64,000 nt of DNA from positions 62,001-126,000 of the forward strand of contig BMVA01000009.1 of assembly GCA_014650475.1 (NCBI GenBank), given 5' to 3'. Each line of letters begins with the position of its first letter. Position 1 is the stretch's first letter. This DNA comes from Streptomyces albogriseolus (GTDB lineage Bacteria > Actinomycetota > Actinomycetes > Streptomycetales > Streptomycetaceae). Of this stretch, positions 1 through 64,000 are shown piece by piece. The position numbers were made by a program, and so were the translations under genes. Below the pieces are notes generated by a model. That model ran no database searches, was not told the DNA's origin, and worked only from the letters and a program-made list of their open reading frames with translations.

Positions 1-870
1 GATGCCGAAGAACGGCAGCGCCAGGATGTACACCTCGGGATGGCCGAAGAACCAGAACAGGTGCTGCCACAGCAGCGCCCCGCCGTTGGCAGGGTCGAAG
101 ATGTGGCTGCCGAACTTCCGGTCGCACTCCAGCGCGAACAGGGCCGCCGCAAGGACCGGGAAGACGATCAGCACGAGCAGCGCCGTGAGCAGCACGTTCC
201 AGGTGAAGATCGGCATGCGGAACATCGTCATGCCGGGCGCGCGCATGCAGATGATGGTCGTGATGAAGTTGACCGCGCCGAGGATCGAGCCGAAGCCCGA
301 GAGGGCGACGCCCATGATCCAGAAGTCGGCGCCGATGCCCGGCGAGTAGACCTCGTTCGACAGCGGCGCGTACAGGAACCAGCCGAAGTCGGCGGCCCCG
401 CCCGGGGTGAGGAAGCCGGCCGCCGCGATCGTGGAGCCGAACAGGAACAGCCAGAACGCCAGCATGTTCAGCCGCGGGAACGCCACGTCGGGGGCGCCGA
501 TCTGCAGCGGCATGATCCAGTTGGCGAAGCCGGTGAACAGCGGCATGGCGAACATCAGCAGCATGATCGAACCGTGCATCGTGAACGCCTGGTTGAACTG
601 CTCGTTCGACATGATCTGCAGGCCGGGCCGGGCGAGCTCGGCGCGCATCATCAGCGCCATCACCCCGCCGACGACGAAGAAGACGAACGCGCTGACCAGG
701 TACAGCGTGCCGATCTTCTTGTGGTCGGTGGTCGTCAGCCAGTCCACCCAGGCGGCCCGGTGCGTCGCGGCCGGCTGCGGGGCCGACCGCGCGGGCGCGG
801 CCGCCTCCGGAGCCGGCCGGGGCCGCTCGTCCACGGCGGCTTCCAGCTGCTGCGTGTGTATCTCGTCCAC
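1..870 (-). CDS. ctaD: Cytochrome c oxidase subunit I, partial (N-terminal 290 residues)
   Basis: This is the membrane catalytic subunit of the aa3-type terminal oxidase, which reduces oxygen and pumps protons. The GTG start at 870 follows a GGGGAGGAAG ribosome site, and the frame runs off the window edge at base 1. Visible hallmarks are [18 protein letters not shown] near residue 40, the heme-ligand segment [12 protein letters not shown], the [19 protein letters not shown] loop, and [10 protein letters not shown], which holds a CuB histidine and the cross-linked tyrosine. About half of the protein is missing only because the window ends. The Ala/Pro/Arg-rich first 35 residues are typical of actinobacterial homologues. 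No ctaC lies on the visible side. Family assignment is very secure. Confidence 0.97.
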
Positions 871-1046
871 CGGACGTCTTCCTCCCCATGTGTGGTGCGC
901 GCCCATGATCGGCGGGGGGAGGACGGCTCCGCATGGGTCGAAAGGTCCCCGCGCGGGTCCCGGGGCGGGGGCCGAAGGTCCCGATCGCGGTGTCAGAACC
1001 GAGGGCGGGGAGCGGGACGTCCGTGCGCGGGGTCAGGGGCCGCGGG

Positions 1047-1670
1047 TCAGTCCTGCGCGCGGGCCGCGCGGGGTTCGCGCCACATCGGGTACATGAGGGG
1101 GCCGTCGGGGAGACGCAGGGGCTCGCCGACGGGCGCGAAGCCGAGCCGGCGGTACAGGCGGACGCTGCGCTCGCTGCTCGCCTCCAGGTACGCGGCGCGG
1201 TCCTGGCGGTCGCAGCGGTCGAGGACGGAGCCGATCAGCGCGGTGCCGAGCCCCTCGCCCTGCCGGCCGGGGGCCACGCCGATCATCCACAGGTACTCGT
1301 GGGCGCGGCCCTGCGGGTGGACGCCCGCGGTGAGCCGGCCGATCATCTCCACCCGCTCGTTGTCCGGGTCGACGGCCCGGCGCAGCTCGGCGAACTCGTC
1401 CTCGCCCCCGGCCGCTCCGCCGTGGCCGGGGTCCTCCGCCGGGACGGACATCCACAGGGCGCACGCCGAGCCGTCCTCGACGAGGTCGACGCGCCCGTCG
1501 GCGAGGGTGGCGTCGGTGAACGCGGCCATGAGCCGGTGGTGCGTCGCACGCCGGTACTCCGCGCCGGGGAAGACCCAGCTGCTGACCGGATCGTCCTGGA
1601 ACGCCTCGTCCAGCAGCCGGACCACCAGCTCCCGGTCGTCCCCGCCGGCCGTCCGGATCGCCACGCCCAT
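1047..1670 (-). CDS. GNAT family N-acetyltransferase
   Basis: A 207-residue single-domain GNAT protein, expected to transfer an acetyl group from acetyl-CoA to an unknown acceptor in the cytoplasm. The acetyl-CoA binding motif A is clear near residues 128-142 (IGVAPGRQGEGLGTALI), and the C-terminal RLYRRLGFAPVGE is typical of the fold. The ATG at 1670 follows AAGGGG. It stands alone between ctaD and the polyprenyl synthase, all on the minus strand. The substrate cannot be inferred from sequence. Confidence 0.9.
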   Translation of the reverse strand: MGVAIRTAGGDDRELVVRLLDEAFQDDPVSSWVFPGAEYRRATHHRLMAAFTDATLADGRVDLVEDGSACALWMSVPAEDPGHGGAAGGEDEFAELRRAVDPDNERVEMIGRLTAGVHPQGRAHEYLWMIGVAPGRQGEGLGTALIGSVLDRCDRQDRAAYLEASSERSVRLYRRLGFAPVGEPLRLPDGPLMYPMWREPRAARAQD

Positions 1671-1743
1671 GTCCGCCCCTTAGCCTCAACCATCGCTGTC
1701 CGTACGGGGGTTGAGACTAGCCGGGGCGGGCGTGGGAACAGGG

Positions 1744-1782
1744 GGCGGGCCCCGCACACCGTGGGGAAGTGCGGGACCCGCC
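1744..1782 (-). terminator. Probable terminator after the polyprenyl synthase gene
   Basis: An imperfect GC-rich hairpin (arms at 1744-1757 and 1769-1782) lies about 85 bp past the stop of the encapsulin cargo gene on the minus strand. There is no clear T-run. Confidence 0.4.
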
Positions 1783-1867
1783 GGTCCGGGACCACGGAGC
1801 CGTACGGGTCAGGGTCCGCACGGCGGGACGTGGCCCCGGGGTCGGGGGGACGGCCTGCGCCGTCCCG

Positions 1868-2989
1868 TCAGGTGCTGCGCCGGGTCACGAACTCGGCGAG
1901 GGCCAGCAGCCCTCCCGCCGCCTCCGGGTCCGGCACCGCACGGGCCACCTCCTGCATCGCGCGGGCCATCCGGTCCGCCGCCTGGGTCTGCGCCCAGTCA
2001 CGGCCGCCGGCCCGCTCCACGAGCCGGGTGAGCTCCTCGACGTCCTCCTTCCGGTGCGGGGCGGTGTACGCGGCGGCGAGCTCCGCGGCCTCCGGGGTGC
2101 CGGAGGTGAGCGCGGCGACGACCGGCAGCGACTTCTTGCGGGCGGCGAGATCCGCACCGGCCGGCTTGCCGGTGCGGCGGGGATCGCCCCAGGTGCCGAT
2201 CACGTCGTCGATCAGCTGGAACGCCAGCCCGGCCTCCCGGCCGAAGGCGTCCATCGCCGCCACCTCCGCGTCCCCGGCGTCCGCGTACAGCGCGCCCAGG
2301 GCGCAGGCGCAGCCGAGCAGGGCCCCGGTCTTCGCCTCCGCCATGGCGAGGGTCTCCTCCAGGGTGACCTCGTCGGGGGCGCGCCGCTCCATGGCCGTGT
2401 CCGTGTGCTGCCCGGCGCACAGTTCGACCACGCACTGGGCGAGCCGGGCGGCCGCTGCCGGGGCGGCCGGGTGGCGGTCCTCGGCGAGCAGCCGCAGGGC
2501 GAGCGCCTGGAGGGCGTCCCCCACGAGGATCGCGTCGGCGTCCCCGAACACCGTCCACACCGTGGGACGGTGGCGGCGGGTGGTGTCCCGGTCCATCACG
2601 TCGTCGTGGACGAGCGTGAAGTTGTGGACCAGTTCGACCGCGGCCGCCGCCCGCAGGGCCGCCGTCCGGGCGGCGGGACCGCCGAGCGCGGAGGCCGCCG
2701 CGAGCACCAGGGCGGGGCGGAGCGCTTTCCCCGAGCCTCCGCCGGCCGGGGTGCCGTCCGCGTTCTGCCAGCCGAAGTGGTAGAGCGCGACGCGGCGCAT
2801 CGGTGCGGGCAGGGACCCGAGGGCGGTGCGCAGCACCGGGTCGACGGCGGCCCGGGTCCGCTCCAGCAGGGCGGCCGCCTCGTGCCCGTCCCCGGTGAGC
2901 CGGTCCTGCCGGGGCGCGCTGTCGGGCGCGGTGCGTGCTGTGCGCTGCTCCGGGCGGCCCCTCGTGGGCCGGGCCATGGACTCCGTCAT
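1868..2989 (-). CDS. Polyprenyl diphosphate synthase, probable family 2B encapsulin cargo
   Basis: A 373-residue trans-isoprenyl diphosphate synthase that condenses allylic and isopentenyl diphosphates. The first Asp-rich motif DDVMD is at 129-133 and the second, DDVIG, at 261-265, followed by the KKSLP segment. The first ~35 residues are Arg/Pro/Ser-rich and look disordered. In family 2 encapsulin systems such an extension directs loading into the shell. The gene lies 133 bp downstream of the encapsulin gene on the same strand, a documented arrangement for family 2B shells with polyprenyl transferase cargo. ATG 2989 was chosen for its GGGGGAAG site; an in-frame ATG at 2977 is possible. Product chain length is not known from sequence. 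Confidence 0.88.
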   Translation of the reverse strand: MTESMARPTRGRPEQRTARTAPDSAPRQDRLTGDGHEAAALLERTRAAVDPVLRTALGSLPAPMRRVALYHFGWQNADGTPAGGGSGKALRPALVLAAASALGGPAARTAALRAAAAVELVHNFTLVHDDVMDRDTTRRHRPTVWTVFGDADAILVGDALQALALRLLAEDRHPAAPAAAARLAQCVVELCAGQHTDTAMERRAPDEVTLEETLAMAEAKTGALLGCACALGALYADAGDAEVAAMDAFGREAGLAFQLIDDVIGTWGDPRRTGKPAGADLAARKKSLPVVAALTSGTPEAAELAAAYTAPHRKEDVEELTRLVERAGGRDWAQTQAADRMARAMQEVARAVPDPEAAGGLLALAEFVTRRST

Positions 2990-3122
2990 CGACTTCCCCC
3001 TGGGACCGACTCGGTGGAGGCACGGAGGGACGGCGCTTCCGCACCCGTCGAGCGCGTTCCCCCCAGATGTACCCGCCCGGGCGGGCGGGGACACGGCGCG
3101 CGCGGCGGGAGCCTGCGGACGG

Positions 3123-4529
3123 TCACCGCCAGCGGCCGATCTCGACGTTCTCCAGGACGCCCAGCGCGTCCGGGACCAGCACCGCTGCCGAGTAGTAGGC
3201 CGTGACGAGGTACTTGATGATGGCCTGTTCGTTGATGCCCATGAACCGCACGGACAGGCTCGGCTCGATCTCGTCGGGGATGCCGGCCGCGCGGAGACCG
3301 ATGACGCCCTGCTCCTCCTCGCCGGTGCGCAGCGCGATGACGGACGTGGTGCGGGCCTCGGTCACCGGGATCTTGTTGCACGGGTAGATCGGCACGCCCC
3401 GCCAGGTGGGGATGCGGTTGCCGCCCACGTCGACGGTCTCCGGCACGAGTCCCCGCTTGTTGAGCTCGCGGCCGAACGCGGCGATGGCGCGCGGGTGGGC
3501 GAGCAGCAGCCGGGTGCCGCGGCGCCTGCTGAGCAGTTCGTCCATGTCGTCGGGGCCGGGCACCCCGTCGTGCGGCTGGATCCGCTGGTCGTACTCGCAG
3601 TTGTGCAGCAGGCCGAAGTCGCGGTTGTTGATCAGCTCGTGCTCCTGGCGCTCCTTCAGCGCCTCGACGGTCAGCCGGATCTGCTGCTCCGTCTGGTTCA
3701 TCGGCTGGTTGTAGAGGTCGGCCACGCGCGTGTGGATGCGCAGCACGGTCTGGGCGACGCTGAGTTCGTACTCGCGGGGCCGGGCCTCGTAGTCGACGAA
3801 CGTGTGCGGGATGTCGGGCTCGCCGCTGTGGCCGGCCGCGAGGTCGATCTCCTTCTCGCCGTACCGGTTGGTGCGCTGCCGCGGGACGTCGGCCCGCCGG
3901 CGCAGGTGCTCGCGCAGGGTCTCGGACCGCTCGGCGACCTGGTCGACCGCGTCGCGGGGCAGCACCAGGACCGTGCACGCGGTGAGGGTGCGGGCCGTGT
4001 ACTCCCAGATGGCGTCGTCGTCCTGGAGGGCCTGTTCGCCGAAGTAGGCGCCGTCGGCGAGCACCCCGAGGGACTCGTCCTCGCCGTAGGGGCCGGTGCC
4101 GACGCGCTCCACCCTTCCGTGGGCCAGCAGGTACACCTCGTCGGCCGGGCTGCCGAAGGAGGCGACGACCTGGCCCGCCTCGATCTCCCGCTGCCGGCAC
4201 CGGGAGGCCAGCTCGGCGAGCACCTCCTCGTCCTCGTAGTCGCGCAGCACCGGCAGTTCGCCCAGCTCGGCGGGGATGACCTCCACCCGGTCGCCCGTCT
4301 TCACGAAGGTCAGCCGGCCGTCGCCCACGGCGTAGGTGAGCCGCCGGTTGACCCGGTACGTGCCGCCCTGCACGTCGACCCAGGGCAGCATCCGCAGCAG
4401 CCAGCGGGAGCTGATCTCCTGCATCTGCGGCACGGACTTGGTCGTGGTGGCCAGGTTCCGCGCCGCCGCCGTGCCGAGGCTCTGCTGCTGCCCGGTCTGC
4501 TCCGTGCGGACCTCTTCGCCTACCGACAT
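3123..4529 (-). CDS. eshB: Family 2B encapsulin shell protein with cyclic-nucleotide-binding domain (EshA/EshB type)
   Basis: A 468-residue protein of the EshA/EshB family, now recognised as family 2B encapsulins that build HK97-fold nanocompartments. Residues about 93-215 resemble a cNMP-binding domain ([17 protein letters not shown], then [10 protein letters not shown]). The remainder matches the shell portion, including [20 protein letters not shown] and the C-terminal [13 protein letters not shown]. The ATG at 4529 has a GGGGAGGG ribosome site; in-frame codons upstream lack one. The adjacent polyprenyl synthase is the likely cargo. From memory this is the orthologue of S. coelicolor SCO5249 (eshB), whereas eshA is the paralogue in the 2-methylisoborneol locus. 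Ligand and physiological role remain uncertain. Confidence 0.92.
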
Positions 4530-4817
4530 AGAGAAATGCCCTCCCCAATAGATCCACGCCCGGCCGTGCCGGGCGTCGCGGTGCGTGATCAAGCGTTCCT
4601 CACGCACCGTGTCCGCGCCATTACCCGATCGAGCGGGGTTGGATCTTGGGGAAGCGGGGCAGAGCGGCCGGCCGTCGGCGGCGCCCGGGCGGAAGGAGAT
4701 TGTCCGGATCGGCTCGCACAGCAGCCGAACGAGTACTTGAAAGGCCTACTTCCGGCTATAGCCCCTGTACCAGACGGCCGCGCCCGGCGGCCGTCGTCCG
4801 GTACGAAGGAGGGCGGC

Positions 4818-5411
4818 ATGGCCCCACCCATGTCCGCGAGCGCGTTCCTGCGCGCTCTCAAGGCGGAGGGTCTCACCGTCGTCGAGGTCGGCGACTGGCG
4901 CGACCACAACCGCAACCACAAGGGCCCGTGGGGGCCGGTGCACGGGGTGATGATCCATCACACCGTGACCAAGGGCAGCGCCGCGACGGTGGACATCTGC
5001 CGCAGGGGCTACTCGGGTCTGCCGGGCCCGCTGTGCCACGGCGTGATCACCAAGGACGGCCGGGTGCACCTCGTCGGCTACGGCCGCGCCAACCACGCGG
5101 GGCTCGGCGACGACGACGTGCTGCGGGCGGTGATCGCCGAGAAGAAGACGTTCCCGCCGGACAACGAGGCGAACACCGACGGCAACCGGCACTTCTACGG
5201 CTTCGAGTGCGAGAACCTCGGCGACGGGAAGGACCCGTGGCCGGCGGCGCAGCTGGAGGCCGTCGAGAAGGCCGCGGCGGCGGTCTGCCGCCATCACGGC
5301 TGGAACGAGCAGTCGGTGATCGGCCACCTGGAGTGGCAGCCGGGCAAGGTGGACCCGCGGGGGTTCACCATGGCGTCGATGCGCAAGCGGATCCGCGACC
5401 GGCTGAAGTGA
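4818..5411 (+). CDS. N-acetylmuramoyl-L-alanine amidase (PGRP/amidase_2 domain)
   Basis: A 197-residue peptidoglycan amidase-like protein. The type 2 amidase/PGRP fold is visible from the zinc-ligand segment VMIHHTVTKG (residues 44-53), HFYGFECENLGDG, and the C-terminal HLEWQPGKVDPRGFT containing another zinc His and the catalytic-site Lys/Asp region. No signal peptide is obvious, so it may act on recycled or phage-derived muropeptides, or leave the cell by another route. The ATG at 4818 is preceded by AAGGAGGG. The 288 bp upstream form a divergent promoter region shared with the encapsulin gene. Confidence 0.88.
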   Translation: MAPPMSASAFLRALKAEGLTVVEVGDWRDHNRNHKGPWGPVHGVMIHHTVTKGSAATVDICRRGYSGLPGPLCHGVITKDGRVHLVGYGRANHAGLGDDDVLRAVIAEKKTFPPDNEANTDGNRHFYGFECENLGDGKDPWPAAQLEAVEKAAAAVCRHHGWNEQSVIGHLEWQPGKVDPRGFTMASMRKRIRDRLK

Positions 5412-5460
5412 CCCGGATGACGTGACCGTCCGAAGCGACCCGGCGCCGGGGCGCTCGTCA

Positions 5461-5502
5461 CCGGTGTTCCGCCCTCCTGACACCCCCCACGCGGAACACC
5501 GG
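5461..5502 (+). terminator. Terminator after the amidase gene
   Basis: A perfect 12-bp inverted repeat (5461-5472 and 5491-5502, arm CCGGTGTTCCGC) lies 50 bp after the amidase stop codon. Confidence 0.6.
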
Positions 5503-5538
5503 CGCCCGGCACGCGACCGCGCCCCCTGACGGGCGACA

Positions 5539-6465
5539 ATGGCCCGCGTGACCAGCTCCGACGCCCTCGGTCCCGACGCCCTGGCCGGCCTGCGCCCGCG
5601 GCTCCCCTCGCCGCTGGAGGAGGCCGTCGACGCGCGGTTCGAGCGGCACGGGGTGCGGCTGCTGCTGAAGCGGGACGACCTCGTCCATCCCGAGCTGGTC
5701 GGCAACAAGTGGCGCAAGCTCGCCCCGAACCTGGCGGCGGCCGGCGGTCGGACGGTGGTCACGTTCGGCGGGGCGTACTCCAACCATCTGCGGGCCACGG
5801 CCGCCGCCGGCCGGCTGCTCGGTCTGCGCACGGTGGGCGTGGTGCGCGGCGAGGAGCTGGCGGACCGGCCGCTCAACCCGTCGCTGGCGCGCTGCGCGGC
5901 CGACGGCATGCGGCTGCACTTCGTGGCGCGGTCGGTGTACCGCCGCAAGACCGATCCGGAGACCCTCGCGGCCGTGCTGCGCGCGGCGGACGCGGAGGAC
6001 GCGTACGTCGTGCCCGAGGGCGGCAGCAACGCCGCCGCGGTGCGCGGGTGCGTGGAGCTCGGCCGGGAGCTGGCGGGCGCCGCGGACGCGGCCGCGGTGG
6101 CCTGCGGCACCGGCGGCACGCTCGCGGGACTGGCCGCCGGGCTCGCCGGGAGCGCGCGCACTCTCGGCATACCGGTGCTCAAGGGCGGCTTCCTCACGGC
6201 GGACATACGGGCCCTGCAGACGGAGGCGTTCGGCGGGCCGCGCGGGGAGTGGAGCCTGGACGAGCGGTTCCACCACGGCGGCTACGCGCGCGTGCCGGCG
6301 GACCTGGAGGCGTTCGCCGCGGACTTCGAACAGCGTCACGGCGTCCCCGTGGAACGTATCTATGTCGCCAAGTTGCTTCATGCCCTTGTCGCCCTGGCCG
6401 GGGAGGGCGCCTTCCCGCGCGGGAGCACGGTCGCCGCGGTGATCACCGGGCGGCCGTCCCCCTGA
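5539..6465 (+). CDS. ACC deaminase / D-cysteine desulfhydrase family PLP enzyme
   Basis: A 308-residue fold-type II PLP enzyme. The Schiff-base lysine lies in LVGNKWRKL (Lys57), followed by the substrate-binding TFGGAYSNHLRATAAAG and the phosphate-binding CGTGGTLAGLAAGL. The family includes 1-aminocyclopropane-1-carboxylate deaminases and D-cysteine desulfhydrases, which cannot be told apart here. Start is ATG 5539; a GTG at 5548 is an alternative, since neither has a strong ribosome site. The gene converges on the antiporter gene, ending 22 bp from its stop. Confidence 0.88.
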   Translation: MARVTSSDALGPDALAGLRPRLPSPLEEAVDARFERHGVRLLLKRDDLVHPELVGNKWRKLAPNLAAAGGRTVVTFGGAYSNHLRATAAAGRLLGLRTVGVVRGEELADRPLNPSLARCAADGMRLHFVARSVYRRKTDPETLAAVLRAADAEDAYVVPEGGSNAAAVRGCVELGRELAGAADAAAVACGTGGTLAGLAAGLAGSARTLGIPVLKGGFLTADIRALQTEAFGGPRGEWSLDERFHHGGYARVPADLEAFAADFEQRHGVPVERIYVAKLLHALVALAGEGAFPRGSTVAAVITGRPSP

Positions 6466-6487
6466 GCCCGCGCGCCCGCGCGGGGGC

Positions 6488-8080
6488 CTACTCCGCCTCC
6501 CGGTAGGCCGCCGCCTCCTCCAGGTCCAGCCGGCGCAGCAGCGTCCGCAGCATCTCGTCGTCGATGTAGCGCCCGTCGCGCAGCTTCACGAACACCTCGC
6601 GCTCGGCGCCGATCATCTCCCGGGACAGCCGCCGGTAGGTGTCGTCCACCGACTCGCCGGTCACGGGGTTGACCTGCCCGAGCCGCTCCCAGACGGCGTT
6701 GCGGCGCCGCTCCAGGACGCCGCGCAGCCGGTCGGCCAGCGGCGCGGGAAGGGCGTTGCGCTCGTCGGCCAGCAGTTCGTCGAGGCGCTCCTCGGCGACC
6801 CGGGACGCCTGCGCCTGCGCGTTGGCCTCGGCGAGGGTCTCGGCCTGCCGGTCGCGCCCCGGCAGCCGCAGCATCCGGATCAGCGGGGGCAGGGTCAGCC
6901 CCTGCACGACGAGGGTGCCGATGACGGTGGTGAAGGTCAGGAAGAGCAGCAGATACCGGTGCGGGAAGTCCTCGCCCTCCGCGGTGACCGGGATCGAGAA
7001 GGCGATGGCGAGCGACACCACCCCGCGCATCCCCGCCCACGAGATCACGAACGGCCCCTTCCAGCCGGGCCTCCGCTCCCGCGCCCTGACCCGCGCCGAG
7101 ACCAGCCACGGCAGCCAGACGGCCGGGTACACCCAGAGGAACCGCACGACGACGACCACCGCGAAGACGATCAGGGCGTACCAGGCGGCAGCAGTCCCCT
7201 CGTGCCCGCCGAGCCCGCGCATGACGACGGGCAGCTGGAGTCCGATGAGGGCGAAGACGGCCGACTCCAGGACGAACGCGACCATGCCCCACACCGCGCT
7301 CTCCTGGAGCCGGGTGGCGAAGTCGACCTCCCACGCGCGGTGCCCGAGGTAGAGCGCGACCACCACGACGGCGATCACCCCGGAGGCGTGCACCTGCTCG
7401 GCCACGCCGTACGCGACGAACGGGATGAGCAGCGAGAGCGTGTTCTGCAGCAGCGTCTCGCGGACGTGGGTGCGCAGCCAGTGCAGCGGCGCCATCAGCA
7501 CCAGGCCGACCGCCACGCCCCCGACGGCGGCCAGCAGGAACTCGCCCACGCCCCCGGCCCAGCTCACGCCCTCGCCGACGGACGCGGCCACGGCGACCCG
7601 GAAGGCGGTGATGGCGGTGGCGTCGTTGAACAGCGACTCGCCCTGGAGGATCGTCGTGATCCGCGAGGGCAGGCCGACCCTGCGGGCCACCGCCGTCGCC
7701 GCGACGGCGTCCGGGGGCGCCACCACCGCGCCGAAGACCAGCGCCGCGGTCAGCGGCAGCCCGGGCACCAGCAGGTACAGCACCCAGCCGACGGCGAGCG
7801 TCGCGAACAGCACGTACCCGACGGACAGCAGGGCCACCGGCCGCAGCTGCGCCCGCAGGTCCAGGTAGGAGCTGTCCACGGCCGCCGTGTAGAGGAGCGG
7901 CGGGAGGATCAGCGGCAGCACGACGTGCGGGTCGAGGGCGTAGCCGGGCACGCCGGGGACGTAGGAGACCACCAGTCCCGCCGCGACCAGCACCAGCGGC
8001 GGCGGCACCGGCGTCCGCCGGGCGGCGGCGGCCACCGTGGCGCTGCCCGCGACCAGCAGCAGCAGAGGTATCACGTCCAT
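6488..8080 (-). CDS. Na+/H+ antiporter, CPA1 family (NhaP-like)
   Basis: A 530-residue membrane antiporter expected to exchange cytoplasmic sodium or potassium for protons. About 12 hydrophobic segments occupy residues 1-410. The signature QGESLFNDATAI contains the Asn-Asp pair typical of electroneutral CPA1 exchangers, and a conserved SWAGMRGVVSLAIAFSIP segment is present. A charged cytoplasmic tail of about 115 residues follows. The ATG at 8080 has a GAGGGTGGG ribosome site. The gene is divergent from a small UBP zinc-finger gene 60 bp away, so the two may share regulation. Confidence 0.92.
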   Translation of the reverse strand: MDVIPLLLLVAGSATVAAAARRTPVPPPLVLVAAGLVVSYVPGVPGYALDPHVVLPLILPPLLYTAAVDSSYLDLRAQLRPVALLSVGYVLFATLAVGWVLYLLVPGLPLTAALVFGAVVAPPDAVAATAVARRVGLPSRITTILQGESLFNDATAITAFRVAVAASVGEGVSWAGGVGEFLLAAVGGVAVGLVLMAPLHWLRTHVRETLLQNTLSLLIPFVAYGVAEQVHASGVIAVVVVALYLGHRAWEVDFATRLQESAVWGMVAFVLESAVFALIGLQLPVVMRGLGGHEGTAAAWYALIVFAVVVVVRFLWVYPAVWLPWLVSARVRARERRPGWKGPFVISWAGMRGVVSLAIAFSIPVTAEGEDFPHRYLLLFLTFTTVIGTLVVQGLTLPPLIRMLRLPGRDRQAETLAEANAQAQASRVAEERLDELLADERNALPAPLADRLRGVLERRRNAVWERLGQVNPVTGESVDDTYRRLSREMIGAEREVFVKLRDGRYIDDEMLRTLLRRLDLEEAAAYREAE

Positions 8081-8140
8081 GTCGGGCCCACCCTCGTTTT
8101 TCCGCGCGGCCGTCCGCACGACCGACGTAATCTGGCAATC

Positions 8141-8401
8141 ATGAAACAGTGCACGCACGTCGAGGCGTTGCCGCACCCGGAACCGGCCCCGCTCGGTGAG
8201 ACGTGTCCGGAGTGTCTGCGGGAGGGGACCGATCCGGTGCAGCTGCGCCTCTGTCTCACCTGCGGCCACGTCGGCTGCTGCGACTCCTCGCCGCACCGGC
8301 ACGCGACGCGGCACCACAGGGAGACCGGCCATCCCGTGATGCGGACCCACGAGCCGGGCGAGGACTGGCGCTGGTGCTTCGTCGACCACGTGCTGGTGTG
8401 A
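8141..8401 (+). CDS. UBP-type zinc finger protein
   Basis: An 86-residue protein that is almost entirely a zf-UBP domain. The zinc ligands are visible as C4/H6, C22xxC25, C38xxC41, C46-C47 and the histidine set H52-H64. In eukaryotes this fold binds the free C-terminus of ubiquitin. Small bacterial versions are common in actinomycetes, and their ligand is unknown. The start is 60 bp from the divergent antiporter start, and no ribosome site is visible, so translation may be leaderless. Confidence 0.9.
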   Translation: MKQCTHVEALPHPEPAPLGETCPECLREGTDPVQLRLCLTCGHVGCCDSSPHRHATRHHRETGHPVMRTHEPGEDWRWCFVDHVLV

Positions 8402-8426
8402 CGTGGCGGGACCACGGTGCCGGACG

Positions 8427-8451
8427 GTTCGGCGGTCCGGCGCCTGGGTAC
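8427..8451 (+). promoter_or_regulatory. Putative SigB/SigH-type stress promoter of the sigH operon
   Basis: GTTC (8427-8430) and GGGTAC (8446-8451) are separated by 15 bp, matching the consensus for Streptomyces SigB-like factors. The site lies about 200 bp upstream of ushX-sigH, consistent with autoregulation. It is a consensus match only. Confidence 0.5.
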
Positions 8452-8524
8452 GTCAATGCGGCGCGCGCTCTTCCCATTTGGCCGTCGCAGACCCCTAGCC
8501 ACGGAGCGTGTTCGCAGTTTTACT

Positions 8525-8632
8525 ATGAGTGACAGCAACGGGTCGGGGTCCCGGCGACAGGACGGCCGGGAGCGCGATAGCGTCACCGCTGAACCACGTA
8601 GCGCGTTGCCCGGGGGCGAACACAGGCCCTGA
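8525..8632 (+). CDS. Possible 35-residue leader ORF of the sigH operon
   Basis: A short ATG-initiated frame (MSDSNGSGSRRQ..., ending GGEHRP) lies between the putative stress promoter and ushX, ending 27 bp before ushX. It is hydrophilic and has no recognised domain or clear ribosome site. It may be a leader peptide or untranslated leader DNA. Confidence 0.2.
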   Translation: MSDSNGSGSRRQDGRERDSVTAEPRSALPGGEHRP

Positions 8633-8659
8633 AACGCTTGTACCACCTTGGAGGTGAGG

Positions 8660-9073
8660 GTGTCCCAGATCGCAGGCGAGCCCGCGACCCAGGACTTCGT
8701 GGAAGTCCGGCTGCCGGCCGCGGGGGCCTACCTGTCGGTGCTGCGTACGGCCACGGCCGGCCTCGCGGCCCGTTTGGACTTCACCCTCGACGAGATCGAG
8801 GACCTGCGCATCGCGGTCGACGAGGCCTGCGCGATCCTGCTGCAGCAGGCCGTGCCGGGCTCGGTGCTCAGTTGCGTCTTCCGGCTCGTCGACGACTCGC
8901 TCGAGGTCACCGTCTCGGCGCCCACCACGGACGGCCACGCCCCCTCGCGGGACACCTTCGCCTGGACCGTGCTGTCCGCGCTCGCGGGCAAGGTCTCCTC
9001 GGCCGTGGACGAGGACAAGACCGTGTCGATCAGCCTCTACAAACAGCGCGGCGCGGGACCCGGGCCGGCGTGA
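8660..9073 (+). CDS. ushX: Anti-sigma factor of SigH (RsbW-like ATPase fold)
   Basis: A 137-residue HATPase-type anti-sigma factor expected to bind and inhibit SigH. The GTG start at 8660 follows GGAGG (8650-8654). The fold is recognisable from LDFTLDEIEDLRIAVDEACAILL near the middle and the C-terminal VSISLYKQRG. The N-box position has DEACAILL, without the asparagine that co-ordinates magnesium in RsbW kinases, so kinase activity is doubtful. The stop overlaps the sigH GTG start, implying translational coupling. The S. coelicolor equivalent is called UshX, PrsH or RshA. Confidence 0.85.
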   Translation: MSQIAGEPATQDFVEVRLPAAGAYLSVLRTATAGLAARLDFTLDEIEDLRIAVDEACAILLQQAVPGSVLSCVFRLVDDSLEVTVSAPTTDGHAPSRDTFAWTVLSALAGKVSSAVDEDKTVSISLYKQRGAGPGPA

Positions 9074-10203
9074 GGAGCGAGGACGGGCCGGTGCGGGACG
9101 AAGAACGCGGCACACGGGAGCTTCCGGCCGAGCGCGCGCCGGACGGCATCGACGGCATCCCCGAGCAGGCCCGGCCGCATCCGGAGGACGACTCCGCGGG
9201 GGACGTCCGTCCGGGCGGCGGGCAGGCCGGCGGTGCCGTGCGGGACCCGTCCGCGGCCGGGCCGGCCGCTCCCGGCGGGGGTGCCCCCGCGCCGGCCGAG
9301 CCGGTGGCGGGGGACGAGGCGAGCGCTCGGGGAAGGGCGACGGGCGGGACGATGAGCGAGCACGAGCGAGAGGCCGAGGAGCAGGCGGCGCCTGCCTCCG
9401 GCGCACGGAGCACACCGGGTGTGCCGGGCACGCACGCGCACCACCACCCGCAGGACCGCAGCGGGGCGCGCGCCCTCTTCCTCGAACTGCGCACCCTGGA
9501 GGACGGCACCCCGGAGTACGCGGAGCTGCGCAACCGTCTGGTGCGGATGCATCTGCCGCTCGTCGAGCACCTGGCGCGCCGCTTCCGTAACCGCGGTGAG
9601 CCGCTGGACGACCTGACCCAGGTCGCCACCATCGGTCTGATCAAGTCCGTCGACCGCTTCGACCCGGACCGGGGGGTGGAGTTCTCCACGTACGCCACCC
9701 CGACGGTCGTCGGCGAGATCAAGCGGCACTTCCGCGACAAGGGCTGGGCGGTGCGGGTGCCGCGGCGGCTCCAGGAGCTGCGGCTGGCGCTCACCACGGC
9801 CACGGCGGAGCTGTCCCAGCTGCACGGCCGCTCCCCCACGGTGCACGAGCTCGCCGAGAAGCTGGCGATCTCGGAGGAGGAGGTCCTGGAGGGCCTGGAG
9901 TCGGCGAACGCCTACTCCACGCTGTCCCTGGACGTCCCCGACACCGACGACGAGTCCCCGGCGGTCGCCGACACCCTCGGCGCGGAGGACGAGGCGCTGG
10001 AGGGCGTGGAGTACCGGGAGTCGCTCAAGCCGCTGCTGGAGGACCTCCCGCCGCGCGAGAAGCGGATCCTGCTGCTGCGCTTCTTCGGCAACATGACCCA
10101 GTCGCAGATCGCGCAGGAGGTCGGCATCTCGCAGATGCACGTCTCCCGGCTGCTGGCCCGCACCCTGGCCCAGCTGCGGGAGAAGCTGCTCGTCGAGGAG
10201 TAG
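9070..10203 (+). CDS. sigH: RNA polymerase sigma factor SigH (SigB/SigF/SigG group)
   Basis: A group 3 stress-response sigma factor. The GTG at 9070 overlaps the anti-sigma stop and gives 377 residues. Regions 2 to 4 occupy the C-terminal ~260: LVRMHLPLVEHLARRF, DDLTQVATIGLIKSVDRFD (region 2), RVPRRLQELR (region 3), and PREKRILLLRFFGNMTQSQI with ISQMHVSRLL (region 4 HTH). The first ~110 residues are acidic and Pro/Gly/Ala-rich. An internal ATG at 9352 would yield a 283-residue form. S. coelicolor SigH is known to exist as several size forms, so multiple products are plausible here. Confidence 0.92.
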   Translation: MRSEDGPVRDEERGTRELPAERAPDGIDGIPEQARPHPEDDSAGDVRPGGGQAGGAVRDPSAAGPAAPGGGAPAPAEPVAGDEASARGRATGGTMSEHEREAEEQAAPASGARSTPGVPGTHAHHHPQDRSGARALFLELRTLEDGTPEYAELRNRLVRMHLPLVEHLARRFRNRGEPLDDLTQVATIGLIKSVDRFDPDRGVEFSTYATPTVVGEIKRHFRDKGWAVRVPRRLQELRLALTTATAELSQLHGRSPTVHELAEKLAISEEEVLEGLESANAYSTLSLDVPDTDDESPAVADTLGAEDEALEGVEYRESLKPLLEDLPPREKRILLLRFFGNMTQSQIAQEVGISQMHVSRLLARTLAQLREKLLVEE

Positions 10204-10219
10204 GCGCCGGCGCGGCGCG

Positions 10220-10672
10220 TCACTTCGCGGCGTCGCCCGCGTTCCCGGGTCCGCGGATACCGAGGGCCCGGGTGGTCTCCGCGTTGACCAGCAGCACCAG
10301 CGCGGTCACGGCGACGACGGCGAGCACGATGCCGGCGGGGACGGCCGCGCCGTCGGACGTCAGCATGTTGTAGGCCACCGGCAGCGCCATGATCTGCGTG
10401 ATGACGGCGGGCCCGCGGCTCCAGCCGCGCCGGGCGAACAGGCCGCGGGCGGCCAGCAGCGGCAGCAGCGCCAGCACGATCAGCGTGACCCCGCCGGTGA
10501 CGGCCTGCTGCCGGTCGTCCGGCTCGCCCGCGACGCCGAGCACCAGCAGCCAGACGCCCCCCACGACCAGCGCGAGCCCCTCCAGCGCGGCGAGGGCCGC
10601 GGCGTACGTCAGGCGGCGCGGACGGGCGCCGGTGCCGGCGGGGCTGGTGACGGGGGTCTGCTCGCTGCTCAC
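10220..10672 (-). CDS. Small integral membrane protein, unknown function
   Basis: A 150-residue protein with a hydrophilic N-terminal 20 residues and four hydrophobic segments: AALAALEGLALVVGGVWLL, TLIVLALLPLLAARGL, VITQIMALPVAYNML and IVLAVVAVTALVLLV. No family-defining motif was recognised. The GTG at 10672 is preferred over an upstream ATG at 10720 because it sits right after a GC-rich site and trims an unlikely N-terminus. It converges on sigH with a 16-bp gap. Confidence 0.75.
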   Translation of the reverse strand: MSSEQTPVTSPAGTGARPRRLTYAAALAALEGLALVVGGVWLLVLGVAGEPDDRQQAVTGGVTLIVLALLPLLAARGLFARRGWSRGPAVITQIMALPVAYNMLTSDGAAVPAGIVLAVVAVTALVLLVNAETTRALGIRGPGNAGDAAK

Positions 10673-10789
10673 CCCTGCAGGGTAGCCGCCGCCGGGGAGC
10701 CGTCCCGTGGCGAGGTTCACGCCCCGCGCCGTCCACAGGGCGGGACCTCGGTCTGGGCCGGGTACCGCTCAGTAGGTACCCTGCACGTC

Positions 10790-11758
10790 ATGCGTGCACT
10801 TCTCGTGGTCAACCCGGCGGCAACCACCACCAGTGCGCGCACGCGCGACGTGCTGATCCACGCACTCGCCAGCGAGATGAAACTCGACGCGGTGACCACC
10901 GAGTACCGGGGGCACGCCCGCGACCTGGGCCGGCAGGCGGCGGAGAGCGGCGAGGTCGACCTGGTGGTCGCCCTGGGCGGCGACGGCACGGTGAACGAGG
11001 TGGTCAACGGCCTGCTGCACGCGGGCCCCGACCCGGAGCGCCTGCCCGGTCTCGCCGTGGTCCCCGGCGGCTCCACCAACGTCTTCGCCCGCGCCCTCGG
11101 TCTGCCCAACCAGCCCGTGGAGGCGACCGGCGTGCTGCTGGACGCGCTGCGCGAGGGCCGGGAGCGGACGGTGGGCCTGGGGCTGACCTCGGGCACGCCG
11201 GGCACCGAGGACGAGGCGGTGCCCGCCCGCTGGTTCACCTTCAACGCGGGGCTGGGCTTCGACGCCGGCGTGGTCGGCCGGGTGGAGCAGCAGCGGGAGC
11301 GGGGCCGGAGGTCGACGCACGCCCTCTACATGCGCCAGGTGGTGCGTCAGCTGCTGGGCGACCCGCACCGCCGCCACGGGATGATCACGCTGGACCTCGT
11401 GGACGAGGAACCGGTCGAGGACCTGGTCCTGTCCATAGTCTCGAACACCTCGCCGTGGACGTTCCTCGGCAACCGCCCGATCTACGCCTCGCCCCAGGCG
11501 TCCTTCGACACGGGACTCGATCTCTTCGGTCTCACCCGGATGTCCACCCCCGCGGTTGCCCGGTATGGCACGCAGTTGCTCACTTCGTCCCCGGAGCGGG
11601 GCCCCCGCGGCAAGCACGCCGTGACGCGGCACGATCTGACACGCTTCACCTTGCATTCGAAGGTGCCACTGCCCCTTCAGATGGACGGTGACCACCTCGG
11701 GCTGCGCACCAGCGTGACGTTCACAGGCGTTCGCCGTGCACTGCGTGTGATTGTGTGA
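10790..11758 (+). CDS. Diacylglycerol kinase family lipid kinase
   Basis: A 322-residue cytoplasmic lipid kinase of the DagK/YegS type, which phosphorylates diacylglycerol or a related lipid using ATP. The nucleotide-binding motif ALGGDGTVNEVVNGL is near residue 62 and PGGSTNVFARALG near 90. The C-terminal part has the usual two-domain DAGK arrangement (FNAGLGFDAGVV). Start is ATG 10790, just downstream of a GGTACC-rich promoter region. It is a single-gene unit upstream of wblE. Confidence 0.9.
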   Translation: MRALLVVNPAATTTSARTRDVLIHALASEMKLDAVTTEYRGHARDLGRQAAESGEVDLVVALGGDGTVNEVVNGLLHAGPDPERLPGLAVVPGGSTNVFARALGLPNQPVEATGVLLDALREGRERTVGLGLTSGTPGTEDEAVPARWFTFNAGLGFDAGVVGRVEQQRERGRRSTHALYMRQVVRQLLGDPHRRHGMITLDLVDEEPVEDLVLSIVSNTSPWTFLGNRPIYASPQASFDTGLDLFGLTRMSTPAVARYGTQLLTSSPERGPRGKHAVTRHDLTRFTLHSKVPLPLQMDGDHLGLRTSVTFTGVRRALRVIV

Positions 11759-12074
11759 GCAGAAAGGGCGAAAGTCCTTTCAGTCGAACGTTTAGGCCAG
11801 GGTCCACCCCATGGAAGTACGGCTGTGACCTAGTCGACACCGAAGAATCAAAAAAAACTTTTCGGAAGGGGTTGTATCCGCCGCCGAGGTTTGCGAGTCT
11901 CTTCTTGGCGATCGGGACGGCCCGCAACACCGGCCTCCACAGATCACCGGAACCCCCCTTCAAACCAAGGACCACGCCAGGGAACCTGGCAGTCGGCCCT
12001 TCCCTTGTCGGGGGATTCGTGAAAGCGTTCACATTCACAAGCACCTGCAGTAATACCAAGGAGAGGTAGCAGCC
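11759..12074 (+). promoter_or_regulatory. Long upstream region of wblE
   Basis: 316 bp without a convincing gene. It holds an eight-A run (11850-11857) flanked by CCGAA/TTCGG arms, an unusual AT-rich patch in this genome, and a GTGAA-AGCG-TTCAC dyad at 12019-12032 close to the wblE ribosome site (AAGGAGAGG). The dyad could be an operator. No promoter boxes are assigned with confidence. Confidence 0.4.
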
Positions 12075-12332
12075 ATGGACTGGCGTCACAACGCCGTTTG
12101 CCGCGAGGAAGACCCCGAGCTCTTCTTCCCCATCGGCAACACCGGTCCCGCGCTGCTGCAGATCGAGGAAGCCAAGGCCGTCTGCCGCCGCTGCCCGGTG
12201 ATCGAGCAGTGCCTGCAGTGGGCGCTCGAGTCCGGTCAGGACTCCGGCGTCTGGGGTGGTCTCAGCGAGGACGAGCGTCGCGCGATGAAGCGCCGCGCTG
12301 CCCGCAACCGGGCGCGTCAGGCCTCCGCCTGA
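12075..12332 (+). CDS. wblE: WhiB-like iron-sulfur transcriptional regulator WblE
   Basis: An 85-residue WhiB-family protein, which carries a [4Fe-4S] cluster and typically acts with the principal sigma factor. The four cluster cysteines are C9 (AVCREED), C39 and C42 (AVCRRCPV) and C48 (EQCLQW). The family turn motif GVWGGLSEDERR follows, then a basic C-terminal tail rich in Arg that would contact DNA. ATG 12075 follows GGAGAGG. From memory it corresponds to SCO5240, an essential-type WblE and homologue of mycobacterial WhiB1. Confidence 0.95.
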   Translation: MDWRHNAVCREEDPELFFPIGNTGPALLQIEEAKAVCRRCPVIEQCLQWALESGQDSGVWGGLSEDERRAMKRRAARNRARQASA

Positions 12333-12492
12333 CGACCCCGCCCCAGCAAACAGCCTGAGCTTGGCGGCGCGTGTGCGCCCGTCCGGATGATTCCGTGGAC
12401 GGCGCACACGCATCTCCCGCCCCGAGCCGCAGCGCGAAGTTCCCCCGGCGTCCGAGCCCATCGGGCAGGGGGAAGCGAAGGAACGAGCATCA

Positions 12493-12516
12493 GCCCCGGA
12501 CCCCGGTCCGGGGTCT
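12493..12516. terminator. Terminator between wblE and the sensor kinase
   Basis: A self-complementary CCCCGGACC/GGTCCGGGG hairpin followed by TCTTTT on the plus strand, between the convergent wblE and sensor kinase genes. Confidence 0.65.
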
Positions 12517-12548
12517 TTTGCTGTCCCGGAGCGCACCGGGCCCGGCGG

Positions 12549-14015
12549 TCAGGAGTCCGCTTGCACCGGGATGTCGAGGATCACCCGGGTCCCCCGCTCC
12601 GGCGCCGGCACCATGTCAAAGGTGCCGCCCAACTCCCCCTCCACCAGCGTCCGTACGATCTGCAGGCCCAGGTTGCCCGCGGTGTGCGGGTCGAAGCCCT
12701 CGGGCAGACCCACCCCGTCGTCCTGCACGGTGACCAGCAGGCGCGCCTCCCGTGAGGTGCCGCCCCGCACCGCGGACACCTCGACGGTGCCGGTCTCGCC
12801 CTCGCGGAAGCCGTGCTCCAGGGCGTTCTGCAGCACCTCGGTCAGCACCATCGACAGCGGCGTGGCCACCTCGGCGTCGAGTATCCCGAAGCGGCCCGAG
12901 CGCCGGCCGGCGACCTTGCCCGGGGAGATCTCGGCGACCATCGCGAGCACCCGGTCGGCGATCTCGTCGAACTCCACCCGCTCGTCCAGATTTTGAGACA
13001 GCGTCTCATGGACGATGGCGATGGACCCGACCCGCCGCACGGCCTCCTCCAGCGCCGCCCGTCCGCGCTCCGACCCGATCCGGCGGGCCTGGAGCCGCAG
13101 CAGGGCGGCCACCGTCTGGAGGTTGTTCTTCACCCGGTGGTGGATCTCCCGGATGGTGGCGTCCTTGGTGATCAACTCGCGTTCGCGGCGGCGCAGTTCG
13201 GTCACGTCCCGGAGCAGCACCAGGGAGCCGATGCGGGTGCCCTTCGGCTTCAGCGGGATCGCGCGGAACTGGATGACGCCGTCGTCCGACTCGATCTCGA
13301 ACTCGCGGGGCGCCCAGCCGCTCGCGACCTTCGCCAGCGCCTCGTCCACCGGCCCCCGCGAGGGGGCCAGTTCGGCGGTGGTCTGCCCGAGGTGATGGCC
13401 CACCAGATCCGCGGCGAGACCCAGGCGGTGGTAGGCGGACAGGGCGTTGGGCGAGGCGTACTGGACGACGCCGTCGGCGTCGAGCCGGATGAGGCCGTCG
13501 CCGACGCGCGGCGAGGCGTCCATCTCCAGCTGCTGGTTGGCGTACGGGAAGGCGCCCGCCGCGATCATCTGGGCCAGGTCCGAGGCGCTCTGCAGATACG
13601 TGAGCTCCAGCCGGCTGGGGGTGCGCACGGTGAGCAGGTTGGTGTTGCGCGCGATGACGCCGAGGACCCGCCCCTCGCGGCGTACCGGGATGGACTCGAC
13701 GCGGACCGGGACCTCCTCGCGCCACTCCGGGTCGCCCTCGCGCACGATCCGGCCCTCGTCCAGGGCCGCGTCCAGCATGGGCCTGCGGCCGCGCGGGACC
13801 AGGTGGCCGACCATGTCGTCCTGGTAGGAGGTCGGGCCGGTGTTGGGCCGCATCTGGGCGACGGAGACGTAGCGCGTGCCGTCGCGGGTGGGGACCCACA
13901 GGACCAGGTCGGCGAAGGAGAGGTCGGAGAGCAGCTGCCACTCCGAGACCAGCAGGTGGAGCCACTCGAGGTCGGTGTCGTCGAGGGCGGTGTGCTGGCG
14001 TACGAGTTCGTTCAT
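12549..14015 (-). CDS. pdtaS: PdtaS-like soluble sensor histidine kinase
   Basis: A 488-residue cytoplasmic histidine kinase. The N-terminal ~150 residues match the GAF-like PdtaS sensor domain (FADLVLWVPTRDGTRYVSVAQ). A PAS domain follows (about 165-285, with IRLDADGVVQYASPNA). The HisKA_2 phosphoacceptor is in IREIHHRVKNNLQTVAALL, and the ATPase boxes are seen in NALEHGF and VQDDGVGLPEGFD...GLQIV. ATG 14015 is chosen; a GTG at 14024 is possible. PdtaS normally pairs with the RNA-binding antiterminator PdtaR, which is not encoded nearby. No transmembrane segment is present. Confidence 0.9.
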   Translation of the reverse strand: MNELVRQHTALDDTDLEWLHLLVSEWQLLSDLSFADLVLWVPTRDGTRYVSVAQMRPNTGPTSYQDDMVGHLVPRGRRPMLDAALDEGRIVREGDPEWREEVPVRVESIPVRREGRVLGVIARNTNLLTVRTPSRLELTYLQSASDLAQMIAAGAFPYANQQLEMDASPRVGDGLIRLDADGVVQYASPNALSAYHRLGLAADLVGHHLGQTTAELAPSRGPVDEALAKVASGWAPREFEIESDDGVIQFRAIPLKPKGTRIGSLVLLRDVTELRRRERELITKDATIREIHHRVKNNLQTVAALLRLQARRIGSERGRAALEEAVRRVGSIAIVHETLSQNLDERVEFDEIADRVLAMVAEISPGKVAGRRSGRFGILDAEVATPLSMVLTEVLQNALEHGFREGETGTVEVSAVRGGTSREARLLVTVQDDGVGLPEGFDPHTAGNLGLQIVRTLVEGELGGTFDMVPAPERGTRVILDIPVQADS

Positions 14016-14256
14016 GGAGGGCACGTCAGCGAGCGTACCTGTGTGTTTGCGCGCCCCCGAAACACCCGCGGGCCGCGGCGCCTGGGAGGGACCCTCAACC
14101 CTCCCGGCACCGCAGCCCGGAGCAATATCGGCCGGCGGGGTGTGCGGTCCCGGTCGGCCGAAGGATGAGGAGCCGGGGCAGTCAGGGCAGAGAGCCTCGG
14201 ATCCTCGGTCCGCCTTCCTGTGCGGGGAAGGCAGGTCTGTGTGTCCTGCTACGCAT

Positions 14257-14272
14257 TGTGGACTAGACCACT
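14257..14272. promoter_or_regulatory. Putative DasR box (dre) far upstream of nagB
   Basis: TGTGGACTAGACCACT matches the palindromic DasR responsive element at most positions. It lies 285-300 bp upstream of nagB in a 541-bp gap that otherwise holds no recognised gene. Confidence 0.55.
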
Positions 14273-14481
14273 GCGCCTGTAAATGCGTCGTGCAAGGCGT
14301 TCCTCGACCCTCGCCCCGCGTCGCGCCGGACGCAGGCGGGTCCACCACGCAGCCTAACCCGACAGGGGCGCCCGCGGGGCCGGTCGGACGCCACGATTTC
14401 GGGGCACCCGGGCGCGGGGAGCGGTTCGCCCCCGGGTGCCGCTTCCACCTCGGCGGGCGGGCGGCCCTCTGCTAGATTGAG

Positions 14482-14497
14482 ATTGGTCTAAACCACA
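14482..14497. promoter_or_regulatory. Putative DasR box (dre) in the nagB promoter
   Basis: ATTGGTCTAAACCACA is close to the dre consensus and lies 60 bp upstream of the nagB start, where a repressor would block transcription. Confidence 0.75.
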
Positions 14498-14556
14498 TGG
14501 CCCCGGCGTCCGGGGCCCGTCCCAGTCGAGTCCACCGGAAGATCGGCAGGCCCACC

Positions 14557-16264
<1,708 letters not shown>

Positions 16265-16469
16265 GCCCGGCAGACCGCCGGTGCGGCCCGGCCGCGCGTC
16301 CGCAAAACCCGACAGACCGGGTGGTTGACAGGATTTTCGTTGCTGTTGCCTTGCGGTTGCGCTGCTGCTGCATACCGCCCCTCCTACGGGGGGTTACGAC
16401 CGTCCCGCGCCCTCACCTACATTGCCGCGAGCCAACGTCGGCGATCAGTGAGGGGACGGGAGCCGTCTG

Positions 16470-16736
16470 ATGTCGCAAACCCCGCAAACAACACCGGAGC
16501 CGGTGGTGACGCCCATGCGCGTCGTCATCGGCATCTGCCTGCTCGCACCATTCGTCGCCATGCTCTGGGTCGGGTCCTACGCCAAGACCGACCCGGTGTT
16601 CATCGGCATCCCCTTCTTCTACTGGTACCAGATGCTGTGGGTGCTGATCTCGACCGCGCTGACGATGGTCGCGTACCAGCTCTGGCAGCGTGACCAGCGC
16701 GCCCGCTCGAACCGGAAGGGCGGTGCGGAGCAGTGA
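16470..16736 (+). CDS. DUF3311 small membrane protein
   Basis: An 88-residue protein with two transmembrane segments (RVVIGICLLAPFVAMLWVGSYA and FFYWYQMLWVLISTALTMVAYQLW) and a basic C-terminus. DUF3311 proteins are found immediately upstream of sodium:solute symporters, as here. They are thought to be an accessory subunit, like the small YhdT-type partners. Its stop overlaps the symporter GTG start, which suggests stoichiometric translation. The upstream 205 bp contain a TTGACA at 16324 but no convincing -10. Confidence 0.88.
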   Translation: MSQTPQTTPEPVVTPMRVVIGICLLAPFVAMLWVGSYAKTDPVFIGIPFFYWYQMLWVLISTALTMVAYQLWQRDQRARSNRKGGAEQ

Positions 16737-18361
16737 ACGACGGCGTGAACGGCGTGGCACTCGCCGTCTTCATCTTCTTCTTCGTGCTCGTCACCGTGAT
16801 GGGCTTCCTGGCCGCGCGCTGGCGCAAGGCCGCGAACGAGCACACCCTCGACGAATGGGGCCTGGGCGGGCGCTCGTTCGGCACCTGGGTCACCTGGTTC
16901 CTGCTGGGCGGCGACCTGTACACCGCGTACACCTTCGTGGCCGTCCCGGCGGCGATCTACGCGGCGGGCGCGGCCGGCTTCTTCGCGGTGCCGTACACGA
17001 TCCTCGTGTATCCGCTGATCTTCACCTTCCTGCCCCGGCTGTGGTCGGTGTCGCACAAGCACGGCTATGTGACGACCTCCGACTTCGTGCGCGGGCGGTT
17101 CGGCTCGAAGGGGCTGTCGCTGGCCGTCGCGGTCACCGGCATCCTGGCGACGATGCCGTACATCGCGTTGCAGCTGGTCGGCATCCAGGCCGTGCTGGAC
17201 GTGATGGGCGTCGGCGGCGGCGAGAACACCAACTGGTTCATCAAGGACCTGCCGCTGCTCATCGCCTTCGGCGTGCTCGCCGCGTACACCTACTCGTCGG
17301 GGCTGCGGGCGCCCGCGCTGATCGCGTTCGTCAAGGACACGCTGATCTACATCGTGATCGCGGTGGCGATCATCTACATCCCGATCAAGCTGGGCGGGTT
17401 CGACGAGATCTTCGCCTCCGCGCAGGAGGCGTACAGCCAGACCAACCCGGCCACCGGTGCGCCGCGCGGCTCCCTGGTGCCGGGTGAGGCGGGCCAGTGG
17501 ACGTACGCCACGCTGGCGCTGGGCTCGGCGCTCGCGCTGTTCATGTATCCGCACTCGATCACCGCGACGCTGTCCTCCCGCAGCCGTGAGGTGATCCGCC
17601 GCAACACCACGATCCTGCCGCTGTACTCGCTGATGCTGGGCCTGCTGGCGCTGCTCGGGTTCATGGCGATCGCGGCCGGGGTGAAGGTGCAGAACGGCCA
17701 GCTGGCCATCCCTCAGCTGTTCGAGAACATGTTCCCGGACTGGTTCGCCGGGGTGGCCTTCGCGGCGATCGGCATCGGCGCGCTGGTGCCGGCGGCGATC
17801 ATGTCGATCGCGGCGGCGAACCTGTTCACCCGCAACATCTACAAGGACTTCATCAAGCCGGACGCGACGCCGAAGCAGGAGACCGCGGTCTCCAAGATCG
17901 TGTCCCTGCTGGTGAAGGTGGGCGCGCTGGTCTTCGTGCTGACCATGGACAAGACCGTCGCGATCAACTTCCAGCTGCTGGGCGGCATCTGGATCCTGCA
18001 GACCTTCCCTGCGCTGGTGGGCGGCCTGTTCACCCGCTGGTTCCACCGCTGGGCGCTGATCGGCGGCTGGGCGGTCGGCATGATCTACGGCACGGTCGCC
18101 GCGTACGGGGTGGCGTCGCCGACGCAGAAGCACTTCGGCGGGTCCGCCAAGGAGATCCCGGGCATCGGGGAGATCGGCTACATCGGTCTCACCGCCTTCG
18201 TGATCAACGTGGTGGTCACGGTCGTCCTGACCTTCGTCATGCGGGCTCTCAAGGCGCCCGAGGGCATCGACCAGACCAAGCCGGAGGACTACACGGCGGA
18301 CTCGGGCGACCCCGGAGTCCAGGTGGAGCTCCCGCCGGCCACGGCGGGCAGCGCGCACTGA
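16733..18361 (+). CDS. Sodium:solute symporter (SSS family, MctP-like)
   Basis: A 542-residue secondary transporter with about 13 membrane segments, expected to couple Na+ influx to uptake of an organic solute such as a monocarboxylate. Family marks are EWGLGGRSFGTWVTWFLLGGDLYTAYTFVAVPA near the N-terminus, the unwound-helix region around ALFMYPHSITATLSSRS, and SIAAANLFTRNIYKDFIKP. It starts with GTG overlapping the DUF3311 stop. Substrate assignment to monocarboxylates is by analogy only. Confidence 0.92.
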   Translation: MNDGVNGVALAVFIFFFVLVTVMGFLAARWRKAANEHTLDEWGLGGRSFGTWVTWFLLGGDLYTAYTFVAVPAAIYAAGAAGFFAVPYTILVYPLIFTFLPRLWSVSHKHGYVTTSDFVRGRFGSKGLSLAVAVTGILATMPYIALQLVGIQAVLDVMGVGGGENTNWFIKDLPLLIAFGVLAAYTYSSGLRAPALIAFVKDTLIYIVIAVAIIYIPIKLGGFDEIFASAQEAYSQTNPATGAPRGSLVPGEAGQWTYATLALGSALALFMYPHSITATLSSRSREVIRRNTTILPLYSLMLGLLALLGFMAIAAGVKVQNGQLAIPQLFENMFPDWFAGVAFAAIGIGALVPAAIMSIAAANLFTRNIYKDFIKPDATPKQETAVSKIVSLLVKVGALVFVLTMDKTVAINFQLLGGIWILQTFPALVGGLFTRWFHRWALIGGWAVGMIYGTVAAYGVASPTQKHFGGSAKEIPGIGEIGYIGLTAFVINVVVTVVLTFVMRALKAPEGIDQTKPEDYTADSGDPGVQVELPPATAGSAH

Positions 18362-18376
18362 CGCCGTCGCGTACGA

Positions 18377-18415
18377 GGCAGCGGGCCGCCGGTGGAAAAC
18401 CGGCGGCCCGCTGCC
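18377..18415 (+). terminator. Terminator of the symporter operon
   Basis: A 17-bp perfect stem (18377-18393 with 18399-18415) closes around a 5-nt loop, starting 16 bp after the symporter stop. Confidence 0.8.
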
Positions 18416-18440
18416 GTACCCGTGCGGCAGACTCCCCCGC

Positions 18441-18947
18441 ATGGACATCGTCATCCGGCCGGCGACGACCGGCGAACACGCGGAACTCGGTGAGATCACC
18501 GCGCAGGCCTATCTCGGCGACGGGCTGCTGGACTTCGGGGAGAGCGACGCCTACCTGGGCGAGCTGCGGGACGTGGCGAAGCGGGCGGCGGCCGCCGAGG
18601 TGCTGGTCGCCGTGGAGCACGGCACGCTGCTGGGCGGGGTGACCTTCGTGCCGGGGCCCGGGCCGATGGCCGACATAGCGGGGCCGGGCGAGGCGGAGAT
18701 ACGGATGCTGGCGGTGGCCCGCGCGGGCCGGGGCCGCGGGGCCGGGGAGGCTCTGGTGCGCGCCTGTGTCGACCGGGCACGAGGGATCGAGGGGTGCGGG
18801 CGGATCGTGCTGTCGACCCAGCGCACCATGCACTCCGCCCACCGGATCTACGAGCGGCTGGGCTTCACCCGCACCCCGGACCGGGACTGGAACCCGCTGC
18901 CGGAGCTGGACGACATCATGCTTCTCACCTACGAGTTGACGCTCTGA
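18441..18947 (+). CDS. GNAT family N-acetyltransferase
   Basis: A 168-residue GNAT enzyme. Motif A is MLAVARAGRGRGAGEALVRAC (about residues 93-113) and motif B contains HRIYERLGFTRTPDRDW, as in many small-molecule acetyltransferases. The ATG at 18441 directly follows a terminator and has no strong ribosome site, so a leaderless transcript is possible. The acceptor substrate is unknown. Confidence 0.88.
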   Translation: MDIVIRPATTGEHAELGEITAQAYLGDGLLDFGESDAYLGELRDVAKRAAAAEVLVAVEHGTLLGGVTFVPGPGPMADIAGPGEAEIRMLAVARAGRGRGAGEALVRACVDRARGIEGCGRIVLSTQRTMHSAHRIYERLGFTRTPDRDWNPLPELDDIMLLTYELTL

Positions 18948-19009
18948 CACCGGTCCGACACAACATATGGGGGTGCTGGCGGCACCCGGCACAAGATGTA
19001 TGCTCATGC

Positions 19010-19120
19010 TCGCTGTCGCCGCAGGGGAATCCGGTGCGAATCCGGAACTGTCCCGCAACGGTGTACCCCTGCCTGCCCACGGGCGCGCACGGGAGTCAGT
19101 CCGAGGACCTGCCGACAGTG
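19010..19120 (+). ncRNA. Cobalamin (B12) riboswitch upstream of nrdAB
   Basis: The conserved core is readable: GGGAATCCGGTGCGAATCC, ACTGTCCCGCAACGG, and the B12 box with GGACCTGCC near the 3' end (19094-19115). P1 can form between CTGTCG (19013-19018) and CGACAG (19113-19118). It lies about 135 bp before nrdA. In S. coelicolor a cobalamin riboswitch represses the class Ia reductase operon nrdABS when B12 is available to support the class II enzyme NrdJ; the same logic is expected here. Confidence 0.92.
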
Positions 19121-19255
19121 CGCCCGGCCCTTCCGGTCCGGGTGCCCTGACGTCCGGGCCTCGCGGAATGGGCCGGTGGACGCGACGCCGTGTGCGTTCG
19201 TGTGCTGCCCCCTGCGCTCTTCGAGGCCCCCGTGCCGAGCGAGGGAGAGCCCCAC

Positions 19256-21613
19256 GTGACCATCGCGCCAGCCGATCCGGCTTCAGCGACCCGCGTGACC
19301 GAGGAGAGCGACGGCCCCGGGGCCGCGCTGCTGCGGACCCTGACCCAGCTGACCGCCGACCTGCCCGACGCCGACCCCGGCCGGGTGGCCGCCGCCGCGC
19401 TGCGCGGCCGGTCCGCCGCCGCCGACGAGGCGGAGCTGCGGGACCTGGCCACCGAGGCGGCGGCCGGGCTGATCTCCGAGGACCCCGCGTACTCCCGGCT
19501 CGCCGCCCGGCTGCTGACCCTCGGCATCCGTGCCGAGGCCGCCTCGCAGGGCGTCACCTCGTTCACCGGCTCGGTGGCCGCCGGGCACCGGGAGGGCCTG
19601 ATCGGCGACCGCACCGCCGCCTTCGTCCGGCTCCACGCGGCCCGGCTGGACGCGCTGATCGACACGGACGCCGACGACCGGTTCGGCTACTTCGGGCTGC
19701 GCACCCTGCACAGCCGCTACCTGCTGCGCCACCCCGCCACCCGCAAGGTCGTCGAGACGCCCCAGCACTTCCTGCTGCGGGTCGCCTGCGGGCTCGCCGA
19801 GGACGACAGCGAGCGGGCGCTGGAGGAGGTCGCCGCCCTCTACGGGCTGATGAGCCGGCTGGACTACCTGCCCTCCTCCCCCACGCTGTTCAACTCCGGC
19901 ACCCGCCACCCGCAGATGTCGTCCTGCTACCTCCTGGACTCCCCCAAGGACGAGCTGGACTCCCTCTACGAGCGCTACCACCAGGTCGCCCGCCTCTCCA
20001 AGCACGCCGGCGGCATCGGCCTGTCCTTCTCCCGCGTCCGCGCCCGGGGTTCGCTGATCCGCGGCACCAACGGGCACTCCAACGGCATCGTCCCGTTCCT
20101 GAAGACGCTGGACGCCTCGGTCGCCGCCGTGAACCAGGGCGGCCGGCGCAAGGGCGCGGCCGCGGTCTACCTGGAGACCTGGCACGCGGACATCGAGGAG
20201 TTCCTCGAACTGCGCGACAACACCGGTGAGGACGCCCGCCGTACGCACAACCTGAACCTGGCGCACTGGGTGCCGGACGAGTTCATGCGCCGGGTCGCCG
20301 ACGACGCGCAGTGGTCGCTGTTCTCCCCGGTGGACGTGCCCGGGCTGGTCGACCTGTGGGGCGAGGAGTTCGACGCGGCCTACCGCGCCGCCGAGGCGAA
20401 GGGCCTGGCCCGCAGGACGCTCCCGGCCCGCGAGCTGTACGGCCGGATGATGCGCACCCTCGCGCAGACCGGCAACGGCTGGATGACCTTCAAGGACACC
20501 GCCAACCGCACCGCCAACCAGACCGCCGAGCCGGGCCACGTCGTCCACTCCTCCAACCTGTGCACGGAGATCCTGGAGGTCACCGACGACGGGGAGACGG
20601 CGGTCTGCAACCTCGGCTCGGTCAACCTCGCGGCCTTCGCCGGCGCGGACGGCATGGACTGGGAGCGCCTGGACGCGGCGGTCCGCACCGCCGTGACGTT
20701 CCTGGACCGGGTGGTCGACATCAACTTCTACCCGACCGAGGAGGCGTCCCGGTCCAACAGCCGCTGGCGCCCGGTGGGTCTGGGCGTGATGGGGCTCCAG
20801 GACGTGTTCTTCCGGATGCGGATGCCCTTCGACTCCCCCGAGGCGAAGGCGCTGTCCACCCGGATCGCCGAGCGGATCATGCTCGCCGCGTACGAGACGT
20901 CCGCCGCCCTCGCGGAGCGGCACGGCCCGCTGCCCGCCTGGGAGAAGACCCGTACCGCGCGGGGCGTGCTGCACCCCGACCACTACGGCGTCGAGCTCGC
21001 CTGGCCGGAGCGCTGGGAGGCGCTGCGGACCCGGATCGCCGCCACGGGCCTGCGCAACGCGCTGCTGCTGGCGATCGCGCCCACCGCGACCATCGCGTCC
21101 ATCGCCGGCGTGTACGAGTGCATCGAGCCGCAGGTGTCCAACCTGTTCAAGCGCGAGACGCTGTCCGGGGAGTTCCTCCAGGTCAACTCGTACCTGGTGA
21201 ACGATCTCAAGCGGCTCGGCGTGTGGGACGCGCGCACCCGGGAGGCGCTGCGCGAGGCAAACGGCTCGGTGCAGGACTTCGCGTGGATCCCCGAGGACGT
21301 ACGGCGGCTGTACCGCACGGCGTGGGAGATCCCGCAGCGCGGGCTGATCGACATGGCCGCCGCCCGCACCCCGTTCCTGGACCAGGCGCAGTCGCTCAAC
21401 CTGTTCCTGGAGACGCCGACCATCGGGAAGCTCTCCTCGATGTACGCCTACGCCTGGAAGCAGGGGCTGAAGACCACCTACTACCTGCGCTCCCGCCCGG
21501 CGACCCGGATCGCCCGCGCGGCCCGCGCCGCCGTGCCCGTCCAGCAGCCGGCCGACCCCGAGGCCGTCGCCTGCTCCCTCGAGAACCCCGAATCCTGCGA
21601 GGCCTGCCAGTGA
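19256..21613 (+). CDS. nrdA: Class Ia ribonucleotide reductase alpha subunit
   Basis: A 785-residue catalytic subunit that reduces ribonucleotides to deoxyribonucleotides. Visible features include PTLFNSGTRHPQMSSCYLL with the first redox cysteine, the SKHAGGIGLSFSRVRARGS loop, SSNLCTEIL (thiyl radical site region), and the C-terminal tail CEACQ, a CxxC pair that shuttles electrons. The N-terminal ~130 residues hold a divergent region in place of a canonical ATP-cone. GTG 19256 follows GAGGGAGAG. It is under a cobalamin riboswitch and overlaps nrdB by four bases. Confidence 0.94.
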   Translation: MTIAPADPASATRVTEESDGPGAALLRTLTQLTADLPDADPGRVAAAALRGRSAAADEAELRDLATEAAAGLISEDPAYSRLAARLLTLGIRAEAASQGVTSFTGSVAAGHREGLIGDRTAAFVRLHAARLDALIDTDADDRFGYFGLRTLHSRYLLRHPATRKVVETPQHFLLRVACGLAEDDSERALEEVAALYGLMSRLDYLPSSPTLFNSGTRHPQMSSCYLLDSPKDELDSLYERYHQVARLSKHAGGIGLSFSRVRARGSLIRGTNGHSNGIVPFLKTLDASVAAVNQGGRRKGAAAVYLETWHADIEEFLELRDNTGEDARRTHNLNLAHWVPDEFMRRVADDAQWSLFSPVDVPGLVDLWGEEFDAAYRAAEAKGLARRTLPARELYGRMMRTLAQTGNGWMTFKDTANRTANQTAEPGHVVHSSNLCTEILEVTDDGETAVCNLGSVNLAAFAGADGMDWERLDAAVRTAVTFLDRVVDINFYPTEEASRSNSRWRPVGLGVMGLQDVFFRMRMPFDSPEAKALSTRIAERIMLAAYETSAALAERHGPLPAWEKTRTARGVLHPDHYGVELAWPERWEALRTRIAATGLRNALLLAIAPTATIASIAGVYECIEPQVSNLFKRETLSGEFLQVNSYLVNDLKRLGVWDARTREALREANGSVQDFAWIPEDVRRLYRTAWEIPQRGLIDMAAARTPFLDQAQSLNLFLETPTIGKLSSMYAYAWKQGLKTTYYLRSRPATRIARAARAAVPVQQPADPEAVACSLENPESCEACQ

Positions 21614-22626
21614 CCGCCAGCACGACCAAGAACCTGCTCGACCCCGGCTTCGAGCTGACCCTGCGCCCCATGCGCTACCCGGATTTCTACGAGCGCTACC
21701 GGGACGCGATCAAGAACACCTGGCACGTCGAGGAGGTGGACCTGCACTCGGACGTCGCCGACCTGGCGAAGCTGACGCCCGAGGAGCAGCATCTGATCGG
21801 CCGGCTCGTGGCGTTCTTCGCCACCGGCGACTCGATCGTGGCGAACAACCTGGTGCTGACGCTGTACAAGCACATCAACTCGCCCGAGGCGCGGCTGTAC
21901 CTGTCGCGGCAGCTGTTCGAGGAGGCCGTGCACGTCCAGTTCTACCTGACCCTGCTGGACACCTATCTGCCCGATCCGGACGACCGGGCGGCGGCCTTCG
22001 CGGCCGTGGAGAACATCCCGTCCATCCGGGAGAAGGCCGAGTTCTGCTTCCGGTGGATGGACTCGGTGGAGAAGATCGACCGGCTGGAGTCCCGGGCGGA
22101 CCGGCGCCGTTTCCTGCTCAACCTGATCTGCTTCGCGGCCTGCATCGAAGGGCTGTTCTTCTACGGCGCGTTCGCCTACGTCTACTGGTTCCGCAGCCGG
22201 GGCCTGCTGCACGGCCTGGCGACCGGCACCAACTGGGTGTTCCGCGACGAGACGATGCACATGTCGTTCGCGTTCGACGTGGTGGACACCGTGCGCAAGG
22301 AGGAGCCCGAGCTGTTCGACGAGGAGCTCGGACGCCAGGTCACCGACATGCTGCGCGAGGCCGTCGAGGCGGAGCTGCAGTTCGCCCGTGACCTGTGCGG
22401 CGACGGGCTGCCGGGGATGAACACCGCGTCGATGCGGCAGTACCTGGAGTGCGTCGCCGACCAGCGGCTGGTGCGGCTGGGCTTCGCGCCGGTGTACGGC
22501 TCGGAGAACCCGTTCTCCTTCATGGAGCTTCAGGGTGTGCAGGAGCTGACTAACTTCTTCGAGCGCCGTCCGTCCGCGTACCAGGTCGCCGTGGAGGGCA
22601 CGGTCGACCTGGACGAGGACTTCTGA
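21610..22626 (+). CDS. nrdB: Class Ia ribonucleotide reductase beta subunit
   Basis: A 338-residue radical-generating subunit with a ferritin-like di-metal site. EEAVHVQFY supplies the metal Glu and His and the radical tyrosine in the ExxHxxxY spacing. CIEGLFFYG and RDETMHMSF give the other metal ligands. The C-terminal tail EGTVDLDEDF is the peptide that docks on NrdA. The GTG start overlaps the nrdA stop (GTGA), so the two are translationally coupled under the B12 riboswitch. Confidence 0.96.
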   Translation: MTASTTKNLLDPGFELTLRPMRYPDFYERYRDAIKNTWHVEEVDLHSDVADLAKLTPEEQHLIGRLVAFFATGDSIVANNLVLTLYKHINSPEARLYLSRQLFEEAVHVQFYLTLLDTYLPDPDDRAAAFAAVENIPSIREKAEFCFRWMDSVEKIDRLESRADRRRFLLNLICFAACIEGLFFYGAFAYVYWFRSRGLLHGLATGTNWVFRDETMHMSFAFDVVDTVRKEEPELFDEELGRQVTDMLREAVEAELQFARDLCGDGLPGMNTASMRQYLECVADQRLVRLGFAPVYGSENPFSFMELQGVQELTNFFERRPSAYQVAVEGTVDLDEDF

Positions 22627-22647
22627 CGCCCGGGCGCCGGGGCCGTC

Positions 22648-22869
22648 TCACGCCGCCCGTGCGGGGCGGCGCGGGGCGGTCCCGCGCGCCGGGCCGGACG
22701 CGGCCGGCTGGTCGGACGGCCCGGTGACGGGGGCCGCCGCAGCCCGCCGGATCTGCCGGTCGAGGCGGCGGTCGCGCAGGATGCCGATCACGGCGGGCGC
22801 GACCATGAGGACGAACAGGCCGAGGACGGCCACCATCGAGATCAGTGCTTCTGTCTGCGTCGTGTTCAT
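22648..22869 (-). CDS. Small single-pass membrane protein, unknown function
   Basis: A 73-residue protein with one transmembrane helix (LISMVAVLGLFVLMVAPAVIGIL) followed by a basic, then Pro/Ala-rich cytoplasmic tail. It lies antisense between nrdB and nrdS, with its start 94 bp from the nrdS start in divergent orientation. No family recognised. The ribosome site is weak. Confidence 0.6.
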   Translation of the reverse strand: MNTTQTEALISMVAVLGLFVLMVAPAVIGILRDRRLDRQIRRAAAAPVTGPSDQPAASGPARGTAPRRPARAA

Positions 22870-22962
22870 GTACACCACTGTCGCGCCGGACACTCCTGAC
22901 CGGGAGTGGCAGGACTGTCGTACACCCTCGATTTACTGCCAACGGTGCGGCACACTGGAGCC

Positions 22963-23925
22963 ATGCTCCGGAATGTGGCGGCCGTCCTCCTCGACGGCGT
23001 GAATCCCTTCGAACTCGGCGTGGTCTGCGAGGTCTTCGGCATCGACCGCAGCGACGACGGGCTGCCGGTGTACGACTTCGCCGTCGCCTCGGCGGAGGGA
23101 GCCTCGGTGCGTGTGGGCGCCGGTTTCACCCTGGGGACCGAGCACGGTCTGGAGCGGCTGGAGACGGCCGACCTGATCACCGTGCCCGCCGGCGCCTCCT
23201 ACGCCTCCCGGGAGTTCCCGCCCGACATGCTGGACGCGCTGCGCCGGGCGGTGGACCGGGGCGCGCGGGTGCTGAGCGTGTGCTCGGGGGTGTTCGTGCT
23301 GGCCGCCGCGGGGCTGCTGGAGGGGCGGCGCGCCGCGGTGCACTGGAAGCACGCGGAGGAACTGAGCCGCCGCTATCCGCAGCTGACGGTCGAGCCCGAC
23401 GTGCTCTACGTCGACGAGGACCCGGTGATCACCTCGGCGGGCACCGCCGCGGGCATCGACGCCTGTCTGCACCTGGTGCGCAAGGAGCAGGGCCCGGAGG
23501 TGGCCAACCGGATCGCCCGGCGGATGGTGGTGCCGCCGCACCGCGACGGCGGACAGGCCCAGTACATCGAGCGTCCGCTGCCGGAGCCCGGGGGCGACTC
23601 GGTCGCCGGGGTGCTGGTGTGGATGGAGCAGCACCTCGACGAGGAGGTCACCGTCGAGCAGCTCGCCGCCCGCGCCCACATGTCGCCGCGCACCTTCGCC
23701 CGCCGCTTCCAGCAGGAGACCGGCACCACGCCCTACCGCTGGATCCTGCGCCAGCGGGTGCTGCTGGCCCAGCATCTGCTGGAGCGGACGGACGAGACGG
23801 TGGACGCGATCGCGGGCCGTACCGGCTTCGGCAACGCGGCCGCGCTGCGCCACCACTTCGTGCGCGCGGTGGGGACCACCCCGCAGTCCTACCGGCGCGC
23901 GTTCAGGGGCCCGGAGGCCGCCTGA
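22963..23925 (+). CDS. nrdS: AraC-family regulator with DJ-1/PfpI-like domain, NrdS-like
   Basis: A 320-residue regulator. Residues 1-185 form a GATase1/DJ-1-like domain with the nucleophile-elbow motif VLSVCSGVFVLAAAGLL and ITSAGTAAGIDACLHL. Residues about 215-315 carry the two AraC HTH motifs (VEQLAARAHMSPRTFARRFQQET and AIAGRTGFGNAAALRHHF). From memory, S. coelicolor nrdS is the third gene of the nrdABS operon. Here a small antisense gene sits between nrdB and nrdS, and a separate promoter region is available. Confidence 0.85.
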   Translation: MLRNVAAVLLDGVNPFELGVVCEVFGIDRSDDGLPVYDFAVASAEGASVRVGAGFTLGTEHGLERLETADLITVPAGASYASREFPPDMLDALRRAVDRGARVLSVCSGVFVLAAAGLLEGRRAAVHWKHAEELSRRYPQLTVEPDVLYVDEDPVITSAGTAAGIDACLHLVRKEQGPEVANRIARRMVVPPHRDGGQAQYIERPLPEPGGDSVAGVLVWMEQHLDEEVTVEQLAARAHMSPRTFARRFQQETGTTPYRWILRQRVLLAQHLLERTDETVDAIAGRTGFGNAAALRHHFVRAVGTTPQSYRRAFRGPEAA

Positions 23926-23947
23926 CCGCGCGCCGGACGGCGGGACG

Positions 23948-25312
23948 TCAGCGGGGCAGCGCCCGCAGCATCAGCCGACGGGGCCGCAGGGTGATGCCGA
24001 TGCGGGGCCGGGGGTCGGAGTCCGACGCGTGCTCGAAGCGGTACGCGTGGGCGACCACGGCGGTGATGAGCGTGAGCTCCGCCATGGAGAAGTGGTCGCT
24101 GGGGCACTTGCGGTTGCCCACGCTGAACGGGCTCATCGCGTACTTGGGCACGTCCTTGGACCGCTCCGGGAGCCAGCGGTCCGGGTCGAAGTCCTCGTTC
24201 CGCTCGTACGACCGCCGGTCGCGCTGGACCGCGTACGGGCTGTAGATGAGGTCCGCGCCCTTCGGAATGCGGTAACCGCCGAGTTCCGTGTCGGCGACCG
24301 CACGGCGGGTCAATATCCATACGGCCGGATACAGCCGCAGGGTCTCCGTGACGACATTCGCGGTGTACGTCAGCTTCCGTACGTCCTCGAATGCCACCCG
24401 GCGGTCACCGACGACCGATTTCACCTCGTCGCGGATCTTGTCGCCGAGTTCCGGGTGCTCGGTGAGAACCAGGAGCAGCGACATGAGCGTGGATCCGACG
24501 GTTTCGGCGCCGGGGGTCAGGATGGCGATGACCTGATCATGGATCTCCTGTTCCCCGATGGGGTCGCCATTGTCGTCCTTCGCGTCCAGCAAAGCCGTCA
24601 GCAAATCGTCCGGTTTTTGACCGCTTGCCCGTCGGTCGGCGATGATCTCGTCGACCAGGACATGCAAATCGGCCAGCGCCCGGTTGAATTCCCGATTGGC
24701 CGGGAGGGGCACCTTGTAGAGCGGTCCGAGCGGCACCACCATGCGCTGGTACATCCCGCTGAACAGGGTGGCCAGATCGGCGCATATGCGGTCGGCGCGG
24801 TCGTCCATGTAGCTGCCGCGCATCAGGCAGCGGGCGGTGACGCGCACCGCCGACCGGAAGGACTCCGCCGTGATGTCCAGCGGCCCGCCGGTGCGCCAGC
24901 GCTTCACCAGCGCGTAGGCCTCCTCGGCCATGATCGGGCCGTAGGCGGGGATCGCGTCGAGCCGGAACGCGGGCTGGATGGTCCGCCGCTGACGCCGGTG
25001 CAGCGGTCCGTTGGCGGTGGCCACGCCCTCCTTGCCGAGCAGGCTCTCCAGCGACTCCCACAGGGGCCCGGCGATGATGTAGTCCGGGCTGAGCGCCACG
25101 GCGCCGGTGAGGGCGGGGGTGGTGACGGCGTACACGGTCTTGGGTCCGAGCTTCAGACGGACCACGTCGCCGTGGTCGCGCAACTGGGACAGGAAGGCCA
25201 GCGGGTCGCGCGCCAGCCGCCAGCCGTGGCCGAGGAGCGGGACGGTGCCGCCGGCCACGGGCGGTTCGGCGGTCGCGGTGGTGTCTCCCGGGTGTACGGA
25301 CTCGACGGTCAT
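23948..25312 (-). CDS. cyp170A1: Cytochrome P450 of the CYP170A family (epi-isozizaene to albaflavenone oxidase)
   Basis: A 454-residue P450 that in S. coelicolor oxidises epi-isozizaene via albaflavenols to albaflavenone. The heme-thiolate loop is [17 protein letters not shown], deviating from the usual FGxGxRxCxG in the same way as CYP170A. The I-helix has [10 protein letters not shown], and the ExxR motif lies in [16 protein letters not shown] motif (in [13 protein letters not shown]) matches the Asp-rich motif reported to give CYP170A1 a second, farnesene synthase activity. The ATG overlaps the terpene synthase stop by ATGA. Confidence 0.93.
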
Positions 25313-26394
25313 TTCTCACCTTCCGCTGCGTTGTTGACGTACGGGGGTGTGGACCGGTCGTCCCAGCTGTCGACCCGGTACCGGCCGGACTCGTGGTGGA
25401 ACCAGTAGACGGAACTGAACCAGTTCCGCATGTTGCCGACGCAGGCGCGCACGGCGGCGCTCGTCTCCTTTCCGCCCACCGTCCCGTCGTCGAGCCGGTC
25501 GGCGAACCGTAATGCCTCCTGTTCCGCGTCCAGGAATTCGCTGATGCATTCCTCCACGCGGCGCCGTACGTCGGCGATCGCCTCTTCGAGGGTCATTCCC
25601 TCGTGGGTGACGAGACTGATGCCGAGATTGTGCACCTCGTTTCCGGCGATTTCCTTGGGCAGCGAGCAGAGGTCGTTGTACCAGGCGGCGAATTCCTGGC
25701 TGAGCAGCGCCGGTTTCCGATAGGCCGGGTTCTTCCGCACCGCGTCCGGGAGTTCATGTCCGGCGCTCGGTTCCAGAAGGTCGGTCCAGATCCAGTGCGC
25801 GAAGGTGAGGCGGCGCAGTTCGAGGTATTCCTCGACGGTCGGGACGATGCCCTCGGTGCGGTTGTGGAACTCCCGGTCGTACGCCTCGATCACGGTGTGG
25901 AAGTGGCGCGCGAACCGGGCGTTCCAGGTGTCCGGAAGGAAGGCGTAGAGCCGCCGCACGCTGTCGGCGAGGCCCGCGACCACGGGGTCCTGGTGACCCA
26001 GGTGGTCACCGGGGCGGTCGAGGGCGCTGTGCAGCAGGTCCTTCAGCCGCCGCCAGGCGTCGGGGCGGCCGTGCACGATGTCGCGGTCGTGACGGTCGTC
26101 CCAGACGAAGAACCAGGCGCTGTAGTCCGCTATCGCCTGGAGGACCTCGTCGGGCGCGCCTATGTAGTAGCCCGCCATGAGGTCCGTGTAGCACAGGCCG
26201 TCGGCATATGACTCCACCTTCTCCGGCGTCATGAGCCGCTTTTCGAGCAGCCATGCCCGGGTCTCCCTCTGGAGCTTCGGCCAATACGGGTGGAGTTGCC
26301 GGGGAAACGCCGCCTCGATCACCGGAAGAGACAGCGCCGGTGGAACTGCGATGGTGGTCGGTGCCGATGTGGTGCCGTGTGACAAAGCATGCAC
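25309..26394 (-). CDS. cyc1: epi-Isozizaene synthase (sesquiterpene cyclase)
   Basis: A 361-residue class I terpene synthase that cyclises farnesyl diphosphate to epi-isozizaene. The Mg-binding motif DDRHD lies in [14 protein letters not shown], and the NSE motif is NDLCSLPKE. The C-terminal RY motif region is [16 protein letters not shown]. Long stretches match the S. coelicolor enzyme as I recall it, including length. The GTG at 26394 follows AGAGGGGA; the upstream ATG at 26520 would add an unrelated extension. It is coupled to the P450. Confidence 0.96.
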
Positions 26395-26543
26395 GAACAA
26401 TCCCCTCTCAGCCGCCAGTTGAGCGCCCCGTCCCCCGAGCCGGGCGCACGCCGTGCGTATCCCCGCACCTCCATTCAGCACCACAAGCGACCGTTCTGGG
26501 AACGGATTTGCTTCTTTCACTACCTTGGGATGCGCACAGCCGA

Positions 26544-26580
26544 ACGGCGCCCGTCCGGGATGTGCCGGATCGGGCGCCGT
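26544..26580 (-). terminator. Terminator after the peptide deformylase gene
   Basis: Perfect 10-bp arms ACGGCGCCCG / CGGGCGCCGT (26544-26553, 26571-26580) lie about 30 bp past the def stop on the minus strand. Confidence 0.6.
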
Positions 26581-26611
26581 GAGCGAGGGGTGAAGTGAGC
26601 CGTGACGGCGG

Positions 26612-27262
26612 TCAGTCGTTGGCGACCACGGGGTAGCGCGGCTCGTTCTCGGCCATCTGCTTGAGGGCCGCCTTGCGCTCCCGCTTCGACAGCCGGTCGA
26701 TGTAGAGGTAGCCGTACAGGTGGTCCGTCTCGTGCTGGAGGCAGCGCGCGAAGTAGCCCGTTCCGCGTACCCGGATCGGGTTGCCCTTCTCGTCCTGACC
26801 GGTCACCTCGGCGTAGTCGGGCCGGGCCAGCGGCGCGTAGGCGGTGGGCACCGACAGACAGCCCTCGCTGCTGTCGTCCAGCCGGCGCCGCTCGGCGGGC
26901 AGTTCGACCAGCTCGGGGTTGCAGACCACGCCGACGTGGCGCACGCCCTCGTCGTCCGGGCAGTCGTAGACGAAGACCTTCAGGTCGACGCCGATCTGGT
27001 TGGCGGCCAGGCCCACGCCCTCGGCGGTGCGCTGGCTGGCGAACATGTCGGCGACCAGCTGCTGGAACTCCTCGCCGAAGTCCGTGACGTCCTTGCACTC
27101 CTTGTGCAGCACCGGGTTGCCGACCACGGTGATCGGGCGCGAGGTGCCGCGCTCCCGCCAGGCCGCCTCGCGCTTCTCGCAGTCCTCCGTGTCGATGACG
27201 TAGCCCTCGTCGTCGACGGGGAGCACGCCCGCGTGCTGCTGATCGGTGTCCTGCTGAGCCAT
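26612..27262 (-). CDS. def: Peptide deformylase
   Basis: A 216-residue metalloenzyme that removes the N-formyl group from nascent proteins. All three signatures are present: [10 protein letters not shown] (motif 1), EGCLSVP with the metal cysteine (motif 2) and QHETDHLYG with the two metal histidines (motif 3). It has an N-terminal extension of about 40 acidic residues before the core, as in one class of actinobacterial deformylases. ATG 27262 is well placed. Streptomycetes usually have several def genes. Confidence 0.95.
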
Positions 27263-27328
27263 GACCGACGTGTGCCTTCCTGAGATGACCGGAGGTGGTG
27301 TCACAAGGGTAAGTGCAACGCCCCTGGA

Positions 27329-27349
27329 AGGGGCGCGGGGAACTGCGCG
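27329..27349. repeat. Dispersed Streptomyces repeat, copy 1
   Basis: AGGGGCGCGGGGAACTGCGC and following G recur with one mismatch at 52442-52462. From memory this motif is common at the ends of Streptomyces genes. It lies between def and the TPR gene. Confidence 0.55.
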
Positions 27350-27384
27350 CTCAGCCGCCCACGACCCCGCACCCGGCCACGGTG

Positions 27385-28365
27385 CTAGCAGACCTCTTCG
27401 AGATCCCGCCAGTCCCGGGAATCCGGGCTGTCCGCGACCCACCCGTCCAGCAACCCCCGCACCAGCGCCGCGGGCGCGGCGATGCCGCACTCCCGCTCCG
27501 GCACCCACAGCTGTCCGTCCGTACGGTGCCCCAGCGGCCCGGGATGTCCCGGCTCGCTGTGATCGTGAGGATCGAGATGCTCCCCGTCCCCCTCGTCGGA
27601 CGGCATCCGCGACTCCGAGCACATCCGGCACAGCAGCCGCACCGACGACGACCAGTCCTCGGCCGCGAACCCGGCGTCGGAGGCGAGCTGTTCCAGCGCG
27701 TCCCGGTCGGCCTCGGACGCGGCCTCCAGCAGCACCACCCAGGTCGGCACCGGCGAGGGCGCCCACAACTCGATCTCGTCGAACACCGGGTAGGTGTGCC
27801 CGGCGGCGGTGCTCCGCTCGCCGTGCGGCACCCCGTCGTGCAGGACGACCTCGCCCCAGCGGCGCCCGGAGGACGGCAGGGGGATGGACAGCACCTCGAT
27901 GCGGGCGGGGTCGAGCCGCCGCCCCCAGACCACTTCGGCCTCCCCCTCCGGGGACAGCCGTACGGCCGCGCTGCCCAGGTCCATGCCGAGGGGCTCGCCC
28001 GAGTCGGTCGCGGGTCCTGGCACCTTGAGCCCGTACGCCTGCCAGGCGCGGCGGGCCAGCGGCCAGTCCTGGAGGGCGGTGGCGGCGATGCCCACATTCC
28101 ACCAGTCCGGCGCCCCGGTGTCGCGGTCGAGCAGGGCGACGGCGCGCAGCCCGGCCGCGCGCGCCTGCTCCCAGTCGTGCCGGAACTTGTGCAGCAGCGC
28201 GAGGTTGAACCAGGACTCCGACAGCCAGGGCTCCAGATCGGCGGCCCGTGTCAGCAGCGCGCCCGCGTCCTCGTACCGGCCGTCGCCGATGAGCGTGAAC
28301 GCGCGGTCCGTGGCCTGCCGCCAGGAGGCGGAGGGCCGGTGACGTCCCTTGCCGAAGATCCTCAC
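27385..28365 (-). CDS. Tetratricopeptide-repeat protein, unknown function
   Basis: A 326-residue cytoplasmic protein. TPR-like helices fill residues about 15-105 ([63 protein letters not shown]). A mixed alpha/beta remainder contains a cysteine pair ([12 protein letters not shown]) and an acidic/His-rich linker. GTG 28365 is preferred over an ATG at 28476, because the extra 37 residues are Arg-rich and not TPR-like. Family-level function is unknown. Confidence 0.75.
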
Positions 28366-28521
28366 GATTCCCGCCTGCCAGTTCCGTTCGGTGGGCCGGC
28401 CGCAGCGATCGGCGCCCCCGGACACCCTCTCCTTCGCATCCAACCACGTACGGCCGCGAGGGCGCTCATTACCCATGGGTTACCCAGCACGGCCGGGAAC
28501 CAGACCGCCCGGTCCGCCCTC

Positions 28522-29784
28522 TCACCACGACCGGTCCACCTGCTCACGCGTCCTCTCCGTGTCCCGGGACAGAACCCTGGCCAGGGCCTCGACGACCTCC
28601 GGCGCGTACTCCCCGGCGGCCCCCAGCCGCAGTTCCTCCAGCGCGGTCAGCGGCCCCCCGGGCCCTCCTTCCCTGCACTTCTCGTCGTACGCGTTCACCA
28701 CCCGGACGATACGTGCGGCGAGCGGCTGCTCGGCGTGCGGGTCCGCCTGGCGTTCGACGATCACGGCGACCCGGGTGTCCACCCCGGTCTGCCGCACCAC
28801 CGCGCCGCCCAGCAGCGCGATCCGCCGCTGCTCGGCGGGCGGCAGCCCGGCGGTGGCGCCCTCGGGCACCGGGTCGACGAGGCTGAGCTGCCCGATGTCG
28901 TGCATCAGCGCCGCGTACTCCAGCACGGTCAGCTCCGGCTCGGTCAGCCCGAGGTCCCGGCCCACCGCCTGGCTGAGCGCGGCGACCCGGCGCGAGTGCC
29001 CGTGCGGGGTGTACCCGGCGATCTCGGTGGCCCGCGCCAGGGACGCGATGGTCTGCCGGTAGGTGGCGCGCACCGCCGTGTACCTCCGGTGGGACAGCTG
29101 CGCGAGCAGCAGCGGCACGGAGAACACGGGCAGCGCCCACAGCCCCACGACCGCCGCGCCCAGCGCCATCACCGCGCCGGTGGCGACGACGGCGGCCCCG
29201 ATGCCGGGCACGGCCCGCAGTTCGTCGCGCAGCAGCGGCGGGAAGGGCCAGCCGGTGCGGGAGTGGGCCAGCGCGGCGGCGAGCACGGCGTCGCACAGCG
29301 CGGTCAGGGTCAGCAGGACGAGCAGCAGCAGCGCGTGTCCCGGCCCGCTGAGGGCCTCGAACGCGCCCCGGGCGTGCAGCGGGTGGAAGCACACGGCGAC
29401 GAAGCCGACGGTCAGCACCCGGCGGGTCACCGGGTCCAGGGCGGGCCCGTCGCCGCGGCCGACGTGCGGGACGCTGCCGAGCAGCGACGCGGCGAGCACC
29501 ACGGTGACGACCTGGGCGGCGCCGTGCTCGGCGGGCCGCCCCGCGACCTCGCCGAGCAGGGCGTACGCCAGCGAGCCGGCCGCGGCGAGCGGCGCGGGCT
29601 CCCGGATCCCCCGGCCGCCCCGCCGGGTGAGCTCGCCGACCGCGACGAGCGTCCCGAAGGCCAGGGCGGTGGAGCGGTCCTCGACGCCGTGGTACAGCGT
29701 CGTGCCCAGCGACCCGGCCGCGAGGACGACGGCGCACAGGTGCACGACGGTGTGCAGCGGGACGGTGCGCGCGCGGGGCCTCAC
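28522..29784 (-). CDS. HD-domain membrane protein, degenerate HD-GYP
   Basis: A 420-residue protein with about six or seven N-terminal hydrophobic segments (residues 10-200), then an HD phosphohydrolase domain starting ATEIAGYTPHGHSRRVAALSQA and including MHDIGQLSLVDP. The HHExxDGxGYP signature of HD-GYP phosphodiesterases is absent: the matching region reads VRQTGVDTRVAVIVERQ. It starts with GTG overlapping the stop of the upstream HD-GYP gene. The pair may form a heteromeric cyclic-dinucleotide or signalling module. Confidence 0.82.
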   Translation of the reverse strand: MRPRARTVPLHTVVHLCAVVLAAGSLGTTLYHGVEDRSTALAFGTLVAVGELTRRGGRGIREPAPLAAAGSLAYALLGEVAGRPAEHGAAQVVTVVLAASLLGSVPHVGRGDGPALDPVTRRVLTVGFVAVCFHPLHARGAFEALSGPGHALLLLVLLTLTALCDAVLAAALAHSRTGWPFPPLLRDELRAVPGIGAAVVATGAVMALGAAVVGLWALPVFSVPLLLAQLSHRRYTAVRATYRQTIASLARATEIAGYTPHGHSRRVAALSQAVGRDLGLTEPELTVLEYAALMHDIGQLSLVDPVPEGATAGLPPAEQRRIALLGGAVVRQTGVDTRVAVIVERQADPHAEQPLAARIVRVVNAYDEKCREGGPGGPLTALEELRLGAAGEYAPEVVEALARVLSRDTERTREQVDRSW

Positions 29785-31160
29785 CGGCGCGCCCCGGGGC
29801 GGCCGGTGACGGGTGCGGTGGGACCGGGGACGGCCGCCTGCCGTGGCTCGTCGGCGGTCACCGCGGGGTGCCAGCCGGTGCGGCCGATCGCGCGGACGAG
29901 CGCCTTCACCATCCGCGGGTCGAAGTGCGTGCCCGCGCAGCGCTGGAGCTCCTCCAGCGCCACGGGCACCGGGCGCGCCCTGCTGTAGCTGCGGGTGGAG
30001 GTCATCGCGTCGAAGGCGTCGGCGACCGCGACCAACCGCGCGGACTCCGGGATCTGACCGCCCGCCAGCCCGTAGGGGTAGCCGGTGCCGTCGAGCCGCT
30101 CGTGGTGGTGCAGCACGGCCGCGCGGGCCTCGCCGAGGAAGGAGATGCCGCGCACCATCTCGTGCCCGTACTCGGGGTGCAGTTCGATCACCCGCCGCTC
30201 CTCGGGGGTGAGCGGGCCGTTCTTGGTGAGCAGCCGGGTGGGCACGCCGAGCTTGCCGACGTCGTGCAGGATCCCCGCGAACCGCAGCATCTCGACCCGC
30301 TCGTCGTCCATGCCGAGTTCGCGCGCGATCAGCGTGGAGGCGCGGCCGACGCGCTCGCTGTGGCCGCGCGTGTAGCCGTCCTTGATGTCGACGGCCTGCA
30401 CCAGCGCGCGGATCGTGGCCTGGTGGGCGGCGCGCTCCCGGTGGTACTGGGCGAACGCCCACCACGAGACGCCCATCGGCAGCAGTACCAGCAGCGCCGC
30501 CACCGGCCCGTAGGGGCTGCGCCACAGCAGGGCCATCATCAGTCCGGCGAGGCCGTGCACGGTGAGGGGCGCCAGGGAGCCGAGGAACAGCCGCCACCAG
30601 GCGGCCGCGGGACGGCTGCGCGGCAGCCCGCCGGGGGCGGGCGCCAGGACGCCGCCGTCGAGCAGGGTGAGGACGAGGCAGAACGCGAGCACCGCGGCGC
30701 CCGCGGTGGCGAGGGCGCCGGGCATGTCGCAGCGCGCCACCGCGTCCCGGCCGCCGGTCTTCAGATGGACCAGGCTCGCGGCCCACACGGCGACGACGAG
30801 CCGGCCGGTGCGCCACAGCCGGCGGGCGAGACGGGGGCCGTGCTCGACGGGGAGCAGCAGCGCCCCGGGCAGCGCGACGAGGGCGGCGGCGGTGGGCGGC
30901 AGCAGGAAGGCCGCGGCCAGCAGCACGGGGTGGAAGGTGCCGCCGGGGTGCGGGCCGGCGACGAGGCGGGACCGGGCGAGGCGCTCGCATCCCGCGTACA
31001 GGACGGCGAGCAGGACGACCGGCCACCAGGGGACGCGCGGGTCCGGCAGGGACGACAGCACCCCCGGCCGGGGGACGCCCGGCAGGGGGAGCAGACAGCA
31101 CAGCCCGAGCAGGGTGACGCCGACGAGATACACCCGGGCCCGCGCCGGTAACGCCTCCAT
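29781..31160 (-). CDS. HD-GYP domain membrane protein
   Basis: A 459-residue protein with about seven membrane segments in the first 225 residues and an intact HD-GYP-like domain after them. Key motifs are YTRGHSERVGRASTLIARELG, GILHDVGKLGVP (HD) and HHERLDGTGYPYGL (GYP), plus DAFDAMTSTRSY. HD-GYP proteins commonly hydrolyse cyclic di-GMP, but that is not shown for this actinobacterial group. It overlaps its degenerate paralogue by four bases, suggesting duplication and co-expression. Confidence 0.88.
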   Translation of the reverse strand: MEALPARARVYLVGVTLLGLCCLLPLPGVPRPGVLSSLPDPRVPWWPVVLLAVLYAGCERLARSRLVAGPHPGGTFHPVLLAAAFLLPPTAAALVALPGALLLPVEHGPRLARRLWRTGRLVVAVWAASLVHLKTGGRDAVARCDMPGALATAGAAVLAFCLVLTLLDGGVLAPAPGGLPRSRPAAAWWRLFLGSLAPLTVHGLAGLMMALLWRSPYGPVAALLVLLPMGVSWWAFAQYHRERAAHQATIRALVQAVDIKDGYTRGHSERVGRASTLIARELGMDDERVEMLRFAGILHDVGKLGVPTRLLTKNGPLTPEERRVIELHPEYGHEMVRGISFLGEARAAVLHHHERLDGTGYPYGLAGGQIPESARLVAVADAFDAMTSTRSYSRARPVPVALEELQRCAGTHFDPRMVKALVRAIGRTGWHPAVTADEPRQAAVPGPTAPVTGRPGARR

Positions 31161-31301
31161 GAGCCCCTCCCCCGACCGTGCCGCGCGCGTCTTCCGGCGC
31201 CCTCCGGCTTCTGGAGCCTAGGACGGGGGGAGGCGCCGCCGCGGGCGGACCGCCCGCGGATTAGCACAATCGGGTGACGCGACCTCTGGGGAGGGGAGGT
31301 G

Positions 31302-31604
31302 TCAGGACTCCTGCGGGGCGGCCGTGACGTCCTGTTCGGGCACGTTCTGCCCGGAGCGGATCAGGTCGATCCGGCCCATGACCTTCGACCGCAGGTCGCC
31401 CGGCACGTCGTCCTGTCCGCAACAGCGCTTGACGAGCTTCTTGACCGCCTGCTCCAGTCCGTACTTCTCCAGGCAGGGCGAGCACTCCTCGAAGTGGTGC
31501 TCGAACTTCCGGCAGTCGGAATCCGGCATCTCACGGTCGAGGAACTCGTAGAGATGATCGAGGATTTCGCTGCAATCCGTCTCGTGCGGCTCTCCGCAGC
31601 TCAT
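31302..31604 (-). CDS. rsrA: Redox-sensing zinc anti-sigma factor RsrA
   Basis: A 100-residue zinc-binding anti-sigma factor that holds SigR inactive until thiol oxidation ejects zinc and forms a disulfide. The ZAS signature H37xxxC41xxC44 is present together with C11, matching the known zinc and disulfide residues, plus C3, C31 and a C61-C62 pair. ATG 31604 overlaps the sigR stop (ATGA), so the pair is translationally coupled. Confidence 0.96.
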
Positions 31605-32287
31605 GACCCCGAGCCTTTCGCTTCGTTCGACTCTCCGGCACCGGCCGGGACCAGTCCGCGCTCGCGCGCGTAGTCCTCGAGCATGCCGCGCAGCTGGCGA
31701 CGTCCCCGGTGAAGCCGGGACATCACCGTACCGATGGGTGTCCCCATGATGTCGGCGATCTCCTTGTAGGCAAAGCCCTCGACATCGGCGAGGTAGACCG
31801 CGATGCGGAACTCCTCCGGGATCGCCTGAAGGGCTTCCTTGACGTCCGAGTCCGGCAGGTGGTCCAGCGCCTGCGACTCGGCGGAGCGCAGACCCGTGGA
31901 CATGTGCGACTCGGCGCGCGCCAGCTGCCAGTCCTCGATCTCCTCGGCCGCGGAGCGCTGGGGTTCGCGCTGCTTCTTGCGGTACGAGTTGATGAAGGTG
32001 TTGGTGAGGATCCGGTACAGCCACGCCTTGAGGTTGGTGCCCTCGCGGAACTGGTGGAAGGATCCGTACGCCTTGGCGTAGGTCTCCTGCACCAGGTCCT
32101 CGGCGTCGGCCGGGTTACGCGTCATGCGCAGCGCGGCCGAGTACATCTGGTCGAGGAACTCGAGCGCGTCCCGTTCGAAGCGCGCGCTGCGCTCCGCCGT
32201 CGACTCCGCGCCCGTGCCGCCCTGGCCCTCGGGCTGCTCCGCCTGGCCGTGTTCGGTCCCTGCGTCGGTACCGGGAACCGGACCCAC
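31601..32287 (-). CDS. sigR: ECF sigma factor SigR (thiol-oxidative stress)
   Basis: A 228-residue ECF sigma factor that activates thioredoxin, mycothiol and protein quality-control genes after disulfide stress. Region 2 is [34 protein letters not shown] and region 4 is [37 protein letters not shown]. The short start is GTG 32287 ([10 protein letters not shown]), matching the S. coelicolor stable form. In-frame translation can also begin at ATG 32455, which has a better ribosome site and corresponds to the unstable extended form. It forms an operon with rsrA. Confidence 0.95.
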
Positions 32288-32455
32288 CTCCTCAAGTGTC
32301 GTCGCGACGAGACCGGGACCGGCCTCACCCGAATCGGAGGATAGACGACGATCCGGTCCGCCCGCCGCCCGAATCGGGGCGGTCTTGGCCGCGTGCAGCA
32401 CCGTCCAGTCGAGGTCGGCGCGGGCACTGCGGCTCGGGCAGAACGTGGAACCCAT
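32288..32455 (-). other. N-terminal extension coding for the long SigR' isoform
   Basis: 56 in-frame codons (starting [20 protein letters not shown]) precede the short sigR start, with GGAGAGGAAG upstream. In S. coelicolor the autoregulated promoter makes a transcript encoding SigR' with a 55-residue extension that is rapidly degraded by ClpP proteases. The size and position agree with this. Confidence 0.8.
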
Positions 32456-32514
32456 GCGGTGGACTTCCTCTCCTACGGCGGCGGTGCCGTTCGACCGGCA
32501 CGTACGCACCCCAC

Positions 32515-32540
32515 AACAGCGGGGGCCGCGCTCGCATTCC
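32515..32540 (-). promoter_or_regulatory. SigR-dependent autoregulatory promoter of sigR
   Basis: On the minus strand GGAAT (32540-32536), an 18-bp spacer and GTT (32517-32515) match the SigR consensus exactly. Transcription from it would begin about 50 bp before the long-form ATG at 32455. Confidence 0.88.
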
Positions 32541-32546
32541 CGCGCG

Positions 32547-33176
32547 TCAGCCCAGGGCGGCCGTCCACCGCACGACCGCGTCCGTGATCACCTGGAGGGT
32601 CTCCTCCTGCGTGAGGTCCGCCCGCCTGGGCACGGCGAAGCCGTGGTCCGCCTGCGGCACCTCGACCAGTTCGTGGTCACCCTTCGGGAACTCGGCGGGT
32701 TTCCCGAAGGGGTCGTTGCCGCCCTGGACGACGAGGGTGGGGACGCCCGCGCCCAGCAGTTCCTCCGCGCGCGACTTCTCCGGCCTGCCCGGGGGATGGA
32801 GCGGGAAGCTCAGCGCGAGCACGGCGTGCGCGCCCAGCTCGGGGGCGGTGCGGCAGGCGACGCGGGCGCCGGCGCTGCGTCCGCCGGAGATCACCGGCAG
32901 GCCCGGCGCGGTCAGCGCGGGCCAGACGCCGCGCCAGCCGGTGTCCAGGGTCTTCGGCGCCGGGGCGACCTTCTTGCCGGCCACCCGCCAGGGCTGCTCG
33001 ACGAGGGCGACGGTCACGCCGTGCGCGGGGAGGACGGCGGCGAGCGCGGCGAGGTCACGGGCCTCGATGCCGCCGCCCGCGCCGTGACTCGCGGCCAGGA
33101 CGAGGCGTGGCGTGCCGGCGCGGTGCCAGGTGACGCGGGCGTCGCCCGCGTCCGTGGTGATCGTCTCGGTGGTCAC
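32547..33176 (-). CDS. Alpha/beta hydrolase family protein
   Basis: A 209-residue predicted cytoplasmic hydrolase. The nucleophile elbow is [11 protein letters not shown] (GxSxG-like) near residue 100. An early oxyanion-type loop [12 protein letters not shown] is present, and the C-terminal [13 protein letters not shown] provides the likely catalytic His. Similar proteins are annotated as KANL3/Tex30- or dienelactone hydrolase-like. It is one base downstream of the SRAP gene on the same strand and directly upstream of sigR. Confidence 0.85.
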
Positions 33177-33177
33177 G

Positions 33178-34032
33178 TCAGAAGAGTGTGCCCTCTTCCG
33201 GGGCGGCCAGCTCCTTCAGCAGCTCCGGTCCGTTGTTGCGGACGTTGCTGACGGCGGTGGTGACCGGGTAGGCGCGCATCAGGCCGGGCGGCGGCGGGGC
33301 GAGCAGCCCGCGCAGGTCCTCGGGGTCGGTGCGGGACGGGTCGAGCCAGGCGTCCCAGCGGTCCGGGGTGAGCATCAGCGGCATCCGCGGGTGGATCTCG
33401 GCGAGGGAGTGCGGTCCCTCCGCCGGGGCCACGGCCAGCGGGCTCGCCTCCGCCTCGGTGGTGATCACGGAGCAGGTCACCCACCACGCCCGCGGGTGGT
33501 CGTCGGGCAGCGTGCGGTCGCGCCAGAACTCGTACAGTCCGGCCATCGCGAAGACCGAGCCGTCGGCCGGCGTCACGAAGTAGGGCTGCTTGCGGGGCCG
33601 CTTCTTCTTGCCCTCGACCTCCAGGTCGCGCTCCTGCTTGCCGGTGACCCACTCGTAGTAGCCGTCGGCGGGGAGGATGCAGCGACGGGAGGCGAAGGCA
33701 CGGCGGTACGACGGCTTCTCGTGGACGGTCTCCGCGCGGGCGTTGATCATCCGGGCGCCGCCCTCGGGGGTCTTGGACCAGGAGGGCACCAGTCCCCACT
33801 TCAGCGTGCGCAGCTGCCGAACCGGTCGGGGGTCGTCCGCGTCCTTCACAGGACGGTCGAGGACGGCGTAGACCTCCTTGGTCGGCGCCACGTTGTAGTC
33901 GGCCTCGAGGGTTTCCTCGGGCTCCCTCCCCCAGAGGCTCGACTCCGCTCGCCCTGGGGGGACCCCCATCTCGATCTCGAAGATCCCGGCGAGATCCTCG
34001 GGCCTGCGACTCGCTGCATACCGTCCGCACAT
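33178..34032 (-). CDS. SOS response-associated peptidase (SRAP/HMCES/YedK family)
   Basis: A 284-residue protein that in characterised relatives crosslinks through Cys2 to abasic sites in single-stranded DNA. The MCGRYAA start exposes Cys2 after Met removal, and the core includes YNVAPTKEVYAV, INARAETVHEKPSYRRAF, CILPADGYYEW and the AEIHPRMPLML catalytic His region. Residues about 22-37 are encoded by a palindromic element inserted in frame (see 33921-33969). The 25-residue KQERDLEVEGKKKRPRK region is a charged insertion near the active site. Confidence 0.93.
   Translation of the reverse strand: MCGRYAASRRPEDLAGIFEIEMGVPPGRAESSLWGREPEETLEADYNVAPTKEVYAVLDRPVKDADDPRPVRQLRTLKWGLVPSWSKTPEGGARMINARAETVHEKPSYRRAFASRRCILPADGYYEWVTGKQERDLEVEGKKKRPRKQPYFVTPADGSVFAMAGLYEFWRDRTLPDDHPRAWWVTCSVITTEAEASPLAVAPAEGPHSLAEIHPRMPLMLTPDRWDAWLDPSRTDPEDLRGLLAPPPPGLMRAYPVTTAVSNVRNNGPELLKELAAPEEGTLF
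33921..33969. repeat. Palindromic element inserted in frame within the SRAP gene
   Basis: CTCCCCCAGAG (from 33925) and CCCTGGGGGGA (to 33962) form a hairpin around a Ser/Arg-coding centre. The segment adds about 15 residues (GVPPGRAESSLWGRE) where family members such as YedK have none. Elements of this form recur in Streptomyces intergenic DNA, from memory. Confidence 0.6.
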
Positions 34033-34083
34033 ACGTGCAACACTGCCAGACTCCGCACGCGCACAGGGAGCGATCCGAAACAC

Positions 34084-34815
34084 ATGACGAGCATGGTCAG
34101 CACCGCGTCCGCGTCCCTCGCGTCCCTGTGGGACGAGGTCTCGGGCACCCAGCCCGACCCGGACCTGTGGGTGGTCGTCGCGACCCTGGTGGCGGCCCTC
34201 GCCGTGGTCGTGCCGCAGGCGCCCTGGCGGATCGCGCGGAACGCCGTCACGATCGCGCACGAGGGCGGGCACGGCCTGGTGGCGCTGCTCACCGGCCGCA
34301 CGCTGACGGGGATACGCCTGCACTCGGACACCAGCGGCCTGACCGTCAGCCGGGGCAAGCCGACCGGCATCGGCATGATCCTCACGGCCGCCGCCGGCTA
34401 CACCGCTCCCCCGCTGCTGGGCCTGGGCGGGGCCGCGCTGCTCGGCGCGGGGCGCATCACCCTGCTGCTGTGGCTGGCCACGGCGCTGCTGCTGGCGGTG
34501 CTGGTGATGATCCGCAACGCCTACGGGGCGGTGTCGGTGCTGGTCACCGGGAGCACGTTCGTGCTGGTGTCGTGGCTGGCGGGACCCCAGGTGCAGGCGG
34601 CGTTCGCGTACGCCGTGGTGTGGTTCCTGCTGCTGGGCGGGGTGCGCCCGGCGTTCGAGCTCCAGGCGAAGCGGTCCCGCGGGGGCGCCGGGGACTCGGA
34701 CGCGGACCAGCTGTCCCGGCTGACGCATGTGCCGGCGGGGCTGTGGCTGTTCCTGTTCCACGCGGTGTCGGTGTGCTCCCTGCTGGGCGGCGGGCGCTGG
34801 CTGCTGGGTCTGTGA
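34084..34815 (+). CDS. M50B-like membrane metallopeptidase
   Basis: A 243-residue integral membrane protein with about six hydrophobic segments. The HEGGH motif (residues 59-63, IAHEGGHGLVALLTGR) is the zinc-binding HExxH of the M50 site-2-protease-like families and sits in or beside the second hydrophobic segment. A PDZ domain is absent. A conserved Asp ligand is plausible in the third or later segment but cannot be fixed. Start ATG 34084 is 51 bp from the divergent SRAP start. Confidence 0.85.
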   Translation: MTSMVSTASASLASLWDEVSGTQPDPDLWVVVATLVAALAVVVPQAPWRIARNAVTIAHEGGHGLVALLTGRTLTGIRLHSDTSGLTVSRGKPTGIGMILTAAAGYTAPPLLGLGGAALLGAGRITLLLWLATALLLAVLVMIRNAYGAVSVLVTGSTFVLVSWLAGPQVQAAFAYAVVWFLLLGGVRPAFELQAKRSRGGAGDSDADQLSRLTHVPAGLWLFLFHAVSVCSLLGGGRWLLGL

Positions 34816-34924
34816 CCCGGCGGGCGGCGGGACCCGGGCGGCCGGGTCACGGCATGTGACGGACTGTGTTCCGCCTGGCGGGCACGGAACGGCCGGGCGC
34901 CTCACCTCCTTATAAAGTGGCCCC

Positions 34925-36241
34925 ATGGCCCCGAATCCCACGCACACCGCCCTCTGGCCCGCCCCGCACGCGAGCGGAGCCGTCGACGCGACGGTCCACG
35001 TGCCCGGGTCGAAGTCGGTCACCAACCGCGCCCTCGTCCTCGCCGCCCTCGCCTCCGAGCCGGGCTGGCTGCGCCGCCCGCTGCGCTCGCGCGACACGCT
35101 GCTGATGGCGGGCGGGCTGCGGGCCCTGGGCGTGGAGATCGAGGAGGGGGTCGGTCCCGACGGGACGGGCGAGGCCTGGCGTGTGGTGCCGGCCGGTCTG
35201 CGCGGCCCGGCCACCGTGGACGTGGGCAACGCGGGCACGGTGATGCGCTTCCTGCCGCCGGTGGCGACCCTGGCGGACGGCCCGGTGCGCTTCGACGGCG
35301 ACCCGCGGTCCTACGAGCGTCCCCTGCACGGCGTCATCGACGCGCTGCGCCGGCTCGGCGCCCGGATCGACGACGACGACCGGGGCGCGCTGCCGATGAC
35401 GGTGCACGGCGGGGGCGCCCTGGACGGCGGCACGGTCGAGGTGGACGCGTCCTCGTCGTCGCAGTTCGTCAGCGCCCTGCTGCTGTCGGCGCCGCGCTTC
35501 AACCAGGGGGTGGAGGTGCGGCACACCGGCGCGACGCTGCCGTCGATGCCGCACATCCGGATGACGGTCGACATGCTCCGCGCGGTCGGAGCCCAGGTCG
35601 ACACCCCCGAGTCGGGCGGCGAGCCGAACGTGTGGCGGGTCACCCCGGGCGCGCTGCTCGGCCGGGACCTGACGATCGAGCCGGACCTGTCCAACGCGCA
35701 GCCGTTCCTCGCGGCCGCGCTGGTCACCGGCGGCAAGGTGGTGATCCCCGACTGGCCCGCGCGGACCACCCAGCCCGGCGACCGGCTGCGGGAGATCTTC
35801 ACCGAGATGGGCGGCTCCTGCGAGCTGACCGAGTACGGGCTGGTCTTCACCGGCTCCGGCGCGGTGCACGGCATCGACGTGGACCTCGGCGAGGTGGGCG
35901 AGCTGACGCCGGGCATCGCGGCCGTCGCGGCCCTCGCGGACTCCCCGTCGACCCTGCGGGGCGTGGCCCATCTGCGGCTGCACGAGACGGACCGGCTGGC
36001 CGCGCTCACCAAGGAGATCAACGAGCTGGGCGGCGACGTCACCGAGACGGCCGACGGTCTGCACATCCGCCCGCGCCGGCTGCACGGCGGGGTCTTCCAC
36101 ACCTACGAGGACCACCGCATGGCCACCGCCGGTGCGATCATCGGCCTGGCGGTCGAGGGCGTGCAGATCGAGAACGTGGCGACGACGGCGAAGACCCTGC
36201 CGGACTTCCCCGAGCTGTGGACCGGGATGCTCGGGGCATAG
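34925..36241 (+). CDS. aroA: 3-phosphoshikimate 1-carboxyvinyltransferase (EPSP synthase)
   Basis: A 438-residue shikimate pathway enzyme transferring enolpyruvyl from PEP to shikimate-3-phosphate. Motifs: [17 protein letters not shown] (substrate Lys/Ser), [14 protein letters not shown] (PEP and glyphosate contact), [14 protein letters not shown] and [23 protein letters not shown] about 9 bp before the ATG suggests a nearly leaderless transcript. Followed after 9 bp by rsgA, probably co-transcribed. Confidence 0.96.
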
Positions 36242-36250
36242 GGGTTCACG

Positions 36251-37261
36251 ATGCGCCGCTACGGCAAGCACACCGACGAGGACGACATCCGCTCCCGCCC
36301 CAACCGCAGGGGCAACCGGCCGCGCACCCACATCAGGCCCAAGCACGAGGACGCCGCCGAGGGCATGGTCCTCACGGTCGACCGGGGCCGGCTGACCTGC
36401 CTCGTCGAGGACCGCGTGGTGACCGCGATGAAGGCCCGCGAGCTGGGCCGCAAGGCCGCCGTGGTGGGCGACCGGGTGGCCCTCGTCGGGGATCTGTCCG
36501 GCACGAAGGACACCCTCGCCCGGATCGTGCGGATCACGGAGCGCTCGTCGGTGCTGCGCCGCACCGCCGACGACGACGATCCCTACGAGCGGGTGGTCGT
36601 CGCCAACGCCGACCAGCTCGCCGTGGTCACCGCCCTCGCCGACCCCGAGCCCCGGCCGCGCCTGATCGACCGCTGCCTGGTCGCCGCCTACGACGGCGGT
36701 CTTGAGCCGCTGCTGGTGCTCACCAAGTCCGACCTCGCCCCGCCCGACAAGCTGCTGGAGCTGTACGGCGACCTGGACATCCCGTACGTCGTCACCAGCC
36801 GCGCGGAGCTGGAGAGCGGCGAGGCGGTGGAGCGGGTGCGCGAGCAGCTCGACGGCCGGATCACGGCGTTCGTGGGCCACTCCGGGGTCGGCAAGACCAC
36901 CCTCGTCAACGCGCTGGTGCCCCTGGAGCGGCGCCGCACCACCGGTCACGTCAACGCGGTGACCGGGCGGGGACGGCACACCACGACGTCCGCGCTGGCG
37001 CTGCCGCTCGCGGGCGCCGAGGGCTGGGTGATCGACACGCCGGGCGTGCGGTCGTTCGGGCTGGCGCACGTCGATCCGTCGCGGGTCATCCACGCCTTCC
37101 CCGACCTGGAGCCCGGCACGGAGGGGTGTCCGCGCGCGTGCAGTCACGACGAGCCGGACTGCGCGCTGGACGACTGGGTGGCGGAGGGCCACGCGGACCC
37201 GGCGCGGCTGTACTCGCTGCGGCGGCTGCTCGCCTCGCGGGAGCGCACCGACGGGGACTGA
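36251..37261 (+). CDS. rsgA: Small ribosomal subunit biogenesis GTPase RsgA
   Basis: A 336-residue circularly permuted GTPase that helps mature the 30S subunit. The G4 motif TKSDL precedes the P-loop GHSGVGKTTLVN, as expected for the permuted order. An OB-fold N-terminus and a C-terminal zinc site (CPRACSHDEPDCAL) complete the family layout. It lies 9 bp after aroA. The first 40 residues are Arg-rich, common in actinobacterial RsgA. Confidence 0.94.
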   Translation: MRRYGKHTDEDDIRSRPNRRGNRPRTHIRPKHEDAAEGMVLTVDRGRLTCLVEDRVVTAMKARELGRKAAVVGDRVALVGDLSGTKDTLARIVRITERSSVLRRTADDDDPYERVVVANADQLAVVTALADPEPRPRLIDRCLVAAYDGGLEPLLVLTKSDLAPPDKLLELYGDLDIPYVVTSRAELESGEAVERVREQLDGRITAFVGHSGVGKTTLVNALVPLERRRTTGHVNAVTGRGRHTTTSALALPLAGAEGWVIDTPGVRSFGLAHVDPSRVIHAFPDLEPGTEGCPRACSHDEPDCALDDWVAEGHADPARLYSLRRLLASRERTDGD

Positions 37262-37370
37262 CCCGCCTCGTGTTTGCCCCGTGGTACGGACGGTAAGTGC
37301 ATAATCGCACCGAGCCGGACACGAACCAGGCGAAGCGGTCACTGTAGGCGGGGAATGCGGGAGGACACAC

Positions 37371-37694
37371 ATGGCGTGGCTGCTGGTCATCGTCGCCGGG
37401 TTGCTCGAGACCGGTTTCGCCGTGTGTCTGAAGCTGTCGCACGGGTTCACCCGGCTGTGGCCGACCGTCGCCTTCTGCGCGTTCGCCCTGGGCAGCTTCG
37501 GACTGCTCACCCTGGCGCTGAGGAAGCTCGACGTGGGACCGGCGTACGCGGTGTGGACCGGCATCGGGGCGGCGGGGACGGCCATCTACGGAATGGTGTT
37601 CCTCGGGGACCTGGTGTCCACTCTGAAGATCGTCTCGATCACCCTGGTGATCGTCGGGGTGATCGGGCTGCAGCTCTCGGGCTCGGCGCACTGA
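37371..37694 (+). CDS. SMR family transporter (SugE/Gdx-like)
   Basis: A 107-residue four-helix small multidrug resistance protein. The essential membrane Glu is in VAGLLETGFAVCLK (Glu13-14 region). The pattern AGLLE followed by LKLSHGFTRLWPT resembles the SugE/Gdx branch, which exports guanidinium ions, more than EmrE. RBS GGGAGGA lies before ATG 37371. It is convergent with a TetR regulator. No guanidine riboswitch is recognisable in the 109-bp leader. Confidence 0.9.
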   Translation: MAWLLVIVAGLLETGFAVCLKLSHGFTRLWPTVAFCAFALGSFGLLTLALRKLDVGPAYAVWTGIGAAGTAIYGMVFLGDLVSTLKIVSITLVIVGVIGLQLSGSAH

Positions 37695-37736
37695 GCCGCT
37701 CCCCCAGGCACAGGGCTCCTCGTGTGAGGGCTTGCT

Positions 37737-38348
37737 CTACGTCACCGGCTGGCGGTGCAGCGCGCCCCGGACCAGCTCGGCCACGCCGTCGTCGGGCGGA
37801 GGCGCGACGACGCAGGACAGCGCGAGTCTGACCACCAGCTCGCAGGACCGGGCGAGATCGGCGGTGTCGCCCCGCGGATGCCCCGGCCCGGCGAGCGCGG
37901 CGACGGCCCTGTCCCGGACCAGGTGCACGAAGTCGGACGGCGAGGGCAGCGGCCCGTCGGCGCGGCGCTGCGCGGGCACCGGGGAGCCGGACGGCGCGGC
38001 CGCGAGGCCGGGCGCGGGCAGGCGTTCGCTCCAGCAGCCGGTGAGCATGGCCCGCACCAGGGCGTTCTCGCGGGCGCTCAGCGTGGTCCACTCGGCGGTG
38101 GCGGCGAGGCGGTCGCGGGGGTCGGCGTGCGCGGTGAGGGCCCGGTCGACACCGGCCAGGTAGCCGTCGGCCTCGCGGCGGACCAGGGCCCGGGCGAGAC
38201 CGTCCTTGCTGCCGAACTCGTTGTAGAGCGTCTGGCGGGAGACCCCGGCCGCGGCGGCGACGTCCACCATCCGCACGGCGGACCACGGACGGCGGGCGAG
38301 TGCGGTGTAAGCGGCGTCCAGCAGTGATTCCCGCGCTGCAGGCATCAT
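37737..38348 (-). CDS. TetR family transcriptional regulator
   Basis: A 203-residue repressor-type protein. The N-terminal HTH is classic: MVDVAAAAGVSRQTLYNEFGSKDGLARAL. The C-terminal ligand domain is Ala/Pro-rich and unassigned. It ends 42 bp from the convergent SMR gene, and its target may be that gene or one elsewhere. Start ATG 38348; an ATG one codon later is equivalent. Confidence 0.9.
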   Translation of the reverse strand: MMPAARESLLDAAYTALARRPWSAVRMVDVAAAAGVSRQTLYNEFGSKDGLARALVRREADGYLAGVDRALTAHADPRDRLAATAEWTTLSARENALVRAMLTGCWSERLPAPGLAAAPSGSPVPAQRRADGPLPSPSDFVHLVRDRAVAALAGPGHPRGDTADLARSCELVVRLALSCVVAPPPDDGVAELVRGALHRQPVT

Positions 38349-38473
38349 CGCCTCCCTCGGGGCGAGCGGCCGACCCTGCGGTTCAGATTTGACGGGGTGC
38401 CAGGGACTGTCAAGGGGTCGCGGAAACGGCCCCCGGTGGCCCGGAACCGATCTCGGCCGATACCGTTCGTTGC

Positions 38474-39277
38474 ATGCCCGACTACCTCGACGACCTGCGT
38501 CTCGCCCATGTCCTCGCGGACGCCGCCGACGCCGCGACCATGGACCGGTTCAAGGCCCTCGACCTCAAGGTGGAGACCAAACCCGACATGACGCCGGTGA
38601 GCGAGGCGGACAAGAGGGCTGAGGAGCTCGTCCGCGGCCACCTCCAGCGCGCCCGCCCGCGCGACGCCGTCCTGGGCGAGGAGTACGGCGTGGAGGGCAC
38701 CGGCCCGCGCCGCTGGGTGATCGACCCGATCGACGGCACCAAGAACTACGTGCGCGGCGTGCCCGTGTGGGCCACGCTGATCGCGCTGATGGAGGCCGGC
38801 GGCGGGGGAGGCTTCGAGCCGGTCGTGGGCGTGGTGTCCGCGCCCGCCCTGGGCCGCCGCTGGTGGGCGGCGAAGGGCCACGGCGCCTACGCCGGGCGCA
38901 GCCTGTCCTCGGCCACCCGGCTCCAGGTCTCCGGCGTCTCGCGGATCTCCGACGCCTCCTTCGCCTACTCCTCGCTCACCGGCTGGGAGGAGCAGGGACG
39001 GCTGGACGGCTTCCTCGACCTCACCCGCGAGGTGTGGCGCACGCGCGCGTACGGCGACTTCTGGCCGTACATGATGGTCGCCGAGGGCTCGGTGGACATC
39101 TGCGCGGAGCCGGAGCTGTCGCTGTGGGACATGGCGGCCACGGCGATCGTGGTGACGGAGGCCGGCGGCGCCTTCACCGGCCTCGACGGCCGCCCGGGCC
39201 CGCACAGCGGCAACGCCGCCGCGTCGAACGGCCTGCTCCACGACGAGCTGCTGGGGTATCTCAACCAGCGGTACTGA
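38474..39277 (+). CDS. hisN: Histidinol-phosphatase (inositol monophosphatase family)
   Basis: A 267-residue Mg-dependent phosphatase of the IMPase fold, removing phosphate from histidinol-phosphate in histidine synthesis. Metal-site motifs are [20 protein letters not shown] and [18 protein letters not shown]. Its last four codons and stop make up the left attachment core of the downstream element. Integration therefore preserves the complete protein ending GYLNQRY. Confidence 0.93.
39264..39277. repeat. attL core (14 bp) at the 3' end of hisN
   Basis: ACCAGCGGTACTGA is identical to the copy at 49454-49467. It encodes the last residues and stop codon of hisN. Just inside, TACTGACGTCAGTA (39272-39285) is a perfect 14-bp palindrome. 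Confidence 0.8.
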
Positions 39278-39314
39278 CGTCAGTAGCGGCTTGACCTGCT
39301 CGTTCCCTCCCTTC

Positions 39315-40550
39315 TCAGTGCCCCTGGGCCGTCGTGGGGCCGTCATCGGTGGCCGGGCCGTCGTCAAAGGCCCGGTTCACCGCCTCGCGCGTCCGCTTCT
39401 CACTGCTCGGCATCAAGTGCGTGTACGTCCGCAGCGTGAACCCTGGATCGTGGTGGCCGAGGTACTCCGACAGGGCCTTGATGCTCTCGCCCGCGTCCAG
39501 GAGCACGGACGCGTAGAAGTGCCTCAGCGCGTGCATGCCGTTCTCCCTGCCACGCGGGATACCCGCACGGTCAAGGGCGGGCCGCCACGCCTTGTGGTTG
39601 AAGACGACGCGGTTCACCGCGCGTCCCTCTGCGTTGCGGAAAAGGACCGGCACCGCGACCGGGGAGCCGTCGACCGACCGCCACGGCAGCGACACAGGCA
39701 TGGGCGGGTACTTCTCGATGTGGGCCTCGAGCGACCGCATGACGCTTTCGGGTAGCGGGACCGTGCGCGTCTTGCCACCCTTGGGCAACGCGAACACCTG
39801 TCGTCCGGCGATGAGCTTCACCTGGCGGACGACGTGAACGACTCCTTGGACGAAGTCCACGTCATCGGCGGCCAGGCCGAACACCTCGCCTTGCCGCATG
39901 CCGCACCCGCCGGCCAGATCCACCGTGGCCCGGTACCGCTCCGGGAGCTCCGCCCGGACAGCGAGCACGCGCTCAGGCCGCCACGGCACGACGCGCCGCG
40001 GCTCCGCCTTGGGTGCCTTCACGGACGACGAACGGCACGGATTATGCGGGATCAACCGGTCGTCAACAGCCGCCGCGAGCATCGCGCTGAGGTTCGCGAA
40101 GATGACCCGTTGGTAGGCGGGGGCCACTCCCCCGTCGTGGAGCTTCCGCAGCCACTCACGCACGTGCGTCGGCCTCAGCGAGTCGAGCGAGCGACTACCC
40201 AGGTGCGGCAGGACATGCAGTCGAATCCGCTGCTCGGTGCTCACGTAGGTGCCGGGGTCCATGGTGAGCGACGCCAACCACCGTTCGGCGTGCTGCCGCA
40301 CGGTGAGGCGTCCGGCGCGCGGGTCGATGTACTGCCCGCGCGTCATGTCCGCCTCAATGGCGCTCAGCCACTTCTCGGCAAGGCGCTTCTGTCCGTCGGG
40401 GAAGCTCTTGGACTTCTCGGTGCCGTCGGGGCCGATGTACCGGGCCCGGTAGCGCAAGCCACTGCCGTGCCGGTCGGTCTTGACGCGAGCGGCCTTGCCG
40501 TCAGCGTTGGTTTCGGTCTTGTACCAGCGGTCTTGGATGTGGCCAGCCAT
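39315..40550 (-). CDS. int: Site-specific tyrosine recombinase (integrase)
   Basis: A 411-residue phage-type integrase. The N-terminal part has an AP2-like arm-binding segment (SGLRYRARYIGPDGTEKSKSF) and a SAM-like core-binding domain (about 75-165). The catalytic domain shows the first Arg in GCGMRQGEVFGL, HALRHFYASVLLDAG (HxLR), and the nucleophile Tyr in FTLRTYTHL. Start ATG 40550 follows GAAGGGA. It is the element gene nearest attL. Confidence 0.95.
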   Translation of the reverse strand: MAGHIQDRWYKTETNADGKAARVKTDRHGSGLRYRARYIGPDGTEKSKSFPDGQKRLAEKWLSAIEADMTRGQYIDPRAGRLTVRQHAERWLASLTMDPGTYVSTEQRIRLHVLPHLGSRSLDSLRPTHVREWLRKLHDGGVAPAYQRVIFANLSAMLAAAVDDRLIPHNPCRSSSVKAPKAEPRRVVPWRPERVLAVRAELPERYRATVDLAGGCGMRQGEVFGLAADDVDFVQGVVHVVRQVKLIAGRQVFALPKGGKTRTVPLPESVMRSLEAHIEKYPPMPVSLPWRSVDGSPVAVPVLFRNAEGRAVNRVVFNHKAWRPALDRAGIPRGRENGMHALRHFYASVLLDAGESIKALSEYLGHHDPGFTLRTYTHLMPSSEKRTREAVNRAFDDGPATDDGPTTAQGH

Positions 40551-40589
40551 GGGGCCGGGGTCCCTTCTCTGGGATGTTCTGGTGCGGTG

Positions 40590-40970
40590 CCTCAGGGAGG
40601 CAGCGACAGGGGGTGTCGGGTGGCTTCTGGAAGGGGATTTCGGGGGTGCTGAGGGTGTGCCTCCCTGCCTCCCTGAGAGGCTGTTTCCGCTGATCAGGGC
40701 GAGGGAGGCGGGCCAGGGAGGCGGTCAGGGAGTTCTCCCTGTCTCCCTGGGCCGAGGCAGTGCTCCTCCCTGTCGCGCGCGGCGCTTTCCAGGCCGGCGG
40801 GGGAGGCAACGGCAGGGGCCCCGAGTGCTCTGCCGGGCCGGATTTCGGGGTGGTCCGGCGGCGCCTCCCCGCCTCCTCGAAGTGCCGTTCACGCTGCTCA
40901 GCGGGGGGAGTTCGGGCCGGGGAGGCGGAGGGGGAGTTCTCCCCGCCTCCCCGGCCCGGCGTCGGGTCCC
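40590..40970. repeat. Two degenerate tandem copies of a GGGAGGC-rich hairpin region
   Basis: The 438-bp gap between the integrase and HTH genes has two related blocks (about 40640-40755 and 40850-40965). Each combines GCCTCCC doublets, a CTCAG segment, GGGAGGC doublets and a GGGAG-TT-CTCCC dyad. A 201-codon open frame runs through the region but its composition follows the repeats, so it is not called as a gene. Confidence 0.6.
40913..40958 (-). terminator. Strong hairpin downstream of the excisionase-like gene
   Basis: A perfect 16-bp stem (40913-40928 with 40943-40958) with a 14-nt loop starts 31 bp past the HTH gene stop. It probably separates the HTH transcript from integrase expression. 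Confidence 0.6.
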
Positions 40971-40988
40971 TCCCCGCCGGCCGGTGCG

Positions 40989-41228
40989 TCAAGCTGCGTC
41001 GTCGAGGGCGCCCTGGTCGGTCACCCAGGCACGTACGGCGGCGGGGTCGTAGCGCAGGTACCGGCCGACGCGAAAGCCGGGCGGGCCGATGCGCTTGCGG
41101 CGCCACTGGTAGACGGTTTCGACGCTCGGGAGGCTGAACATGGTGACCAGGTCCTCGGGGGTCAGGTAGCGGTCCGGGAGGCCGCCGCGCAGGATCGCGC
41201 GCGGGTCGGTGGGCTCGGTGGTGACCAT
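40989..41228 (-). CDS. xis: Excisionase-like helix-turn-helix protein
   Basis: A 79-residue MerR/excisionase-like protein. The HTH_17 pattern is visible: YLTPEDLVTMFSLPSVETVYQWRRKRIGPPGFRVGRYLRY. Such proteins next to an integrase usually direct excision or regulate int. The ATG at 41228 lies 79 bp from the nearest member of an iteron-like cluster. The longer open frame upstream (to 41441) runs through that repeat cluster and is unlikely to be coding. Confidence 0.85.
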   Translation of the reverse strand: MVTTEPTDPRAILRGGLPDRYLTPEDLVTMFSLPSVETVYQWRRKRIGPPGFRVGRYLRYDPAAVRAWVTDQGALDDAA

Positions 41229-41306
41229 GCGGTGGTGACTCCTCGTGTCCGTCGGGCGGTGCGTGGGAGTGGTGCCGGTGGCCGTCCTGGAGAGTTGGTG
41301 TATTTC

Positions 41307-41418
41307 AGCGTCCGCAGCGTCCCAGCGTCCGCGCGGCCGTATTCGGGCAGGCCAGGGTGGGTGTTGGGTGCGGACGCTAGTGCGGACGCTGCGGACGCTG
41401 GACGGCTGGAGCGTCCGC
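41307..41418. repeat. Iteron-like cluster A: six copies of GCGGACGCT
   Basis: Exact 9-mers begin at 41370, 41382 and 41391 (forward) and at 41307, 41324 and 41410 (reverse, AGCGTCCGC), with a near-match at 41316. A seventh exact copy lies at 41552 in the 3' end of the ATPase gene. The cluster is noncoding, between the ATPase gene and xis. Confidence 0.8.
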
Positions 41419-41478
41419 AGCCTGGGACGTGTCCGGGCCACTGATGTGCGGCCCGGCCCGGCGGGGGTTCCGGCTACG

Positions 41479-43104
41479 TCAGGTCTGGTCAGGCAGTGTT
41501 CTGCCCTGTCCGATGGGTGCCACGTCCGGCCAGAGCGCGCCTTGGTCAGGTGCGGACGCTGACGCGTCGCCGTCGGGTGCGCGGGACAGGATCAGCAGCT
41601 TGTGCCGGGTCCGGTCACGGCTACGCTGCGTGTCGTCCACGGTGATCCCGATGGACCGCAACAGCGGTGCGAGCCGCTTCACGCGCCCGCCAGCACGGGT
41701 GGCGTCCTTGGGCCAGTTCGGTGGCCGGACCGGGCCTGGCACGGGCAGCGTGTCGAGCAACTGCCCGGCCGTGCCCTGCCACGTTCCCGCCTGGTCGACC
41801 AGGGCCGCGATGGCCATGGCGAACGGGTCGCCTTCCAGCGCATCCGTGGCGACGTTCGCAGACGTCGCCAGGTAGTCGCCCAGGGTGTTCCAGCCCTGTG
41901 TCTGGTCGACAGCCGCGAGCACGCGCGCGAAGTCGGCCATGCGCGGCATGGCCTCCAGCCGCACCGCCGGCAGCACGGCGAGCGCGCATGCCAGCACATC
42001 GAACAGAGCCCCGAGTACCGCCGGGCGGACCGCCTCGAAGGTGGCGTCCAACTCCTCCTCGGAGCGACGGCGGCGGGAGTCGATGAGTTGCAAGTCGAGC
42101 AGCAGCACGCGTTCAGCCAGGTCTCCGGCGAGAGCTCCCGCGTCGATCGTGGTCATGGCCAACACCCGCTTGAAGGTGAGGACCACGACGTCGTCATCGG
42201 TGTACAAGGCGCGGTCGACCACGCCGTCACCCGTCACCGCCTTGCACAGGGTGTCCGACAGCCACGGTGGGATCGTGCTCACGTTGTCCAGGCACAGCGC
42301 CCAAGAGCTGAACGCCTGCCGGGACCATGCCTTCTCGTCCCGCGGTTGGCTGCGTTTGGCGGCCGGGGACGGGTCGATGAGGTTGATGAACATCTGTGCG
42401 GCCTTGGACTTGCCCGTGCCCTGCTCGCCCTTGCAGACCACCGCCGGGTGTGGGATGTCAGGAATCCACGCCGCTACAAGCCATGCCACAAGCTGATGGA
42501 ACGCGGACTCGTCCATGTTCAGCAGCGCGTGCAACTTGGCCAGGCCGTCACCGTCCAACACCGGTTCAGGCATCGGAGCCATGGCACCGGAGCGGCGGAA
42601 GAGCACCGGGGAGCGTTCTACGACCTGCCAGCCGAGACCGGACACCACGACCGCGCGGCCGTCGGCACTGCCGAGGTCGACCACGATGGCGCCGTCCGGG
42701 GCCCGCCCGACGCGCAGGTTCACCGGCACCGGGTCGTTGTCCTCGGCAATGCCTTCCAGCACGGTCATCGCGTCCGCAAGCGCGGACTGTGAGGCCACCT
42801 CGCCCGGGTAGGCGTCCGCAAACCGTCGCGCCAGACGCTGGCGTAGTCCGGCCTTGCCCCTCAGCGGCACGGCGACGTTCGGGCCGTCCAGGGCGACCGC
42901 ATACGGGCGGCCGTCGGTGGACATGACGAACCGGTACTCCTCACGCGCCATGGCCACGATCCGCGCGGCGGCCGGCGGCTGCTTGCCCCCGTCATCCGGC
43001 TTGCCGTGGGCCGGTCGACTCGTGCCTCGATCAGTCGGGCCGACCCGACTGGTGCCGGGTCGGTTGTGACCGTTGACGGGTCGGTCGGATCGGGTTGCCG
43101 TCAT
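41479..43104 (-). CDS. P-loop ATPase, helicase-like (phage/ICE ATP-binding protein)
   Basis: A 541-residue protein. Walker A is GEQGTGKSKAA (residues 226-236). A Walker B-like WALCLDNVS follows (268-276), then an RVLAMTTID segment and LAERVLLLDLQL with a likely arginine finger, an order reminiscent of D5/SF3-type replicative helicases. No primase-polymerase motif is seen in the N-terminal 200 residues, and the first 45 are low-complexity. ATG 43104 overlaps the HNH stop (ATGA). It may be the element's replication ATPase, but this is inference. Confidence 0.75.
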   Translation of the reverse strand: MTATRSDRPVNGHNRPGTSRVGPTDRGTSRPAHGKPDDGGKQPPAAARIVAMAREEYRFVMSTDGRPYAVALDGPNVAVPLRGKAGLRQRLARRFADAYPGEVASQSALADAMTVLEGIAEDNDPVPVNLRVGRAPDGAIVVDLGSADGRAVVVSGLGWQVVERSPVLFRRSGAMAPMPEPVLDGDGLAKLHALLNMDESAFHQLVAWLVAAWIPDIPHPAVVCKGEQGTGKSKAAQMFINLIDPSPAAKRSQPRDEKAWSRQAFSSWALCLDNVSTIPPWLSDTLCKAVTGDGVVDRALYTDDDVVVLTFKRVLAMTTIDAGALAGDLAERVLLLDLQLIDSRRRRSEEELDATFEAVRPAVLGALFDVLACALAVLPAVRLEAMPRMADFARVLAAVDQTQGWNTLGDYLATSANVATDALEGDPFAMAIAALVDQAGTWQGTAGQLLDTLPVPGPVRPPNWPKDATRAGGRVKRLAPLLRSIGITVDDTQRSRDRTRHKLLILSRAPDGDASASAPDQGALWPDVAPIGQGRTLPDQT

Positions 43105-43649
43105 GCGGGGACCGCCTCTCCGGAGTGGCCCGCGCACACCCGCACCGATCGGGGCGTGCGTAGACAGTCGGGCCGCATGGCCGACCGACGGTCGGGGCCG
43201 TGCGGGGTCGATCCGTGCAGGCTGCGGGTCGACCGTGCGCCAGTCGGGTCGGCCGATCCGATGGCCGCCAGTCGGGGCGTGACGTGGGGTGTGACGCAGG
43301 TCGTCACGCTGGTGAGCGTCGTCTCGTGAACGTGCGCGAGTCGAGCCAACAGCAGCACGTCGACCGGGCGAATGGTCGGCCTCGTCGGGTCGGCCCACCC
43401 CAGCAGCATCAGGGCGAGCGAGAGCGGGACTCGGTCCGCCTTGGCCTGGTTGCAGTCGACGCACGCCAGCATCAGCGACGTGACCGACCACGACCGCCAT
43501 AGCGAGCACGGCACGATGTGATCAAGGGTGGCTTCGCTCAGGTCGGCGAACGGGCGGCAGCAGTAGGCACAGCGCTGCCCGTGGCGGCGCGCGAGCTGTT
43601 CCTTGCGCACGCGCCGCCGCGCGGAGTTGAGCGGGTGTCCGTGCCTCAT
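43101..43649 (-). CDS. HNH endonuclease
   Basis: A 182-residue protein with a compact HNH domain in residues 20-72. The zinc pairs are CAYC and CVDC, with DHIVPCSLW (first His) and CNQAKADR (Asn and the final region). The C-terminal ~90 residues are Arg/Thr/Pro-rich without a recognised domain. It overlaps both neighbours by ATGA. HNH nucleases in small elements can assist packaging, homing or defence; context does not decide which. Confidence 0.85.
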   Translation of the reverse strand: MRHGHPLNSARRRVRKEQLARRHGQRCAYCCRPFADLSEATLDHIVPCSLWRSWSVTSLMLACVDCNQAKADRVPLSLALMLLGWADPTRPTIRPVDVLLLARLAHVHETTLTSVTTCVTPHVTPRLAAIGSADPTGARSTRSLHGSTPHGPDRRSAMRPDCLRTPRSVRVCAGHSGEAVPA

Positions 43650-44737
43650 GCCGCCTGCTCCATGTCGTCCTGGTTGCGGGTGACGGAGTAGCCGTACAGG
43701 CCGTTGGACTCGATCAGGCCCTCACCGCGCAGCAAGGCCCAGGCGTTGTCGATCGTGCGGCTACCGACCGCGAAGCGCGCCATGAGGTCCACCCGACGCG
43801 GCAAGCGGTCACCAGGCCGCATAGCCTTGATGTCCTCCCGCAGCGCGTCGGCGACCTGACCAAACTTCGAGTTCGCCCGCCGGCCGGTGGCCCTGGGCTT
43901 GCGTGCGGCGCGGGGAGTAGACACACACCGGATAACCGCGGCCACCGCGTCATGAGACAGCCCCAGTCGCTCGCTGATCTCCCGCTTGCTCAGCCCCTGC
44001 TCCTTGAGCAGCAACGCCTGACGCTCCGACGACTCCAGCCTCAGCAGCGCCTCACGCCGTGCCGGACTCAGCTCCGACAGCGCCCGCCGCTCCCACTCGG
44101 GCAGCGACCCCAACGCGACCGGTTCGCGCGAGAGCTCCGGATTGTCGATCTGGAGCCGGAGCACGGCCGCCCTGGCACGCAGCACGGCTGCCGTGTCACC
44201 GCAGCCGAGGTGCTCGGCCATGGAACGCGGGTCCAGCCCGTCCAGCATCAACAGCAAGGCCGCGCGCTCCTGCTCCGGCAGCGCCTCGACCATCGCGGCC
44301 AGGTAGGCGGGCAGCTCGACCAGGGCACACCCGCTCGGCATCATCGGGCAGAGCCAGTTGCAGGTCACCGGGTCGGTAAAATCCACGACCTTCTCACCAG
44401 TGGAGTACAGCTTGAAGTGGCGGCTGATCTCCTGCCTCACCCGGTAGAACAGCAGGCCGCCCATGTTCTCCACCGACGCCTCACCCAGCGGACCGCGGGC
44501 GCCTTCACGGGCCACCTGCACCCACATCCCCTGGGCGATGTCCTCAGCGAGCGTCCACACGTCCCCGCCCACGCGGTCCCACTTCCTGAGCTGCGAGTAC
44601 GCGTAGCGCACCAGCCGGGACCCGTACTCCTCGTACAGCGAAGCCAGCAGGTCCGACTGCTCTGCCGTTAACGGCACGATTTCGCCCACACGCGTCTTGC
44701 GCTGGCTGGCCGTCCGTTCCGTGATGGTTCCAGGCAT
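43646..44737 (-). CDS. Sigma-70-like / GntR-type winged-helix regulator
   Basis: A 363-residue DNA-binding protein, first gene of the core operon. Residues about 25-115 resemble sigma region 2 (LASLYEEYGSRLVRYAYSQL, LAEDIAQGMWVQV, FYRVRQEISRHF). Sigma-4-like HTHs appear around PEQERAALLLMLDGLDPRSMAEHLG and ESSERQALLLKEQGLSKREISERLGLS. The C-terminal 70 residues look like a GntR wHTH (FGQVADALREDIKAMRPGDRLP...ALLRGEGLIES). A C-P-rich loop CNWLCPMMPSGC sits centrally. The combination is unusual; it may be the element's transcription or replication initiator. Confidence 0.65.
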   Translation of the reverse strand: MPGTITERTASQRKTRVGEIVPLTAEQSDLLASLYEEYGSRLVRYAYSQLRKWDRVGGDVWTLAEDIAQGMWVQVAREGARGPLGEASVENMGGLLFYRVRQEISRHFKLYSTGEKVVDFTDPVTCNWLCPMMPSGCALVELPAYLAAMVEALPEQERAALLLMLDGLDPRSMAEHLGCGDTAAVLRARAAVLRLQIDNPELSREPVALGSLPEWERRALSELSPARREALLRLESSERQALLLKEQGLSKREISERLGLSHDAVAAVIRCVSTPRAARKPRATGRRANSKFGQVADALREDIKAMRPGDRLPRRVDLMARFAVGSRTIDNAWALLRGEGLIESNGLYGYSVTRNQDDMEQAA

Positions 44738-44891
44738 GATTGGAGTGCCCCTTCGAGGGTCAGGGAGCGGCTATCTGCTTGGCGGTAGGGAGCCGCTCCT
44801 TGCTTTGCCCTGGGGCTGACCAGGGCTTTTCGAGGTTCAGCGCACGCCGGACAGGCGGTCTCCGATCGAGCCATCCGACCGGCGGGCACAT

Positions 44892-44919
44892 CCCTAAGGT
44901 TCCCTAGGGCACCCTAGGG
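44892..44919. promoter_or_regulatory. Operator-like array of CCCTAGGG boxes
   Basis: CCCTAAGG (44892), CCCTAGGG (44902) and CCCTAGGG (44912) occur at exact 10-bp spacing, between the divergent sigma-like and GntR genes. One helical turn per box suggests co-operative repressor binding, most simply by the adjacent GntR protein. Confidence 0.7.
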
Positions 44920-44971
44920 TGTCAAGGGGTACAGTAGGCATGGCGTCCACTCAGACAAGGGAGCTACGGAG

Positions 44972-45730
44972 ATGTCGGAGCAGGCCGACAATCGAGCGCC
45001 ATACGCGCAGATTGCCGCCCACTATGCGGAGCTGATCACGTCCGGCGAACTGGTGCCGGGCTCGCTCCTGCCGAGCATCAAGAACCTCGCGCAGGAGTGG
45101 AAAGTCAGCACCGCGACCGCCGAAAAGGCGCTGCGGAAGCTGCGCACCGAAGGGTTGGTCAGGGGAATTCACGGCATCGGAACAGAGGTGCTGGACCGCC
45201 CCTCCCCCATGTCGTCCGGCTCTCAGCGCCAGGACCGGGGCCGCCGCAGCGGGTCAAGTTGGGGATCCGGTGAGCGGTCCGACTCCCACCAGGCCGCCGT
45301 AGTGCCGGCGCCTGCGGATGTGGCGGGGGCACTGGACATCGCGCCCGGTTCCGAAGTGATCAGGCGACGCCGGGTGTACCGCGACCGGCACGGAATCGTC
45401 GCGCACTCCACGTCATGGATCCCCGTGCGGTACGGACGGTTGATCCCGCAGTTGATGGAGAGCGACCGCTTGACCGGTGGGACGTCGCTACAGCTCATCG
45501 CGCAGGCCACGGGCCACCCGATCACTCACCGGATCGACACCGCGTCGGCACGCCTCCTTACGCCTGAGGATGCGCGACTCCTGGAGTTGGACCCCGCGCA
45601 CCCCCCAGCGGATCCCGTAGTCGTGATGACAGCGAAGTTCGTTGACAGTGAGAGCAACGTGGTGGAGTACGGCGTTGACCTCGGGGGCCCCGGTCGTACG
45701 TGGCGCACGGAATCGGAAGTCACCCCGTGA
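44972..45730 (+). CDS. GntR-family regulator with UTRA domain (KorSA-like)
   Basis: A 252-residue regulator. The wHTH occupies residues 8-75 (YAQIAAHYAELITSGELVPGSLLPSIKNLAQEWKVS...). A Ser/Arg-rich linker (75-110) is followed by a UTRA effector domain (GSEVIRRRRVYRDRHGIVAHSTSWIPV). In Streptomyces integrative elements such as pSAM2, a GntR protein (KorSA) keeps transfer and replication genes off, so that role is plausible here. Its GTGA junction with the kinase gene implies coupling. ATG 44972 follows AAGGGAG. Confidence 0.88.
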   Translation: MSEQADNRAPYAQIAAHYAELITSGELVPGSLLPSIKNLAQEWKVSTATAEKALRKLRTEGLVRGIHGIGTEVLDRPSPMSSGSQRQDRGRRSGSSWGSGERSDSHQAAVVPAPADVAGALDIAPGSEVIRRRRVYRDRHGIVAHSTSWIPVRYGRLIPQLMESDRLTGGTSLQLIAQATGHPITHRIDTASARLLTPEDARLLELDPAHPPADPVVVMTAKFVDSESNVVEYGVDLGGPGRTWRTESEVTP

Positions 45731-46290
45731 CGGCCGCTGGCCACGTGGCCCGGCCGTCCTGCGTCCTCATGGCGGGACTGCCCGGCTCAGGCAAGACGAC
45801 GCTTTCCCGCGCCCTCACGGCCCGCGGTTTCCTCCGGCTCTGCCCCGACGAAGAGATGTTCCGCCGGCATGGCGTCTACGGGGTCGACTTTCCCCGTGGC
45901 GTCTTCCCGACCCTCGAACGCCCGGTCCTCGAAGAGACTGCCCTGGAGCTCAGCGAGCAACTGCGGGCCGGACATGACGTAGTGGTGGACCACGGCTTTT
46001 GGACGCCGGGAGACCGCGCTCACTGGCGGTCGATCGCGGCTGAAGCGGGGGCAATCACGCTGCTCGTCTACCTAGAAGCAAGCCACGAGGAACTGTGGGC
46101 CCGTGTCAGCCAGCGAAATGCGCGCCATGCGGCCGACCCAAACTCGATCTACTTCGCCGAAAGCGACTTGCTCCGCTACCGCACCCGATTCGTCCCTCCG
46201 GAGCCAGACGAAGCACACCTTGTGTACAACGGCGATCCGGAGTCGGTCCTGAAGGCACTGAACGAGGTTGCCCAGCAAAGCAAGGGATAG
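45727..46290 (+). CDS. AAA_33-type P-loop kinase
   Basis: A 187-residue nucleotide kinase-like protein. Walker A is AGLPGSGKTT (residues 16-25). LCPDEEMFRRHGVYG and VVDHGFWTPGDR resemble the acceptor and Walker B regions of polynucleotide- or zeta-toxin-like kinases, and a LYLEA-type lid region with VSQRNARH follows. GTG start overlaps the GntR stop. Possible roles are resistance, toxin or modification of a small molecule; none is proven. Confidence 0.8.
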   Translation: MTAAGHVARPSCVLMAGLPGSGKTTLSRALTARGFLRLCPDEEMFRRHGVYGVDFPRGVFPTLERPVLEETALELSEQLRAGHDVVVDHGFWTPGDRAHWRSIAAEAGAITLLVYLEASHEELWARVSQRNARHAADPNSIYFAESDLLRYRTRFVPPEPDEAHLVYNGDPESVLKALNEVAQQSKG

Positions 46291-46294
46291 AAGG

Positions 46295-46342
46295 TACGGC
46301 CTACGGCCGCGCGACCCTTGGCAGCTCGCTACGCTCGCGCGC
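46295..46342. repeat. Imperfect inverted repeat, left arm
   Basis: A 45-nt arm containing CCTTGGCAGCTCGCTACGCT is the reverse complement, with about six mismatches, of 46846-46891. Together they flank the 46.3-46.9 kb noncoding region that also holds iteron cluster B. Confidence 0.65.
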
Positions 46343-46388
46343 GGCAATGCCCGGAAGTCCCGACGCTCGTCACGCTCTTCCGTGCGGC

Positions 46389-46439
46389 ACACCGAAGAGG
46401 AGCACCCCCGCCCGGCGTCGGGGTGCTCCTCTTCGGTGT
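46389..46439. terminator. Very strong terminator after the GntR-kinase pair
   Basis: A perfect 20-bp stem (46389-46408 with 46420-46439, arm ACACCGAAGAGGAGCACCCC) with an 11-nt loop, 98 bp past the kinase stop. Confidence 0.85.
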
Positions 46440-46451
46440 TTCGGAGCGCTC

Positions 46452-46628
46452 AGCGTCCGCACCCCTCCCCCTTCTAAGAGTTTCCTTGACCTGCGAAGAC
46501 ACGCTCTTAGCAGCGGAACGTGACCGGACGTTGCGGACGCTAGCGGACGCTAAACAGTTTGTTTAGCGTCCGCAGGAACAGTGCAGGCCAAAAGGGGTAA
46601 GGGATGCCCGGCGGACGCTGCGGACGCT
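46452..46628. repeat. Iteron-like cluster B: six copies of GCGGACGCT with a 31-bp dyad
   Basis: Exact copies start at 46533, 46543, 46611 and 46620 (forward) and 46452 and 46565 (reverse). The pair at 46543/46565 extends to a perfect 13-bp inverted repeat (46543-46555 with 46561-46573), spaced by AGTTT. No gene occupies 46291-46976; the long frames there are composition artefacts. Confidence 0.8.
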
Positions 46629-46845
46629 GTCTTCTCTCAACTCTCTAGGAGAGGAGAGGGAAGAACGCTCTTCAGCTGGGTCTGGAGCGCAGCACGAACG
46701 GCTGTCCGCCGCCTTCTGGAGAGCCGTAGTGCCTTCCAAGCGGGGGCGGGCCCGATTGCCCTCGCCCCTTCCTGCCGCCTCCCTTTTGGAAGGCCACACA
46801 CACATGCACGAGGCTCGCAGCCTCGCACCCCGGACGGGTGGCGGA

Positions 46846-46891
46846 CACGCGAGCGCAGCGAGCCGCCAAGGGACGCGCGGTCGCAGGCCGC
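46846..46891. repeat. Imperfect inverted repeat, right arm
   Basis: Partner of 46295-46342. It includes AGCGAGCCGCCAAGGGACGC. Nearby GCCTTCCAA (46731-46739) and TTGGAAGGC (46786-46794) form a second, shorter inverted pair. Confidence 0.65.
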
Positions 46892-46976
46892 TCCTTCTTG
46901 CTCTTTCTCCCCCGATGCGCCGGCACCGCGCCGCCACTGAAAGAGCTCAGTGGCCACTCTGAAAGACCTAAATGAA

Positions 46977-48383
46977 TCATTCAGTTTCCACGGGGACGTC
47001 AGTCCCGTCGTACACTTGCCCATCAATGGCGTCTACACGCCATGTGTCAGCGTTTACGGACGCGGTCGAATCTGCCTCTTCCTCTGCATTTGTGGGGCTT
47101 GTTACACCCACCAGCCATTCCGGTCGCCACGTGCCGTCTCTATAGACGGCCTTGAGCGTGAACGCCTCGAAATTGAAGTCTCCTGGAGTGCTACCTCCAT
47201 GTGCCCTGGATCGAGCCACCATTGCTTCTTGGACGTTTTCTTCAGCTTGCCTGGCATCCAGCTTTGGCGTTTCAAGCTTCACATGCGTCGGACCGAGTGT
47301 CACATCCACCTGCGACACCTGGCCGACTCTGTCGATTTGAACGTCCAACATTCTTGGCATGAGGACCTTATCGTCGAGCCATCGCCAGTTGGTCATCCAT
47401 CCCAGTTCCGCCTTCTCGCCGACTGCGAAAGTTTGATGTATTGACGCTCCTTCGGCCCATGGGTAGCGTTCACGCATGTAGGACTGTGCAATCTTAAATG
47501 CCTCCTGCTCATTGACAGGTTTCTTCGCCCCCGTTACGGGATAGCCCATGACGTAAGATCGATCGCTGTCTTCCAGGAGTACGTTCAAGTGCTTCTTGTC
47601 CGGCCATGAAAGGGTGCCGTTAGCGAAAGCTTCCGGGTGCTCCTTTGCCGGACTGAGCAGCGTGAAGGCAATATTTGTGCACGGTGCTCCCACGCACGGC
47701 TGCTCATACACGTGCCCCAGTTCATAACGGTCGCCGAATGCCTGCTGCACGGCCATTTCCACGGCCTGACGTTGCGACGTTGTTGCCGCTGACAGGCCGG
47801 TGCCATCAATGTTGGTGTATGTCAGCATCGGGCGAACAGCGGTGCCTATTAGGAGAACTCCGGCCGCAACGATAAGCGACACCTTGGCGCCACCCTGCCA
47901 ATCTACCGATCGCCGGATCGCCATAAATGCCGTTGCAGCGGCTAGTCCCAGAAGACCGCCGAGGATATTCATTTCCGCATCTGAGCTATCACAGACACGC
48001 CCAAGACCATCTACCGTTGCCTGGGTGAACTCGATCGCCAAGGGTAGGGTCACGACGCCAACCAAGGTTGGCAGTGGTCGACGGGTGGCAAGCAGGCCGA
48101 ACATGCCAAGGGGTACGGTCATCGCGAGATTCCACAAGCCTTGGGTGGTGTGAAATGGCTCGGCAAAGTTATGGTTGAGGACACATTGGTTGCTTGCTGG
48201 TCCGCCACCCATAAAGGTGACTCCAAGCACGCCGCTGAGAGCGGCTACCAGGAAACCCCACCAGATGCCATAAGAGCTGCCGAGACGGCGAGCCAAGAAC
48301 CATGCAGATCCGCCGAAGGCACCAGCGGCCAGTAGGCATGCGATTAGGTAGCCGTAGTGGTCTTGGAAAGCTGCGGTAAACAC
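46977..48383 (-). CDS. VanZ-like membrane protein with extracytoplasmic domain
   Basis: A 468-residue protein. The first ~190 residues hold about six hydrophobic segments with a VanZ-family pattern (LPLAIEFTQATVDGLGRVCDSSDAEMNILGGLLG). A soluble C-terminal ~270 residues follows the last segment and is probably outside the cell. That part has a conserved-looking cysteine pair (EQPCVGAPC) and PepSY-like spacing around EQEAFKIAQSYMRERYPW, but I do not assign a family. GTG 48383 has an AAGGAAC site. Base composition is visibly less GC-rich than the chromosome, pointing to transfer. Confidence 0.75.
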   Translation of the reverse strand: MFTAAFQDHYGYLIACLLAAGAFGGSAWFLARRLGSSYGIWWGFLVAALSGVLGVTFMGGGPASNQCVLNHNFAEPFHTTQGLWNLAMTVPLGMFGLLATRRPLPTLVGVVTLPLAIEFTQATVDGLGRVCDSSDAEMNILGGLLGLAAATAFMAIRRSVDWQGGAKVSLIVAAGVLLIGTAVRPMLTYTNIDGTGLSAATTSQRQAVEMAVQQAFGDRYELGHVYEQPCVGAPCTNIAFTLLSPAKEHPEAFANGTLSWPDKKHLNVLLEDSDRSYVMGYPVTGAKKPVNEQEAFKIAQSYMRERYPWAEGASIHQTFAVGEKAELGWMTNWRWLDDKVLMPRMLDVQIDRVGQVSQVDVTLGPTHVKLETPKLDARQAEENVQEAMVARSRAHGGSTPGDFNFEAFTLKAVYRDGTWRPEWLVGVTSPTNAEEEADSTASVNADTWRVDAIDGQVYDGTDVPVETE

Positions 48384-48420
48384 GGACTCGTTCCTTGACG
48401 GTTGGACGCACGAGGGAGAC

Positions 48421-48450
48421 CAGGGGCCCGCCATGAGAGACGGGCCCCTG
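48421..48450. terminator. Terminator between the two cargo genes
   Basis: A perfect 10-bp stem CAGGGGCCCG/CGGGCCCCTG with a 10-nt loop lies 11 bp after the secreted-protein stop (minus strand). Confidence 0.75.
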
Positions 48451-48461
48451 GTGTTGGTGGT

Positions 48462-48887
48462 TCAGCAGTGCGCAGAAGGCGTCTGGAAAGTGCCGCCGCT
48501 GTAGTTCAGCAGTCCGGTGCTGGAGGAGCAGTAGTAGTCCCCCGTCTTGTTCCAGGTCTTCCCCTTGGTCTGGCCCGAAGCGATGGAGAAGTACGAGCTG
48601 TAGACGGTGCTGCTGCCCAATCCGTATCCGACGCGGACGCTGACTGTGGAACCGCCGGTCTTGGAGTAGTTGGTGGTGATGTTGGTGCTGGTGCCGGTTC
48701 CGTACGACTTCCAGTGGGCGAGGACGCCATTGGACAGAGAGGTGCATCGCTTCATGGGCGTGTTGTCGGCCATGTAGCCAGACGAGTCGCAGTAGTAACC
48801 CGCAGCCGAGGCGGTGGGCGCCCCGAACAGGACGGTGCCAGCCGCAATGGCGCAGGCGATGGTCACGGCTTGGATCTTGGTACGCAT
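48462..48887 (-). CDS. Small secreted protein, unknown function
   Basis: A 141-residue protein with a clear Sec signal peptide (MRTKIQAVTIACAIAAGTVL, then GAPTASAAG, cleavage near residue 29). The mature part is rich in Ser, Thr, Tyr and Gly with four cysteines (YYCDSSG, KRCTSL, YYCSSS, C-terminal C), suggesting two disulfides and a beta-rich fold. ATG 48887 is preferred because it begins the signal peptide. It resembles short actinobacterial secreted proteins of no known role. Confidence 0.8.
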   Translation of the reverse strand: MRTKIQAVTIACAIAAGTVLFGAPTASAAGYYCDSSGYMADNTPMKRCTSLSNGVLAHWKSYGTGTSTNITTNYSKTGGSTVSVRVGYGLGSSTVYSSYFSIASGQTKGKTWNKTGDYYCSSSTGLLNYSGGTFQTPSAHC

Positions 48888-48974
48888 GGAAGGCCAATCT
48901 GTCGAGTGCATGACATGCGGAGGGCAAAGGTTCCCCTCACGCGGTGCGCACTTATCCAAGCAGCCCGTAGTCAC

Positions 48975-49443
48975 GGTGTGAAGATCATTTGAGGTTCTTC
49001 TGAGCTACATCCAGTAGCGGAGGCGTTGCCCACGGTGTGGAGCCCTTCGGCGGCCGGACAAAGACGGGCACTGTGATTCGGTGCTCAGTCATGCGGCAGC
49101 CGAAGGTGCACCCCGCCGATGACACTGGCTTGCACCTTCTGCCGGAGCGAGAGCGAACATCTAGAGCGGTGGTCAGCGCCGGCGCTGTACAGCTCGGAAG
49201 TACGGCAACCGCCACGGCCGCCACCAAGCGTTGCCAGCCCCAGGCGACCGGCTGACGTCCTCAGCCGACCGCAACGACCTCCCCGCCCGTAGTTCGCATC
49301 GAGGGGCGCACTCCGACACCCCCCGCTCGGGCCGTCCCTGGGCCGTCCGAGGGCGGCCGACGACAACAGGTGACGACAGACATGAACAGCATCAGCCCGG
49401 CTCTCCGGTGGGATGCGGAGGAACGCCGCACCCCACCGGAGAG
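48975..49443. other. Right-end noncoding region of the element
   Basis: Several open frames cross this stretch but none has a ribosome site with sensible codon use or a recognised domain. No iteron copies or tRNA were seen. It runs from the secreted-protein promoter to the right attachment dyad. Confidence 0.5.
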
Positions 49444-49472
49444 CCGGTTCAATACCAGCGGTACTGAACCGG
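49444..49472. repeat. attR core within a 29-bp dyad
   Basis: The core ACCAGCGGTACTGA (49454-49467) sits in a near-perfect palindrome with outer arms CCGGTTCA/TGAACCGG and inner arms TACC/GGTA around AGC; only one base pair is mismatched. This layout fits two inverted integrase core sites around a short overlap. Confidence 0.75.
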
Positions 49473-49570
49473 CCGCGGTCGCGCCGCGCGCCCCTGGACG
49501 GCCGCGTGCGCCCTCTTGTTGACCCCCGCTTTGCCTGCCACTCTGAGAGTTCCCCCACTTGTGAACTTGT

Positions 49571-49616
49571 GAAAACGCGAACGAGCGGGCAGCCAGGCCC
49601 GTGATCTCGCGTTTTC
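49571..49616. promoter_or_regulatory. Inverted repeat upstream of the CBS gene
   Basis: GAAAACGCGA (49571-49580) and TCGCGTTTTC (49607-49616) are perfect 10-bp arms ending just before the ribosome site. Two ACTTGTGA repeats lie immediately upstream. Operator or leader hairpin. Confidence 0.45.
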
Positions 49617-49637
49617 CGGTAGGAGGTGGCTCCATCC

Positions 49638-50039
49638 ATGCTCGTCCGTGACGCCATGAGCACCCTGGTCCTCACCATCGGCCCCGCCCACACGCTCCGC
49701 CAGGCCGCCGCCCTGATGTCCGCGCGCCGGGTGGGCGCGGCCGTGGTCCTCGACCCCGACGGCACCGGGATCGGCATCCTCACCGAACGGGACGTCCTCA
49801 ACTCCGTGGGTCTGGGCCAGGACCCGGACGCGGAGCGCGCCCACGCCCACACCACCACCGACGTCGTCTTCGCCACCCCCTCCTGGACCGTCGAGGAGGC
49901 GGCGGCCGCCATGGCCCACGGGGGCTTCCGGCATCTGATCGTCCTCGACCGGGACGAGCCCGCGGGCATCGTCTCGGTGCGCGACATCATCCGCTGCTGG
50001 GCGCCGGCCCGGGAGCGGGCCCCGCAGGTGCCCGCCTGA
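49638..50039 (+). CDS. CBS-domain pair protein
   Basis: A 133-residue protein made of two CBS motifs (MLVRDAMSTLVLTIGPAHTLRQAA... and TTDVVFATPSWTVEEAAAAMAHGGFRHLIVLD). Such pairs bind adenine nucleotides and act as energy sensors, often in trans. ATG 49638 follows AGGAGGT at 10-nt spacing; the GTG at 49626 overlaps that site and is rejected. It is convergent with the catalase gene across a shared terminator. Confidence 0.9.
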   Translation: MLVRDAMSTLVLTIGPAHTLRQAAALMSARRVGAAVVLDPDGTGIGILTERDVLNSVGLGQDPDAERAHAHTTTDVVFATPSWTVEEAAAAMAHGGFRHLIVLDRDEPAGIVSVRDIIRCWAPARERAPQVPA

Positions 50040-50049
50040 CCGCACGAGA

Positions 50050-50084
50050 ACGGGCCGGACCCCCGTTGAGGGGATCCGGCCCGT
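50050..50084. terminator. Bidirectional terminator between the CBS and catalase genes
   Basis: Perfect 10-bp outer arms ACGGGCCGGA/TCCGGCCCGT with an inner CCCC/GGGG pair, 10 bp after the CBS stop. Confidence 0.75.
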
Positions 50085-50111
50085 CGATCGGCAAGCGGTC
50101 CAGCGCTGGAA

Positions 50112-51581
50112 TCAGCCGCGCAGGGCCTGCACCGCGGCCTCCAGCCGCTTGCCGAAGTCCTCGTCGGCCTGGCGGAAGTTGTTGATCGCGCGCTCGGCGA
50201 TGTCGTCGCGCGTCACGCCCGAGATGGCGTTCGCCAGGTTCTTCACCAGGCGCTCCTTCTCGTCCTCCGACATCAGCCGGTAGAGGTTGCCCGCCTGGAC
50301 GAAGTCGTTGTCCTCGGCGTGCACGGGCGTGACCGACTCCCCGGTGACCCCGGTGACCGGGACGCCCTGCCACAGCGGGCGGTCCGTCTGGAAGGGGCCG
50401 CCGAAGCTGTTCGGCTCGTAGTTCTTCGCGCCCTTGTGGCGGCCGTCGTACAGGTAGCCGTCACGGGAGTGGGTGCGCGCCTCGGTGGCGTGCGGGCGGT
50501 TCACCGGCAGGTGGTCGGCGTTGATGCCGACGCGGTAGCGGTGGGCGTCGCCGTACGCGAAGAGACGGCCCTGGAGCATCTTGTCCGGGGATGGGCCGAT
50601 GCCCGGCACGAAGTGGGCGGGGCTGAAGATCGACTGCTCGACCTCGGCGAAGATGTTCTCCGGGTTGCGGTTGAGCTCGAGCTTGCCGAACTCGACCAGC
50701 GGGTAGTCCGCGTGCGGCCAGACCTTGGTCAGGTCGAACGGGTTGAAGCGGTAGGTGGCCGCGTCGGCCGCCGGCATGATCTGGACGTAGACGGTCCAGG
50801 ACGGGTACTCGCCGCGCTCGATGGCCTCGCGCAGGTCGCGCTGGTGCGAGTCGGGGTCCTTGCCCGCGAGGATCTCGGCCTCCTCGGCGGTCAGGTTCTT
50901 GATGCCCTGGTCCGTCTTGAAGTGGTACTTGACCCAGAAGACCTCGCCGGCCTCGTTGTTCCACTGGTAGGTGTGGGAGCCGAAGCCGTCCATGTGACGG
51001 TAGGACGCCGGGATGCCGCGGTCGCCGAACAGCCAGGTCACCTGGTGGGTCGACTCGGGCGACAGACCCCAGAAGTCGAAGACGTTGTCCGCCTCCTGCG
51101 AGCCGGTGTACGGGTCGCGCTTCTGGGTGTGGATGAAGTCGGGGAACTTGATGGCGTCCCGGATGAAGAACACCGGGGTGTTGTTGCCGACGAGGTCGTA
51201 GTTGCCCTCCTCGGTGTAGAACTTCACCGCGAAACCGCGCGGGTCGCGCACGGCGTCGGCGGCGCCCAGGTTGCCCGCGACCGTGGAGAAGCGCAGGAAG
51301 ACCTCGGTCTCCTTGCCCACCTCGGACAGGAACGCGGCCCGGGTGTACCGGGTGACGTCGGCGGTCACCTTGAAGGTGCCGTACGCACCGGCGCCGCGGG
51401 CGTGCACCACGCGCTCCGGGATGCGCTCACGGTTGAAGTGCGCCAGCTTCTTGAGCAGGAGCTGGTCCTGGACGAGGACCGGGCCGCCGACGCCCGCGGT
51501 CTCGCTGTTCTGGTTGTCGGCGACCGGAGCTCCGGCCTCCGTCGTAAGCGGTCCCTGCGTCACGTGCGCCTCCTGCGTCAT
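50112..51581 (-). CDS. katA: Monofunctional heme catalase
   Basis: A 489-residue small-subunit (clade 3 type) catalase that dismutates hydrogen peroxide. The catalytic His is in [14 protein letters not shown] and the distal Asn in [12 protein letters not shown]. The heme-ligand Tyr lies in [14 protein letters not shown], after the conserved [15 protein letters not shown] 51581 ([10 protein letters not shown]) fits family length; the upstream in-frame codon at 51632 lies within the promoter. The Fur-type repressor gene is divergent, and its probable operator overlaps the promoter. Confidence 0.95.
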
Positions 51582-51616
51582 TACTGCAACCTGTGCCTTG
51601 GCTAAAGCCGAGCTCG

Positions 51617-51644
51617 ATCCTACAATGGACATTGTCTAAGTCAA
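51617..51644 (-). promoter_or_regulatory. Catalase promoter with overlapping Fur/CatR-type operator
   Basis: On the minus strand TTGACT (51644-51639), a 16-bp spacer and TAGGAT (51622-51617) fit the principal sigma consensus. The spacer carries the dyad ACAATGGACATTGT (51622-51635), as expected for a PerR/CatR-like repressor. Confidence 0.75.
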
Positions 51645-51706
51645 GTAGAGCTCCAAAGTCACACCCGTTCGGGGTTCGACTCCCCCCTGCTGTTAGGCTG
51701 GTGCCT

Positions 51707-52123
51707 ATGAGTGACCTTCTGGAACGACTTCGCGGACGCGGTTGGCGGATGACCGCGCAGCGCCGTGTGGTGGCCGAGGTCCTCGACGGCGAACACGTCC
51801 ACCTGACGGCCGACGAGGTGCACGCCAGAGCTGTCGCCAAGCTGCCCGAGATCTCCCGGGCGACCGTCTACAACACCCTGGGCGAGCTCGTCTCGCTCGG
51901 TGAGGTGCTGGAGGTCGCGACGGACAAGCGGGCCAAGCGCTACGACCCGAACGCACACCGTCCGCACCACCACCTGGTGTGCGCGCAGTGCGGGGCGATC
52001 CGCGACGTCCACCCGACGGGCAACCCGCTGGGCGACCTGCCCGACACGGAGCGGTTCGGTTTCACGGTGTCCGACGTCGAGGTGACGTACCGCGGCCTGT
52101 GCCCCAACTGCGCGTCGGCCTGA
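51707..52123 (+). CDS. catR: Fur/PerR-family peroxide-responsive repressor
   Basis: A 138-residue Fur-family metalloregulator. The HTH is in DEVHARAVAKLPEISRATVYNTLGEL, the regulatory metal region in HRPHHHLVCAQCGAIRDV, and a second CxxC in LCPNCAS completes the structural zinc site. Gene order (divergent from catalase) and the intervening dyad point to CatR, which represses catalase until hydrogen peroxide inactivates it. ATG 51707; the longer frame upstream crosses the operator. Confidence 0.9.
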   Translation: MSDLLERLRGRGWRMTAQRRVVAEVLDGEHVHLTADEVHARAVAKLPEISRATVYNTLGELVSLGEVLEVATDKRAKRYDPNAHRPHHHLVCAQCGAIRDVHPTGNPLGDLPDTERFGFTVSDVEVTYRGLCPNCASA

Positions 52124-52142
52124 CCGTCACCTAGGGCTCGCA

Positions 52143-52180
52143 CGAAGCCCCGGCCACTTCCGAGTGCCCGGGGCTCTTCG
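52143..52180 (+). terminator. Terminator after the repressor gene
   Basis: CGAAGCCCCGG pairs with CCGGGGCT-CTTCG (one bulge) around a 14-nt loop, 20 bp past the stop. Confidence 0.65.
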
Positions 52181-52226
52181 TCATGCCGGGACGCCGATCG
52201 CGTGCCGTCCGGAGACGGAAAAACGA

Positions 52227-52262
52227 CCGAGGGCCGGAACCCTTTCGGATTCCGGCCCTCGG
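52227..52262 (-). terminator. Terminator of the first initiator tRNA gene
   Basis: Perfect 13-bp arms (52227-52239 and 52250-52262, arm CCGAGGGCCGGAA) end 8 bp from the tRNA 3' end. On the minus strand the stem is followed by TCGTTTTTCCG. Confidence 0.8.
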
Positions 52263-52269
52263 CCATCAG

Positions 52270-52343
52270 TAGCGGGGACAGGATTTGAACCTGCGACCTC
52301 TGGGTTATGAGCCCAGCGAGCTACCGAGCTGCTCCACCCCGCG
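52270..52343 (-). tRNA. Initiator tRNA-fMet (CAT), copy 1
   Basis: A 74-nt cloverleaf with anticodon CAT in loop CTCATAA. Initiator features are present: an unpaired position 1-72 (C with T) and three G:C pairs at the base of the anticodon stem (CTGGG/CCCAG). TTCAAAT is the T-loop. CCA is not encoded. Confidence 0.96.
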
Positions 52344-52441
52344 GCGATGTCTTAAAGCTACGTCAAGGTGCCTGACAGAAGCAAATCGATTCCCGCAGGG
52401 CGCGGGGTTCGCCGCGAAGAGGGCCGGGGACAGTCCCCTTC

Positions 52442-52490
52442 AGGGGCGCGGGAAACTGCGCGAAGGGGGTCCGGGGGCGAAGCCCCCGAA
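52442..52490. repeat. Dispersed Streptomyces repeat copy 2, with adjacent hairpin
   Basis: AGGGGCGCGGGAAACTGCGC and following G match 27329-27349 with one change. Next to it CGGGGGC-GAA-GCCCCCG (52472-52488) forms a short stem that probably terminates the Sel1 gene on the minus strand. Confidence 0.55.
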
Positions 52491-52500
52491 GTGCCCGCGG

Positions 52501-54318
52501 CTAGGCGGACAGCTCCTCCCGCAGAGCGTCCCGCAGCCGCGCCGCCCTCTCGGTGACCGCCGGAGGCCCCAGCTCCGCCGCCCGGTCCGCCCACCGCTGC
52601 CCCTCCGCGAGCTCGCCGCGCCGGGCGTACACCAGAGCCAGCCGCAGCGCCGCACGCCCGTGCCCCGCGTCCGCCGCCCGGGTCCACCACACCACCGCCT
52701 CCGGCTCGCTCCCCTCCCGCGCCAGCAGCAGTCCCAGGTTGAACGCCCCGTTGCGCGACCCGGCCTCCGCGGCCTCCCGGTACCACCGGGCCGCCTCGAC
52801 GACATCGCCCCGCGCCGCGGCCAGCATGCCGACCCGGACCTGGGCGCGCCGGTGCCCCTGGGAGGCCGCACGCTCGTACCACTCCTCGCACTCGCTGCGC
52901 CGGTGCACCGGCTCCCCCAGCTCGTGGGCGGGCTCCGGCGGCCGACGGGCGTCCAGCACGGTCGCCAGCCGGTACGCGGCCTCCGCGCTGCCGCCGCCCG
53001 CCGCGCACCGCAGGAACCGCTCGGCCTCGCCCTCCTCGCCGTCCCGCAGCCGCGCCATGCCGACCTGAAGCGCCGCCTCGGTGTGCCCGGCGGCCGCCGC
53101 CCGCTCGTACCAGCCCAGCGCGGCCCGGTCCTCGCCCCGGCCGGCGTGCAGGATGCCGAGGTTGAACGCGGCGTCGACGCTGCCCGCCTCCGCGGCCTTG
53201 GAGAACCACGGCTCCGCGCCGGTCTCGTCGCCCGCCCGCAGCAGCAGGATCGCCAGCGCGTTCGCCGCCTCGCGGTGTCCGGCGTAGGCGGCGCGGCGGT
53301 ACCACTGCTCGGCCTGGGTGGTGCGCCCCTGGTCGGCGCAGAGCAGACCGAGGTTGTACGCGCCGTTGATGTCGCCCGCGTCCATCGCGGCCCGGTACCA
53401 CCGCTCGGCGGTCTGCGTCTCGCCCCGCTCGGCGTGCAGGGCGCCCAGCGCGTTGGCGGCGTTGCCGTCGCCGTCCTGGGCGGCGCGCAGCCACCACACG
53501 GCGGCGTTCTCGGTGTCCCCGGCGTCGCGCAGCAGGAAGCCCAGCGCGCACGCGGCGCGCGGCTCGCCGTCCTTGGCGGAGGTCAGGTACCAGCGCCCGG
53601 CCTCCTTCAGCTCGCCGCGCTTCTCCAGGATCGTGCCCAGGTGCAGGGCGGCCCGGCGGTGCCCGCGCGCGGCGGCCTGCCGGTACCACTGCTCGGCCTC
53701 CTCGACCAGCGCCGCGCCCTCGTCGCCGGACGCCCGCGCGGCTTTGCGGTCCAGGGCACGGGCGAGCCGGTAGGCGCCCTCGCGGTGCCCGCGCTCGGCG
53801 GCGGCACGCATCCAGCGCTCGGCGCCCTCCGCGTCCCCCCGGTGTTCCAGGAGGTCGGCGAGGGCGTACGCGCCGAGGGTGTGGCCCTGCTCGGCGGACT
53901 GGCGCAGCCAGTACTCGGCGGCGGGCTCGTCGCCGCGCTCGCGGTGGTGGCGGCCGAGCGCGTGGGCCGCGGCGGTGGAACCGGCGACGGCGGCGATCCG
54001 CCACCACCCGGCGGCCTCGTCGGGGTAGCCCCGCTGGTGCAGCAGGACGCCCAGGTTGTTGGCGGCGGCGCGGTCGCCCGCGGCGGTGGCGGCACGCAGA
54101 TGGGGTTCGGCACCGTCGAGGTCACCACGGCGCAGCAGCATGGCGCCGAGGACGCTCATCGCCTCGACGTCGCCGCCCTCGGCGGCGAGCCGCCGACGCA
54201 GCTCCTCCGCCGCCTCGTCGGCCGCCTCCCCCGTGTCATGGGGATGCTCCTCCCGAGGGGAGGACTGCACAAAACGCCCTGACTCGTACAGAGTTGCCTT
54301 GTCCCCCATAACATCCAT
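52501..54318 (-). CDS. Sel1/TPR-repeat protein
   Basis: A 605-residue soluble solenoid protein. After an N-terminal region of about 30 residues, repeats of about 36 residues with the Sel1 pattern (A..LG.....G....A..WY..AA..G...A) run through nearly the whole length, roughly 15 copies; for example AANNLGVLLHQRGYPDEAAGWW and AAFNLGILHAGRGEDRAALGWYERAA. Such scaffolds mediate protein-protein contacts; the partner is unknown. Start ATG 54318 has AGGTGG; ATG 54309 is an alternative. Flanked by two identical initiator tRNA genes. Confidence 0.9.
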   Translation of the reverse strand: MDVMGDKATLYESGRFVQSSPREEHPHDTGEAADEAAEELRRRLAAEGGDVEAMSVLGAMLLRRGDLDGAEPHLRAATAAGDRAAANNLGVLLHQRGYPDEAAGWWRIAAVAGSTAAAHALGRHHRERGDEPAAEYWLRQSAEQGHTLGAYALADLLEHRGDAEGAERWMRAAAERGHREGAYRLARALDRKAARASGDEGAALVEEAEQWYRQAAARGHRRAALHLGTILEKRGELKEAGRWYLTSAKDGEPRAACALGFLLRDAGDTENAAVWWLRAAQDGDGNAANALGALHAERGETQTAERWYRAAMDAGDINGAYNLGLLCADQGRTTQAEQWYRRAAYAGHREAANALAILLLRAGDETGAEPWFSKAAEAGSVDAAFNLGILHAGRGEDRAALGWYERAAAAGHTEAALQVGMARLRDGEEGEAERFLRCAAGGGSAEAAYRLATVLDARRPPEPAHELGEPVHRRSECEEWYERAASQGHRRAQVRVGMLAAARGDVVEAARWYREAAEAGSRNGAFNLGLLLAREGSEPEAVVWWTRAADAGHGRAALRLALVYARRGELAEGQRWADRAAELGPPAVTERAARLRDALREELSA

Positions 54319-54481
54319 CGTCGCACCACCTGCAACCTGGGTACACCTGGTATACCGCAGTCAGTGAGGTCACTACAGCGTTTTGTCGACATGCCCACAG
54401 AGAGACAAGTCAAACACAGATCGCCCAACTCCCGTCGCCGGCAGGGCCGTCGAGAGACCGGGTACATGCGTTCGCCCACCA

Positions 54482-54517
54482 CAAAGGCCCGGATTCCTGT
54501 GGGAATCCGGGCCTTTG
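54482..54517 (-). terminator. Terminator of the second initiator tRNA gene
   Basis: A perfect 16-bp stem CAAAGGCCCGGATTCC (54482-54497 with 54502-54517), 21 bp beyond the tRNA 3' end on the minus strand. Confidence 0.8.
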
Positions 54518-54538
54518 GTGTCGCTGTCGCGACGTCAG

Positions 54539-54612
54539 TAGCGGGGACAGGATTTGAACCTGCGACCTCTGGGTTATGAGCCCAGCGAGCTACCGAGCTG
54601 CTCCACCCCGCG
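54539..54612 (-). tRNA. Initiator tRNA-fMet (CAT), copy 2
   Basis: Identical over all 74 nt to the copy at 52270-52343, in the same orientation, with the same C1/T72 mismatch and GGG/CCC anticodon stem. CCA not encoded. Confidence 0.96.
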
Positions 54613-54668
54613 CCGTTGTGCTGCAACCGTAGCACGGCGCGGGGTGGGGCTGTGACCAGGCCTTCAGA

Positions 54669-57626
54669 TCAGCTGTTCGAGCCTGGACTCGAGCTCGGGG
54701 CCGCGCTCGGGCTGCTGCGTGCGCCGCCGGCCCCGCCGGACTGCGCCTCCTCGGCCTTGCGCAGCGCCTCCTCGAGGTCCTTCTGCGCCCGGCCGTAGGC
54801 CTCCCAGTCGTTGTTCTTCAGGGCTTCCTGGCCGGCCTCGAAGGCCTTCTGCGCGTCGTTCAGCGCCTCCTGGACCGTCGGCGGCTGCTCCGTGCTCGGC
54901 GGGGGCGTGGTGCCCCCGTCCTCGTCGCCGCCTTCGTCGGCGGGCGGTTCGACCGGGGTGCCCTCGCCGCCGAAGACCTTGTCGAGCGCCTGCTCCAACG
55001 TGTCCTCGAACGCCGTCTGGCCGCCGTAGGTCACCAGGACCTTGCGCAGCAGCGGGTACTTCAGTCCACCACCGCGTACGTAGACCGGCTCCACGTAGAG
55101 CAGTCCGCCGTCCAGCGGGACGGTCAGCAGATTGCCGTACTCGACCTCGGAGTCGCCGCCTCTCAGCAGCCTGATCGTCTCGGCGATGTCCTGCTGGGAG
55201 TTGAACTGGCTCTGCACCTGCTTGGGTCCGGAGACCGTGGTGCTGGTCGGCAGTTTCAGAATTCTGATCTTGCCGTAGTCCTGCGTGCCCGGATCGGCGT
55301 TGACCGCCATGAACGCGCTCAGGTTGTCACGGCCGTTCGGCGTGAACGTCGTGGTGAGCGAGAAGACCCGCTCGGTCTGGTCCGGCATCTTCATGCTCAG
55401 GTAGTACGGCGGGACCGCGTCGCCCGTCTTGTTCGTCGGGTCGTCCGGCACCTGCCAGACCTCGCTGCCGGAGAGGAACGTGTTGGCGTCCTTCACGTGG
55501 TAGCGGGTGAGCAGTTCGCGCTGGACCTTGAACAGGTCCTGCGGGTACCGCAGATGGGCCATCAGGTCCGGGGAGATCTCGCTCCGCGGCTCCACGGTGT
55601 CCGGGAACGCCTTCATCCACGTCTTCAGGACGGGGTCCTGGGTGTCCCACTGGTAGAGCTTGACCTCGCCGCTGTACGCGTCGACGGTCGCCTTCACCGA
55701 GTTGCGGATGTAGTTGACCTGGTTCTGCTGGGCCACCACCGCGCGCTGGTCGTTGGTGGCGGTCAGCGAGTCGGCCGTGGTGTCGCCGAGCGTCGTCCGG
55801 GACGCGTACGGGTAGCCGTTGGTGGTCGTGTAGGCGTCGACGATCCACTGGATCCGGCCGCCCACGACCGCCGGGTAGGCGTCGCCGTCGATGGTCAGCC
55901 AGGGCGCGATCGCCTCGACGCGCTCCTTGGGCGTGCGGTTGTACAGGATCCGCGAACCCTCGCCGATGGCACCGGAGTAGAGGATCTGCGGCTCGCCGAA
56001 CGCGACGGCGTACGCGGCGCGGTTCACCGGGTTGTCGAGGTTGACGCCGCTGTCGCCCTGGTAGCTGTACGTCTTCTCGCCGCTGTCGTCGGAGTAGTCG
56101 ATCTCCTTCTGGGGACCGCCGACGATCGAGTACGTGGTCGTCCGCTCGCCGTAGTAGACGCGCTGCTCGTACGTGCCGAGGTCGCCCTTGGAGGGCAGGT
56201 CGGACTCGGTGAACGCCGGGCGTCCGCCGGAGTCGGCGGTGGTGCCCTCGGCGGCGACCACGCCGTAGCCGTGGGTGTAGCGGAAGTGGTCGTTGATCCA
56301 GTTCCGCTTCGGGATGCCCGCGTAGTTCAGCTCGCGCAGGCCGATGACGGTGTCCTGCTCCTTGCCGTCCTTGGCGTACCGGTCGACGTCCAGGTTGGTC
56401 GGGAACGCGTAGTAGTTCCTGATCTGCTGGAGCTGCTGGAACGTCGGCGAGACGATGTTCGGGTCCATGATGCGGATGCTGGCCGCGCCCGCGACGTCGT
56501 CCCGCAGCTTCGCCTGGTCCTTGGTCTCGGCGACGCCCGGGTAATCGGTGACCTGGGAGTCGTCGATGCCGTAGGCCTCACGCGTGGCCTTGAGGTTCTT
56601 CTCGACGTACGGCGCTTCCTTGGCCTGCTCGTTGGGCTGGACCTGGAACTTCTGCACGATCGCCGGGTACAGGCCGCCGATGAGGATCGCCGACAGCACC
56701 ATCAGGCCGAAGCCGATGACCGGCAGCTGCCACGTGCGCCGCCACAGGGTGGCGAAGAACAGCAGCGCGCAGATCACGGCGATGCAGAACAGGATCGTCT
56801 TCGCGGGCAGGTAGGCGTTCGCGTCGACGTAGCGCAGACCGGTCCAGCTGTCGGTGGCCTTGAAGTCGCTGGACTTCACGGCCAGTCCGTACCGGTCGAG
56901 CCAGTACGCGACCGCCTTGAGCGCGACGAAGATGCCGAGCAGCACCGAGAGGTGCCCGGTGGCGGCGGCCGTGGCGCGCGCGCCCGGGCTGGTGATGCGC
57001 AGCCCGCCGTACAGGTAGTGGGTGAGCGCGGCGGCGATCAGCCCCAGGATGGCGGCGGCGAAGCCGAAGCCCAGCAGGAACCGGTACCAGGGCAGGTCGA
57101 AGGCGTAGAAGGAGACGTCGAGGTTGAACTGCGGGTCCTTCTGGCCGAAGGACACGCCGTTGACCCACATCAGCCATGTGCGCCACTGGCCGGAGGCCGA
57201 GGCGCCCGCGATCAGGCCCACCAGCGCGGTGATGCCGAGCAGCAGCCACTTCTTGTAGGGCGCGATCCCCATCCGGTACCGGTCGAGGTTCTGCTGCTCC
57301 ATCGACATGGCGCTCAGCGGGGGCCGCAGGCGGTGCGCCAGCCAGATGTTGAAGCCGACCGAGACGGCCATCAGCAGACCGAAGACGAAGAACAGCCCGA
57401 TCTTGGTCCACAGGGTCGTCGTGAACACCGACGAGTAGTTGACGGACCGGTACCACAGCCAGTCGGTCCAGAACCCCGCGAACATGGTGAACACCATGCC
57501 GAGGACGGCAAGGACGCCCAGTGTCATGAGCAGGGTCCGGACCCGCCGGGACGGCCGGCCCACTCTGATCCGTGGCCCCGTCGGGCCTCCGCCGCGGTCC
57601 GGCATCTGGAAAGCCAAGGTAGGCAC
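54669..57626 (-). CDS. UPF0182 family large membrane protein
   Basis: A 985-residue protein of unknown function conserved in actinobacteria. Seven hydrophobic segments lie in residues 30-330 ([21 protein letters not shown] first). A large extracytoplasmic part of about 550 residues follows, with family segments [19 protein letters not shown] and [22 protein letters not shown]. The tail is acidic and Pro/Gly-rich with a short helical region ([21 protein letters not shown]) and ends Ser/Pro-rich. GTG 57626 is used; an ATG at 57605 (MPDRGGG) is equally reasonable. Confidence 0.92.
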
Positions 57627-57769
57627 CTCGAAGTTCGCTGTTGATTCGTCGAGCCCGCGTCTTCACGGACCGTCGTGGTCCCCCGTGACAGCGGGCCCAC
57701 ACCCTATGCAACTTACTGACCCTTTACTCGGTTCCCGATTCCGGCCAGGAACGAGAGAGGATTGTGACC

Positions 57770-58312
57770 ATGTCCAACACACCCATGGCCGCGAACCCCC
57801 TCACCCGGGCCGTGCTCGAGATCGACGAGTACGTGTCCGGACTGGGCTGGGACCAGCCCGCCCGACTGTTCGCCCTCGTAGACACTGCCCGGCTCCGGGC
57901 GGAACAGCCCTCCCTCGCGGACCGCCTCGGCCTCGACGGCGGGGACGAGGCCGCCGCCCTCACGCCGATCGAGCAGGACGAGATTCCCGCCGGCAAACCC
58001 CTCGACGAGTTCCTCGGCACCATCGCCTGGCCCGACGCGGTCACCGGCTGCGCGCTCACCGTGGAGCGGCTGATGCTGCCGCCGTCCGCGGAGGCGGAGG
58101 TCCCGAAGAACCTGGACGAGGCCGCCCTCACCAAGTGGGTGGCCGAGCACCCGGAGCGTCAGGAGGTCCGGATGACCGTCGCGGTGCTGCGCGACGGCGC
58201 CCGTGAGTCGGCGCTCCGGCTGCGGGAGAAGGACTCCCCGACCGAGGTGCTCACGGGTTCGGACCTGGTGCCGGGTCTGGCCCAGGCGCTGACGGCGACG
58301 TTCGAGGACTAG
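57770..58312 (+). CDS. PPA1309-like conserved actinobacterial protein
   Basis: A 180-residue cytoplasmic protein, acidic and without membrane segments. Recognisable family stretches are NPLTRAVLEIDEYVSGLGWDQPARLFALVDT at the N-terminus and LMLPPSAEAEVPKNLDEAAL centrally. Function unknown. ATG 57770 lies 9 bp after GAGAGAGG, better than the GTG at 57764. It is divergent from the UPF0182 gene and convergent with the PDZ protease, an arrangement typical of Streptomyces. Confidence 0.85.
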   Translation: MSNTPMAANPLTRAVLEIDEYVSGLGWDQPARLFALVDTARLRAEQPSLADRLGLDGGDEAAALTPIEQDEIPAGKPLDEFLGTIAWPDAVTGCALTVERLMLPPSAEAEVPKNLDEAALTKWVAEHPERQEVRMTVAVLRDGARESALRLREKDSPTEVLTGSDLVPGLAQALTATFED

Positions 58313-58327
58313 GACCTTCCGCTCAGG

Positions 58328-59422
58328 TCAGGACGCGGTGCACGTCGGCAGGTCGGCGGTGTCGCCCGCGCGGATGTCCTTCAGGGCGTCCAGGGCGTCG
58401 TCGATCGTGCCGACCTTCACCAGGGTGAGGCCGTCGGGGGTGTCCTTGGCGGCGGCGGCGCAGTTGTCGGCGGGCGTGAGGAAGTACTCGGCGCCCTTGT
58501 CGCGCGCGCCGACCGTCTTCATCTCGATGCCGCCGATCGGCCCGACCTCGCCCTCGTCGTCGATGGTGCCGGTGCCCGCGACGAACGAGCCGCCGGTCAG
58601 ACTGCCCGGGGTGAGCTTGTCGTAGATCCCGAGCGCGAACATGAGTCCGGCGCTCGGACCGCCCACGTCGGCGAGCTTGATGTCGATGGCGAACGGGAAG
58701 GTGTGGTCGGTCCCCGCCGAGATGCCGACGACGGCGCGCTTCTCGCCGGCGTCGTCGGAGGCCCGGGTGGTGATGGTGACCTTCTCGGTCCTCACCGGCG
58801 TCCGCTTCTCCTTCTCGGCGGCGGCCTGCTCCTTGGCGGGCACGATGGTGAAGACGACGTCCTCGCCCGGCCGGTGCTCGGTCACCAGGTCGGCGACGTC
58901 GGAGGGCTCCTTCACCGCCTTGCCGTCGACGGCCTTGATCACGTCGCCCGCGTGCAGCTTGCCCTCGGCGGGCGCGTCCTTGACGACCGTGGAGACGATC
59001 ACCCAGGACTTCACCGGGACGTCCAGCTCCTTCAGGGCCGCCACCTTGGCGCTCTCCTGGGACTGGCTGAACTCCTCGGCGTTCTCCTGGGTGGACTCCT
59101 CCTCCGTCTTGCCGTCCGGGTAGAGGGTGTCGTGCGGGACGACCTTGGTGTCGTGCGCCAGCCAGCCGTACACGGCCTCGACCAGGTTCATCCGGTAGTC
59201 GGCGCTGGTGACCCGCACGGTGGTCATGTTGAGGTGACCGTCCGTCGGGTAGGTCTTGCGTCCGGCGATCTGGAGCACCGGCTCGCCGTCGTGCTCGCCC
59301 AGGGTGTTCACCGTCGGCCCCGGCGACATCTCCGCGTAGGGCACGGGGACGAAGACTCCCGCGCACAGGAGCGCGATCAGCATCAGGGTGGAGGCGAGCA
59401 TCGTCGCCGTACGGCGTGGCAT
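58328..59422 (-). CDS. PDZ-domain Lon-like (S16) membrane-anchored protease
   Basis: A 364-residue protein with one N-terminal transmembrane segment (STLMLIALLCAGVFVPVPY) and an extracytoplasmic remainder. A PDZ domain covers about residues 125-200 (GKLHAGDVIKAVDGKAV). The Lon-type C-terminal domain has the catalytic Ser in VGGPSAGLMFALGIYDKL and Lys in IGGIEMKTVGARDKGAEYFL, giving a Ser-Lys dyad. Bacillus YlbL is a comparable protein. Substrate unknown; it ends 15 bp from the convergent PPA1309-like gene. Confidence 0.92.
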   Translation of the reverse strand: MPRRTATMLASTLMLIALLCAGVFVPVPYAEMSPGPTVNTLGEHDGEPVLQIAGRKTYPTDGHLNMTTVRVTSADYRMNLVEAVYGWLAHDTKVVPHDTLYPDGKTEEESTQENAEEFSQSQESAKVAALKELDVPVKSWVIVSTVVKDAPAEGKLHAGDVIKAVDGKAVKEPSDVADLVTEHRPGEDVVFTIVPAKEQAAAEKEKRTPVRTEKVTITTRASDDAGEKRAVVGISAGTDHTFPFAIDIKLADVGGPSAGLMFALGIYDKLTPGSLTGGSFVAGTGTIDDEGEVGPIGGIEMKTVGARDKGAEYFLTPADNCAAAAKDTPDGLTLVKVGTIDDALDALKDIRAGDTADLPTCTAS

Positions 59423-59520
59423 GCCTCGACAGTACGGGACGGGCCTGTCAGCGCACCGTCAGGGCCGCCCGGTCGAGCGGCCCCGACCCCGCTGCCCGTC
59501 CTGGCCTGCGGTTTCCGGGC

Positions 59521-59685
59521 TCAGCTGCCCGCCCGCTCCCGCTCCATCGCCTCACGGAAACGGGCGTAGCCGATGAGTTCGGGACCGTCGCCGCGCACCT
59601 TGCGGGTCCGGTTGGCCCAACTGCCCCAGAGACCCGCTCCGATCGCGGCCACCAGCGGAATCAGCAACCAGGCAAGCGCCGCCAT
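59521..59685 (-). CDS. 54-residue single-pass membrane protein
   Basis: A short protein with one helix (ALAWLLIPLVAAIGAGLWGSWA) and a charged cytoplasmic tail (RTRKVRGDGPELIGYARFREAMERERAGS). ATG 59685 follows GGGAGGT; the longer frame lacks support. Similar tiny proteins occur next to PDZ-Lon protease genes in streptomycetes. Function unknown. Confidence 0.7.
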   Translation of the reverse strand: MAALAWLLIPLVAAIGAGLWGSWANRTRKVRGDGPELIGYARFREAMERERAGS

Positions 59686-59800
59686 GCCGACCTCCCAACC
59701 CCATGAGCGTCCGCACCACTGACTGATCAGCAGATTAACCATCCGCAGTGACAACGCTCACCTCGGGGGTACGGTTCCGCAACCGCACGGGACGGGCGCG

Positions 59801-60259
59801 TCAGACGCCGACCCATTCCTCGGTGCCGTCGGCGAAGCGCTGGTGCTTCCAGATGGGCACGTCGTGCTTGATGTCGTCGATGAGCCGGCGGCAGGCCTCG
59901 AACGCCTCGCCCCGGTGCGCGCACGACACGGCGACGACGACGGCGAGGTCCCCGACCCGCAGGTCCCCCACCCGGTGTGCCGCGGCCAGCGCCCGCACGG
60001 GGAAGTCCGCGGCGACCTTCTCCGCGATCCGCCGCATCTCGTCCTCGGCGCTCGGATGGCAGGAGTAGCCCAGCTCGTCCACGTCGGCGCCGCCGTCGTG
60101 GTTGCGCACGGTCCCCACGAAGAGCGCCGTCCCGCCGGCCGCGTCGTCGCCGACCGCGCGCAGGATCTCGTCCACCGACAGCGCGGTGTCGCGGATCGCG
60201 ATCAGCTTGATCGGGTCCTGGGCGGGCTGCTCACCGGGGTGGTCCGTCGTGGGTGCCAT
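59801..60259 (-). CDS. moaE: Molybdopterin synthase catalytic subunit
   Basis: A 152-residue MoaE, which inserts sulfur carried by MoaD into precursor Z to make molybdopterin. Conserved parts: ALFVGTVRNHDGG, LGYSCHPSAEDEMRRIA, AHRVGDLRVGDLAVVVAVSCAHRGEAFEA and the catalytic-Lys segment VPIWKHQRFADG. ATG 60259 (MAPTTDHP) is preferred to 60304. MoaD is not encoded nearby. Confidence 0.94.
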   Translation of the reverse strand: MAPTTDHPGEQPAQDPIKLIAIRDTALSVDEILRAVGDDAAGGTALFVGTVRNHDGGADVDELGYSCHPSAEDEMRRIAEKVAADFPVRALAAAHRVGDLRVGDLAVVVAVSCAHRGEAFEACRRLIDDIKHDVPIWKHQRFADGTEEWVGV

Positions 60260-60357
60260 GCCCCCATCGTGCCCCACCCCGCCGACGGTGCGGAACAGCC
60301 GCATCGTCCGGTACGCGCGCGTGCTGCTTCGGAGGGACCTCCAAGGAGGCCGGCACG

Positions 60358-60392
60358 GAGGCTCCTCCGAGGGGTGCTAGAGGCTCCTCCGA
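60358..60392. repeat. Short direct repeat between moaE and the epimerase-like gene
   Basis: GAGGCTCCTCCGA occurs at 60358-60370 and 60380-60392, 22 bp apart, in the 147-bp gap. It may form alternative hairpins with nearby GGAGG motifs and act as a terminator for the epimerase-like gene. Confidence 0.4.
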
Positions 60393-60406
60393 CGGGGCGG
60401 TCCGCG

Positions 60407-61519
60407 TCAGATACGGCGGCGCGCCTTCCGGGCCCGGCGCACCACCGCCGCCGCGCCGAGCAGCGCGACCGTCGCGCCCGCCGCGCCCGCGGCCGTCGCG
60501 TCCTTGCGGCCCAGCCGGCGGCCCGCGACCGTGTGCCGGCCGGACACCTCGTCGAGCAGCTGTGCGAGCACCTCCTCGTTGGTGTACGCGGGACGCCACC
60601 CGGCGTCGTGCAGCCTGCTGCCGCTGACCACCCAGGGGTACATCGTGTACGCCAGGTCCCCGGCCGGGGACGGGGTGAGTCCGATCCGGTGCAGCCGGGC
60701 CGCCGCGCCGAGCGCCACCGCGGACGGCAGCTCCATCCGCCGGATGCCGCTGAGCTCCTCGACCTCCTCCTGCTCCAGCCAGCCGTCGCAGCCCACGGCC
60801 AGCTCGCCGTCGACCTTCTCCAGCACGGCGTACTCCAGGGCGCTGCACAGGTCGTCGACGTGGCAGAACTGCCAGGCGGGCCGGGAACCCGCCACCACCA
60901 GCAGCCGCGGCGACTCGAAGTACCTGGTCAGCGCGGTGTCGGTGCCGCCGACCAGCACGGCGGGGCGCACCACGGTGACGTTGAGCCCTGGGTGCGCGCG
61001 GGGCGCCCGGCGGGCCAGCCGCTCGATCTCCAGGAGGTCGCCGACGCCCGTGGCCTCGGCGGTGGCGCGCAGCTCCGCGTCCTCGGACAGCGGCAGCTCG
61101 TTGTCGGGCAGCGCCCCGTACACCATGGTCGAGGTGCACAGCACCACCCGGTGCACGCCGGCCGCCGCGGCCGCGGTCAGCACGGTCTGCGTGCCACGCA
61201 CGTTGTAGGCCGTCCGGGCGGCCGCGTCGGTCTCGAGGTCCAGGTCGAGGGCCAGGTGGACGACCACGTCGGCCCCGCGCAGCCGGTCCGCGATCGCGGG
61301 GTCGCGGACGTCCAGGATGTGCCACTCGGCCTCGGCGCACTCGCCGCGCCGCTCGTCGATGGCGACGACCTGCTTGACCTCCTCCGAGGCGGCGAGCCGC
61401 TCGGTCAGCAGGGCGCCGACGCCGGAGGCGGCACCGGTGACCGCCACGACGGGCCCGCGGGGCGGAGGACTGGTTGACTTGTTTCGCGCTGCGCGAACCT
61501 GCGGATCTGGGGAACTCAC
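60407..61519 (-). CDS. NAD-dependent epimerase/dehydratase family protein, membrane-anchored C-terminus
   Basis: A 370-residue extended short-chain dehydrogenase. The dinucleotide-binding loop is VTGAASGVGALLTERLA. DVVVHLALDLDLETD, NVRGTQTVL and the VLCTSTMVYG region follow the SDR order, but the usual YxxxK is not clear (LEIERLARR occupies the area), so catalysis is uncertain. A C-terminal hydrophobic helix with a basic end (ATVALLGAAAVVRRARKARRRI) suggests membrane association. GTG 61519 follows GGAG. Confidence 0.82.
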   Translation of the reverse strand: MSSPDPQVRAARNKSTSPPPRGPVVAVTGAASGVGALLTERLAASEEVKQVVAIDERRGECAEAEWHILDVRDPAIADRLRGADVVVHLALDLDLETDAAARTAYNVRGTQTVLTAAAAAGVHRVVLCTSTMVYGALPDNELPLSEDAELRATAEATGVGDLLEIERLARRAPRAHPGLNVTVVRPAVLVGGTDTALTRYFESPRLLVVAGSRPAWQFCHVDDLCSALEYAVLEKVDGELAVGCDGWLEQEEVEELSGIRRMELPSAVALGAAARLHRIGLTPSPAGDLAYTMYPWVVSGSRLHDAGWRPAYTNEEVLAQLLDEVSGRHTVAGRRLGRKDATAAGAAGATVALLGAAAVVRRARKARRRI

Positions 61520-61711
61520 CGGGCGTCTCCAGCGGTTGTCTTCAGTACGAGCGCAAGCGACGCGTACGTACCAGGTGGCATCCATCCTGCCGCAGGCCTC
61601 CTGTCGGCGAAGCACCGAGGCCCGAACCGTCTCAGGTGTCTACGCTGGGTGGTGTTGTCGGGCAGCCGTGCCGCCGGAAAGAACCGGTGGCCCTACAAGC
61701 CGAGGAAACCC

Positions 61712-63196
61712 GTGAGTGACACCCCATTCGGATTCGGCCTTCCGCCGGAGGAGCCGGACGACGGCGACGAAGGCAAGAAGAAGGACCCGCAGGGCGGCGG
61801 TGGTCAGGGCCCGGCCAACCCGTTCGGCTTCGGCACGCCCGGGGCGGGCGGCTTTGGCGGCTCCGGCGCGGACAATCCGTTCGCCGCGATGTTCGGGTCG
61901 ATGAACCCGGGCGATCTGGGCGCCGCGTTCCAGCAGCTCGGCCAGATGCTCTCCTACGAGGGCGGGCCGGTGAACTGGGACATGGCCAAGCAGATCGCGC
62001 GCCAGACGGTCGCCCAGGGAACCGCGCAGGGCTCCAAGGACGCCAGTGTCGGCCCCGCCGAGCGCAGGGCCGTGGAGGACGCCGTCCGGCTGGCCGACCT
62101 GTGGCTGGACGACGCCACCTCCCTGCCGTCCGGTGCGAACTCCGCGCTGGCCTGGAGCCGCGCGGAGTGGGTCGAGGCGACGCTGCCCGCGTGGCGGGAG
62201 CTGGTCGACCCGGTCGCCGAGCGCGTCGGGAACGCGATGGGCGACGTCCTGCCGGAGGAGATGCAGGCCATGGCCGGCCCGCTGATCGGCATGATGCGCT
62301 CCATGGGCGGCGCCATGTTCGGGACGCAGATCGGCCAGGCCGTCGGCGTGCTCGCCGGCGAGGTCGTCGGCTCGTCCGACATCGGCCTGCCGCTGGGCCC
62401 GGCCGGCAAGGCCGCGCTGCTGCCGCTGAACATCGAGAACTTCGGCAAGGACCTGGGCGTCCCGCAGGAGGAGGTGCGGCTGTACCTGGCCCTGCGCGAG
62501 GCCGCCCACCAGCGCCTCTTCGCGCACGTCCCGTGGCTGCGGTCGCATCTGTTCGGCGCGGTCGACGGCTACGCCCGCGGCATCAAGGTCGACACCGGCA
62601 AGCTGGAGGACGTGGTCGGCCAGTTCGACCCGCAGAACCCGGAGCAGCTGCAGGAGGCGCTTCAGCAGGGCATGTTCCAGCCCGAGGACACGCCCGAGCA
62701 GAAGGCGGCCCTGGCCCGTCTGGAGACGGCGCTGGCGCTCGTCGAGGGCTGGGTGGACGCGGTCGTGCACGCGGCGGCCAAGCCGCGGCTGTCGTCGGCG
62801 GACGCCCTGCGGGAGACGCTGCGCCGCCGCCGCGCCTCGGGCGGTCCGGCCGAGCAGACGTTCGCCACGCTGATCGGTCTGGAGCTGCGTCCGCGTCGGC
62901 TGCGCGACGCCTCGCGCCTGTGGGCCTCGCTCACCGACGCGCGCGGGGTGGACGGCCGGGACGCGCTGTGGGCGCACCCGGACATGCTGCCGACGGCCAC
63001 CGACCTGGACGACCCGGACGGCTTCGTGCACCGGGAGCAGATCGACTTCTCCGAGCTGGACAAGATGCTCGGCGAGGCCGCCGACAAGCCCGACCTGCGC
63101 AAGAAGGACGGCGGGGACGCCAAGGACACCAAGGACGCGGACGCCGCCGACGAGGACGGCAAGGGCGACGAGAGCAAGGGCGACGGCGGCGAGTGA
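61712..63196 (+). CDS. Zincin-like metalloprotease family protein (DUF2342)
   Basis: A 494-residue protein of the zincin_2/DUF2342 family, common in actinobacteria and often annotated as a hydrolase. The core has VYLALREAAHQRLF-like sequence (as RLYLALREAAHQRLFAHVPW) and HLFGAVDGYARGI. The N-terminal 60 residues are Gly/Pro/Phe-rich with FGFG repeats, and the C-terminal 35 are Lys/Asp-rich. GTG 61712 follows GAGGAAA. Substrate and peptidase activity are unproven. It overlaps the Nudix gene by GTGA. Confidence 0.88.
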   Translation: MSDTPFGFGLPPEEPDDGDEGKKKDPQGGGGQGPANPFGFGTPGAGGFGGSGADNPFAAMFGSMNPGDLGAAFQQLGQMLSYEGGPVNWDMAKQIARQTVAQGTAQGSKDASVGPAERRAVEDAVRLADLWLDDATSLPSGANSALAWSRAEWVEATLPAWRELVDPVAERVGNAMGDVLPEEMQAMAGPLIGMMRSMGGAMFGTQIGQAVGVLAGEVVGSSDIGLPLGPAGKAALLPLNIENFGKDLGVPQEEVRLYLALREAAHQRLFAHVPWLRSHLFGAVDGYARGIKVDTGKLEDVVGQFDPQNPEQLQEALQQGMFQPEDTPEQKAALARLETALALVEGWVDAVVHAAAKPRLSSADALRETLRRRRASGGPAEQTFATLIGLELRPRRLRDASRLWASLTDARGVDGRDALWAHPDMLPTATDLDDPDGFVHREQIDFSELDKMLGEAADKPDLRKKDGGDAKDTKDADAADEDGKGDESKGDGGE

Positions 63197-63720
63197 GCCT
63201 GCACGACGACGCGGTGCTGGTCCTCAAGGCGTACGAGGACCAGCCCGAGCTGAGGGACGCGTATCTGGGGCATCTGGCCGCGCATCCGGACGGTCTGTGG
63301 AAGGCGTGCGGGGCCGGTCATCTCACGGCGAGCGCGCTGGTGGTGGACCCCGAGCGGGGCCGGGTGCTGCTGACCCTGCACCGAAAGCTGCGGATGTGGC
63401 TCCAGATGGGCGGCCACTGCGAGCCGGGCGACGCCACGCTGGCCTCGGCCGCGCTGCGGGAGGCGACCGAGGAGTCCGGCGTCGCGGGTCTGACGCTGCT
63501 CCCGGGCGGTCCCGTGCGGCTGGACCGGCACCCCATCCCGCCGCCCTGCCACTGCCACTTCGACGTGCAGTACGCGGCCCTGGCCACGCCGGACGCCGTG
63601 CACACGGTCAGCGACGAGTCCCTGGACGTGCGCTGGTTCCCGTACGCCGAGGTGCCGGAGGTGGCGGACGACTCGGTCGTACAGCTGCTCGACGCCACGC
63701 GCGCGAGGCTCGAAGCCTAG
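63193..63720 (+). CDS. Nudix hydrolase
   Basis: A 175-residue Nudix-fold pyrophosphohydrolase. The Nudix box is readable as GGHCEPGD, then AALREATEESGV, one residue longer than the standard spacing. PPCHCHFDVQYAALA upstream of the C-terminal helix may bind metal or substrate. The GTG start overlaps the upstream zincin gene stop, implying coupled translation. Confidence 0.92.
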   Translation: MSLHDDAVLVLKAYEDQPELRDAYLGHLAAHPDGLWKACGAGHLTASALVVDPERGRVLLTLHRKLRMWLQMGGHCEPGDATLASAALREATEESGVAGLTLLPGGPVRLDRHPIPPPCHCHFDVQYAALATPDAVHTVSDESLDVRWFPYAEVPEVADDSVVQLLDATRARLEA

Positions 63721-63768
63721 ACATGAAGAGGGGCCGCGCCTTCCGGAAGGCGCGGCCCCTCTTCATGT
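63721..63768. terminator. Perfect 48-bp palindromic bidirectional terminator
   Basis: Arms of 24 bp (63721-63744, 63745-63768; arm begins ACATGAAGAGGGGCCGCGCC) meet without a spacer between the convergent Nudix and AIM24-like genes. Confidence 0.88.
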
Positions 63769-63777
63769 CCGGAATGG

Positions 63778-64000
63778 TCAGCTCCAGACGTTGCCCTGGT
63801 TCTGGCCGCGGGCGCCCTGCTGGCCCATGCCGTACTGCGCGGCGAGGCCGGAGCCGATCTGGGCGTTCTGCGGCGGCAGCAGTTCACTCGGCTGGACCAA
63901 CGCGAAGCCGTTGCCCATGAAGCTGAGCTCCCAGCCCTCGCCGGTGTTGCCGCGGCGCCGCCACACCCCGGAGGAGTGCGTCTGGGCCTGCATTTGCACC
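63778..64000 (-). CDS. AIM24-like protein, C-terminal fragment (cut by window edge)
   Basis: The last ~74 residues of a protein whose 5' part lies beyond the window. The end VWRRRGNTGEGWELSFMGNG, then FALVQPSELLPPQN, is typical of the AIM24/TIGR00266-like beta-barrel family found in Streptomyces. The tail is Gly/Gln-rich (GMGQQGARGQNQGNVW). Function in bacteria is unknown. Confidence 0.8.
   Translation of the reverse strand, partial: VQMQAQTHSSGVWRRRGNTGEGWELSFMGNGFALVQPSELLPPQNAQIGSGLAAQYGMGQQGARGQNQGNVWS

Follow-up and report, generated by a model that had tools for sequence, protein, structure and literature searches.

Twin arrays of a nine-base repeat, probable iterons of a predicted D5/SF3-type initiator, in a Streptomyces island

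Related replicons and the content of the island

Lambda-type origins sit inside the initiator gene. In SaPIs, the origin is made up of short repeats that immediately follow the helicase gene (PMC7581432). According to PMC3583192, repA of pWTY27 adjoins a 300-bp iteron region that is required for replication and is bound by RepA in vitro; the plasmid also carries repB, which encodes a predicted primase/polymerase. RepPP (SCO4618-like) is a kind of replication protein named in PMC3218068.

We analysed a window of 64 kb (the whole stretch of Streptomyces albogriseolus DNA under study), in which a 10.2-kb island of the tyrosine-integrase type (39264-49467) is inserted at the 3' end of hisN. The island is bounded by a 14-nt direct repeat, ACCAGCGGTACTGA, located on the plus strand at 39264-39277 (left, 3' end of hisN) and 49454-49467 (right). 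This pair was one of three 14-nt matches in the direct-repeat search, and it was preferred over an att site at a tRNA-Met gene (14-nt match 39276/54531) because 13-14-nt repeats recur at the same hisN place in two relatives, L049 and L053, and the site is uninterrupted in L065. A CBS gene was detected within ~200 bp after hisN in 9 of 11 same-genus loci, the CBS match being absent in L070 and L071.

The minus strand of the island encodes a tyrosine integrase (39315-40550; PF00589, E 1.7e-19), an Xis-like HTH_17 protein (40989-41228; PF12728, 1.6e-07; phrog_66 excisionase), the 541-aa D5/SF3-type helicase-like initiator Rep (41479-43104, also given as 41482-43104), an HNH endonuclease (43101-43649; PF14279/PF01844), and a regulator with sigma region 4 and a GntR-type HTH (43646-44737; PF08281, PF00392). 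The hnh gene adjoins rep in the close family, and a homologous ORF is present in all 12 islands compared. A GntR-UTRA regulator (44972-45730; PF00392, PF07702) and an AAA_33 kinase-like ATPase (45700-46290; PF13671, 4.3e-22) follow on the plus strand. The cargo region (46977-48974, minus strand) consists of two genes, one for a VanZ-like membrane protein (46977-48434; PF04892) and one for a small protein (48462-48974) that has an apparent secretion signal, as judged by eye, and no family match in profile searches. Defence-system models showed low-scoring similarities to the HNH, Xis-like and kinase proteins, and an Rfam search returned just four matches, all far below gathering scores.

The island has a tyrosine integrase, an Xis-like protein, att repeats, a replication module and a GntR regulator in common with AICEs of the RepPP type, but no FtsK/SpoIIIE translocase near rep, RepAM or Prim-Pol was recognised in it. 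No FtsK-family (PF01580) match lies within 20 kb of rep in any of 12 genomes, as far as the contigs reach (only 10 kb in G178); the nearest FtsK/SpoIIIE match on a rep contig is ~41 kb away (G023). RepAM (DUF3631) gave no match in the Pfam scan of window proteins, and Prim-Pol (PF09250) gave none among the eight window proteins scanned by profile. Because no FtsK transfer gene or Prim-Pol was recognised, the island is not a canonical AICE.

Rep had no Pfam, PHROGs or NCBIfam match at the limits used. Its structural model (pLDDT 78.5) has the predicted fold of a D5/SF3-type helicase with a winged-helix-like C-terminus, which the predicted secondary structure places at about residues 427-508. 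The best PDB match was the SaPI5 primase-helicase (E 4e-10); among 168 matches at E <= 0.001, the top ones were SaPI5, NrS-1 and D5-type proteins, with modest TM-scores of ~0.2-0.57. The Walker motifs GEQGTGKS and LCLDN in the Rep alignment agree with the SF3/D5 fold. Possibly Rep belongs with the RepPP (SCO4618-like) proteins.

Homologues of Rep also occur on plasmids, including pFP11, where an ORF at 25356-27077 shares 40.9% identity across 85% of Rep (E 5e-78); its place beside an array suggests that it is the published RepA. Downstream of this ORF lie GTGCGTCCCT-type repeats with one box 2 (the element described below), and the island likewise has an array 3' of rep. Unlike the pFP11-type plasmids, the island is integrated and has two arrays. 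Prim-Pol and FtsK genes lie close by in pFP11 and in two plasmids related to it. Prim-Pol is present in pFP11, pWTY27 and the relatives L054, L060 and L143 (PF09250 being upstream of rep in both relatives tested, L054 and L060), whereas none was recognised in the island. With SaPIs and other PICIs the island shares small size, an integrase, and a Rep of D5/SF3-like predicted fold with repeats downstream, SaPI5 being the nearest solved fold; it differs in having two arrays and in that no packaging or phage-interference gene was recognised among the proteins scanned (Pfam, PHROGs). As in lambda-type origins, the array lies inside the initiator gene in all nine relatives at 58-62% identity (L054-L062), the rep frame continuing across it into a Cys-rich tail, whereas rep of the window stops within the array region and contains just the copy at 41552.

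Density and anatomy of the two arrays

An earlier note on this DNA listed 13 copies of GCGGACGCT in two clusters. Every listed position is an exact match, with seven copies in array A (41307-41560) and six in array B (46452-46628). Counting both strands, the window has 18 copies, compared with 2.69 +/- 1.55 in 100 dinucleotide shuffles; the five others are at 1158, 6540, 23570, 48633 and 59706, that at 48633 lying within the island outside both clusters. Genome-wide, 241 copies were counted in 8.07 Mb against 193 for the reversed control pattern, which means that the 9-mer by itself shows hardly any enrichment and only the clustering stands out. At the genome rate, the Poisson tails are ~3e-19 for seven copies in 254 bp and ~3e-17 for six in 177 bp. 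All five direct pairs found genome-wide at spacings of up to 30 bp fall in A and B (reversed control, 1), as do four of the five inverted pairs in a search that covered the convergent orientation (+ then -; control, 0). The shuffles, pair counts and Poisson tails rule out chance clustering, and the genome-wide count that the note had proposed revealed no equal density elsewhere. A count of the GCGTC core pentamer proved too blunt: just 10 of 33 loci had more copies than any of their 100 shuffles.

Array A overlaps the 3' end of rep; its copies are ordered - - + + + - + at spacings of 17/46/12/9/19/142. Array B, 5 kb away, is ordered -, + + +, -, + + at spacings of 72/9/10/22/46/9, a copy with two mismatches at 46524 included. 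The flank box of A (41285-41306, GAGAGTTG motif; consensus GTCCTaGAGAGTTG) has its inverted counterpart, CAACTCTCTAGGA, at the edge of B (46629-46650), the two forming inverted repeat I1; the pattern for the A-side box matched 14 of 25 loci, and a loose pattern for the B-side box matched 24 of 25. The CTCTCTAG box points outward from both arrays. Box 2, GCAGGCCA (consensus GCAGGTCA), occupies the 46-bp spacer of A (41347-41354, plus strand; 19/25 loci) and that of B (46583-46590, plus strand; 21/25), and is inverted, as TGACCTGC, in the left spacer of B (46487-46494, minus strand; 20/25). A long G+C-rich hairpin (46389-46439, inverted repeat I3) separates the kinase gene from B.

The perfect 13-bp inverted repeat around AGTTT reported in B was confirmed as a 31-bp perfect inverted repeat with an AT-rich core (46543-46573). 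This conserved palindrome is absent from A; it is mostly AT-rich, though not always (0.46 in L101), and 1 to 3 of 19 distinct sequences have disrupted pairing in its core. B is also less stable DNA than A, and equally low duplex stability occurs in the cargo region. Among 26 loci, B fitted its template within 14 mismatches in 25 and A in 22.

Whether all copies but one are noncoding, as first proposed, depends on the xis start: the statement holds if xis starts near 41228, where only the copy at 41552 is coding (in rep), and fails if an upstream GTG is used (frame 40989-41441), which would cover six more copies. By the ORF rules of this analysis, which replaced annotation in the relatives, the xis ORF ends short of array A in 8 of 11 relatives and reaches into it in L043, L046 and L047.

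Persistence with rep and covariation with its wing

Both layouts (A, - 17 - 46 + 12 + 9 + 19 - ~141 +; B, - ~70 + 9 + 10 + 22 - 46 + 9 +) are shared by the window and 11 relatives, apart from one-base changes, missing copies in some, and a degenerate L044. In a second set, A and B were both called in 16 of 19 loci; of the remainder, the L083 sequence stops ahead of B, as that of L100 probably also does, and L099, which is the L044 record again, is below the A threshold. Close Reps (at least 67% identity) numbered 19 in 18 of 392 same-genus genomes, the source genome included. For 17 of these, a B-signature match (at most two mismatches; reversed control, 0) lies on the same contig, and the other two also have a B array on inspection, so that all 19 close rep genes are accompanied by a B-type array, one of them (L139) with altered spacing. 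Four of 21 B-pattern matches had no close Rep alongside. One of them, L137, is a short contig that carries hnh and gntR along with the kinase gene, and L134-L136, which share sequence around the B array, look like deletion relics, L134 holding an integrase fragment.

The nine relatives at 58-62% keep rep plus one array, which is at the rep 3' end like A. The remaining window proteins have matches of 26-46% there or none: searches for the Xis, sigma-like and kinase proteins found a homologue in none of the nine, and for GntR in L059 alone (36% identity, ~8 kb from rep). Relatives at 35-39% identity (L035-L041, L037 being incomplete in sequence) had no clear array, and no clear repeats were seen beside the helicase gene of phage Zeta1847.

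In 13 of 13 more distant relatives, classed by eye after both features had been seen, the type of wing agrees with the majority iteron, the table counting just 9-mers of one pre-set form, to which other repeat types are invisible. The wing GPKP(K/L)xQRL goes with an iteron that has G at position 2 (L054, with GPKPKKQRL, has the array GGGGACGCT), TPDAKRKRL with GCGGACGCT (as in L143), GPAPKRQR with GTGGACGCT, and Qx(N/D)GNRSRL with GCGGGTGCT. Wing types are scattered on the helicase-core tree, with at least about six switches counted by eye. This covariation suggests that the C-terminal wing is the end of Rep that reads the repeats. Wing and array are also neighbours in the DNA, and the identity of L054 and L143, 83-97% before the wing, drops to 65-80% from the wing through the array; recombination linkage therefore explains part of the covariation. 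Several different wings pair with GCGGACGCT, and the close family shows no clean match: L044 and L048 have mostly GTGGACGCT and L051 is half and half, with wings little different from those of GCGGACGCT loci.

Proposed roles of the arrays and competing explanations

Because Rep and an array persist together, and wing and repeat switch together, we consider it likely that the repeats serve as iterons for the replication initiator that the island itself encodes, the predicted Rep. The earlier suggestion of an element-encoded initiator thus gains support, the rep gene tracking the repeats as the regulator genes do not. The specific binders it named (sigma-like/wHTH, HTH and GntR proteins) are disfavoured, their genes varying or vanishing where arrays stay; high-identity gntR and kinase homologues occur in 7 of 12 islands, compared with 12 of 12 for array B. 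Two origin-like arrays do exist, as had been proposed, whereas the accompanying idea of two co-regulated promoters is weak: a scan limited to sigma-70-like promoters found no site at A or B, and an ORF comparison of 12 islands found no ORF beside B common to all.

After excision of the island, several Rep molecules would bind the GCGGACGCT copies through their C-terminal wings, form rings on the arrays and open the DNA there, so that replication begins as in a plasmid; SaPI Rep acts in this way at its downstream origin. Our first choice for B is an opening site or second origin, because the mostly AT-rich palindrome lies inside inverted iterons in DNA of low duplex stability. The ancestral Rep array would be A, whose place between rep and xis would now also let it couple xis-int expression to the amount of Rep or restrain copy number through pairing with B.

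A serious, though clearly less probable, alternative is that Rep binds both arrays and only A is an origin, B serving to limit copy number as a site of incompatibility, pairing (handcuffing) or segregation. The position of the single array in the 58-62% relatives and of the repeats on pFP11-type plasmids, 3' of rep in each case, is consistent with this, as is the lack of a common neighbour gene at B; the palindrome, the less stable DNA and the better template fit of B (25 compared with 22 of 26 loci) argue against it. More tentatively, A and B could be halves of one split origin acting jointly by DNA looping of Rep rings, with B opening and A sensing Rep and driving or blocking xis-int, which would couple excision to replication; in the wider family, wing and array would form a specificity cassette exchanged as a unit.

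It is unlikely that an island regulator (GntR, sigma-like HTH or XRE-type) uses the clusters as operators at two co-regulated promoters. A is upstream of xis, B precedes the cargo and the CTCTCTAG boxes face outward at both, but the arrays are constant while the regulator genes vary, the promoter and ORF comparisons above were negative, and among the nine 58-62% relatives just L059 has a homologue of one such regulator. Even less probable is that B is a transfer locus (clt) for an FtsK-type translocase supplied in trans by another plasmid. In its favour, the clt of pWTY27 is a short-repeat region, as PMC3583192 reports, and FtsK matches are lacking near rep. Against it, B has the same iteron and a similar layout as the rep-linked A. 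Although integrases use repeated arm sites and A adjoins xis, a role as arm or accessory sites in integrase/Xis recombination is the least credible. The arrays are 2.0 and 2.8 kb from the att repeats; beyond the hisN-site L049/L053 (80-85%), they hold where the hisN flank is missing and the integrases share 53-64% identity; and the 58-62% relatives keep the array with integrases that are 26-34% identical (7/9) or unmatched (2/9).

For Rep-bound iterons, our preferred reading, these results provide a replication anatomy for a widespread Streptomyces island family (18 of 392 genomes with a close Rep), with two arrays here compared with one in the other relatives examined. We found no account of twin arrays or of a wing-iteron match in searches of an open-licence library, most subscription papers lying outside its scope. 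The absence of a recognised transfer gene raises the question of how such islands spread. With the natural wing/iteron pairs, the code by which a D5/SF3-type initiator recognises DNA can be tested directly, and exchange of specificity cassettes, if true, would give related islands separate, non-interfering replication identities.

Repeat arrays and the island that holds them

The 13 exact copies of a 9-mer that the earlier note had described as a candidate iteron system were found at all the positions it gave, in array A (41307..41560) and array B (46452..46628). The window contains 18 copies of the 9-mer against 2.69 expected. The genome-wide count that the note had proposed gave 241 copies in 8.07 Mb, compared with 193 of the reversed 9-mer as control, indicating that the clustering is unusual and the total is not. 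All five direct pairs spaced at most 30 bp apart in the genome fell within the two clusters (control, one), as did four of the five convergent inverted pairs within the same distance, the fifth lying at one other place in the genome (control, none). The Poisson tails of the two clusters were about 3e-19 and 3e-17.

The arrays lie in an island (39264-49467) delimited by a 14-nt att repeat, ACCAGCGGTACTGA, at 39264 (the 3' end of hisN) and 49454, which encloses 10.2 kb. Because the same search gave two further 14-nt matches, this repeat is not significant alone. The same gene is occupied in the related loci L049 and L053, with 13- and 14-nt repeats, and in the relative L065 hisN passes directly to a CBS gene, without interruption. 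A CBS gene lies at most about 200 bp after hisN in 9 of 11 same-genus loci, and the remaining two gave no CBS match. Another 14-nt match, between the left end of the island (39276) and the 3' side of a tRNA-Met gene (54531), is probably due to chance.

The island contains, in order, an integrase, an Xis-like HTH protein, array A, rep, an HNH nuclease, a sigma/GntR-type regulator, a GntR-UTRA regulator, a kinase-like ATPase, a G+C-rich hairpin, array B, a VanZ-like protein, and a small secreted-like protein. The HNH nuclease gene (43101-43649) adjoins rep and occupies the same place in 11 relatives; a Prim-Pol gene takes this position in both distant relatives that were tested, L054 and L060. 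The long G+C-rich hairpin (46389-46439) that separates the kinase gene from array B was not listed by the terminator scan; it may be a terminator lacking a T tail. In the cargo of a related island (L043, 10918-12315), RAMA and CBS domains were observed, with a match to the PDC-S14 candidate defence model (E 3.6e-14).

The arrays are conserved and linked to Rep

Each array has one central and two outer groups of iterons, and the order and spacing of both are nearly constant in 12 islands, including that of the window; single copies are one base off or absent in several, and L044 is degenerate. Of a second set of 19 loci, 16 yielded calls for both arrays; L083 stops before B, L100 probably does too, and L099 (the L044 record) fell below the threshold for A. 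After five loci were dropped (L092, L096, L097, and L099 as records already counted, L083 for a Rep identical to that of the window), 26 loci were stacked, and at most 14 mismatches to the template were found for B in 25 and for A in 22. With L044 omitted for A and L100 for B, another motif, GCAGGTCA or a close variant of it, was present in the 46-bp spacers of A in 19 of 25 loci and of B in 21 of 25. It was inverted in the left spacer of B in 20 of 25, and present in the long spacer of A in only 5 of 25, the window being without it. A flank box, CTCTCTAG, was detected beside B in 24 of 25 loci using a loose pattern and beside A in 14 of 25; in the window, its copies at 46629-46650 and 41285-41306 point outward from both arrays. 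The left part of B (46474-46510) also carries a conserved inverted repeat, CTAAGAG...CTCTTAG, around TTGACCTGC.

The 3' end of rep (41479..43104, minus strand, 541 aa) extends into array A. High-identity homologues of gntR and the kinase gene occur in 7 of the 12 islands and the others carry different regulators, with B kept throughout. Among 392 genomes (one genus, one genome per species), 19 Rep copies of at least 67% identity were found, spread over 18 genomes; a further 11 genomes contained 12 copies of 58-63% identity. A B array accompanied all 19 close Reps, 17 by pattern (at most two mismatches; control, 0) and two by inspection, one of which (L139) has altered spacing; the pattern matched none of the 11 genomes having only a 58-63% Rep. 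The relatives were gathered via Rep, and arrays beside unrelated proteins were reachable only by this pattern search, which gave four matches without a close Rep alongside. One is a short contig. The other three, L134-L136, look like remnants of deleted islands: solitary B-type arrays that share neighbouring sequence, with an integrase fragment retained in L134.

A single array beside rep, with an iteron that is mostly GGGGACGCT, is kept in the nine loci L054-L062 (Rep 58-62% identical), in which the remaining window proteins have matches of 26-46% or none. In all nine, the rep frame reads through the array to a Cys-rich tail (CxxC...CxxC or similar), so the origin-like repeats are coding there, and this role may also constrain them. 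Farther afield, the archaeal plasmid pH6Ac of Methanothrix harundinacea (L012) encodes a protein that shares 37% identity with Rep, and six 11-bp repeats stand in tandem (943-1008) upstream of the gene for this protein.

Agreement between the Rep wing and the iteron

The Rep model (pLDDT 78.5, from 27 sequences) predicts an N-terminal alpha/beta part and an ATPase core, and its predicted secondary structure reads as a winged-helix-like C-terminus, or wing. In relatives of the 58-63% group, the wing motif agreed with the majority iteron in 13 of 13, with classes set by eye after both had been seen and with only short flanks for L131 and L132. Seven GPKP wings accompany an iteron with G at position 2 (the L057 repeats are mixed), and two wings each of TPDAKRKRL, GPAPKRQR, and Qx(N/D)GNRSRL accompany GCGGACGCT, GTGGACGCT, and GCGGGTGCT, respectively. 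The correspondence is looser than one to one: GCGGACGCT is paired with several different wings, and in the close family, L044, L048, and L051 are rich in GTGGACGCT and have wings near those of GCGGACGCT loci.

Linkage alone could keep wing and array together. L054 and L143 are 83-97% alike over most of rep and 65-80% alike from the wing through the array, implying that, at least here, the two probably travel together as a recombination cassette; the fall in identity was less sharp in two other compared pairs. On a helicase-core tree, the wing/iteron types are scattered: L143 (GCGG) groups with L054/L055 (GGGG), L060 (GGGG) with L062 (GGGT), and L061 (GGGG) with L132 (GTGG). Counted by eye, the tree implies at least six switches; it has several open forks, gives weak support (90/66) to the fork joining L061 and L132, and includes L033 as a partial sequence that covers 49% of columns. 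These equal pairings in different backgrounds favour, without proving, a functional match. In the two-array family, the iteron of B, 5 kb off, is the same as that of A, an agreement that linkage explains less well.

Differences between the arrays and a proposed role

The 13-bp centre of B (AAACAnTTTGTTT-like) has an AT fraction of 0.46-0.92 in 25 loci, whereas that of the corresponding spacer of A is 0.20-0.40 in 22 loci. In the window, B ranks at the 95th to 99.9th percentile of duplex instability within the island, depending on scan-window size, and so belongs to its least stable stretches; A, at the 38th to 73rd percentile, does not. The cargo region contains stretches just as unstable as B. 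Among 19 distinct sequences of the 31-mer palindrome of B, iteron pairs 3-7 and 9 were paired in all, pairs 1, 2, and 8 were kept in 15, 14, and 18 sequences, respectively, and each of the core pairs 10-13 was intact in 16 to 18. A single core change is compensated, G-C for A-T at pair 12, in 2 of 19. These counts, together with this single change, lend modest support to selection on the palindrome apart from the iterons themselves.

In the PDB, the predicted Rep structure best matched the SaPI5 primase-helicase, NrS-1, and D5-type proteins, although the TM-scores were modest, and the best viral model match was the Microbacterium phage Zeta1847 helicase; a PDB sequence search with Rep gave no match at E up to 1. 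According to PMC3583192, replication of pWTY27 requires repA, repB, and a 300-bp region adjoining repA, RepA footprints lie inside that region, and Rep-iteron binding is cited for pFP11. By the AICE features given in PMC3218068, the island falls outside the canonical type: a search near rep revealed no translocase, and neither a Prim-Pol (in a scan of eight predicted proteins) nor RepAM was recognised in the island.

We infer that Rep would bind at both A and B and, once the island is excised, start replication. The chances are even that B is the opening site, and a role for A as a Rep sensor at xis (40989..41228) is a tentative suggestion. Judged from its sequence, the island would be most nearly described as an integrated replicon that is non-conjugative and has an initiator resembling those of pFP11 and SaPI.
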